IMG/VR virus record: IMGVR_UViG_3300045902_000798 | Coordinates: 1-34,559 of that record | From: a virus | DNA length: 34,559 nucleotides | Direction: 5' to 3' (one strand) | Shown here: positions 1 through 34,559 of the stretch, one piece after another | Numbering within the stretch: position 1 is the first letter of the stretch | Layout of the letters: each line of letters starts with the position of its first letter | Notes under the pieces: generated by a model | Databases searched by the model: none | Told to the model about the DNA's origin: nothing | The model's input: the letters and a program-made list of their open reading frames with translations, nothing else | Program-made: the position numbers and the translations under genes

Positions 1-2
1 TT

Positions 3-287
3 CGCGCCGAGTGGACGCCGCCGGGTTTCGGGAGCGTCGATCCATACAAAGACAGCGTCGCCACGCTGAACCGGCTGCGCACGGGCACGCTGACGCTGCG
101 GCAGGCCATCGCCGAGCAGGGCTACGACCCCGACGCTCAGCTTGAACAGATCGCCGAGATCAACCGGCTGCTCGATGAGCGCGGCATCGTGCTCGACTGC
201 GACCCGCGCCGCGTGACCCAGAGCGGCGCACAACACAAGGAGCTTCAGAATGACCCCAACGAGAGAACGGCTGGAAGCCCAGTTTGA
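3..287 (+). CDS. phage portal protein, lambda family (C-terminal end only)
   Basis: The reading frame is open from the left edge to a TGA at 285-287, giving about 94 C-terminal residues. They contain the typical end of lambda gpB-like portals: a WTPPGFGSVDPYKD stretch, then TLRQAIAEQGYDPDAQLEQI followed by a charged helix. The portal is the dodecameric ring at the capsid vertex through which DNA is packaged and to which the tail attaches. The gene overlaps the next one by 38 bases, suggesting translational coupling. The terminase genes expected upstream are outside the window. Family assignment rests on the C-terminal pattern and on gene order (portal then protease/capsid); the body of the protein cannot be examined. 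Confidence 0.8.
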   Translation, partial: RAEWTPPGFGSVDPYKDSVATLNRLRTGTLTLRQAIAEQGYDPDAQLEQIAEINRLLDERGIVLDCDPRRVTQSGAQHKELQNDPNERTAGSPV

Positions 288-2121
288 GGCGCTGGCTCCA
301 GCCGACCGCGACGAGCGCACCGCAACGCTCGCCTGGTACACGGGCGCCTCGATCCGCCGCTACGACGCGCGCGGCCCGTTCGAGATGCGTTTTTCGATGG
401 AGCCGGGCGCGATTCGCATGGCGCGCCTCGCGAGCGGTTCGGCGCCGCTGCTCAACTCACATCGCGACTTCACCGTCGACGACGTCATCGGCGTGATCAC
501 CCGCGCGTGGGTCGAGAACGGCCAGGGCAAGGCGACGGTGCGTTTCTCGAAGCGCGCTGATGTCGATCCGGTCTGGCAGGACGTCCAGGACGGCATCCTG
601 CGCAACGCCTCGATGGGCGTGGCGATTCACGCGGCCGAAGACGTGACGCCGCAGGGGGCGGCAATGCGCCAGGTGCTGGTGACCGATTGGGAGCCCGAGG
701 AAGTATCGCTGGTGCCCATCGGCGCTGACCCGGGCGCGGGATTCAAGTTCGAACGGGCAACTGGCCCGAAGGAGACGAAGATGGACGAAACCATCGTTGA
801 CGTGGGCGGAGGGGCCCGTGTCGAAATCAACGTGGATGCCGTGCGGCAGGCCGCGGCGCTGGCCGAACGCACGCGCATCCGGGAAATCGAGAAGGTCGGC
901 TGCACGCTCGGCCTCGAGGCGCGGCTCGTAGCTCAACATGTGGAAGCGGGCACTTCGCTTGAGGAGTTCCGCAAGCTGGCGCTCGATGAACTCGCCAAAC
1001 GGAGCGACACTACGCCGATCCGCAGCGCGGCCGCCGTCGTGACGCGCGATGAGACCGAGACCCGCCGCGCCGGGATCATGGCGGCTCTGCTGCACCGCTA
1101 CGATCCGGCGGTCTTCCCCTTGAAGGACGAACTGGGCCGAGACTGGGCCGGGCAGACGCTGCTCGATCTGGCGAAGGAGTGCCTGGAGACCTCCGGCACG
1201 CGCACCAAACGGCTGCCGCGCCACGAGATCGCCAAGCTGGCGCTTTCGACCTCGGACTTCCCCTCGATCCTCGCCGACGTCGCCAACAAGACGCTGCGCC
1301 AAGCCTACGAGGCCTACCCGCGCACCTTCCTGCCGTTCTCGCGGCGGCGCTCGGCGGTCGATTTCAAGAACATCAACGCCGTGCAGTTGGGCGAAGCGCC
1401 GAGCCTGATGAAGGTGAATGAGAAGGGCGAGTTCACGCACGGCTCGATCGCCGAATCGAAGGAGACCTACAAGCTCGCCACCTATGGACGCATCGTCTCG
1501 ATCACGCGCCAAACCATCATCAACGACGATCTGAGCGCCTTCACGCGCATCCCGGCGGGCTTCGGCGTGGCGGCGGCGACGCTTGAAAGCGACACGGTGT
1601 GGGGCATCATCACCTCGAACCCGGCGATGGGCGATGGCGTGACGCTGTTCCATGCCAACCACGCAAACCTCAACACGGGCGCGGGCAGCGCGCTGGCGCT
1701 GGCCGGCCTCGGCGCGGGCATGGCGGCGATGGCCAAGCAGAAGGGTCTGGACGGCGTCACGGTGTTGAACGTGCAGCCGCGCTACCTGGTGGTGCCGGTG
1801 GCGTTGCAGCTCACGGCGTTCCAGATGATCGCGCCGAACCTCGCGCCGGCGAAGTCGGCCGATCTCGTGCCGGACTACATCCGCGCGTTGACGCCGATTG
1901 CCGAACCGCGCCTGGATGCCGCGAGCGCGGCGGCCTGGTATCTGTTCGCCTCGCCCGATCAAATCGACACGATCGAGTACGCCTACCTCGAAGGCCAGGA
2001 CGGCGTGTACATCGAAACGCGGCAGGGCTTCGACGTGGATGGGGTCGAAATCAAGGCGCGCCTCGACTTCGGAGCCAAGGCCATCGACTGGCGCGGGCTT
2101 CAGAAGAACGCGGGCGCGTAA
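250..2121 (+). CDS. prohead protease / scaffold / major capsid fusion protein
   Basis: This 623-residue protein joins functions that are separate genes in most phages. Residues 1-170 resemble an S78-type prohead protease: His71 in LLNSHRD and Ser121 in RNASMGV fit the catalytic His and Ser, followed by a typical WEPEEVSLVPIGADPGA segment. Residues 178-330 are charged and helical, as in a scaffold or delta domain. The rest is an HK97-fold major capsid protein of the Mu gpT-like type, with SRRRSAVDFKNINAVQLGEA, GRIVSITRQTIINDDLSAF and FHANHANL. Maturation would require self-cleavage between protease/scaffold and shell. An internal ATG at 781 has its own strong Shine-Dalgarno, so a protease-free capsid chain may also be made. 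Such protease/capsid fusions are known in some phages. Start ATG 250 overlaps the portal end. Confidence 0.9.
   Translation: MTPTRERLEAQFEALAPADRDERTATLAWYTGASIRRYDARGPFEMRFSMEPGAIRMARLASGSAPLLNSHRDFTVDDVIGVITRAWVENGQGKATVRFSKRADVDPVWQDVQDGILRNASMGVAIHAAEDVTPQGAAMRQVLVTDWEPEEVSLVPIGADPGAGFKFERATGPKETKMDETIVDVGGGARVEINVDAVRQAAALAERTRIREIEKVGCTLGLEARLVAQHVEAGTSLEEFRKLALDELAKRSDTTPIRSAAAVVTRDETETRRAGIMAALLHRYDPAVFPLKDELGRDWAGQTLLDLAKECLETSGTRTKRLPRHEIAKLALSTSDFPSILADVANKTLRQAYEAYPRTFLPFSRRRSAVDFKNINAVQLGEAPSLMKVNEKGEFTHGSIAESKETYKLATYGRIVSITRQTIINDDLSAFTRIPAGFGVAAATLESDTVWGIITSNPAMGDGVTLFHANHANLNTGAGSALALAGLGAGMAAMAKQKGLDGVTVLNVQPRYLVVPVALQLTAFQMIAPNLAPAKSADLVPDYIRALTPIAEPRLDAASAAAWYLFASPDQIDTIEYAYLEGQDGVYIETRQGFDVDGVEIKARLDFGAKAIDWRGLQKNAGA
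769..783 (+). promoter_or_regulatory. internal ribosome-binding site and start inside the protease-capsid gene
   Basis: AAGGAGA at 769-775 lies 5-6 bases before an in-frame ATG at 781 (Met178 of the fusion). This falls exactly where the protease domain ends and the scaffold/capsid part begins. Initiation here would give a 446-residue scaffold-capsid protein in excess over the full-length fusion. This parallels lambda C/Nu3, where an internal start yields scaffold from within the protease gene. The Shine-Dalgarno is seen directly; its use is inferred. Confidence 0.5.
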
Positions 2122-2138
2122 TCGAGGAGGACTGAAAT

Positions 2139-2480
2139 ATGAAGAACTACGTGCAGAAGGGCGAAACGTTGACGCTCACCGCGCCCTACGCGGTGAGCTC
2201 GGGCGGCGGCGCGCTGGTCGGCTCGATCTTCGGCGTGGCCGCCGCGGACTACGCGAGCGGCGCCGAAGGGGAGTTCCAGGTCGAGGGCGTCTTTGACCTG
2301 ACGCGGGAGACCGGTGGCAGCACGGCCTGGTCGGCCGGCGACCTTGTTTACTGGGACAACACCAACAAGCGCGCAACGAAGACCGCGGCCAGCAACAAGC
2401 TCATTGGTGTGGCCGCGAGGGCTGCGGCCGACGGGGACGCCACGGGCCGCGTGCGGCTGAACGGCGCATTCCTCTCCTGA
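2139..2480 (+). CDS. DUF2190 family capsid-associated protein
   Basis: This 113-residue protein starts MKNYVQKGETLTLTAPYAV and contains GDLVYWDNTNKRATKTA and LIGVAARAAADGDATGRVRL. These features are typical of DUF2190, a small beta-rich protein encoded directly after the major capsid gene in many siphoviruses and probably a capsid decoration or stabilisation protein. A strong GAGGAGG Shine-Dalgarno precedes ATG 2139. The stop TGA at 2478-2480 overlaps the next start by one base (TGATG). Length and position fit the family well. The exact role in the virion is inferred from family and neighbours. Confidence 0.85.
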   Translation: MKNYVQKGETLTLTAPYAVSSGGGALVGSIFGVAAADYASGAEGEFQVEGVFDLTRETGGSTAWSAGDLVYWDNTNKRATKTAASNKLIGVAARAAADGDATGRVRLNGAFLS

Positions 2481-2782
2481 TGGCGTTCGCGGATCAGGTG
2501 AGCCGGGTGGATGAGGCCTGCCTGCGGGCTTTTGGGCGGGTGGTCGCCTACTTGCCCGAGGCCGGTGGGCAAGCTTTCGTCCGCGCGGTGTTTCAGCCGG
2601 TGCGCGAGGCCGAGGACGCTTCGCCGGGCGTCTATGCCGTGCTGTTCGTGAGGTTGGCGGATCTGCCCGCGACGCCCGTGCGCGGGGACGAAGTCGAGAT
2701 CGAAACGGTCCGCTACAAGGTCTTCGACATCGAGGCTGATGCCGAGGGCGCAGCCGTGCTCCGGCTCCGCAAGACGGGCTGA
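2480..2782 (+). CDS. phage head-tail joining protein
   Basis: This 100-residue protein begins MAFADQVSRVDEACLRAFG and ends with VRGDEVEIETVRYKVFDIE...LRLRKTG, the beta-strand pattern of gpFII-like head-tail joining proteins. These sit beneath the portal and connector and create the surface to which the preassembled tail binds. ATG 2480 shares its A with the stop of the DUF2190 gene, so translation is coupled. Its own stop is followed directly by a 24-base perfect palindrome. Length (about 100) and position between capsid and tail genes match the family. Confidence 0.75.
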   Translation: MAFADQVSRVDEACLRAFGRVVAYLPEAGGQAFVRAVFQPVREAEDASPGVYAVLFVRLADLPATPVRGDEVEIETVRYKVFDIEADAEGAAVLRLRKTG

Positions 2783-2805
2783 CTTGTGGAAGATCTTCCA
2801 CAAGT
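2782..2805 (+). repeat. 24-base perfect palindrome after the head-tail joining gene
   Basis: The arm ACTTGTGGAAGA (2782-2793) is followed without a spacer by its exact reverse complement (2794-2805). It starts on the last base of the preceding TGA. No T-run follows, so it is not a normal intrinsic terminator. It could form a hairpin in mRNA or be a dimeric protein-binding site. Confidence 0.75.
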
Positions 2806-2809
2806 TGAG

Positions 2810-2833
2810 ACTTCCGCGCAATTGCTCGGAAGT
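2810..2833 (+). repeat. second inverted repeat, just before the tail-completion gene
   Basis: ACTTCCG (2810-2816) pairs with CGGAAGT (2827-2833). The 10-base loop contains the palindrome GCAATTGC (2818-2825). It lies four bases after the first palindrome and 16 bases before the next start codon, so it could affect translation or RNA processing at the only real gap in the head operon. Confidence 0.55.
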
Positions 2834-2849
2834 TGTTTCGGGGTGACGC

Positions 2850-3305
2850 ATGCCGAGTGTCCGTGTCTACCAGAAGAAGCAACTGCGGCTCGATCTGCTC
2901 AACTTCCGCCAGAGGCAGATGTATGCGCTGGGCAGCATCGGCGTCGCGGCGGTGAAATCGCGGCTCGCCGCGGCACAGGGCCCCGAAGATTCCGCAGCCA
3001 AGCCGCTCACCAAGCGCTACGCGATCTTCAAGACCCGGAAAGGCATGGGCAACCGCCGCGATCTCCGGCTCACGGGGCAGATGCTTGCCAATTTCACCGT
3101 GCGCACCGTCACCGACAACCGCGCCAAGGCGAGCCTCTCGACCCGCAAGGACCGCATCAAAGCCTGGGCCAACCAGAAACGTGAGGCATGGATGGTGTTC
3201 TCGCCCAAAAACAAGGCCGCCGTGGCTGAAGCAGGCGGAAAGATGCTGCGTCAGTTGATCCCGAGACTCATCGTCGAGCGCACGTTAGGAGGCAGGCAGC
3301 AGTGA
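2850..3305 (+). CDS. phage virion morphogenesis / tail completion protein
   Basis: This 151-residue basic protein contains LGSIGVAAVKSRLAAAQGPE, LTKRYAIFKTRKGMGNRRD and LRLTGQMLANFTVR, a pattern seen in gpS/HK97 gp10-like virion morphogenesis proteins that finish the head-tail connection or tail end. The Lys/Arg-rich N-terminal half fits DNA or connector contact. ATG 2850 has no strong Shine-Dalgarno and follows the two inverted repeats at 2782-2833. It ends in a GTGA overlap with the next gene. Assignment is by pattern and operon position. Confidence 0.65.
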   Translation: MPSVRVYQKKQLRLDLLNFRQRQMYALGSIGVAAVKSRLAAAQGPEDSAAKPLTKRYAIFKTRKGMGNRRDLRLTGQMLANFTVRTVTDNRAKASLSTRKDRIKAWANQKREAWMVFSPKNKAAVAEAGGKMLRQLIPRLIVERTLGGRQQ

Positions 3306-3775
3306 TCAATCCGGCAGAACTCATCGACAACCTGGTCGCAATGCTCCGCGATATCCCGGAACTGGTCGCCGAGATGGAGGGCGACCCGCAGCGGATCTTC
3401 GCCTATCACGATCAGTACCCGAGGCGCGCGAGCCTGGCGGCGGCGATTCATGAGATGCCCGCGCCGGGCATCATGGCCGCCTGGCAGGGGACGCAGCCGT
3501 GGAGCTTCGGCACTGTTGATGTCTGGCGGCACCAGGTCACGCTCTACCTGCGGGCTCGCGAGACATTCGAGGGCGACCCGCCCACAGCCTACTACCGGCT
3601 GTTCCGGCTGATCACCAAGGGCGTGCCGTCGTCGCTGGGGGTGCCGATGTTGAGCGCTACGGTGCATCCGTCCTGCCACCCGATGGACCTGCCGCTGATC
3701 CAGCGGCAGACCGACGCCGAGGGGCTCGACTACTTCGAAGTCCCGCTGAGTTTCACGGAGATGGGAGATGACTGA
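3302..3775 (+). CDS. probable phage tail terminator / minor tail protein
   Basis: This 157-residue protein starts with GTG 3302, four bases inside the preceding stop (GTGA), with AGGAGGC just upstream. It begins MINPAELIDNLVAMLRDIPEL and has an alternating alpha/beta pattern with a final PLSFTEMGDD. Proteins of this size placed between the head-tail completion protein and the tail tube are usually tail terminators (gpU-like), which cap the tail tube and fix its length. No catalytic motif is seen. The role is inferred mainly from position. Confidence 0.5.
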   Translation: MINPAELIDNLVAMLRDIPELVAEMEGDPQRIFAYHDQYPRRASLAAAIHEMPAPGIMAAWQGTQPWSFGTVDVWRHQVTLYLRARETFEGDPPTAYYRLFRLITKGVPSSLGVPMLSATVHPSCHPMDLPLIQRQTDAEGLDYFEVPLSFTEMGDD

Positions 3776-3938
3776 AACCGTACTCATGTGCTCGCCCGAG
3801 GGCGAGGTGCAGGAAGTGGAAGCCACGCCGGCGAAGATCGTGCCGCTCATGGTGCGTGGCTGGCGGCAAGTCACGGAAGAGGAGGGAACGCCTGATGTCC
3901 GTCGCGCGGATGCAGGAGATCCAGATCTGCTTCGGTAA
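3768..3938 (+). CDS. small phage protein, 56 residues
   Basis: A short gene starts at ATG 3768, overlapping the previous gene by eight bases, and stops at TAA 3936-3938, overlapping the tail tube start. It encodes MTETVLMCSPEGEVQEVEAT..., then VPLMVRGWRQVTEEEG. This resembles the many tiny phage proteins with an acidic strand followed by an RGWR motif that are found next to tail genes. The overlaps on both sides fit a coupled gene better than chance. The function is unknown. Confidence 0.55.
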   Translation: MTETVLMCSPEGEVQEVEATPAKIVPLMVRGWRQVTEEEGTPDVRRADAGDPDLLR

Positions 3939-4935
3939 GCAGAAGCAGGCCGACATCTCTACGCCCAACACCGGCGTCCAGATGTGGCAGTTGCGGAAGT
4001 TGAACGCGCAGCTCGCCAACCCGAAGCTGAACACGGAAAACGACGCCGAAGAGTTCGGCAAGGGCCACGAGTTTCCCACGCAGTCGTTCCAGACTTCGTG
4101 GGACGTGAACGGCACGCTCGAGAAATATCTCGGCGCGGAGATCGGCGCCTGGGCGATGGCCTTTGGCCTGGGCAAGGTTGTGAAGTCTGGCACGGCGCCG
4201 AACTTCACCTACACCTGCACGCCGCTGTTTCCGGCGAACGGCGATGCGGCCGAACTGCCTTACTTCAGCTTCGTCGAGCAGATTCGCCCGGGCGCGGGCG
4301 TCGTCGTGGACCGCATGGCCGTGGGCTGCGTGGTCGAAGGCTGGACCATCTCGATCGGCTCGGGCCCGGGCCGCGCGAACTCGAAGATCACGGTCGAGTT
4401 CGTCGGCTCGGGCAGGTACGTCGAGCCCTCGGGCATCACGATGCCGGCGGCGACCGTCGAAAAACTGTTGCCCTCGGCGTCGCTGGCGCTCACGATCAAC
4501 GGCGTCAACTACGTCTCGAACAAGAACATCGTTTCGCTCGAAACCTCGTGGAAGAACAACGTCCGGATGGACGGCGGCTTCTATCCCGGTTCCGGCTTCC
4601 AGACGGCGGGCGACGGCGCAAGCGGCGCCATCCGCGGCCGCCTCGAGTTCGGCAACCGCCAGGGGACGCTTCGGTTCGTCGCCCGCTTCGAGAACGGTTC
4701 AACGGAGCTCACGAAACTTCGGCAGCAGACGACAGGCACTGCGGTGCTGGCGCTCACCTACGACGCCAACAACTCACTCGAAATCACTTGGCACAAGGTC
4801 TCGTTCTCTTCCGCCGAGGTCGGCGAGACCGACGGCATCGTCACCGTGTCGGTCGAGTGCCTGCCGATGTGGGATGAGACCAATGGCATCGTCTCGGCCG
4901 TGGCGAAGTGCAGCGTGGACGGCATCGCTCAGTAA
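3895..4935 (+). CDS. phage tail tube protein
   Basis: ATG 3895 is chosen because GAGGAGGGA lies just upstream; a GTG 39 bases earlier would add a basic stretch unlike the family. The 346-residue product has the repeated beta-strand pattern of a long tail tube (major tail) protein. It includes FPTQSFQTSWDVNGTLEKYL, a middle segment GWTISIGSGPGRANSKITVE and a C-terminal FSSAEVGETDGIVTVSVECL. It would polymerise into the hollow tube around the tape measure protein. Its place directly before the frameshifting chaperone and the tape measure is the standard siphovirus order. It is longer than a typical 200-residue tube protein, so it may carry an extra surface domain. Confidence 0.75.
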   Translation: MSVARMQEIQICFGKQKQADISTPNTGVQMWQLRKLNAQLANPKLNTENDAEEFGKGHEFPTQSFQTSWDVNGTLEKYLGAEIGAWAMAFGLGKVVKSGTAPNFTYTCTPLFPANGDAAELPYFSFVEQIRPGAGVVVDRMAVGCVVEGWTISIGSGPGRANSKITVEFVGSGRYVEPSGITMPAATVEKLLPSASLALTINGVNYVSNKNIVSLETSWKNNVRMDGGFYPGSGFQTAGDGASGAIRGRLEFGNRQGTLRFVARFENGSTELTKLRQQTTGTAVLALTYDANNSLEITWHKVSFSSAEVGETDGIVTVSVECLPMWDETNGIVSAVAKCSVDGIAQ

Positions 4936-4944
4936 GGAACTGCC

Positions 4945-5547
4945 ATGTTTGACGCAAAGCAACCCATCACCATCCAACTGCGCACGCCCGATGGCGTGAA
5001 GCCCGTCCGCGTGCGCTTCCCCTCCGACGAGGAGTGGATCGAACGCCAGAAGAAACGCAAGGTCATCGTGAAGCAACTGGGGCGTGGTGTCTCCGAAACG
5101 ACGATCCCCGACTCGGCCGAAGCCGATGCCGCCCTGCTCGCCAGGATCCGCGCGCCGGAGGAAAACGCGCCCGAGGTCGATGCCTTCGAAGCCAGCCGCA
5201 TTATCGAGCAGTTGAGCCAGGCCGATGTCGATGACGTGGTCCAGGTGGGCGACGGCTTCCGCGTGACGATGCGCGTCATCGGCGGCACGGTGAGCCACGT
5301 GCTGCGAATGCCCTCGGCTAAAGATGTGTTTGAGTACCGCCGCGGCTTCGCGCGCGTGCTCGATCTGCCCTACAACCGCCAGGAACTGATCATCAACCTG
5401 GCGCCGGCGGCCGCGCTCTTTAAGAAACTCCTCGAATCCTCCGAGGGCTACTCGGGCGACGTGCCCGTCATCCACCAAGCCGTTGCGGTGAAAGCCGCGA
5501 TCGATGCTGTGGACGGCGTCTTCCAGGAGATCGGCGACCCAAACTGA
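4945..5547 (+). CDS. tail assembly chaperone, short form (gpG-like)
   Basis: This 200-residue acidic protein lies nine bases after the tail tube gene and is in the position of lambda gpG. It has TIQLRTPDGVKPVRVRFPSD, a helical centre and LPYNRQELIINLAPAAALF. It would coat and fold the tape measure protein during tail assembly. The last codons before TGA 5545-5547 are CCA AAC, forming the heptamer C CCA AAC at 5538-5544, a -1 slippery site. A minority of ribosomes would continue in the -1 frame to make the extended form. I do not recognise close sequence family members; the call rests on context and the frameshift signal. Confidence 0.7.
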   Translation: MFDAKQPITIQLRTPDGVKPVRVRFPSDEEWIERQKKRKVIVKQLGRGVSETTIPDSAEADAALLARIRAPEENAPEVDAFEASRIIEQLSQADVDDVVQVGDGFRVTMRVIGGTVSHVLRMPSAKDVFEYRRGFARVLDLPYNRQELIINLAPAAALFKKLLESSEGYSGDVPVIHQAVAVKAAIDAVDGVFQEIGDPN

Positions 5548-5876
5548 CGCCCGGGGAGTGGCCGGAGCGGCCCTCCCTGCGATTCTTGATCCACTGGGCC
5601 CTTCGCCGCGACGAACTCTGTGACCCGAGCCTCTGCCCCGACGCGCCCGACGACGGCAGCCGCTGCGATCACTGCCCGCTCGACAAGCTCGATGCCGCGC
5701 AATCCTCCGAGGCGGGTCTGCTGCTCCGGCGCGCGCTCGACCTTCGGGCGGCGCTGAAGCTGGGCATCCGGATTTCCCTTGAAGAAATCCGAGCCGACGA
5801 GTTCTACGCCATGTTGGTCCTCGAAGAGGAGCGCGAGCGGCTGGATCAAGAGAGGATCGATCACCGAAGGTCCTGA
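4945..5876 (+). CDS. tail assembly chaperone, -1 frameshift product (gpGT-like, about 310 residues)
   Basis: After slippage at 5538-5544 the -1 frame is open through LTPGEWPERPSLRFLIHWAL and on to TGA 5874-5876, adding about 110 residues. This extension has no good start codon of its own (only a TTG at 5586), which supports its being read as an extension. It contains a C-x4-C-x9-C-x2-C cluster (CDPSLC...CDHC) that could bind zinc, then LRAALKLGIRISLEEIRADE and an acidic helical end. In lambda the T extension recruits the tail tube protein to the tape measure. The same role is inferred here. Confidence 0.7.
5538..5577 (+). promoter_or_regulatory. programmed -1 frameshift signal (slippery heptamer plus hairpin)
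   Basis: The heptamer CCCAAAC (5538-5544) is in the zero-frame phase C CCA AAC, matching X XXY YYZ, and the zero-frame stop TGA follows at once. Nine bases downstream is a hairpin: GGGAG (5554-5558) pairs with CTCCC (5573-5577) and GGCC (5560-5563) with GGCC (5569-5572), with a bulged T and a five-base loop. Heptamer, spacing and hairpin together match known tail-chaperone frameshift sites. Confidence 0.75.
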
Positions 5877-6424
5877 TTGGGCGTAACCGCCTCTATTGGA
5901 ATCCAACACTCGGTTTCATCCTCGCGCAGGTCCTTGAATTTCTCGTCTACTAGTCGGATGCGCGCCTTAGTGAAAGTCTTCTCCAAAACCTTTACGCGAT
6001 CAGGCGGGCCGACGAATATAGGCCCTTCCCATCCGGCGCGTCTCGCTTCCCGGCCTGTCGCTCTCAGGAACTCTTCTCGATCAATAGCGCCCGCTTTTAT
6101 GATGCGATTCAGAGCGTCCTCTGACGGAGCGCAGACCGCTGGCTGTGACACGGATACAGTGCTGCCAATCGTTGCTGATCGTGGGTGGCCGGTGTTATCC
6201 GAAAAGAACAACACCTTTGCGAGCCAAATTCCGACGGCCAGGGCAACGATCGTCGGAAATACCCTGGGGCGCGTAGTCATCTTTGCTCCCTGCTCACCAT
6301 TCGTAGCGACTGGCGCGCGGTTCTGTACCGGCGGCAAGGAGGCGCCAGCCAGCGTGAACGCGTGGCCGCAATCACATCGATCAGCACTCGCCGGATTCTC
6401 AAGCCCGCAGGCAGGGCAAGTCAT
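5861..6424 (-). CDS. zinc-ribbon membrane protein, antisense cargo (moron)
   Basis: This gene is read against the late operon. ATG 6424 is preferred because the product then begins MTCPACG, typical of zinc-ribbon proteins. A further-upstream start at 6463 would run into the tape measure ribosome-binding site. The 187-residue product has Cys3, Cys6, Cys17 and Cys19 (CPACG...CDCGHAF), one membrane helix at about 56-75 (FPTIVALAVGIWLAKVLFF), and a soluble C-terminal domain with GAIDREEFLRATGREARRAG. It ends 16 bases inside the chaperone extension, converging with it. Local base composition is less GC-rich than its neighbours, suggesting recent acquisition. It is probably a lysogen-expressed cargo gene. 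The function is unknown. Confidence 0.65.
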   Translation of the reverse strand: MTCPACGLENPASADRCDCGHAFTLAGASLPPVQNRAPVATNGEQGAKMTTRPRVFPTIVALAVGIWLAKVLFFSDNTGHPRSATIGSTVSVSQPAVCAPSEDALNRIIKAGAIDREEFLRATGREARRAGWEGPIFVGPPDRVKVLEKTFTKARIRLVDEKFKDLREDETECWIPIEAVTPNQDLR

Positions 6425-6474
6425 AACTACAAAAGCATGCCATGAGTCGTTGCTGAATAACAAGGGCGATTCCT

Positions 6475-9400
6475 GTGGGGGCTGACAACAAGCTCGAACT
6501 GGTCGTCACCATCGAGGTGGACAAGGCGAACCAGTCCATCAAGAGCATCAACACCAACCTCTCGAACATCGAGGCGACCGCCACGAAAGCTGCGCGCGGC
6601 GCGGCGCAGGGCATTGACGGGATGACCGCCGCCATGCTCAAGGGCGCGACCGCCGGGAACCTGCTGGCCGCCGCCATCCAGAGCGCGCTCACCTGGGCCA
6701 AGGAGTTCACCGTTGGCTCGGTCATGATGGCGGCCGAGAATGCCAAAGCCGAAGCCTCGCTCAAGGCCCTGGCCAATGCGCACGGCGTGGGCGCGGCCGC
6801 TGCGGCCAGGCAGGTGGCGGCGATCGAAGACATCGGCTTCGAGTACACCGAAGCCGCGCATGCCGTGCAGCGGTTGATCGTGGCCGATCTGGAACTGTCG
6901 AAAGCGCAAGGCCTGGCGAAGTTGGCCAAGGACGCGGCGGCGGTCCAGAACATCACAGCCGGCGAAGCGCTCGAATCCATCGTGATGGCGATCGAGTCCG
7001 GCGCTTCGCGGGGCTTGCGCACGCTGGGGCTGTTTGTCGACTTCCAGAAAGAAGCCCAGATCGCCCAGCTTCAACTCGGCCGGGCTCTGACTGAGACGGA
7101 AGAGAAGCAGCTTCGCTACAACACGGTCATCCGTGAAGGCGCCAAGATCCAGGGCGCGCATGCCGCGGCATCGCAAACGGTCGAAGGGCAGCTGGGCGCG
7201 CTGCGGCGCGAGTTCAATAACCTGCGCGAGGACATTGGAGCCAAGTTCCAGGATGACTTCAAGGCGCTCGTCGGCAACCTGCGCGGCCTGGTCGGCTGGC
7301 TGCGAGAGAACACCGACCTGCTCAAGAAGTTCGGCGAGGTGGCGCTGTGGGTCTCAGGTATCCTTGCCACCTACGCGCTGGCCGACAAGATCATGGCTCT
7401 CGCGAAGTCGATCGCGGCGCTTCAGCTTGCCAGCATCAACCCCTACGCCCTGCTCGCGGTGGGTGTCGCCGGCGCGGGCTTTGCCATCTACTCGCAGTGG
7501 AAAGACACCCAGGATCAGATTCAGGCGCGCTTCGACGAGATGCAGCGGAAGGCGCTGCGGGATCAGCTTCTCACCGGCAAGACCAGCGTTGAAGCGCTTC
7601 GCAAACAGGGCATGACGGATGATCAGATCCGCGAACTGATCACCGGTAACCGCCTGCTGCCGGGAGAGCAGCCGTTCACTGATGAAGGTCCGAAGCTCAC
7701 CATCAAATCCTCGAATGAGCCGGACCTCGAAGCACTGAAACGGGCGGCCGAGATCCGGAAGCGCCAGTTGGAGGTGGAGCGCGAGAGCGCACGGGCGTTC
7801 GAAGAGTCGCAGCGGCGCGCACTTACGGGATTCGCGCGGGACGTGGCCGAGGTTCAGGAACAGATTCGAAAGTGGACCACGTTCGTCGATGAGCGCGGCA
7901 ACGAGCAGCGCATCGCCCTCACGCGCAAGGCCTGGGAGAACGTGATCGGCGAACTGCGCGTCCGTCTGGCGAACTGGCAGAAGGAGGTCCAGGAGACCAA
8001 CCGCAAGAATCTCGCCGAGTATCTGGCCGCGGAAGAGGAAGCCGCGCGCCGGCGGCTGGAACTGGAGGCGCAAGTCTACGCCCAGCGGCTCGCATACAAC
8101 GAGGAGATCTCCAAGCGGAACCTCGATCACCTGGAGCAGATGCTCGGCATCGAGGAGCAGCGCGCGGGCATCACACGCGAATCCCAACTGCGCGTGCTCG
8201 ATGCCACGAATGCGCAGACGCTCGAGCAGAAGATCGCCGTCGAGCAGCGCAAAGCGGCGATCGAGATCGACTACATCACGCGGGTCCACGAGATCCGCAC
8301 GCGGCTGTTTGACCTCGAAACCTCGCGGATGGTGATCGAGGAAGAGGCGGCGATGAAGCGGCTCGGTTATCGGGCCGACGAAATCCAGGCGCGCATCGCT
8401 GAGCTTACCGCGCAGCGCGATGAGATCCGCCGGTTCCAGCACGAAGCCACCGACGCCGCCATTCAGGGCGCGCGCGAAACGGCGGCCGCGCGGCAGGCGC
8501 AGTTGGTGCGCGACCAGAATCAGCGGATCTTCGATTCCTTCAAGCGGCAAGCCGAGGGCGTCTTCGATGCGCTGCTCACGAAGTCGCAGTCCATCTGGTC
8601 GGCCATCGGCAACTCGCTCAAGACGGCGCTGCTGACCGCGATCAAAGACGTGGTTAGCTCGCGCATTGCCGCGATGCTGATGCAGTTATTCACGGGCACG
8701 CGAGTGTCGCTGGCTGGTGGAGGCGCTTCTGGTGGCGGTGCGCTCGGCAGGCTCGGCGGTCTGCTCGGCATCGGCGCGGCGCCGGTCTTCGGGCAGGGTG
8801 GTGGCCCCATTCCCGGCGGCGCGGCCGGAGGCTGGGGCACGCCGCCGTTCGTCCCCTCAAGTAGCGGCGGCTGGAGCGGTCTGCTCGGCGGGTGGAAGGA
8901 TTTCTTCGGCTTCGGCGGTGGCGTGCAGTATGCACCAGGCAAGGCCGTGACCTGGGAAGCGGCGACCATGGGGCAGAAGCTCTCCGCGCTCGGGCGCTCC
9001 AATGCTGCGCTGCTGGGCGGCGCGACGCTTGCGCTCATGGGCCTCCAACGCGGCGGCGTCTCGGGTCTCGCGATGACCACCGCCGGCGGCGCAATGATCG
9101 GCGCGAAGTTCGGCGGCCCTCTCGGCGCCGCGATCGGGGCTGGGATCGGTGCGGTCGCCGGGCTCGTTCGGCTGTTCGTCAAAGGGGCGCGGGAGAAGGC
9201 GCGCGAGAAGATCAAGGCCACTTACGGGGTCGACATCCGCGAGAAGAACATCCTGGCCGAGATCGTGAACATCGCCAAGCAGGGCTTCGGCGGCAACCTC
9301 GACCTGGCCATCCGCAGCCAGCAGATCCGCGACCTGGTTGAACTCTATGCATTGTCCACCGGGCAGAGCACTTCGGGCCTCCCGCCCATGGTGCGCCCAG

Positions 9401-9678
9401 TGTCGCTCCTTCAGCAGGGAGGGAGCCTCTTCCAGCAGAGCAGTAGTGGACTGTCGCTGGACCGCATCGGCGGCGGCGCGCCGTCGTCCGCAGCCGGGCC
9501 CACGGTGATCAACATCACCGTGCCCGGGGCGAGGGAGTTCTTCGAGAAGGAAACGGTGCGCGTGGTGGTCGAGAATCCGCGCGCGGTGCAGTCGGCGGCG
9601 ATGACCGCAACCAAAGCCAGCGCCGGCCGCCGCGAGATGACCGGGCTGCAACTCAGCCCGGGGTTGATTCTGTCATGA
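6475..9678 (+). CDS. tail tape measure protein
   Basis: This 1067-residue protein starts at GTG 6475, with AAGGG eight bases upstream (6462-6466). The N-terminal part (about 1-380) is alanine-rich and helical, with segments such as AAMLKGATAGNLLAAAIQSA and VSGILATYALADKIMALAKS that look like TMP membrane-active regions. Residues about 420-690 form long charged coiled coils. About 740-890 is Gly/Ala-rich and hydrophobic (GAMIGAKFGGPLGAAIGAGI). It acts as the ruler for tail length and is ejected into the cell envelope during DNA entry. The length suggests a tail of roughly 150-160 nm by the usual 0.15 nm per residue rule. It normally follows the chaperone directly; here an antisense gene separates them. 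Confidence 0.9.
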   Translation: MGADNKLELVVTIEVDKANQSIKSINTNLSNIEATATKAARGAAQGIDGMTAAMLKGATAGNLLAAAIQSALTWAKEFTVGSVMMAAENAKAEASLKALANAHGVGAAAAARQVAAIEDIGFEYTEAAHAVQRLIVADLELSKAQGLAKLAKDAAAVQNITAGEALESIVMAIESGASRGLRTLGLFVDFQKEAQIAQLQLGRALTETEEKQLRYNTVIREGAKIQGAHAAASQTVEGQLGALRREFNNLREDIGAKFQDDFKALVGNLRGLVGWLRENTDLLKKFGEVALWVSGILATYALADKIMALAKSIAALQLASINPYALLAVGVAGAGFAIYSQWKDTQDQIQARFDEMQRKALRDQLLTGKTSVEALRKQGMTDDQIRELITGNRLLPGEQPFTDEGPKLTIKSSNEPDLEALKRAAEIRKRQLEVERESARAFEESQRRALTGFARDVAEVQEQIRKWTTFVDERGNEQRIALTRKAWENVIGELRVRLANWQKEVQETNRKNLAEYLAAEEEAARRRLELEAQVYAQRLAYNEEISKRNLDHLEQMLGIEEQRAGITRESQLRVLDATNAQTLEQKIAVEQRKAAIEIDYITRVHEIRTRLFDLETSRMVIEEEAAMKRLGYRADEIQARIAELTAQRDEIRRFQHEATDAAIQGARETAAARQAQLVRDQNQRIFDSFKRQAEGVFDALLTKSQSIWSAIGNSLKTALLTAIKDVVSSRIAAMLMQLFTGTRVSLAGGGASGGGALGRLGGLLGIGAAPVFGQGGGPIPGGAAGGWGTPPFVPSSSGGWSGLLGGWKDFFGFGGGVQYAPGKAVTWEAATMGQKLSALGRSNAALLGGATLALMGLQRGGVSGLAMTTAGGAMIGAKFGGPLGAAIGAGIGAVAGLVRLFVKGAREKAREKIKATYGVDIREKNILAEIVNIAKQGFGGNLDLAIRSQQIRDLVELYALSTGQSTSGLPPMVRPVSLLQQGGSLFQQSSSGLSLDRIGGGAPSSAAGPTVINITVPGAREFFEKETVRVVVENPRAVQSAAMTATKASAGRREMTGLQLSPGLILS

Positions 9679-10121
9679 CACGAGAAGAGTTGATCGGGAA
9701 GATCGCACGGGCGATCGCAGAGATGGAAGGTTTCTATGCCACCGCCTCAAAGCCAACCCTTGCCCAAAGGATCGCGAATCCGGGCAACATCCGGCAGTGG
9801 CGCGACGCGCGCGGCAGGCCGTATCCCACTCATGGCGGCTATGTGGACTTCGTGGCGTGGGCGTCTGAGCGGTTTCCCGGAGCCTCTCGCGAGGAGATGA
9901 GCCGGAGAGCGATCGAGGAAGGCTGGCGTATCCTGCGCGTGCTGGTCGGGCAATATCTCGACGGGCGCTACACGCAGGGCAAGCCGCCTTCGGCGGAAGA
10001 GATGTTTCGCGTGTACGCGCCCTCGGCCGATGGCAACCATCCAGCGAACTACGCCCGCTTCGTCGCGAGCCGCATCGGCGCGCACCCGGACCAACGGCTG
10101 CTCGACCTGGTGACCGCGTGA
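9675..10121 (+). CDS. NPGNIR-type phage structural / muralytic-like protein
   Basis: ATG 9675 overlaps the tape measure stop by four bases (ATGA). The 148-residue product carries AQRIANPGNIRQW, HGGYVDFVAWASERFPGA, GWRILRVLVGQYLDG and FRVYAPSADGNHPANYARFV. This arrangement resembles the NPxNIR proteins of phages (P5-like structural proteins and related lysozyme-like domains) in which the conserved NIR and the late 'YAP..DGN....Y...VA' segments recur. Such proteins may loosen peptidoglycan during infection or lysis. No signal peptide or holin accompanies it. Whether it is enzymatic is uncertain. Position at the tail tip suggests a tail-associated role. Confidence 0.55.
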   Translation: MTREELIGKIARAIAEMEGFYATASKPTLAQRIANPGNIRQWRDARGRPYPTHGGYVDFVAWASERFPGASREEMSRRAIEEGWRILRVLVGQYLDGRYTQGKPPSAEEMFRVYAPSADGNHPANYARFVASRIGAHPDQRLLDLVTA

Positions 10122-10522
10122 TGCCCGGTTCGGTCCAGAATGCAGCGCCGCTCACCGTCATGCCGGCGAGCCTCTCGCGCGCCTTCGGCCACGAGCGCGA
10201 GTATCCGGTGCTCGACAACGAGTACCGCAACGGGGAATCGCAGCGCTCCGTTCAGGCGACGAACAGCCGCAAACGCTGGCGTCTGGCCAAGCGGCTGACT
10301 CCTGCGCAGCTCGCAGCGCTCCGCGATTTCTACGACGCCCGCAAGGGCTCAACAGAGCCGTTCTACTTCTACGATCCGTACGAGACCAGCCCGAAGTTCT
10401 CGCACGACCCCACGGGGCAAACGGTCATAGGGCGCTACACCGTCCGCTTCGCCAGTCCGTGGGAGCAGAGCACCTCGTTGGCACGCACCGATCTGACGCT
10501 GGAGCTGATCGAACTTGCCTGA
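10118..10522 (+). CDS. minor tail protein, gpM/DUF2460-like
   Basis: This 134-residue protein overlaps the previous gene by four bases. Its core SRKRWRLAKRLTPAQLAALRDFYDARKGS and EPFYFYDPYE closely parallel the N-terminal domain of the next gene (IRKQWLRDADRIALRNFWES, GAFTFHAP), so the two are tandem relatives. The pattern is that of small tail-tip proteins related to lambda gpM and DUF2460, which build the ring at the distal end of the tail tube. The order tape measure, gpM-like, gpL-like supports this. Confidence 0.65.
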   Translation: MMPGSVQNAAPLTVMPASLSRAFGHEREYPVLDNEYRNGESQRSVQATNSRKRWRLAKRLTPAQLAALRDFYDARKGSTEPFYFYDPYETSPKFSHDPTGQTVIGRYTVRFASPWEQSTSLARTDLTLELIELA

Positions 10523-13500
10523 CTCCATCGGCAACATCACCGTGCCCGAGATCGTGCCGACTGGCGTGTTTCCTCTTGCGCCCGATTATCCGCTCGAGGT
10601 GCGCCGGGACCACGAGGTCGTGGTCCATCAGTTCGGTTCGGGCAATGCCAAGATCGAACAACGATTTCTACTCGGCAACGGCGCGCGTCGTTTCACGATT
10701 CGCAAGCAGTGGCTGCGCGATGCGGATCGCATTGCCCTGCGCAACTTCTGGGAGTCGAAGTACGGCCCCTACGGCGCGTTCACGTTCCATGCGCCAAACG
10801 ATGACGGCATCGGCGCCACGCCTGTCATCTGCCGCTTCGCCAACGAGCCGCTGTCTTGGGAAATGGTGGCCGACTGGGCCTGCTCACTCGGCGTGACGCT
10901 CATCGAGATCCCTCAAAGCAGTCCTTCTTATCCGCTGAACCAGACCGTCCACCGCTTCCCACCCGCCGCGCTCCAGACGGCGCTGCTCTCCCAGGTTCAG
11001 GAGATCATCCCGCTTATACGCATCCAGCCGCTCGAGCCGGGCTACCCGGCCATCTACCTCTCCGACCGCCGCTGCACCATTGATTCAAACGAGGGCGGCG
11101 GCCAGCTCTACCAGGCGCGGCTCCTCGAATTCGATGGCATCTCGCAATCCATCGGCAACGAATCCGACGAGGCCCAGTTCACCTTCGGCAATGCCGACCG
11201 CGTGATGCGCGACCTCGCCAATGACGTCGACCTGTTCCGCGCCGAGATCGCCTTCAGCCTGTTCCATACGGGGACCGGGATCAAGCTCGATCTCTGGAAG
11301 GGCAACATCGTCAACTGGACCTGCGACCCGGGCCCCGAGTTCCGCGTCACCGCCGCCGACGGCCTCTACGAACTGAACCTGCCCTACCCCACGCGCAAGA
11401 TCTCCCGCACCTGCTGGAAGCAGTTCAAGGATGGCCTCAACTGTCCGTACACGGGCCCCGACACCACTTGCGACAAGGGCTTCGATACGCCCAACGGCTG
11501 CCGCACGCACGGCATGGACAACTACTACGGCGGCATCATCGCCAAGCCGCAGGGCGTGCGCATCAAAGACAACTCGACCGGCGTGTGGGGCTTCGGCCGC
11601 TCGACGCTCACCTCCGTTTCGCTGGTCGCCGATTCGATCTACGATCAGGTCCTGCCTGAGATCTACACCGACTCGCCAATGCCTGTGAACTGCAAAATCG
11701 CGGCGGGCCGGGACGAGAGCGACTTCTACGCCGCTGTGGGCATCGTGGGCGAAGGGCCGCTGGGCGCTTACGGCACGGGCCACAAGCTCGACGGGCAATA
11801 CCATCACGGCTATCCTGGTCCGCTCGGTTTGATGACCAGCCTAGGTCCCGACCCGAATCCCACTACATTCGGCATGGACACCGATGCTGGCCCAGAGCGC
11901 GCGGCTGGCACGGCGTTCCTCATGATCCGGCGCTCGGACGCCAAGGGATTGCAGCTTTCGCGCCTGAGCGAGCACGCCATGGAGGCGGTGGTCGCGCAAG
12001 GCCTCGGCGGCTGGGTGTGGACCTCGCCCGGCGTGCGCGTCTACGGTCCGCCGCTGACCAACCCGATCTGGATCGCGATCAACATGCTCCTGCGCGCGCG
12101 AGGTCTGCGCCTCGGCGCGAATGCCACCACTGAGCAACTCGATTTCGCCGAGACCTTGTTCGATGTCGATGCCGCGATCGCCGCGGCGGCGGTCTCGAAC
12201 GAGCAGGTGTCCAAACTGGTCAGCACAGGCACGGAGACGCAGTTCAAGTTCCGCGGCGTGCTTCAGGAAGAAAAGCCGCTGCGCGACTGGCTCCAGGAAG
12301 TGCTGATGAACTGCCTGGGCTACTACACATTCGCCAACGGCAAGCTCAAACTCGGCGTCCGCGTGAACTCGTCAGCGGTCGAGGCGTTCACCGAGGGCAA
12401 CATCCTGTTCCGCAGCCTGCAACTGGCCCCGCTGCGGCCCTCCTTCAACCATCTCACCGCCAACTTCGCCGACGAGGACTTCGAGTTTGTCGCCAATGCG
12501 ATCTCACTCTATGACATCGACCACGCTGCGCTGATCGGCGGCGGAGCAGCGCCGCTGTTTCTGAAGTCGACGGTGAATCTCGCCGGCACGGCGTCGAAGT
12601 CGCAGGCGGCGCGGATCATCACGGTCCGCCTGCGCGAAGAGTTGGGCGGCATCACGCCGGAGGAATGGAAGAAGGCGCGCCAGATCGGCTTCCGCACAAC
12701 GGTGTTGGCCCTCAACACCGAGCCCGGCATGGTGTGCTCGATGACGCATCCCGATATGCCCGGCGGAAGCGGCGAGTTCCGCGTGACCGGCTGGCGGCTC
12801 AACCGCGATTACTCGATCGACATCCAGGGCCGCACGACAACGGACTCGATGTACGACCTGGTCAGCGGCCCGAAGCCCGCCGATGTCGTGCCCGAGCCGA
12901 GCGCTGAGGAGATCCTCATCGACACCGGCGTACCCGGAGTGTTGACTGGCACGCCACGCCTCGGCGATTACGGCGCCTTCGCCATCGACGAGATGACGGT
13001 CGAGCCCGACGCCTCAGGCAACTCGAACATCGTCGGCGCGCACGAGATCACGCTGGCGCTCTACTACGTGGACGAGCTCGCCACCGATCTCTGGGCTTCG
13101 ATCGACTCCGGCCTTGACGCTTCGACCGACCCGGCCACCGTCACCTGCACGGTCAACCCCGACACCGGGCGCGTCTTCCGTGTTGGCGATTTCATCGTAT
13201 TCAACGATGAGTCTGCCGACCCCGCGAACCCGGGCCGGCGCTCGTATGAGTGCGCGCAGATCATCGGTCCCGGCGCGGAGGGCGAAGTGGCGCCGCCGGG
13301 GACCTTCGTCCTCCAGCGCGCCTATCCTGGCGTGCCCGAAGGCCAGGCCACCTTCGGTACGCTGCGTTGCGCTCACCTGGCCGGCATCCGCTTCTACAAA
13401 CTCGACAAGAAGACGTTCACCTTCAGTGTCCGCAGGGGCTTCTTCCGCACGCCGGGGCTGCCCGCGCGCGTCGAGGCGAAGCTGCCGAGCGCCTGCATCG

Positions 13501-14249
13501 TCGCGGCGCTGGCCGGCGTGGCCAACCATTTCGGCTACGGGCCCTTCACGGTCTTCCCGCTCTCGCGGCACAACGAGCCCTACATGCCCGGCCTCCGCAC
13601 CTGCAACGGCGGCGCCTATACCTTCCAGGTACCCGGCCCGCTCACGGTACAAGAGAACGTGGTGATCCCGATCAAGGTGCAGGACGCCGCCTCGATCCGC
13701 TGCGTCTACGCCTATCTTCAGCGGGGCACGACGGACGGCCAGTCGGCGTTCCTGGTGAAGATCAGCCGGGACGGCGGCGCGACGTGGGAGCCGCTCGAGT
13801 ACATGGGCATCGCGCAGGCCCTGCCCGACGCCTACAAGACGACCTACGACTTCCTGGTGAACAGCGAAGGCTTGGGGCTCCCCGCCACGCGCCGCCTTCC
13901 CTATGCCGACTACGGGCTTGTGTTGATGAACGCGGTCAGCGCGAGTCCCGCCCCGCAGACCGTGCAGACGGCCTCCTACGGCGCGAACCGGCTCGGCCTT
14001 GTGGCAGGCGGCTTCGTCTTCCTCGACCCCGGCGGCGCGAATGCGGAGTATGTCCGCGTGATCAGTGTCGATCCTGAGAATCAGTCATTCCAGGCAATCG
14101 TGACCAAGGACCATGCCGCCGGCGAGCGCATCCGCCCCACGATCTGGCCGACGCCGGTTCTCAACGAGGGCGACGATCTGGCCTTCGACATCCTGGCCGT
14201 CGCGTCGCCGGATCCGGGGAGCGACCTCACCGTGGTCATCCAGACTTAG
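10515..14249 (+). CDS. tail tip/hub protein: gpM-like, gpL-like and hub domains
   Basis: This 1244-residue protein starts at TTG 10515, overlapping the preceding stop by eight bases. Residues 1-140 repeat the gpM-like fold of the previous gene. Residues about 150-430 are gpL-like and contain four cysteines (C300, C310, C319, C329; RTCWKQFKDGLNC...TTC...NGC), matching the iron-sulfur type cluster region of lambda gpL. Residues about 460-800 look like a tail hub/assembly domain (VRLREELGGITPEEWKKARQ, MYDLVSG). The C-terminal 430 residues are beta-rich modules including RVGDFIVFNDE and EYVRVISVDPENQSF. Together this would form the tail-tip hub that contacts the tape measure and the fibres. The fusion of functions separate in lambda is notable. 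Domain edges are approximate. Confidence 0.7.
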   Translation: MPDSIGNITVPEIVPTGVFPLAPDYPLEVRRDHEVVVHQFGSGNAKIEQRFLLGNGARRFTIRKQWLRDADRIALRNFWESKYGPYGAFTFHAPNDDGIGATPVICRFANEPLSWEMVADWACSLGVTLIEIPQSSPSYPLNQTVHRFPPAALQTALLSQVQEIIPLIRIQPLEPGYPAIYLSDRRCTIDSNEGGGQLYQARLLEFDGISQSIGNESDEAQFTFGNADRVMRDLANDVDLFRAEIAFSLFHTGTGIKLDLWKGNIVNWTCDPGPEFRVTAADGLYELNLPYPTRKISRTCWKQFKDGLNCPYTGPDTTCDKGFDTPNGCRTHGMDNYYGGIIAKPQGVRIKDNSTGVWGFGRSTLTSVSLVADSIYDQVLPEIYTDSPMPVNCKIAAGRDESDFYAAVGIVGEGPLGAYGTGHKLDGQYHHGYPGPLGLMTSLGPDPNPTTFGMDTDAGPERAAGTAFLMIRRSDAKGLQLSRLSEHAMEAVVAQGLGGWVWTSPGVRVYGPPLTNPIWIAINMLLRARGLRLGANATTEQLDFAETLFDVDAAIAAAAVSNEQVSKLVSTGTETQFKFRGVLQEEKPLRDWLQEVLMNCLGYYTFANGKLKLGVRVNSSAVEAFTEGNILFRSLQLAPLRPSFNHLTANFADEDFEFVANAISLYDIDHAALIGGGAAPLFLKSTVNLAGTASKSQAARIITVRLREELGGITPEEWKKARQIGFRTTVLALNTEPGMVCSMTHPDMPGGSGEFRVTGWRLNRDYSIDIQGRTTTDSMYDLVSGPKPADVVPEPSAEEILIDTGVPGVLTGTPRLGDYGAFAIDEMTVEPDASGNSNIVGAHEITLALYYVDELATDLWASIDSGLDASTDPATVTCTVNPDTGRVFRVGDFIVFNDESADPANPGRRSYECAQIIGPGAEGEVAPPGTFVLQRAYPGVPEGQATFGTLRCAHLAGIRFYKLDKKTFTFSVRRGFFRTPGLPARVEAKLPSACIVAALAGVANHFGYGPFTVFPLSRHNEPYMPGLRTCNGGAYTFQVPGPLTVQENVVIPIKVQDAASIRCVYAYLQRGTTDGQSAFLVKISRDGGATWEPLEYMGIAQALPDAYKTTYDFLVNSEGLGLPATRRLPYADYGLVLMNAVSASPAPQTVQTASYGANRLGLVAGGFVFLDPGGANAEYVRVISVDPENQSFQAIVTKDHAAGERIRPTIWPTPVLNEGDDLAFDILAVASPDPGSDLTVVIQT

Positions 14250-14298
14250 CTCGCCACAAACCAAGTGCCCGTCTTTGCAGCAGCGGGCCGGAGACACC

Positions 14299-15123
14299 TC
14301 AATCGAACAAGATCGACATCCAGTGCGCCTGACGCAATGACGTACGTCTCCTATCGCCGCGCCGCAGGGCCAGGTGTTCGCCGTCGTACTGCAGGAGGTC
14401 CAACTCGTGAGACGTGAAGCGGTGCTCGTCCCGAGGGTTGAACATAACCACTTCTTCGGCGTCCAGTTCGATGTGTGGCCGAACGAAGTACAGGTTATAG
14501 GCCTCGCCGTTCGGCTCGTAGAGGAACCTCTCGATGCCGACGACTCCGGTAGGGACATCCCGATTCAGAGACTGTAGGGAGACCGGGTAATGTCCGCGGC
14601 GCTGCCGGAAGGACTCGATCTCGGTAATGAGAGTGCCGCTGTGCTCAATGGCGCGGTCCCGACTCCATTCCGCCGCGCGTGGGAGCACTGTGGCCTCGAA
14701 GGCGACCAAGAGGACAGGAAGCAGCGCAAGGCGCAAGGGGAGTGAATTCCGACCGTCATCTACCCGAACCAAGTCGGGTTGCATCCGGCAGTACGCACGC
14801 CAAATGAATGCTGCGGCGCCGATACCAATCATCACGCCAACTGCCAGTTGGTTCACGGCCACAGCGGAAACGGCGGTCACAAACGCGATCAGCCCAGCCA
14901 GCACCAGCGTCACTCTGCGCCACAGCCCGGACCGCCGGCGGCTGATCATCCAAGCCAAACCGATTGGCGTCAATCCCAAGCTTGCATAGCTGGCAACCCG
15001 CATCAAGAACGAGAGCGCCGCAGCCGATGCATCGAACCGGCCGGGAAGGTAGGGCAGTAGCATCGTCACGCACAGGATTGCGACTAGTAGAACCGTGCTG
15101 GGTAGAGCGAGGCGGGTTTTCAT
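14299..15123 (-). CDS. multi-pass membrane protein, antisense cargo (moron)
   Basis: The second gene read against the late operon. ATG 15123 (MKTRLALPSTVLLV) is chosen because it begins a membrane helix and a promoter-like sequence lies immediately upstream. The 274-residue product has about five membrane segments (roughly 8-26, 38-60, 71-90, 92-110, 129-148). A soluble C-terminal domain follows with LITEIESFRQRRGHYPVSLQ and FLYEPNGEAYNLYF, a pattern resembling the ends of type II secretion pseudopilin-like proteins. It converges on the hub gene, leaving only 49 bases between stops. It is probably lysogen-expressed cargo such as a surface or exclusion protein. The function is not known. Confidence 0.65.
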   Translation of the reverse strand: MKTRLALPSTVLLVAILCVTMLLPYLPGRFDASAAALSFLMRVASYASLGLTPIGLAWMISRRRSGLWRRVTLVLAGLIAFVTAVSAVAVNQLAVGVMIGIGAAAFIWRAYCRMQPDLVRVDDGRNSLPLRLALLPVLLVAFEATVLPRAAEWSRDRAIEHSGTLITEIESFRQRRGHYPVSLQSLNRDVPTGVVGIERFLYEPNGEAYNLYFVRPHIELDAEEVVMFNPRDEHRFTSHELDLLQYDGEHLALRRGDRRRTSLRQAHWMSILFD

Positions 15124-15131
15124 AGCGACAG

Positions 15132-15161
15132 GATATAGCCCGGAGTGAACGTCCGGGTCAA
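15132..15161 (-). promoter_or_regulatory. promoter for the antisense membrane protein, with a dyad in its spacer
   Basis: Read on the minus strand, TTGACC (15161-15156) and TATATC (15137-15132) are separated by 18 bases. The inverted repeat CCCGGA/TCCGGG (15139-15144 and 15152-15157) occupies that spacer and touches the -35 box, like operators of regulators that act from between the two boxes. Transcription would begin about two bases before ATG 15123, giving a leaderless or nearly leaderless mRNA. Confidence 0.5.
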
Positions 15162-15194
15162 GCGGATCTCTACCAGCGCGGGATCCCCAAGCCG

Positions 15195-18100
15195 ATGCCA
15201 TCTCCCCTTCTCCTCTTCGACCCTCGCCGCACGATCCAACTCCAGGGCTTCGCCGGCCGCGCCGCGACCACCACGCTCCACGACGCCACTGAGACCGGCT
15301 TCCAGATCTCCGGCATCTTCCAGGCGGCCGAGGACTTCGCCAACGTCCAGTTCTTCTCGGCCTACGACTACTTCAACCATCTGCGCCTGAAGCCGCTGCC
15401 CGTAACGGATCTTTCCGCATTGACGCTTCAATACGACATGGAGATCCTGCCCGTGAACGGCGAGGAAGGCACCGTACGGCCCGACTGCGTGCGATACGCC
15501 TCGGTCGGCTGGGACAAGCTCACGATTACCACCGGCAATGGCGACATCTACGAAGTCCCGCTGATGCAGCACGCGGCAGTCGTTGCAGGCGACTACGCGC
15601 CCGGCAGCTTCGGCTTCTCGCTCCACGACCGCGACGCCGCCACGCTCGACGAACTGCTCTTGGGCAAGCCCACGCCTGCACTCACCGACACGGCCCACGT
15701 CTACTTCATGGGCACGCGCTGGTCCTGCTCCTCGGCCGAGGCGATCGCGTTCTGCAACCTCGAAACGCGGCTCCTGAACAACATCGGCGCGCCTGACGTC
15801 GCTTCCTGCGAGCAGGCCATCTGGTGGCAGGACGACCCCAACTTCTGGCACTACCTGCTGGTGAACAACGGCGGCGCGGGCATCCAGGAGGCCGGCGCCA
15901 CCGACGCGGCCGACATCGCCTCGCGCCTGGCCTCGATGGTCGGCCTCTCGAGCTACCTCGTCGATTGCACCGCCTCGGGCAACGTCATCACGGTCTCGCT
16001 CGAGCCGGGCGTGAACGGCCCCGTAACGGTCTCAACCAACAGCGGCTCGGCGCCCGCCACGCTGAGCCGGGCAGTACCGGGTATCTACACCGCTCAAGTC
16101 GCCTCCTCGGCCGAGATCCGCGTGGGCGACTACATCGGCCTCGATATCGGCAGCGCCAACGACGAGGTGGTCAAGGTGCTGGCCGTGGGTCCCGGCACGT
16201 TCACGGCGTATTTCACCAAGCCGCATTACGGGAAGCTCTACAACATCCCGTGCCGCGTGCTGCCACGGGCGCGGCACTTCGGGCTGGTGCTGAAGAGCCG
16301 CATGGTGGACGCGCCGGCGCCCGATTACGGCGAGCAGCCCGCAAGCCTCGCCGTGGAGCAGTTCACCACGACGAACACCTCTTCCGAACTGAAGCTGCGG
16401 CTCGTGGGACAACTGGGCGCGTATGGACGCGACGCCAACGGCATGCCGGTGCGCGTCTCGGTCGACGGCGAGAACAAGGTCGTGCGGATCGAGAAGAACG
16501 ACGATGCGTTCGGGGCCACTGCGCGCGCCACCGCCGTCGAAGGCGCTGGCAACACGCGCGTCTACCGCCTTACATTCCCCTTCGCCTCGCTCTCGGGCTT
16601 CCTGAATGGAGACCGCAACACGCTCGTGCCCGTGCCCGCGAGCGACATCGTGAAGGTCCACCTCACCTTCGCACCGCGCTTCGAAGACGTCGAGTATGGA
16701 CTTGCGGCGGGCGGGCTCCTCAGATTCGCTGTATCCGCATCCGCGCCCGGCACGGAAGAGGAATGGCATGTCGCGGATGCCGAAGCCATGCTCGCCGGCC
16801 TCAAGTATTATATGGGCAATGCAAGCGCCGAAGAGCGGATCACGTGCCTCGCCAACTTCGGCCTCTTGAAGCCCGGCCCTGACGATCCCGCCACTTGGTA
16901 TTACCGCATTCTCGTCCGCCGCGGCGAGGACTCCTCGACGCCGCAGGCCTGGCCGGCTGGCACGCGCATCCAGCGGATCTCGACCATCACCGGCACGCGC
17001 TCCGACATCGAGTGGCAGGTGCGGATCTCGAACCTCACCGTCACGGGCGACCGGACGCTGAAGGCCGGCGGCGATGCGCCGCGCATCGAAGAATCCGATG
17101 GCCGCTGCCGGTACGAGGGCTTCTGGGAAGACTACCGTTATGGCGCCGCGTGGCCCACGCAGTGGTGGTCGTTGGGCCACGCGAAGCGGTGCGCGCCCAC
17201 CAGCGCGTCAGACCTGCGGCGCGTCACCATCCGCTACTCCTACCCGCGCGAGCACGATCTCTATCTTGGGACATGGCTCGGCCGCGATGCTGGGCGGATC
17301 GAGGTCACGATCGACGGCGGCCCGCCCGTCCTGCATGATCTCTATCTGAACGACTACAACGGCCTCGCGGCGATGAAGAGACTCGCCACCGTGCTGCCCG
17401 GCGGGACGCACACGGTCGAGATCCGCGCGCTGTTCTCGAAGCACCCGGCGAGCAACGGCTACTACTTCTACTTTGACTACCTCTGGCCACTCGAGCCGCA
17501 AGACCCGCCGGACCCGCCGCAGATCTACCCCGACGTCTCGCTCGCCATCGACTTCGACACCGACCACGGCTACAAGAAGCCGCCCGCCTGGCACGTGTGG
17601 CACCTGAAGCAAATCGGTTTCCTCGGCCACGCCGACGTCTACATGGGCGTCTTCTGGAACAACAAGCGCCGGCGCGTCGAGGCCACGTACCCGAACTGCA
17701 CTGTCAGCATCGGCGCCTGGCAGCCGGATGAGCCGCTGTGGGTCAACGTATCAGGTACCACGCTCTACTTCGCGCCCGGCGCAGGCCTCGAAACGAAGGA
17801 CATCGCGGCCCATCTGCGCGCGATGATCAACGTCACCTTCCCCGGCGTCTGGTGCACAAGCGGGGACAGCTCAATCTACATTCGCTCGCGCGCGCCGAGC
17901 TACACCTTCACCATCTCGGCCAGTCCGCAGTTGAGCGTTTCTCACGGTACGCCTGCACTCGGCCAGCCCGGCGCCGAGGGCGACTGGGAGATGATCGACA
18001 CCATCTCGCCCGTGATGACTCACGGCGCGCGGAACTGGATTCGAGATCTGGCGCGCGAGTTCAAACAGTCCGGCATCGACGCCAGCTTCGCGTTCTCAAT

Positions 18101-19031
18101 GGAGTGCTACCGCCCGCCGATAGCGATGGCCGCGCGCTACTGGGACGGCGAGCCGGTCTTCCTGCCCGTCCCCTCGCACCAGATGCACTTCGGCCCGCGC
18201 GTGCGCGCCTACCTGAAGCAGATGTACAAGGAATGCGCCGACGAGATCGCGGCCGCGGGCCTGCCGATCGTTCTTCAGTTCGGCGAGACGCAGTGGTGGT
18301 ACTTCCCGAACACCTCCGGCATGCCGTTCTACGACGACGATACAAAGGCGGCGTTCCAGGCCCGCTACGGGCGGCCCTTGCACCGGTTCCTGGCTAACAC
18401 CGACTCGCCCAACGAAGACATCGAGAGCGCCAACTTCCTGCGCGACCGCATCTGGGAGTACTGCGCCGAGGTGATCAGCTACGTCCGCCGGTTCCATCCG
18501 TCGGCAATGTTTGAGTGCCTCTGGCCGCTCGACGCCAACCAGGGCAAGCCCGCGCCTGACCCAGCTTTCCGCGCGCTCAATTTCCACGTGAACCTGCCCA
18601 ACGAATGGAAGACCTCCGCGTACGGCGTGAAATATTTCCGCGCAGAGGGCTTTGACTACGACGTCTGGCAGAAGAACGCGCGGCTCATGCGGCAGACGCT
18701 CGAATTTCCGCTGAAGCTCGGCCGCCCGGCGTCCGAGTGCATGTACCTGGCCGGCATCTACGGCCCGCCTGATCCGCCGATGCGCGAGGCCTACGGCATG
18801 TGGCGCAACCGCGGTCTCTATTCCTTCTGCTTTTGGGCCTTCGATCAGTTCTGCCTGAGCTCGAGGCCTGTGCCGCTCGAGGTACTGACGCAATCCACCG
18901 CGACACTCGTGTCGTACCGCCGCCCGCGCGCCGCGCGCTCGCCCGAAGCGCCCGTCGCCGTGGCGCATGCGCCTGAGGCCAGCAGCCGCCTGAACACGTT
19001 CCGATTGAACGCGAGGAGGTTCAACGGATGA
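15195..19031 (+). CDS. large tail protein with a glycosidase-like TIM-barrel domain
   Basis: This 1278-residue protein begins MPSPLLLFDPRRTIQLQGF and is beta-rich for most of its length. It includes a module IRVGDYIGLDIGSANDEVVK (around 310-345) and several carbohydrate-binding-like sandwiches (about 650-800). From about residue 935 to 1225 it has the features of a glycoside-hydrolase TIM barrel: WIRDLAREFKQSGIDASFAF, GLPIVLQFGETQWWYFP with Glu1031 as a candidate acid/base, MFECLWPLD and LYSFCFWAFDQFCL. Related phage proteins are sometimes annotated as non-contractile tail sheath proteins with a TIM barrel. It probably decorates the tail or forms a spike that binds or cuts surface polysaccharide. 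Enzymatic activity is an inference. It ends with an ATGA overlap into the fibre gene. Confidence 0.65.
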   Translation: MPSPLLLFDPRRTIQLQGFAGRAATTTLHDATETGFQISGIFQAAEDFANVQFFSAYDYFNHLRLKPLPVTDLSALTLQYDMEILPVNGEEGTVRPDCVRYASVGWDKLTITTGNGDIYEVPLMQHAAVVAGDYAPGSFGFSLHDRDAATLDELLLGKPTPALTDTAHVYFMGTRWSCSSAEAIAFCNLETRLLNNIGAPDVASCEQAIWWQDDPNFWHYLLVNNGGAGIQEAGATDAADIASRLASMVGLSSYLVDCTASGNVITVSLEPGVNGPVTVSTNSGSAPATLSRAVPGIYTAQVASSAEIRVGDYIGLDIGSANDEVVKVLAVGPGTFTAYFTKPHYGKLYNIPCRVLPRARHFGLVLKSRMVDAPAPDYGEQPASLAVEQFTTTNTSSELKLRLVGQLGAYGRDANGMPVRVSVDGENKVVRIEKNDDAFGATARATAVEGAGNTRVYRLTFPFASLSGFLNGDRNTLVPVPASDIVKVHLTFAPRFEDVEYGLAAGGLLRFAVSASAPGTEEEWHVADAEAMLAGLKYYMGNASAEERITCLANFGLLKPGPDDPATWYYRILVRRGEDSSTPQAWPAGTRIQRISTITGTRSDIEWQVRISNLTVTGDRTLKAGGDAPRIEESDGRCRYEGFWEDYRYGAAWPTQWWSLGHAKRCAPTSASDLRRVTIRYSYPREHDLYLGTWLGRDAGRIEVTIDGGPPVLHDLYLNDYNGLAAMKRLATVLPGGTHTVEIRALFSKHPASNGYYFYFDYLWPLEPQDPPDPPQIYPDVSLAIDFDTDHGYKKPPAWHVWHLKQIGFLGHADVYMGVFWNNKRRRVEATYPNCTVSIGAWQPDEPLWVNVSGTTLYFAPGAGLETKDIAAHLRAMINVTFPGVWCTSGDSSIYIRSRAPSYTFTISASPQLSVSHGTPALGQPGAEGDWEMIDTISPVMTHGARNWIRDLAREFKQSGIDASFAFSMECYRPPIAMAARYWDGEPVFLPVPSHQMHFGPRVRAYLKQMYKECADEIAAAGLPIVLQFGETQWWYFPNTSGMPFYDDDTKAAFQARYGRPLHRFLANTDSPNEDIESANFLRDRIWEYCAEVISYVRRFHPSAMFECLWPLDANQGKPAPDPAFRALNFHVNLPNEWKTSAYGVKYFRAEGFDYDVWQKNARLMRQTLEFPLKLGRPASECMYLAGIYGPPDPPMREAYGMWRNRGLYSFCFWAFDQFCLSSRPVPLEVLTQSTATLVSYRRPRAARSPEAPVAVAHAPEASSRLNTFRLNARRFNG

Positions 19032-20896
19032 GCAACTACCCGAACGCGATCGATGATGCATCGAGCCTTTACTCGCCCGCAGATGCCTTCTCGGCCAAGC
19101 CGCTCGAAACCATCACCACGATGCCGGTCTATGCTGGCGACACGACGATCAGCGTCGAGTCCGCCGGCGTGGGCTTCCCGGATGAGTACGGGATTCTCTC
19201 GATCGACGACGAGCTGATCGTCTATACGGGCAAGACCGCCACGCAGTTCACCGGCTGCCAGCGCGGGGTGTTTGGGACTGTCGCGGCGCAGCACACCTCC
19301 GGAGCTACCGTGCGCGCCAACATGGTGTCGGCTTATATCAAGGCCCTTCAGGAGGCCGTCGTCGCCATCGAGCAGGAACTCGGCACGACGTCGAACCGCA
19401 ACTACGTCCGCAAGGACGGGGCAGTTACGATCACTGGCCAGAAGAACTTCGTCGACGGCGCGGAGTTCGGGTCCGGCAACAAGGCCGCGACTGGCTTGGT
19501 GCGCCTGCCCAATACCGGAGCTGTGAAATGGCGCAAGGCCGACGGCTCCGGCGATCTCGGCCTGTCGCTGAACGCCAATGATCACCTCGCCGCCGATGCC
19601 ATCATCGACTTCGCGCCCGGGCAGACCTTCGGCGCGTTCTCCTACCCGGACGCCGGCTACGGCAACAAGGGCATCGTGCAGATCGACCCAGCCGGAGGCC
19701 TCGCCGTCGAGTCGGGTGTGTTGTCGATGGCGCCGTCCGGCGCGTCGCCAGGCACGTATCCGAAGGTCACAGTCGATGCCAACGGCCGCGTGACCGCAGG
19801 GGCGAACCTCGCGGCTGGCGACCTGCCGAGCCACACGCACACGGCCACCGACATCGTGAGCGGCGAGCTTCCGCACAAGGTCCAGAAGGACGGCGCTGAC
19901 GTCGGCACACGCCGGGCGCTGAACCTGGTCCAAGGCACCCGGGTCTCTCTCGCAGCCGCTGACGACGCTGCCAACGACCGCGTCAGCGTGACCATCAGCG
20001 CCAGTCCGCCGGAAGCCGGCGAAATCACCAACGCCCTCGGCTACGTTCCGGCCAACCGCGCAGGCGAGCACTTCACCGGACCCATCGACTGCGGCCCACA
20101 CCAAACCATCGGCGGCCCGCTCGAGAACATGGCGAAGCACTCCGAAGACTTCGCCGCAGCGACGTGGGACAAGAACGGCGGGTCATGCTCAGTGACCTCA
20201 AACGCCATCATTGCCCCGGACGGCAACCAGACCGCCGACGTGATCACCGCTGTCACCAACACGCCAGTCATCCAACAGCAGATCGCAGGCCTCGCCGACG
20301 GCGGCGCCTACACCTTCTACATCTGGGCCCGCGCGGCCTCCGGCACGCGCAAGGTCTCGCTGGCGATCGTCAACAACGCCTACGCGGCCTACCTGGCCGG
20401 GCCCACGCAGGTGACGCTGACGGCCTCCTGGCAGCGCTTCAAGATTACCGGCACGCTCGCGGCAGGCGAGACCGGCCTCTGGATCGTGGTCCGCCAGTAC
20501 GCCGCCAACGGCGACGACTGGACCACTGGCGACATCCACCTCTGGGGCGCCTGCCTCCAGCAGGGCACTGACCCGCAGAAAGCCTACGCCCGCACCTGGG
20601 CCGCCCAAACGCCGCACCTCGCCTCCGGCCTCGCCGCCGGTCCGACGACGATCGCCGCCCCAGACACCTCCACCTCGCCGCTAAAAATCCACGGCCCCGC
20701 CTCGAACCTGGCCGACAGTACTCTCCTCGAACTCACCGCCAACGGCGAACTCATCCTCGCCGGCGGCACCGGCAACGGCTACCGCTTCGCCGACCTCGGC
20801 CCCGCGAACAACCCGTCCGGTTGGGCAGGCCTGCTCAGGGTGAAGACACCCTACGGGGCTACGCTCGGGTATATCCTGCTCTACTCGAATCCGTAG
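19028..20896 (+). CDS. tail fibre / receptor-binding protein
   Basis: This 622-residue protein overlaps the previous gene by four bases, with GAGGAGG upstream. Residues 1-110 include a small module (VYAGDTTISVESAGVGFPDE ... RGVFGT) seen in related form in the two preceding tail proteins. The middle has fibre-like repeats with SHTHTATDIVSG, and YPKVTVDANGRVTAG, the classic fibre shaft motif. About 360-510 is a jelly-roll-like domain (ENMAKHSEDFAAATWDKNGG ... WQRFKITGTL) like those in phage spikes. The C terminus GYRFADLGPANNPSGWAGLL resembles a fibre-tip motif. It is likely to determine host range. The C-terminal segments probably trimerise. Confidence 0.8.
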   Translation: MSNYPNAIDDASSLYSPADAFSAKPLETITTMPVYAGDTTISVESAGVGFPDEYGILSIDDELIVYTGKTATQFTGCQRGVFGTVAAQHTSGATVRANMVSAYIKALQEAVVAIEQELGTTSNRNYVRKDGAVTITGQKNFVDGAEFGSGNKAATGLVRLPNTGAVKWRKADGSGDLGLSLNANDHLAADAIIDFAPGQTFGAFSYPDAGYGNKGIVQIDPAGGLAVESGVLSMAPSGASPGTYPKVTVDANGRVTAGANLAAGDLPSHTHTATDIVSGELPHKVQKDGADVGTRRALNLVQGTRVSLAAADDAANDRVSVTISASPPEAGEITNALGYVPANRAGEHFTGPIDCGPHQTIGGPLENMAKHSEDFAAATWDKNGGSCSVTSNAIIAPDGNQTADVITAVTNTPVIQQQIAGLADGGAYTFYIWARAASGTRKVSLAIVNNAYAAYLAGPTQVTLTASWQRFKITGTLAAGETGLWIVVRQYAANGDDWTTGDIHLWGACLQQGTDPQKAYARTWAAQTPHLASGLAAGPTTIAAPDTSTSPLKIHGPASNLADSTLLELTANGELILAGGTGNGYRFADLGPANNPSGWAGLLRVKTPYGATLGYILLYSNP

Positions 20897-21098
20897 AGGC
20901 CGGGCCGATGTGTGTGCCCGCACCTGCACGGGCTCTCGTATTCGCTTTTTGTTCTCTGTATAATTGACAATTGCTGGCTGTCTGCTATGACGCCAAGTAC
21001 CGTGTTGGGCGCGTTTCGTCCCACACTACTTTCCGCGGGCTGCGCCCGCTGTGACGTGTTTCTTGTGCGCGCAGTTCCCGGCTTTGTGAGCTGCACGC
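20897..21098 (+). other. 202-base spacer: end of the late operon, promoter and structured leader
   Basis: No gene is supported here. A weak hairpin (GCCCG 20916-20920 with CGGGC 20929-20933) followed by a late T-run at 20944-20949 could end late transcription, but the T-run is too far away for a standard terminator. The rest holds a promoter (20964-20991) and two further hairpins: GCGGGC/GCCCGC at 21035-21049 with a TGC loop, and an imperfect stem joining 21066-21074 with 21091-21099, which would cover the start codon region. Confidence 0.5.
20964..20991 (+). promoter_or_regulatory. sigma70-like promoter for the unknown two-gene cassette
   Basis: A perfect TTGACA (20964-20969) is followed after 16 bases by TATGAC (20986-20991), preceded by TGC, an extended -10. 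A separate TATAAT at 20959-20964 overlaps the -35 box. The short inverted repeat AATTG-A-CAATT (20962-20972) covers the -35 box and may be an operator. This is the best promoter in the rightward phage genes of the window and would give a leader of about 100 bases. Confidence 0.55.
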
Positions 21099-22259
21099 AT
21101 GAGGCTCGAATACAACCAGAAGAACTTCCTTCGTCTCGTTCCCACCCCGCTCCTCGGCGAATACTTCCAACAACGCGACCTCCTTTCCGATTTCGACTGG
21201 GCGCAAGCACCCGGCGATGTCGAACTCCTCAATAACGCAATCGTGGCCCTGCCCGGGCATGAGCGGCAAGCCGTAACCGTCGATTTTCAGAACGCGGATC
21301 TGCTGGCTTCCCGAAACGGCATTCTGACGATTCTCGACGTGGGCCGATCCCGCGGGTTGGATCTCCTTCCGGTCATGGGCAAGGCGCGCACGAACATCGA
21401 GAAGGTTTTCCGCGTCCTGCTGGCTAGACCTGAGATCTTTCGTATCGCCAGCCAGTTCGCCTGGGCCGATAACCTGAAACGCTATTGGCACCGGCGAAGC
21501 GATCTCCCCGCGGTCCCCGCCGACACGGGCGCCGCAGCCATGGACGGACTCACCAAGGCGATTTCCGAATATCACGTGAAGAACCAAGGCCGGGGCGAGT
21601 TCTGCAACATCGAGGTCGAAGATCGCGGTGAGGCGCGGTATTTCATGGTCTACCTGGCCGACTACCCCAAGGCCGTGGTCTGCTTCGAGGACTCCAACGA
21701 GCTGAAGCGCAGCTTCCAGCAGCAGGCCTTCGACGTGGTCTTCATCCACTATGAGAGGGATGGCCGGCTTGAACTGTACGCCGATGGCGGCTGCCAGATG
21801 CAGAAGGAACTCACGCAGATGTTCGCCCGGCACATCCTGCGGCAGGAAATCGAACTCGATGCCGAGACCACACCCGCTTTCAGGTTGGAGCAGCTCAAGG
21901 ACCCCGCCTTCCGGTTTTGCATCGAGCCCGCGGATGGCATCAAGGCGATCCGGATGCGGTCGATGCGGCTGGCGGTGCCGGATGGCGAGGGCGGCAACTT
22001 AACGTTCACCGTCGATGGCCGGCGGAAGGAGGCGAGCCTGCACGGCCTGGTGGCGCGTGGGCTGAACCGCGAGGAACTGCCTCTCGACTGCCTGAAGGTC
22101 GATTCGGTCACGCTCCAGGCCGTCATGCAGACTGGCAATCCGAGGCCCAAGACGGTGACCTTCACCATGAGCGCGCGGAACAGCTCGAACCTCAAGGACA
22201 CCCCGGATCACCGCAGAATTCGCACCGTGCTGGAGCGATCCAAGGTGATCTGTGCGTAG
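21099..22259 (+). CDS. unrecognised protein, first gene of a two-gene cassette
   Basis: I do not recognise this 386-residue protein. It starts MRLEYNQKNFLRLVPTPLLG, is soluble (no membrane helix), and has mixed alpha/beta character. Segments include TVDFQNADLLASRNGILTIL, EFCNIEVEDRGEARYFMVYL and FDVVFIHYERDGRLELYADG. The last quarter is beta-rich with LTFTVDGRRKEASL. No Walker, nuclease or HTH motif is evident. The Shine-Dalgarno is poor and the start lies in a possible stem, so translation may be controlled by the leader. Its stop overlaps the next GTG start by eight bases, so the two products are probably made together. Location between the tail fibre and the replication genes is a common place for prophage accessory or defence cargo; that role is only inferred. 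Confidence 0.75.
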   Translation: MRLEYNQKNFLRLVPTPLLGEYFQQRDLLSDFDWAQAPGDVELLNNAIVALPGHERQAVTVDFQNADLLASRNGILTILDVGRSRGLDLLPVMGKARTNIEKVFRVLLARPEIFRIASQFAWADNLKRYWHRRSDLPAVPADTGAAAMDGLTKAISEYHVKNQGRGEFCNIEVEDRGEARYFMVYLADYPKAVVCFEDSNELKRSFQQQAFDVVFIHYERDGRLELYADGGCQMQKELTQMFARHILRQEIELDAETTPAFRLEQLKDPAFRFCIEPADGIKAIRMRSMRLAVPDGEGGNLTFTVDGRRKEASLHGLVARGLNREELPLDCLKVDSVTLQAVMQTGNPRPKTVTFTMSARNSSNLKDTPDHRRIRTVLERSKVICA

Positions 22260-23124
22260 CCCTCTGGAAGAGATCTGGATGCGCGCCGGGCTGCGCGACC
22301 ACGTAATCGGCTACGACGAGACCCGCCAGTGGCCGGAGGAGGAGCGGGAGCGCATCTTCGCGTTGGGCATCCTGCGGCGGCGTGAGGATGCCGAAGCGGT
22401 CCAGTGCGACGCGTGCGGCGAGCCGCATAGCGGAGAAGTGATCTATCCGGGTGACGACGGGGCGGATGGCCTGATTTCGTGTCCGCGGTTAGGCGTGGTG
22501 CGGGTCCCGCGCGCGCGCCAGCAGCAATGGGAGGTGAACTTCCCCGGCCTCGCCGAGGTGCTGAAAGGCGCCTTTGCTCTTGCGGGCGGGGTTCTGGAGT
22601 TAAAGCCCGGACGGGTCTGGCTGATGGGGCAGCGGCGTCTGGGATCGAGGGCTGCCGAGTTCTTCCTGATTCAGGGCGCCTGCTGGCCGGACGGTCTCGA
22701 AATTCTCCATTCAACTCCGCGGTTCGCAAATTCGCCGGCGCCAGTCGTTCTATTCCCCGGCGCACTGCCGAAGGACCCGGCGTGGCAGGCCAATGGCCGG
22801 GCGCTGTACTCGCTCAAGGAATTGGTGCGCCTCGGGGACTCCGGTTTCGTTGCCAGCATCGAGACGGTGGAAGATCTGTACCGCCAGATCGCTGCAAGGC
22901 GGGAACAGGAGATCGTTCCCACGCCGCCTAACGAGCGCCCGGTTGTGTTGAAAAAGTGCCTCGCCGGCTACAGCTGCAAGCTGAAGGACATCTGCTGGTG
23001 GACCATGGTCGAGCGCCAGGACTTAAACGCCTGGAAGCTGTCCAAACCGCAAGTTCCGGACGGCGGCGAGAAAGCCAACCGGATCGAGCGGTTCATCCAG
23101 TTCGGCGTCAAGGCCCGCGCTTGA
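22252..23124 (+). CDS. unrecognised protein, second gene of a two-gene cassette
   Basis: This 290-residue product starts at GTG 22252 inside the stop of the previous gene. It begins MRSPLEEIWMRAGLRDHVIG and contains VQCDACGEPHSGEVIYPGDD followed by ISCPRLGVVRVPRARQQQWE, an arrangement of three cysteines and a histidine that could bind a metal. The C-terminal quarter has a second Cys group (LKKCLAGYSCKLKDICWWTM) and ends in a basic helix. No known catalytic motif is visible. The tight coupling with the upstream gene suggests that the two act as a pair, perhaps a sensor and an effector or a complex, but nothing in the sequence proves this. Confidence 0.75.
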   Translation: MRSPLEEIWMRAGLRDHVIGYDETRQWPEEERERIFALGILRRREDAEAVQCDACGEPHSGEVIYPGDDGADGLISCPRLGVVRVPRARQQQWEVNFPGLAEVLKGAFALAGGVLELKPGRVWLMGQRRLGSRAAEFFLIQGACWPDGLEILHSTPRFANSPAPVVLFPGALPKDPAWQANGRALYSLKELVRLGDSGFVASIETVEDLYRQIAARREQEIVPTPPNERPVVLKKCLAGYSCKLKDICWWTMVERQDLNAWKLSKPQVPDGGEKANRIERFIQFGVKARA

Positions 23125-23127
23125 GCG

Positions 23128-23169
23128 CTGACATTTTCACTGACATCGCTGACATTGATTCACTGACAT
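23128..23169 (+). repeat. four CTGACAT repeats, iteron-like
   Basis: CTGACAT occurs at 23128-23134, 23140-23146, 23149-23155 and 23163-23169, all in the same direction. The copies alternate between GCTGACAT and CACTGACAT contexts, so the array is a near-tandem duplication of a 22-23 base unit. It lies in the 97-base gap directly before the replication operon. It may be a replication-initiator binding array (iterons) or an operator for the operon. Confidence 0.65.
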
Positions 23170-23221
23170 AGGTCTCGCCGAAGATTGGGCTGTACCCAGC
23201 GCGGGAGCGCAGGAAGCAGCC

Positions 23222-24883
23222 ATGGAAACCAGCGGGACCAAGCCGGCCACTGAAAGCTTCGCGGACGTCGAAGCGGGCAAGATCATCCTTCGGACACCAT
23301 TCAGCCAGCTCCTGCGATGCCGGCGGATTCCAGGAGGCCAGTGGGACGTGTCACGGAAGGTGTGGACGTATCCCGCCACGCCGCAGCACGCCGCAATCGT
23401 CCGGCGCATGATCCCGCACCTTGCAACCTCAGCCAGCTTCGACGCGCTCACTGCGAAGAATGCCGCCCTACAAAAGAGGCGCACCCCCATTGCTGCGCCG
23501 GATCTTCCAGCCGGCCTGAAGACGCGCCCGTGGCGGCACCAGACCGCCGCCTACGAGTTCGCCATGGAGCGGTTTCTTCAAGGCCTCGACGGCGTGATGC
23601 TCGCCATGGGCATGGGCACCGGCAAAAGTCTGGCGGCCTGCATGATCCTGCTCGGGCTGCGCGCCATGCGCGTGCTGATCGCGGCGCCGCTGCGCGTGGT
23701 CCAGGTCTGGGTTACCCAGTTCGAACGGCACGTCGCGATCCCCATGGTCGTGGCCGCGCTCGATGAGGAGGTTGGCAGCGTCGCCGGCAAGCAACGCCTG
23801 GCCGAAGAGAAGCTGCGTCTGGCAGAAACGACGGGCGTTCCTTTCATCGCCGTCATCAACTACGACGCGATCTGGCGCGAGCCGTTCGGTTCCTGGGCGG
23901 AGCGCCAGACCTGGGACCTGGTCATCGCCGACGAATCGCACAAGCTGAAGCGGCCCGGCGGCAAAGGCTCGCTCTACTTCAAGCGGCTCCGCGTTCACGC
24001 GCGGCATCGCCTGGCGCTCACGGGCACTCCGATGCCGCACTCTCCGCTCGACGTCTACGCCCAGTTCCGGTTCCTGGATGCCTCGGTCTTCGGCCCCTCG
24101 TTCAACGCCTTCAAGCAGAAGTACGCCGTCATGGGCGGCTTCCAGAACAAACAGGTCACCGATTACAGGAACCTCGACGAACTGGAATCGCTCATGCGGC
24201 GCGTCACGTTCCGCGTCGGCAAAGACGTGCTCGACCTGCCGCCGCAAACCCACGTCACCTACCGCTGCACGCTCTCCGAAGAGTGCCGGGCGATCTACCA
24301 GGCCATCGAGGAAGACTTCATCGCACAGGTTGAAGGCGGGACGATCACGGTGGCCAACGCCATGGTCGCGCTGCTCCGGCTCCAGCAGATCGCCGGCGGC
24401 TGGCTCAAGACCGACGACGGTCAACACCGGCGCGTGGACTGGGCCAAGCAGCGGCTGCTCGAAGACACCCTCGAGGATATCGGCCCCGGCGAGCCTGTGG
24501 TGGTCTTCTGCCGGTTCCACGGCGACCTCGACGCAGTTCACGACGCCTCAAGAGCGCTCGGCTACACCAGCCTGGAGCTCTCCGGCCGCCGTGACGAACT
24601 CGCCCAGTGGCAAAGCGGTGAGGCGCAGGTTTTGGCCGTGCAGACTTCGAGCGGCGGCGTAGGCGTGGATCTGACCCGGGCCCGCTACTCGATCTACTAC
24701 TCGCTTTCATTTTCCTTGGGCGAGTACGACCAGGCACTTTCCCGCGTGCACCGGCCCGGACAAACGCGCCCGGTTGAGCACATTCACCTCGTCGCACGCC
24801 AGACCGTCGACGAGAAGATTCTGCGCGCGCTCGAAAAGCGCGCCGAAGTCATTCAGGCCATCCTGGCCGAGATCAAAGGATAA
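23222..24883 (+). CDS. SNF2-family DNA helicase/translocase (phage type)
   Basis: This 553-residue superfamily 2 protein has a Walker A at 129-136 (GMGTGKS), DESH at 237-240, motif III ALTGTP at 265-270, and motif VI QALSRVHRPGQ at 504-514; an RHQ near residue 105 serves as Q motif. The N-terminal 65 residues (ILRTPFSQLLRC... QWDVSRKVWTYP) resemble the small HARP-like fold in front of SMARCAL1-type annealing helicases. It probably remodels forks or D-loops during phage replication or recombination. AGGAAG precedes ATG 23222. It is the first gene of the replication operon, just after the iteron-like repeats. SNF2 proteins of this size are common in phage replication modules. Confidence 0.88.
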   Translation: METSGTKPATESFADVEAGKIILRTPFSQLLRCRRIPGGQWDVSRKVWTYPATPQHAAIVRRMIPHLATSASFDALTAKNAALQKRRTPIAAPDLPAGLKTRPWRHQTAAYEFAMERFLQGLDGVMLAMGMGTGKSLAACMILLGLRAMRVLIAAPLRVVQVWVTQFERHVAIPMVVAALDEEVGSVAGKQRLAEEKLRLAETTGVPFIAVINYDAIWREPFGSWAERQTWDLVIADESHKLKRPGGKGSLYFKRLRVHARHRLALTGTPMPHSPLDVYAQFRFLDASVFGPSFNAFKQKYAVMGGFQNKQVTDYRNLDELESLMRRVTFRVGKDVLDLPPQTHVTYRCTLSEECRAIYQAIEEDFIAQVEGGTITVANAMVALLRLQQIAGGWLKTDDGQHRRVDWAKQRLLEDTLEDIGPGEPVVVFCRFHGDLDAVHDASRALGYTSLELSGRRDELAQWQSGEAQVLAVQTSSGGVGVDLTRARYSIYYSLSFSLGEYDQALSRVHRPGQTRPVEHIHLVARQTVDEKILRALEKRAEVIQAILAEIKG

Positions 24884-24889
24884 ACCACC

Positions 24890-25333
24890 ATGAATATGGA
24901 GCAGCTCAAAGAGTTTGTCGCGCTCGAAAAGCGCAAGCGCGACCTCGATTCGGAACTGAAGGCCGTGGCCGCCCGGCTCGACGACCTCGAGCAGGCGCTC
25001 GTGCCCCAGTTCCTCAATGACGGCGTTAACTCGCTGCGCATGGATGGCCGCCAGGTCTATCTCGCGCAGGAGATCTACGCCGGCCCGCTGAACGACCGCG
25101 CCGAGGTCATTGCGGCGCTGAAGGCCTCCGAACTTGGGCAATACATCTCCGAGAACTACAACACGCAGTCCTTGAAAGCCTTCGTGCGGGAGGTCGCCGA
25201 AGAAGCGCGGCTGCGGTGCGAACAGGAGCAGCGCCTGTTTACCGAGGAAGACGTGCGCGCCGCGCTGCCGGCGCCGCTCTCCGGCACGCTCAAGGTTTCG
25301 TTTGTTCATTCTCTTCGCAGCAGAAAGGCATAA
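24890..25333 (+). CDS. Gp157-like phage protein with an N-terminal coiled coil
   Basis: This 147-residue protein starts at ATG 24890 (a second ATG is at 24896), six bases after the helicase stop. Residues 1-45 form a coiled coil (LKEFVALEKRKRDLDSELKA), followed by VNSLRMDGRQVYLAQEIYAG, a beta-hairpin-like core, and a helical end. It resembles the siphovirus Gp157 type of small proteins that accompany phage recombination genes. It is likely to be an accessory to the helicase or the putative ssDNA-binding protein next to it. The function is unproven. Confidence 0.5.
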   Translation: MNMEQLKEFVALEKRKRDLDSELKAVAARLDDLEQALVPQFLNDGVNSLRMDGRQVYLAQEIYAGPLNDRAEVIAALKASELGQYISENYNTQSLKAFVREVAEEARLRCEQEQRLFTEEDVRAALPAPLSGTLKVSFVHSLRSRKA

Positions 25334-25335
25334 CC

Positions 25336-26061
25336 ATGTCCAAACAACTCGTCAAATCCGAACCGCAATCTGAGATCCTGGCCTTCCACACAGATCTCGG
25401 CGACATCAGCGCCGCGCTCAGCACCAACATCGGCTCCGGGAACCTGTCGGAGTTCGATCTGCCGCGCATCAAGATCCCCGCCGGCGGCGGCACCCAGTGG
25501 ACCGTGCCCACGCTGGAGGGCGAGTCGATGGAGCCACAGATCGAAGGTGTCATCGTGCTGGCCCGCGACACGCGCGCCTACTACTCGCAGCCGATCAGCG
25601 AGACGGGTGGCAACCAACCGCCGGACTGCTACTCGACCGACAGCGTCACCGGCTCGGGCAAGCCCGGCGGGGCCTGCATCACCTGCCCGCTGGCCGTGTA
25701 CGGCAGCGCGCCCGGAAGCCGCGGCCAGGCATGCAAGCAGATCAAGCAGCTCTTCGTGCTCCGTGGCAGCCAGCTCCTGCCCGAGGTGGTCACGCTGCCG
25801 CCGACGAGTTTGAAGGCCTCCAAGCAGTATTTGCTGAAGCTGACCTCCCAGGGCGTTCCCTACTACGCCGTCGTGACCCGCATTGGCCTCGAGCGGACGA
25901 AGAACGCACAAGGCATCGCTTACAGCCGCGCGGTGCTGAGCTTCGTCCGCCGCCTTACGCCCAGCGAAGTTGACCGTGCCCGCGAGTACCACGAGATGCT
26001 GAAGCCGCTGGTGCAGCGGATGGCCGTGGATCTTGACGCCAGCGAGGTCCACGACGAGTGA
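25336..26061 (+). CDS. four-cysteine phage protein, putative single-strand DNA-binding/replication accessory
   Basis: ATG 25336 is taken as the start because it lies two bases after the previous stop; the longer open frame starts inside the previous gene. The 241-residue product has Cys98, Cys114, Cys117 and Cys133 (DCYSTDS, GACITCPLAVYG, GQACKQIKQLFVL), a spacing that could bind zinc. An LPPTSLKASKQYLLKL segment follows. This pattern recurs in phage proteins encoded near recombination and replication genes, where ssDNA binding is suspected. The acidic C-terminal tail (DLDASEVHDE) is also typical of SSB-like proteins, which use it to contact partners. The role is inferred. Confidence 0.55.
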   Translation: MSKQLVKSEPQSEILAFHTDLGDISAALSTNIGSGNLSEFDLPRIKIPAGGGTQWTVPTLEGESMEPQIEGVIVLARDTRAYYSQPISETGGNQPPDCYSTDSVTGSGKPGGACITCPLAVYGSAPGSRGQACKQIKQLFVLRGSQLLPEVVTLPPTSLKASKQYLLKLTSQGVPYYAVVTRIGLERTKNAQGIAYSRAVLSFVRRLTPSEVDRAREYHEMLKPLVQRMAVDLDASEVHDE

Positions 26062-26065
26062 TGCC

Positions 26066-26293
26066 ATGACGAACGGCGCGTTGTTAGTGGTGACCATTTT
26101 CGTGCTGGTGGTGCTCGTGGTATTGGCGCAGCCGCGCCGGGGAGCGCGGTTCGGGTTTTGGATCGGCCTGGCGCGCCTGCTCCGTCGCATCGGCCGCTGG
26201 TTCTGGGCGATTGGCGAGGGCGTCGAGCACGGCTTCCACCAAACCCAAAAGGTCAAACGCGAAATCAACCTCGACCTGGAGGCGCGCCCATGA
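26066..26293 (+). CDS. small single-pass membrane protein
   Basis: This 75-residue protein starts at ATG 26066, four bases after the preceding stop. It has one strong membrane helix near the N terminus (GALLVVTIFVLVVLVVLA), then a basic juxtamembrane region with RRGARFGFWIGLARLLRRIG and an amphipathic tail. Its stop overlaps the parB-like start (ATGA). Its size and topology could fit a holin or an exclusion peptide, but its position among replication genes makes that uncertain. Confidence 0.6.
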   Translation: MTNGALLVVTIFVLVVLVVLAQPRRGARFGFWIGLARLLRRIGRWFWAIGEGVEHGFHQTQKVKREINLDLEARP

Positions 26294-27093
26294 GTGCCGC
26301 TTCCGTCCAACTGCCGATCAGCCAGATCCGCCTCGACGGCGGCACCCAGCCGCGCACGGCGCTCGACTTTGACGCCGTCGAGGATTACGCCGAGGCCATG
26401 GGCGCCGGCGCGAAGTTCCCGCCTCTGGTGGTCTACTACGACGGCGAGAACTACTGGCTCGCGGACGGCTTTCACCGCCTCAAGGCGGCCTTCGCCGCAG
26501 GCTTCGACACGATCGCCTGCGAGCTGCGCCAGGGGACTCTGGAAGATGCCCGGTGGCACAGCTTCAGCGCGAACAAGACCAACGGTCTGCGCCGCACGAA
26601 TGAGGACAAGCAGCGAGCTGTGAAAGCCGCGCTGCTTCATCCTCGTGCGGCGGCGATGAGCAACAACGCCATCGCCCGCCATGTCGGCGTGGACGAGGCG
26701 ACGGTCCGGAACTGGAGGGCCCGGTTGAGCGCATCTTCGGAAATTCCGAAGATGGCGACCCGTACGGTCACCCGCCTGGGCAAGACCTACGAGCAACGGG
26801 CCACCCGCCGGACGGGGAAGCGGGCCTCGCGCAGGCGAGGTAAGGACCCACTGGATGCCTTTCTCCGGGCCGTCGAGACGATTGCGAATTGCGGGGTCGC
26901 CGCGCGCGATCTCGCCGGTCTAACAGCCTCCCGAGACGATCGGGACCACATCATCGCACTGATGGAGCAAACACGTGAATTCCTTGAACTCTGTACAGCC
27001 GAAGCGCGCTCCGCAGCCCTCGCCGCCGGTGACTCAAACATCACGAAGGATACGGATGCGAGTGACGCCGGAGGTGTGCAGGCAGTGGCTTGA
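26290..27093 (+). CDS. ParB-domain protein with HTH
   Basis: This 267-residue protein starts at ATG 26290 (ATGA overlap). The N-terminal ParB/Spo0J domain has SQIRLDGGTQPRTALD and LADGFHRLKAAFAAG (DGFHR at 59-63, the box that binds CTP in ParB proteins). A helix-turn-helix follows at about 125-145 (NNAIARHVGVDEATVRNWRA), then a basic linker TRRTGKRASRRRGKDP. No ParA partner is nearby, so a role in replication control or gene regulation is more likely than partition. It is a candidate to bind the CTGACAT repeats or another site in the operon. Confidence 0.8.
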   Translation: MSAASVQLPISQIRLDGGTQPRTALDFDAVEDYAEAMGAGAKFPPLVVYYDGENYWLADGFHRLKAAFAAGFDTIACELRQGTLEDARWHSFSANKTNGLRRTNEDKQRAVKAALLHPRAAAMSNNAIARHVGVDEATVRNWRARLSASSEIPKMATRTVTRLGKTYEQRATRRTGKRASRRRGKDPLDAFLRAVETIANCGVAARDLAGLTASRDDRDHIIALMEQTREFLELCTAEARSAALAAGDSNITKDTDASDAGGVQAVA

Positions 27094-27853
27094 GCGCAAC
27101 GTCCACAACCGGCCGCTGAGCGACGACCTGGTGATCGCCTACATGGTGGACATGCTCGATGGCCGCTGGCAGTACAACGGTGATGCCATCCGGTTCGATA
27201 CCGGGGGCAACCTCATCGATGGCCAGCACCGGCTCCACGCCTGCATCGAAGCCGGCGTACCATTCGAGACCGATGTGATCTTCGGTTTGGCGCCTGACGC
27301 CATCCGGACCATCGACATCGGCAGAGCCAGAACAGCCGGCCACATCGCCCATCTTGAGGGCGTTCAGAACGCCGCTTGCGCCTGCGCCGTGGCGGCCCTG
27401 ATCATCCTGCATCGGAAACACGGTATCGAGCGTTTGAACGATCCGCGCTGCCAGCCCACCAAGACCCAGATTGTCGAAGCGGCCCGCACCCTGCCCGGGT
27501 TGGAGGCAGCCGTGGCCAAGGCCAGGCTGCTCGGCCGCAAGATCGCCGCTCCGCGGATCGTCGGGTTCAGTTATTGGGCATTCGCCCAGCACAACCGCAC
27601 CCTGGCAGACCGCTTCTTCGACGAACTGGCGCACGGGCTGAACCTCAGCCCCGACAACCCGGTGTATCACCTTCGCGAACGGTTGCTGGCGGACCGGCGC
27701 GCCAAGGCCAAGTTGCCGCAATTGGAAATCGTGGCCCTCTTCTTCAAGGCGTGGCTTTACTATCGCGACGGCCGGCCACTGCGAAAGCTGTTCTGGAAAA
27801 CCGACGGCCCTGCGCCCGAGAAGTTCCCTGACATCCGGGGAGGGGGCCGATGA
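27056..27853 (+). CDS. second ParB-like phage protein (LIDGQHRL family)
   Basis: ATG 27056 is chosen because AAGGA lies six bases upstream; it overlaps the previous gene by 38 bases. The 265-residue product has RPLSDDLVIAYMVDMLDGRW followed by DTGGNLIDGQHRLHACIEAG, matching a ParB-like fold with the box LIDGQHRL at about 53-60. A mostly helical C-terminal part contains a FSYWAFAQHN segment. Proteins of this kind are common in phages and plasmids next to ParB genes. The function is not known. The pair may form a regulatory system. Confidence 0.65.
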   Translation: MRVTPEVCRQWLERNVHNRPLSDDLVIAYMVDMLDGRWQYNGDAIRFDTGGNLIDGQHRLHACIEAGVPFETDVIFGLAPDAIRTIDIGRARTAGHIAHLEGVQNAACACAVAALIILHRKHGIERLNDPRCQPTKTQIVEAARTLPGLEAAVAKARLLGRKIAAPRIVGFSYWAFAQHNRTLADRFFDELAHGLNLSPDNPVYHLRERLLADRRAKAKLPQLEIVALFFKAWLYYRDGRPLRKLFWKTDGPAPEKFPDIRGGGR

Positions 27854-28164
27854 CCGCAGAAAACGTGACTGCGTTGCTTGCCGAGCGGGTCATGGGCTGG
27901 AGCGTCGCGCCGGACCGGTATCTGGTCGGCAATCGGAGCTGGATTCCGCGGTGGCGCTTCCAGCCGCTGGAGCGGCTCGAAGATGCGTTCCGCCTCCTGG
28001 AGAAGGCGCAGCCGGAGCACTACAGCATGGGCGCGGGCGCTGAAGGCGCCTTCTCGGTTCAGGTCCGAATTCGCGGCTGCGGCGGCGAAGCGCGCCACGA
28101 ATCCAAACCGCGGGCGATCACGCTGGCGATCGCACGGGCACTGGGCCTGGAGGTGGATGAATGA
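27850..28164 (+). CDS. phage ABA-sandwich domain protein (BC1872-like)
   Basis: This 104-residue protein has LLAERVMGWSV, a tryptophan-rich middle (SWIPRWRFQPLERLEDAFRL) and FSVQVRIRGCGGEARHESKP ending in AITLAIARALGLEVDE. The helix-strand-helix layout is that of the phage ABA sandwich family, small proteins of unknown function found in early phage regions. It is joined to both neighbours by ATGA overlaps. Confidence 0.7.
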   Translation: MTAENVTALLAERVMGWSVAPDRYLVGNRSWIPRWRFQPLERLEDAFRLLEKAQPEHYSMGAGAEGAFSVQVRIRGCGGEARHESKPRAITLAIARALGLEVDE

Positions 28165-28466
28165 AGCGCACAACCCGTGAGTCGTCGTTGGTGAGCGAGA
28201 TCATCCGGGCCTTGCGATCGACACCTGGCGTGGTGGTGCGCAAGCGGCACGGCAGCACCTGGGGCGTGGCCGGCGACCCAGACCTGTACGGCACTGTGAA
28301 CGGCCGCCATTTCGAAATCGAAGTCAAACGGTCAGGCGGTGACGCCCCCACTCCGCTCCAAGAGGCGCGGCTACGCCAGTGGGCGGCCGCCGGAGCACTG
28401 GCCGGCGTGGCGCGTTCGGTCGAGGATGCGCTGCGGATCGTCGGCGGGGGAGGAGGACATCGATGA
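28161..28466 (+). CDS. VRR-NUC domain nuclease
   Basis: This 101-residue protein has the core of a PD-(D/E)XK nuclease of the VRR-NUC type: KRHGSTWGVAGDPDLYG with the acidic GDPDL, then RHFEIEVKR with the E-x-K, and the conserved Gln/Trp helix TPLQEARLRQWAAAGALAGV. Stand-alone VRR-NUC proteins in phages are predicted structure-specific or Holliday-junction nucleases. It is flanked by ATGA overlaps, placing it with the primase and helicases in one replication/recombination operon. Confidence 0.85.
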   Translation: MKRTTRESSLVSEIIRALRSTPGVVVRKRHGSTWGVAGDPDLYGTVNGRHFEIEVKRSGGDAPTPLQEARLRQWAAAGALAGVARSVEDALRIVGGGGGHR

Positions 28467-28807
28467 GCGCAGTGCCGTACAGCATCGAGGCCCTCCGTGA
28501 GCACCGCCGGCGCAAAGCCGGGGCGACTGCGGACCCACCCAAAGCGCCCCTCACGCTCAAGGACATCCCGCCGGACGCGCCGATGGAGGAAGGCATCCTC
28601 CTCGGATGCTGGAACGGCGAGGCCTTCGTGAGCTGGGAGAAGTGGCTCGCCTCAAAACCTGTCGAGGCATTTCGCGAGGCGCCGCGCGTCACACCGCCAG
28701 TGCCCCAGCCGGAATCGACGCCCGCGCAGCCTCGCAAGGCGCGATCGCATCGCGCGATCACGGCGTCGCTGTTCGCTTCGGAGGGTGAGGATGGCCGAAC
28801 AGCGTAG
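28463..28807 (+). CDS. small unknown phage protein
   Basis: ATG 28463 overlaps the preceding stop (ATGA), with GGAGGAGG upstream. The 114-residue product begins MSAVPYSIEALREHRRRKAG and has PPDAPMEEGILLGCWNGEAF followed by VSWEKWLASKPVEAF. The second half is proline-rich and apparently disordered. It overlaps the primase gene by 17 bases. No function can be assigned. Its position suggests a helper of the replication proteins. Confidence 0.6.
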   Translation: MSAVPYSIEALREHRRRKAGATADPPKAPLTLKDIPPDAPMEEGILLGCWNGEAFVSWEKWLASKPVEAFREAPRVTPPVPQPESTPAQPRKARSHRAITASLFASEGEDGRTA

Positions 28808-30578
28808 CCCACGGTGGTTCCTTAACGAGTTGTTCGCCGGCAAGCCGGAAGAGCTGTACATGCTCGTCTGGACGCTGCCAGACAAACGCTCACGCTGGTT
28901 CAACAAAGTTGACGCTGCAGCCGCGGCGGTGGAGGCGCTCACCGGGCGTGATGTGTACGTCGGAGTCGGCCTCGCCCGGCGGGATTACGGCCCATCCCAG
29001 CGATGCCCGGCAGATCAGGTCGCGGGTCTGACCGCCGCCTGGGCCGATTTCGACGTGCTCTCCAGGGCCCACTCGAGGAAGTCTCTGCCCGCGAGCATCG
29101 AGCAAGCACTCTCGGTGGTGCCGCTCGAAATGCCGCCCAGTGTCGTCGTCGCCACGGGAAATGGCGCGCACGCCTGGTGGCTGCTGAAGGAGCCGTACCT
29201 GTTCGACACGGACCAGGAACGCAAGCGGGCCGCATCGGTCGTTCTGCGGTGGCAGACTCTGCTGCGCTTCAATGCCGCCAACCGCGGCTGGGCGTTCGAC
29301 CGTCTGGCAGACCTCGCCCGCGTGCTTCGCGTCCCCGGAACGCTCAATCACAAAGATCCTGCCCGCCCCAAGCCGGTGACGGTTCATCAGGTCACGGACC
29401 GCCGCTACAACCTCTCGGACCTGGAGGACTACCTCGATCAGCTCGGCATACCGAAACAGGAAAGCAGTGAGGAGAGGGCCGCCGCGCCGGAGGCGCAGCC
29501 AGCAGATTCATCGATCGTCATCAATCTGAAGGCGGAATTTCCAGAGAACCTGATCAAGCGATGGATCGACGTAGACATGCGTTTCCGGAACACTTGGTTC
29601 CGGCAGCGGCATGACCTCAAGGATCAAAGCCAAAGCGGGTACGATCTCGCCCTCGCTGATTTCGGGATGGACGCAGGCTTGAGCGCGCAGCAGATCGTCG
29701 ATCTGATCATCCAGCATCGGCGAATGCACGGGCAGAAGCAGCGCACGCGCGCGGACTATTTCGAGCGCACGCTCGCGAAAGCGGCCGAGCACAGCAACGG
29801 GAATGGCGCCCTGCCGCCGCCTCCAACTCCCGACGCCGCACCCGCGCCGGCAGCCCCGCCCGAGCTCCCAGCCAACCCTCAGCCGGCGCCGCTGCAACCG
29901 CCTGATAACGAGCCACCAGAACAACCGCCGCCGGTCATGGACCCAATGGCTGCAAAGGCAGCGATGTGCGAGTACATCTCGGGTGTTCTCGGGGTCCGCA
30001 TTCTGCGCATCGTGAAGGTCACCGGCAAGGAACCCACGTATCAGCTCGTTCTGGAGAACGCGAAGATCGAGCTTGCCAACGTCGGCAAGCTGCTTGACCA
30101 AAACAGCGTGCGGATGGCGATCGCCACCGCGACCAACAAGCTGACGAAACGCCTCAAGCCCAAGCAGTGGGACCAGCTCGCTCAATGCATATTGGACGCC
30201 CTCATCGAGGAGGAGGGCGGTCCGGAAACACAACTGGAAGGCGCTGCGCTCATGTATCTGGAGCAGTATTTGACGGATGTCGCCTTCATTCCAGCGATCG
30301 ATGGACAGCCATCAAATGCGGTTCGCCGGCCCATGCTGATCGATGACCGGATCGCGGTCAATTCCGCCGACTTCCAGCTCTTCATCAACAAGACGTTCCT
30401 TCAAAACGTCTCCGTCAAGGCAGTCGCATCGATGTTGGCGGCGATCGGCGCCACCAATATTCGGGTGCGCACCGCAAAGAACCGGGAGCAGGGCCGGTGG
30501 CTTCTTCCCACGGATGAGTTCAATCCAGCCGATTATGCGATCCCGTCCAAGGAGTCCAGCAATGCCGGTTTCGACTGA
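28791..30578 (+). CDS. AEP-type (RepB/PrimPol-like) primase
   Basis: ATG 28791 is taken because GGAGG lies six bases upstream. The 595-residue protein has the hallmarks of archaeo-eukaryotic type primases: DFD at 86-88 (AAWADFDVLS), GNGAHAWWLL with His127, and FDRLADLARVLRVPGTLNHK (170-187) carrying the third motif. A proline-rich linker near 345-385 joins it to a helical C-terminal region (about 390-595) that could be a PriCT or helicase-binding domain. It probably starts phage DNA synthesis, working with the neighbouring SF1 helicase. No DnaB-type helicase or polymerase gene is present, so host enzymes would complete replication. Confidence 0.8.
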   Translation: MAEQRSPRWFLNELFAGKPEELYMLVWTLPDKRSRWFNKVDAAAAAVEALTGRDVYVGVGLARRDYGPSQRCPADQVAGLTAAWADFDVLSRAHSRKSLPASIEQALSVVPLEMPPSVVVATGNGAHAWWLLKEPYLFDTDQERKRAASVVLRWQTLLRFNAANRGWAFDRLADLARVLRVPGTLNHKDPARPKPVTVHQVTDRRYNLSDLEDYLDQLGIPKQESSEERAAAPEAQPADSSIVINLKAEFPENLIKRWIDVDMRFRNTWFRQRHDLKDQSQSGYDLALADFGMDAGLSAQQIVDLIIQHRRMHGQKQRTRADYFERTLAKAAEHSNGNGALPPPPTPDAAPAPAAPPELPANPQPAPLQPPDNEPPEQPPPVMDPMAAKAAMCEYISGVLGVRILRIVKVTGKEPTYQLVLENAKIELANVGKLLDQNSVRMAIATATNKLTKRLKPKQWDQLAQCILDALIEEEGGPETQLEGAALMYLEQYLTDVAFIPAIDGQPSNAVRRPMLIDDRIAVNSADFQLFINKTFLQNVSVKAVASMLAAIGATNIRVRTAKNREQGRWLLPTDEFNPADYAIPSKESSNAGFD

Positions 30579-32271
30579 GACACAGGCGGCTGTGACCGGC
30601 GCGCTTGATGGCATCGGCGCCCAGGACCATTCCATCACGGCAGAGTACCGCATCTTTGGGCCGCCGGGGACGGGCAAGACCACGAACTTGACGAGGCAGA
30701 TCCGTCGTGCGGTCGAGCGCTTCGGACCGGACTCCGTTTTGGTCACCAGCTTTTCCCGGACGGCCGCGGCGGAACTCGCCGGGCGAGACCTGCCGATCAG
30801 CCCGGACCGCATCGGCACGTTGCACTCACACTGCTACCGTGCCATCGGGGCGCCCGAGATCGCCGAGGCTAACGTCGCGGAATGGAACCGCGAGAACGCG
30901 CACCTTCAAATCACGCCAGTCAAGAAACACGGCCGGCTCGATGGTGAAGACGCCGTCGAGGGCGATGACGATCAGGAGAAGGAGGGCGATGTCTGGCTTC
31001 AGCAGTTGAACCGTTACCGCGGAATGATGATCCCGCCGGAGTGGTGGCCGGCGAACGTGCGGGAGTTCTCTGCCAGGTGGAAGCAGTATAAGGATGCGCA
31101 CGACCTGCTGGACTTCTGCGATCTGATTGAAGTCTCACTGCGGGATGTCCCGTTCGCGCCCAAACGCCCGGCGGTGATTTTCGCCGACGAGGCCCAGGAT
31201 CTGAACCGAATGCAGTTGACTCTGATCCGCCGGTGGGGCGAGCGCGCAAACTACTTCATCCTGGCGGCCGATGACGATCAGGCCATTATGACGTTCACGG
31301 GCGCCTCGCCGGACGCGGTCCTCGACCCCGAGATACCTGAAAGCCACAAGATCATCCTGAAGCAGAGCTATCGAGTTCCTCGCGCGATTCACCTCGCCGC
31401 CGACAAGCTCATTCGCCAGGTCACGCGCAGGCAGGAAAAGCTGTACGTGCCACGTCCTGCCGACGGCATGTACGGCCTTGCATGCGGAACCTGGCGATCA
31501 ACCGAGTACGCCATTCTCAAGGCTGCTGTTGCACACCTCGAACACGGCCAAACGGTGATGTTCCTGGCGAGCTGCTCTTACATGCTCGCCCCTTTGATCC
31601 ATGTGCTGCGCAAGGAAGGCATTCCCTTCCAGAACCCATACCGGAAATCGAACGGTTTCTGGAACCCGCTGCGGATCGGCCGGCGCGGCTCGACCGCGAA
31701 CCGGATCCTCGCATTGCTTGCTGCACACCCCGATCTGGGTGAACCACAGCGCGCTTGGACCGGAGCCGATCTTGCTCTGTGGGCGGAGTGGCTGTACTCA
31801 AAGGGGATCTTGAAGCAAGGCGCGAAGAAGCGGCTGGGGAAGGCGCCGCCAGACCAACCGGTAACAATCGCGGATCTCGACGAGGTCTTTGAAGCTGGCG
31901 CGCTTGAGGAGTTGCTGGCGTGTTTTGAGGGCGACTGGAAGGAGCTGCTTGGTTGGTGGCGCCGGCACTTAACTACCGATGTGCAGAAGCGCGCCGATTA
32001 CCCCTCGCGTGTTGCCGCCTCCCATGGACCGCAGGCGCTCATCGATCCGCCGCGCGTGATCGTCGGCACGATCCATTCCGTCAAGGGCGGCGAGGCGGAT
32101 GTGGTGTTCCTGTTTCCGGACTTGAGCCAAGCGGGCGACGCGGCCTACCAGCGCTTCGGCCCGCCGCGCGATGCCGTAATCCGGACGTTCTACGTGGGCA
32201 TGACACGGGCGCGCGAGGCGTTGTACATCGCGGAAAAGGCCTCCGACGCGGCAGCGGTTCTGGTTGCGTAG
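30562..32271 (+). CDS. superfamily 1 (UvrD/Rep-like) DNA helicase
   Basis: ATG 30562 overlaps the primase end by 17 bases; upstream extension would be read in the primase's other frame and is rejected. The 569-residue product has Walker A GPPGTGKT (33-40), motif Ia SFSRTAAAELAGRD, TLHSHCYRA, DEAQD (209-213), motif III ADDDQAIMTFTGA, a motif V GTIHSVKGGEADVV and motif VI YVGMTRAREALYI. It is a compact UvrD-like 3'-5' helicase. It probably unwinds DNA for phage replication or recombination, coupled in expression to the primase. It is the last gene of the operon before the integrase. Confidence 0.9.
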   Translation: MPVSTETQAAVTGALDGIGAQDHSITAEYRIFGPPGTGKTTNLTRQIRRAVERFGPDSVLVTSFSRTAAAELAGRDLPISPDRIGTLHSHCYRAIGAPEIAEANVAEWNRENAHLQITPVKKHGRLDGEDAVEGDDDQEKEGDVWLQQLNRYRGMMIPPEWWPANVREFSARWKQYKDAHDLLDFCDLIEVSLRDVPFAPKRPAVIFADEAQDLNRMQLTLIRRWGERANYFILAADDDQAIMTFTGASPDAVLDPEIPESHKIILKQSYRVPRAIHLAADKLIRQVTRRQEKLYVPRPADGMYGLACGTWRSTEYAILKAAVAHLEHGQTVMFLASCSYMLAPLIHVLRKEGIPFQNPYRKSNGFWNPLRIGRRGSTANRILALLAAHPDLGEPQRAWTGADLALWAEWLYSKGILKQGAKKRLGKAPPDQPVTIADLDEVFEAGALEELLACFEGDWKELLGWWRRHLTTDVQKRADYPSRVAASHGPQALIDPPRVIVGTIHSVKGGEADVVFLFPDLSQAGDAAYQRFGPPRDAVIRTFYVGMTRAREALYIAEKASDAAAVLVA

Positions 32272-32317
32272 GCCGTTAAGAAGATTGGACTTGATAGCTT
32301 ATGGAGCTCGAAGGTAC

Positions 32318-32348
32318 CCTCCGGCTGCTGACCGGAGGCTTGCGAGTG
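32318..32348 (+). promoter_or_regulatory. integrase start: Shine-Dalgarno buried in a hairpin
   Basis: CCTCCGG (32318-32324) pairs perfectly with CCGGAGG (32332-32338) around a seven-base loop. The right arm contains GGAGG (32334-32338), which is seven bases before GTG 32346 and so is its Shine-Dalgarno. Pairing would hide it, keeping integrase translation low unless the hairpin is opened, for instance by ribosomes starting at ATG 32301 or by a regulator. Confidence 0.6.
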
Positions 32349-33623
32349 AAACCGAGAGTGCAGCACCCGAAGGTGCACGAGGCGTTGAGGAGCCGCCAGC
32401 TTGGTTGGTGGTGGTTCATCCGCTATTGGGAGGACGAGTTCTCCGCCGATGGCGGCGTCCGCACCGTTCGGAAACGCCACTGGATTGCACCCAGTCGCGG
32501 CGACAACAAGATCCCGCGCAAAGAGGCCGAGTGCAAGCGCGACGAGTTATTGTTGAAGCTAAACGCCCCCACGGTCGAACAGGCGGTCCAGCAGGCGGTG
32601 AGTACCGGCGCGGCGCTTTTCGGTGAAGTAGCCAAGATGTACGAGGCGGGCTATCTCGGCCGCGAAAACCAGATCGCCAAGCCGACGCGCGTGAAGGAGA
32701 CCTTCTTCCTCAAGAACTACATCGTGCCGAAGTGGGGCAAGATGCGGCTGAATGAGATCAAGCCCAAAGCGGTGGAGGACTGGCTCCACACGACCTTCGA
32801 TTCCTGGTGGACCATGCACGGCGCGCGCGCGATCATGAGCCGCGTCTTCTACTACGCCGAAGGCCACGGCCTGTGGGAGGAAGGAAAGCGCAGCCCGGCG
32901 AGCAAGGCGAAGCTCGGCAAGAAGCGGCATAAGTATGAGCGCCGGATCTTAACCTTCGAGGAAACCGCGCGCGTGCTGGCGCGGCTAGACGAACCCAATA
33001 AGCTGATCATCGAGACCTGCATCGCCACGGGCGCACGCATCTCCGAAGTGCTCGGCCTCAAGTGGAAGCACGTAAACTTCGACGCCGGGACTATCAAAAT
33101 CGAGCAGCGCGTGTGGCAGCAAGACGTTGGCCGGCCCAAAAGCGAGGATAGCCGCCGCGTCCTGGGCATCGGCAACCTGGTCGACCGTTTCCGGCAGAAG
33201 CTCGCCGAGGATCGCGCCCAGCCGGAGTCCTGGGTGTTCCACCAGAAGCGCGACAAGACCCGGCCCATGTGGGATTCCGGCGTGCGCGACGCCCTGCATC
33301 AGGCGGCCGCCGCTGACGGCTGCGACTTCGCCGGCCTGGGACCCCACTCGTTCCGCCGCGCCAACATCACGTGGCGCCAGGAGGTTGGCGGCAGCGCGAT
33401 CGAGGCATCCAAGATCGCCGGCCACGCCGACTTGGAGATGACCGGCGAATACACATTTGTGGCGCCCGAGCGGCAGAACGAACTGACGCGGCGCATCCAG
33501 GAGAAGTTGGCGGCAGCCGGGAAGAAGGAGACAGGGGTGAGACCGCCCGTAACGCCTCCGTCCACTCCGGAAGCACCTCCCACGCTGGCGGATGCGCAGC
33601 CGTCCACGCTCCTCATTCAATAG
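32346..33623 (+). CDS. int: tyrosine recombinase, phage integrase
   Basis: The product from GTG 32346 is 425 residues. ATG 32301 would add 15 residues but has no Shine-Dalgarno. The N-terminal part has an arm/core-binding region (ALRSRQLGWWWFIRYWEDE). The catalytic domain shows Arg231 (ATGARISEVLGL), Lys265 (RPKSEDSRR), His334 and Arg337 (HSFRRANITW), His360 (AGHADLEMTGEY) and nucleophile Tyr369. All essential residues are present, so the enzyme should be active. It inserts and excises the prophage at an attachment site. Position at the edge of the phage genes suggests that the site lies close by, probably between here and the BREX genes. A proline-rich tail ends the protein. Confidence 0.92.
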   Translation: MKPRVQHPKVHEALRSRQLGWWWFIRYWEDEFSADGGVRTVRKRHWIAPSRGDNKIPRKEAECKRDELLLKLNAPTVEQAVQQAVSTGAALFGEVAKMYEAGYLGRENQIAKPTRVKETFFLKNYIVPKWGKMRLNEIKPKAVEDWLHTTFDSWWTMHGARAIMSRVFYYAEGHGLWEEGKRSPASKAKLGKKRHKYERRILTFEETARVLARLDEPNKLIIETCIATGARISEVLGLKWKHVNFDAGTIKIEQRVWQQDVGRPKSEDSRRVLGIGNLVDRFRQKLAEDRAQPESWVFHQKRDKTRPMWDSGVRDALHQAAAADGCDFAGLGPHSFRRANITWRQEVGGSAIEASKIAGHADLEMTGEYTFVAPERQNELTRRIQEKLAAAGKKETGVRPPVTPPSTPEAPPTLADAQPSTLLIQ

Positions 33624-33688
33624 GAACACGGGCGTTTGTATACATTTGGATTGATTCTGCTGTAATCTGATCTATTGGACAACCTCTA
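33624..33688 (+). promoter_or_regulatory. AT-rich spacer between integrase and the HTH/BREX genes
   Basis: This 65-base stretch is unusually AT-rich for the window and includes GTATAC (33638-33643) and TGTAAT-like boxes. No promoter with good spacing can be fixed. It is the likely place for the promoter of the HTH-brxF genes and could also hold the prophage attachment site. Confidence 0.35.
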
Positions 33689-33907
33689 ATGAGCGATTCG
33701 CTGACCCCCTCGGTCCCAGAGCGCTGGCTGTCTGTCGATGAGCTGGCCGGGTATCTCGGCGTCAAACGGGACACCGTTTACAAGTGGATCGTCCGGCGAA
33801 GTCTGCCGGCTCACAAGGCCGGGCGTCTCTGGAAATTCAGAAGGGACGAAGTAGACGCGTGGGTCAAGAGCGGAGCCGCCGGGACCAAGGAGAACAGGAT
33901 CGGATGA
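33689..33907 (+). CDS. excisionase-type helix-turn-helix DNA-binding protein
   Basis: This 72-residue protein has ERWLSVDELAGYLGVKRDTV, then YKWIVRRSLPAHKAGRLWKF and RRDEVDAWVKSG, the compact winged HTH of the excisionase (HTH_17) family. A protein of this type is commonly found just before brxF in BREX-3 loci, where it probably regulates the operon. It overlaps brxF by four bases (ATGA), which ties it to BREX. An alternative is that it is the excisionase partner of the integrase upstream. No clear Shine-Dalgarno precedes ATG 33689. Confidence 0.75.
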   Translation: MSDSLTPSVPERWLSVDELAGYLGVKRDTVYKWIVRRSLPAHKAGRLWKFRRDEVDAWVKSGAAGTKENRIG

Positions 33908-34401
33908 CAAAAGAGCACGCCGTGGACCGTGTTCGCGGGCTCCTCGCAGGGATCTCCGATCTCTACAACCGCCTCGTGCTCGTTGTGGGACCTTTCGGAG
34001 CCGGCAAGACCGCAGTGCTTCGGACCATCGGCGAGGCGGAAAAGGTACCGGTTCTGCCCGTGGGGGCCCAGGTTTCACAGCGCCTCCTGGAGCTTACCGA
34101 GCGTCAGCGTGTACTACAAATTCCGACTATATTGGAGGAAACTGTTGCTGGCTTGCCGCCGGAGATGACACTGCTCGACAACACCGAAGTCTTGTTCAGC
34201 CCGGTTTTGAAGCAAGATCCCCTTCGGTTGTTGCAGCGCATTTCGCGAAACCGAACGGTCGTCGCAAGTTGGCTGGGCACCGTGAGCGGCGGGCGCTTGA
34301 TGTACGCGGCTCCCGAGCACCCGGAGTTTCGGCGATACCCCATTGAGGACTTGCTGGTTGTTACGCTTGACGATTCCAGTGAGTATGCCAGACAAGATTG
34401 A
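33904..34401 (+). CDS. brxF: BREX-3 system P-loop protein BrxF
   Basis: ATG 33904 overlaps the HTH stop (ATGA). The 165-residue protein has a P-loop at 29-36 (GPFGAGKT) and a Walker B-like strand MTLLDNTEVLF (about 88-98), then LLQRISRNRTVVASWLGT and an ending HPEFRRYPIEDLLVVTL. Size, motifs and the HTH-BrxF-DUF6079 order fit BrxF, the small ATPase unique to type 3 BREX anti-phage systems. It is the first core BREX gene. The rest of the system (BrxC/DUF6079, PglXI methylase, helicase, PglZ) would lie to the right but appears interrupted. Confidence 0.8.
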   Translation: MTKEHAVDRVRGLLAGISDLYNRLVLVVGPFGAGKTAVLRTIGEAEKVPVLPVGAQVSQRLLELTERQRVLQIPTILEETVAGLPPEMTLLDNTEVLFSPVLKQDPLRLLQRISRNRTVVASWLGTVSGGRLMYAAPEHPEFRRYPIEDLLVVTLDDSSEYARQD

Positions 34402-34404
34402 GAA

Positions 34405-34479
34405 ATGAAATACGGCGATCTGATCCAATTCGAACCAGTGCTGTCCAAATTAGCCGGCGTTGGCTGTTGGACGGGTTGA
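34405..34479 (+). pseudogene. brxC: 5' fragment of BREX-3 brxC (DUF6079 protein), interrupted
   Basis: ATG 34405 lies three bases after the brxF stop and encodes MKYGDLIQFEPV, matching the usual beginning of the large BREX-3 DUF6079 ATPase (BrxC/PglY-type). From codon 13 on the sequence is unrelated and a stop occurs at 34477-34479, leaving 24 codons instead of more than a thousand. The break coincides with the first copy of a 12-mer that recurs 107 bases later. This looks like disruption by an inserted element. The N-terminal match is from memory of the family and is short. Confidence 0.6.
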
Positions 34480-34559
34480 AATCAAAGGGCTTCTGCGGCT
34501 GAATCCCCCCTTCCGTCGTTCCAGGTTCCCCTTTCCCACATGCGGTGCTGTCCAAACTC
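34438..34559. mobile_element. probable insertion-element end inside brxC (12-mer direct repeat)
   Basis: GTGCTGTCCAAA occurs at 34438-34449 and again at 34545-34556, in the same orientation, separated by 95 bases with no gene. Multiple short repeats near a terminus, before the transposase gene, are characteristic of IS21-type elements. The first copy starts where the DUF6079 coding sequence stops making sense. The element continues past the right edge, so its transposase is not seen and the family is a guess. Confidence 0.45.

Follow-up and report, generated by a model that had tools for sequence, protein, structure and literature searches.

The window analysed here is the whole of a 34.6 kb IMG/VR virus contig (34,559 nucleotides). 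Its tail operon contains two overlapping reading frames, which we refer to as G and T, and the features of this locus are:

3856-4935, plus strand: tail-tube candidate, 359 aa (phrog_290, tail, E 1.5e-18; its position is that of the tail tube gene in phage RcKemmy)
4945-5547, plus strand: zero-frame open-reading frame G, putative tail assembly chaperone, 200 aa (relatives; tail-tube candidate on one side, tape measure on the other)
5538-5544, plus strand: slippery heptamer C CCA AAC, in frame (X XXY YYZ) and invariant in close relatives
5538-5876, plus strand: -1-frame open-reading frame T, C-terminal domain of the predicted G-T fusion (conserved protein; codon-position signal)
5545-5547, plus strand: zero-frame stop TGA, adjoining the heptamer (0 or 1 codon 3' of it in relatives)
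5552-5579, plus strand: putative stimulatory hairpin with a 7-bp stem, a bulged U at 5559 and an upper stem of 3-5 bp (fold and covariation)
5619-5675, plus strand: Cys-X4-Cys-X9-Cys-X2-Cys motif in T, zinc-binding-like, its four cysteines invariant in 16 diverse relatives
6475-9678, plus strand: tape measure protein, 1067 aa (phrog_167 and phrog_934, tape measure, E 3e-5 and 6e-4)

The 3' end of G reads GAC CCA AAC TGA (5536-5547), which places C CCA AAC in frame at the last codons before the stop, as a preliminary description of this DNA had reported. The -1 frame is open from 5538 to 5873 and closes with TGA at 5874-5876, giving 112 codons from the slip codon and 110 after the shift, and hence a fusion of 310 aa (200 + 110); the lengths first proposed, ca. 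110 residues for the open frame and ca. 310 for the fusion, agree with these counts.

Searches of viral contigs and GTDB genomes provided more than 150 distinct relatives. Relatives lacking the heptamer had been named beforehand as one of two observations that would count against frameshifting, and C CCA AAC was kept by all 84 distinct relatives sharing at least 72% amino acid identity in G, with covariation in the hairpin. When 69 relatives (≥75%) were aligned by an anchor 3' of the site, with the heptamer itself ignored, the only 7-nt windows with zero variation, from ca. 640, were those at the heptamer, and elsewhere in G the proline codon it contains, CCA, is used less than any other proline codon (76 of 1442, 5%). 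A related heptamer, C CCA AAG, is listed as highly shift-prone in E. coli (PMC5009743). For C CCA AAC itself we came across no tail-chaperone example in the literature; a search combining CCCAAAC with frameshifting, which covered few subscription papers, returned unrelated subjects only.

Precisely at the heptamer, the fast-evolving codon position ceases to be that of frame 0 and becomes that of frame -1. Before the site, variability is highest at the third codon position of frame 0 (0.46 vs. 0.15 and 0.13), and after it at the third position of frame -1 (0.35–0.47 vs. 0.04–0.14), in a set of sequences picked by the presence of the heptamer, so that the zero variation inside the heptamer in this comparison follows from the picking. 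Purifying selection acts on both sides of the frame break, and the identical break occurs at the identical place in ca. 155 distinct contigs from IMG/VR and GTDB genomes, which argues against the two frames being a sequencing error or a decayed pseudogene. Such events do occur in single relatives: in L185 (10603-10700) an additional base brings T, 3' of the stop, into frame 0, and in L063 (5600-5700) a deletion shortens T and breaks the -1 frame, each owing to either a sequencing error or a decayed prophage. As an account of the family as a whole, we consider the chance of error or decay negligible.

A second possibility is that T is a separate gene with its own start, coupled to termination of G, the heptamer being incidental. 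Of 156 relatives, 73 do have some start-like codon, in most cases a GTG or TTG at +41, and near the site in the window the sole such codon in the -1 frame is the TTG at 5586. However, between the last upstream -1-frame stop and the first conserved cysteine codon of T, ATG, GTG and TTG are all absent in 83 of the 156, and a start-like codon with a Shine-Dalgarno-like 4-mer upstream was found in two and in none of the other 154. Start identity is not maintained at +41 (TTG, CTG, CTC, CTT, GTG and others occur), in four relatives (L054, L055, L056 and L153) a -1-frame stop directly adjoins the heptamer, and constraint on the T protein begins at the heptamer itself, upstream of every start codon. 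Coupling would also leave an invariant heptamer built with the rarest proline codon unexplained. The early remark that the -1 frame has no good start codon thus extends from the window to its relatives, which generally have no usable T start, and expression of T from a start of its own, the second observation named beforehand as adverse to frameshifting, is very improbable.

Downstream of the heptamer, the GC-rich hairpin of the preliminary description is present, with a local fold of -21.8 kcal/mol (z -2.37, equalled by 2 of 200 shuffles), but the distance of nine bases given for it did not hold: the spacer is 7–8 nt, as the stem starts at 5552, or at 5553 if the G-rich core alone is counted. 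A 73-nt segment containing the hairpin is of ordinary stability (z -0.66). The covariation score of the hairpin, 0.065 against 0.035 ± 0.006 in shuffles (0 of 500 as high), is supportive but short of decisive, because the shuffle control leaves relatedness in. Slid pairings score at most 0.028, and 89.6% of hairpin cells are paired compared with at most 68% in slid versions. The stem also carries compensatory G-C to C-G changes, including GGGGAG/CUCCCU to GGCGAG/CUCGCU. A covarying RNA hairpin at the spacing usual for ribosomal slippage is not what slippage of the transcribing polymerase would call for; nor is there a long homopolymer on which the latter could occur, the site offering only CCC and AAA, and relatives keep the heptamer in one phase with respect to frame 0. 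Transcriptional slippage is accordingly a most improbable source of the second product.

Taken together, the heptamer, the codon-position switch, the missing starts and the hairpin are far better explained by a programmed -1 ribosomal frameshift than by any alternative, and comparative sequence evidence indicates that the site almost certainly serves to yield two tail-assembly chaperone products from one start; we infer both the occurrence of frameshifting and its efficiency. Most ribosomes would read CCA AAC and terminate at TGA to release the 200 aa G protein, whilst a minority would be slowed by the hairpin 7–8 nt downstream, the proline and asparagine tRNAs would slip back together from CCA AAC to CCC AAA, and the slipped ribosomes would continue to 5876 to produce the 310 aa G-T protein, which would carry a junction peptide of the type ...DPNLTPGEWPER. 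The conserved in-frame X XXY YYZ near the end of G, the position of the G/T pair between tail-tube and tape-measure genes and the overlap of T with G in the -1 frame without an initiation signal of its own are all features of lambda G/GT-type systems, in which downstream RNA structure is frequent but not obligatory and is present in the window. The assignment to the lambda G/GT type made at the outset is borne out by the conserved heptamer, the covarying hairpin and the gene order, and on sequence grounds the locus represents a -1 frameshift of the lambda G/GT type, in prophages of Acidobacteriota (Bryobacterales) that form an unannotated family.

We infer the role of G and T as a tail assembly chaperone from gene order and the frameshift itself, not from protein similarity. 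Neither protein has a match in Pfam, PHROGs or PDB sequences, so automatic annotation would miss gene and fusion alike, and neither was found in cultured phages (INPHARED). The structural model predicted for T (pLDDT 84) is helical outside the cysteine motif and gave no significant structural match in fold searches; the model of G was of low confidence (pLDDT 44), too poor for a fold search. On the model of lambda gpG/gpGT, the predicted task of G is to coat the tape measure protein, and that of the T domain, in which the four cysteines are invariant, is to bring in the tail tube protein.

The slip site itself is exchanged between relatives. In a census of 160 usable relatives, 114 carry C CCA AAC, which the stop follows immediately in 82 and after one sense codon in 32. 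In another 26, C CCA AAC is lost and A AAT TTT or A AAT TTC is found one codon further 3', and the remaining 20 lack any X XXY YYZ heptamer, with NNT TTT or NNT TTC in its place. Register is kept throughout, with ...D P N F stop (CCA AAC TTC TGA) corresponding to ...D A N F stop (GCA AAT TTY TAG), and then to GCA AGT TTT TAG. On a tree from which the slip region was omitted, built from G and T together and midpoint-rooted so that the direction of each change is unsettled, the A AAT TTY label changes 8 times and the non-heptamer label 9 times; at least 4 and at least 5 of these changes, respectively, are forced by well-supported branches, which implies that replacement of the slip site has been repeated. 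A double-site intermediate, C CCA AAT TTY followed by a stop, was sought by a pattern scan of viral contigs and none was found. The most distant relative found (L283, 45% identity in G) has GAT TTT TAG together with a conserved T, so the family extends past the sampled set.

This variation bears on the role of the stop codon. The preliminary description had suggested that the abutting stop may itself raise slippage; for C CCA AAC this is unsupported, as 32 of the 114 sites have a sense codon between heptamer and stop, and in HIV-1 a stop codon at the equivalent place lets release factor compete with frameshifting (PMC4373837), so that stop-promoted slippage is not required here. It may, however, apply in the sister lineage, at the NNT TTY TAG sites. 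These comprise AGT, ACT or GAT TTT TAG and AGT TTC TAG, at which tandem re-pairing fails, since AGT, ACT and GAT cannot re-pair as AAG, AAC and GGA; the Phe codon alone is able to re-pair after a -1 step, in the P site, with the stop in the A site. The stop lies directly 3' of TTY in 19 of the 20 non-heptamer sites (18 TAG, 1 TAA), and 35 of 36 sites with a displaced stop retain a heptamer. In the one exception among the 20 (L356, ca. 2090-2140), the expected site (AGT TTT CAA) has no stop, and the zero frame ends only ca. 13 codons later. The mean local hairpin z is -1.9 at C CCA AAC sites, -1.7 at A AAT TTY sites and -0.3 at non-heptamer sites, where the hairpin is on average absent. With a stop adjoining TTY and on average no hairpin, a stop-assisted P-site slip is plausible in the sister lineage, and we tentatively suggest, with somewhat less than even confidence, that the tail-chaperone frameshift of these phages moved to a non-heptamer NNT TTY TAG site, mostly hairpin-free, at which the P-site Phe tRNA would slip with a stop in the A site. 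If true, the stop codon belongs to the slip signal, and the ratio of G to G-T would depend on release factor activity.

Genome-borne relatives are almost all in Acidobacteriota, mainly in Bryobacterales and Solibacter MAGs, and often occur in several copies per genome. The distance from the stop of T to the start of the tape measure gene (5877-6474 in the window) is ≤60 nt in 72 of 136 relatives and >400 nt, up to ca. 4.5 kb, in 59 of 136 (the gap was noted in L008, L030, L036, L053, L056, L178, L186, L187, L188 and others). The cargo sampled from these gaps, mostly on the opposite strand, includes HicB and HicA-like proteins, a Gp49-like toxin, an HTH antitoxin and a TIR protein, as well as an AAA/AbiEii-like ATPase, YhcG/DUF1016 nucleases (PADLOC PDC-S02) and an AIPR/AbiU-like protein. 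This cargo makes the space between T and the tape measure gene a hotspot of defence and toxin-antitoxin genes within the tail operon. The cargo open-reading frame of the window (5861-6463, minus strand) encodes an N-terminal CPxCG...CxCG zinc-ribbon-like motif and a hydrophobic stretch; it has no Pfam match and few relatives, which are partial only.

The locus provides a solid comparative case of tail-chaperone frameshifting in Acidobacteriota phages. The ca. 160 relatives with their three types of slip site form a natural series on how a frameshift signal may be exchanged while function is kept, and C CCA AAC TGA, A AAT TTT TAG and AGT TTT TAG are concrete sites that bear on whether an A-site stop can replace a heptamer.

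Xu, Hendrix and Duda (2004, as cited in PMC5009743) reportedly surveyed tail assembly chaperone frameshifts family-wide. The G/GT chaperone frameshift of lambda, and its wide conservation, are established (PMC5009743). As in the window, lambda has an overlapping G and -1-frame T between its tail tube and tape measure genes, with a heptamer near the end of G and a T without a good start; the window differs in the use of C CCA AAC, the immediately adjacent stop, the strong covarying hairpin, the four invariant cysteines of T and proteins without detectable sequence kinship to known chaperone families. A second point of comparison is given by Rhodobacter phages such as RcKemmy (MW677517, genes 15/16), to which the capsid-protease fusion of the window is ca. 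39% identical. Gene order in RcKemmy is like that of the window (capsid-protease fusion, head-tail, tail tube, chaperone, tape measure and minor tail genes) and its chaperone is annotated as a frameshift join; its sequence has an in-frame G GGA AAC ca. 90 nt before the zero-frame stop. The T frame of RcKemmy has cysteines too, in a CxxC...CxxC stretch at its start; a profile comparison of G and T from the window family with the RcKemmy chaperone gave no significant similarity, and the cysteine pattern is for this reason a lead only. Finally, the g-t frameshifts of the haloarchaeal viruses HCTV-1, -2 and -5 resemble the site in the window in that the -1 heptamers of their tail chaperone genes end in AAC or AAG (PMC5009743).
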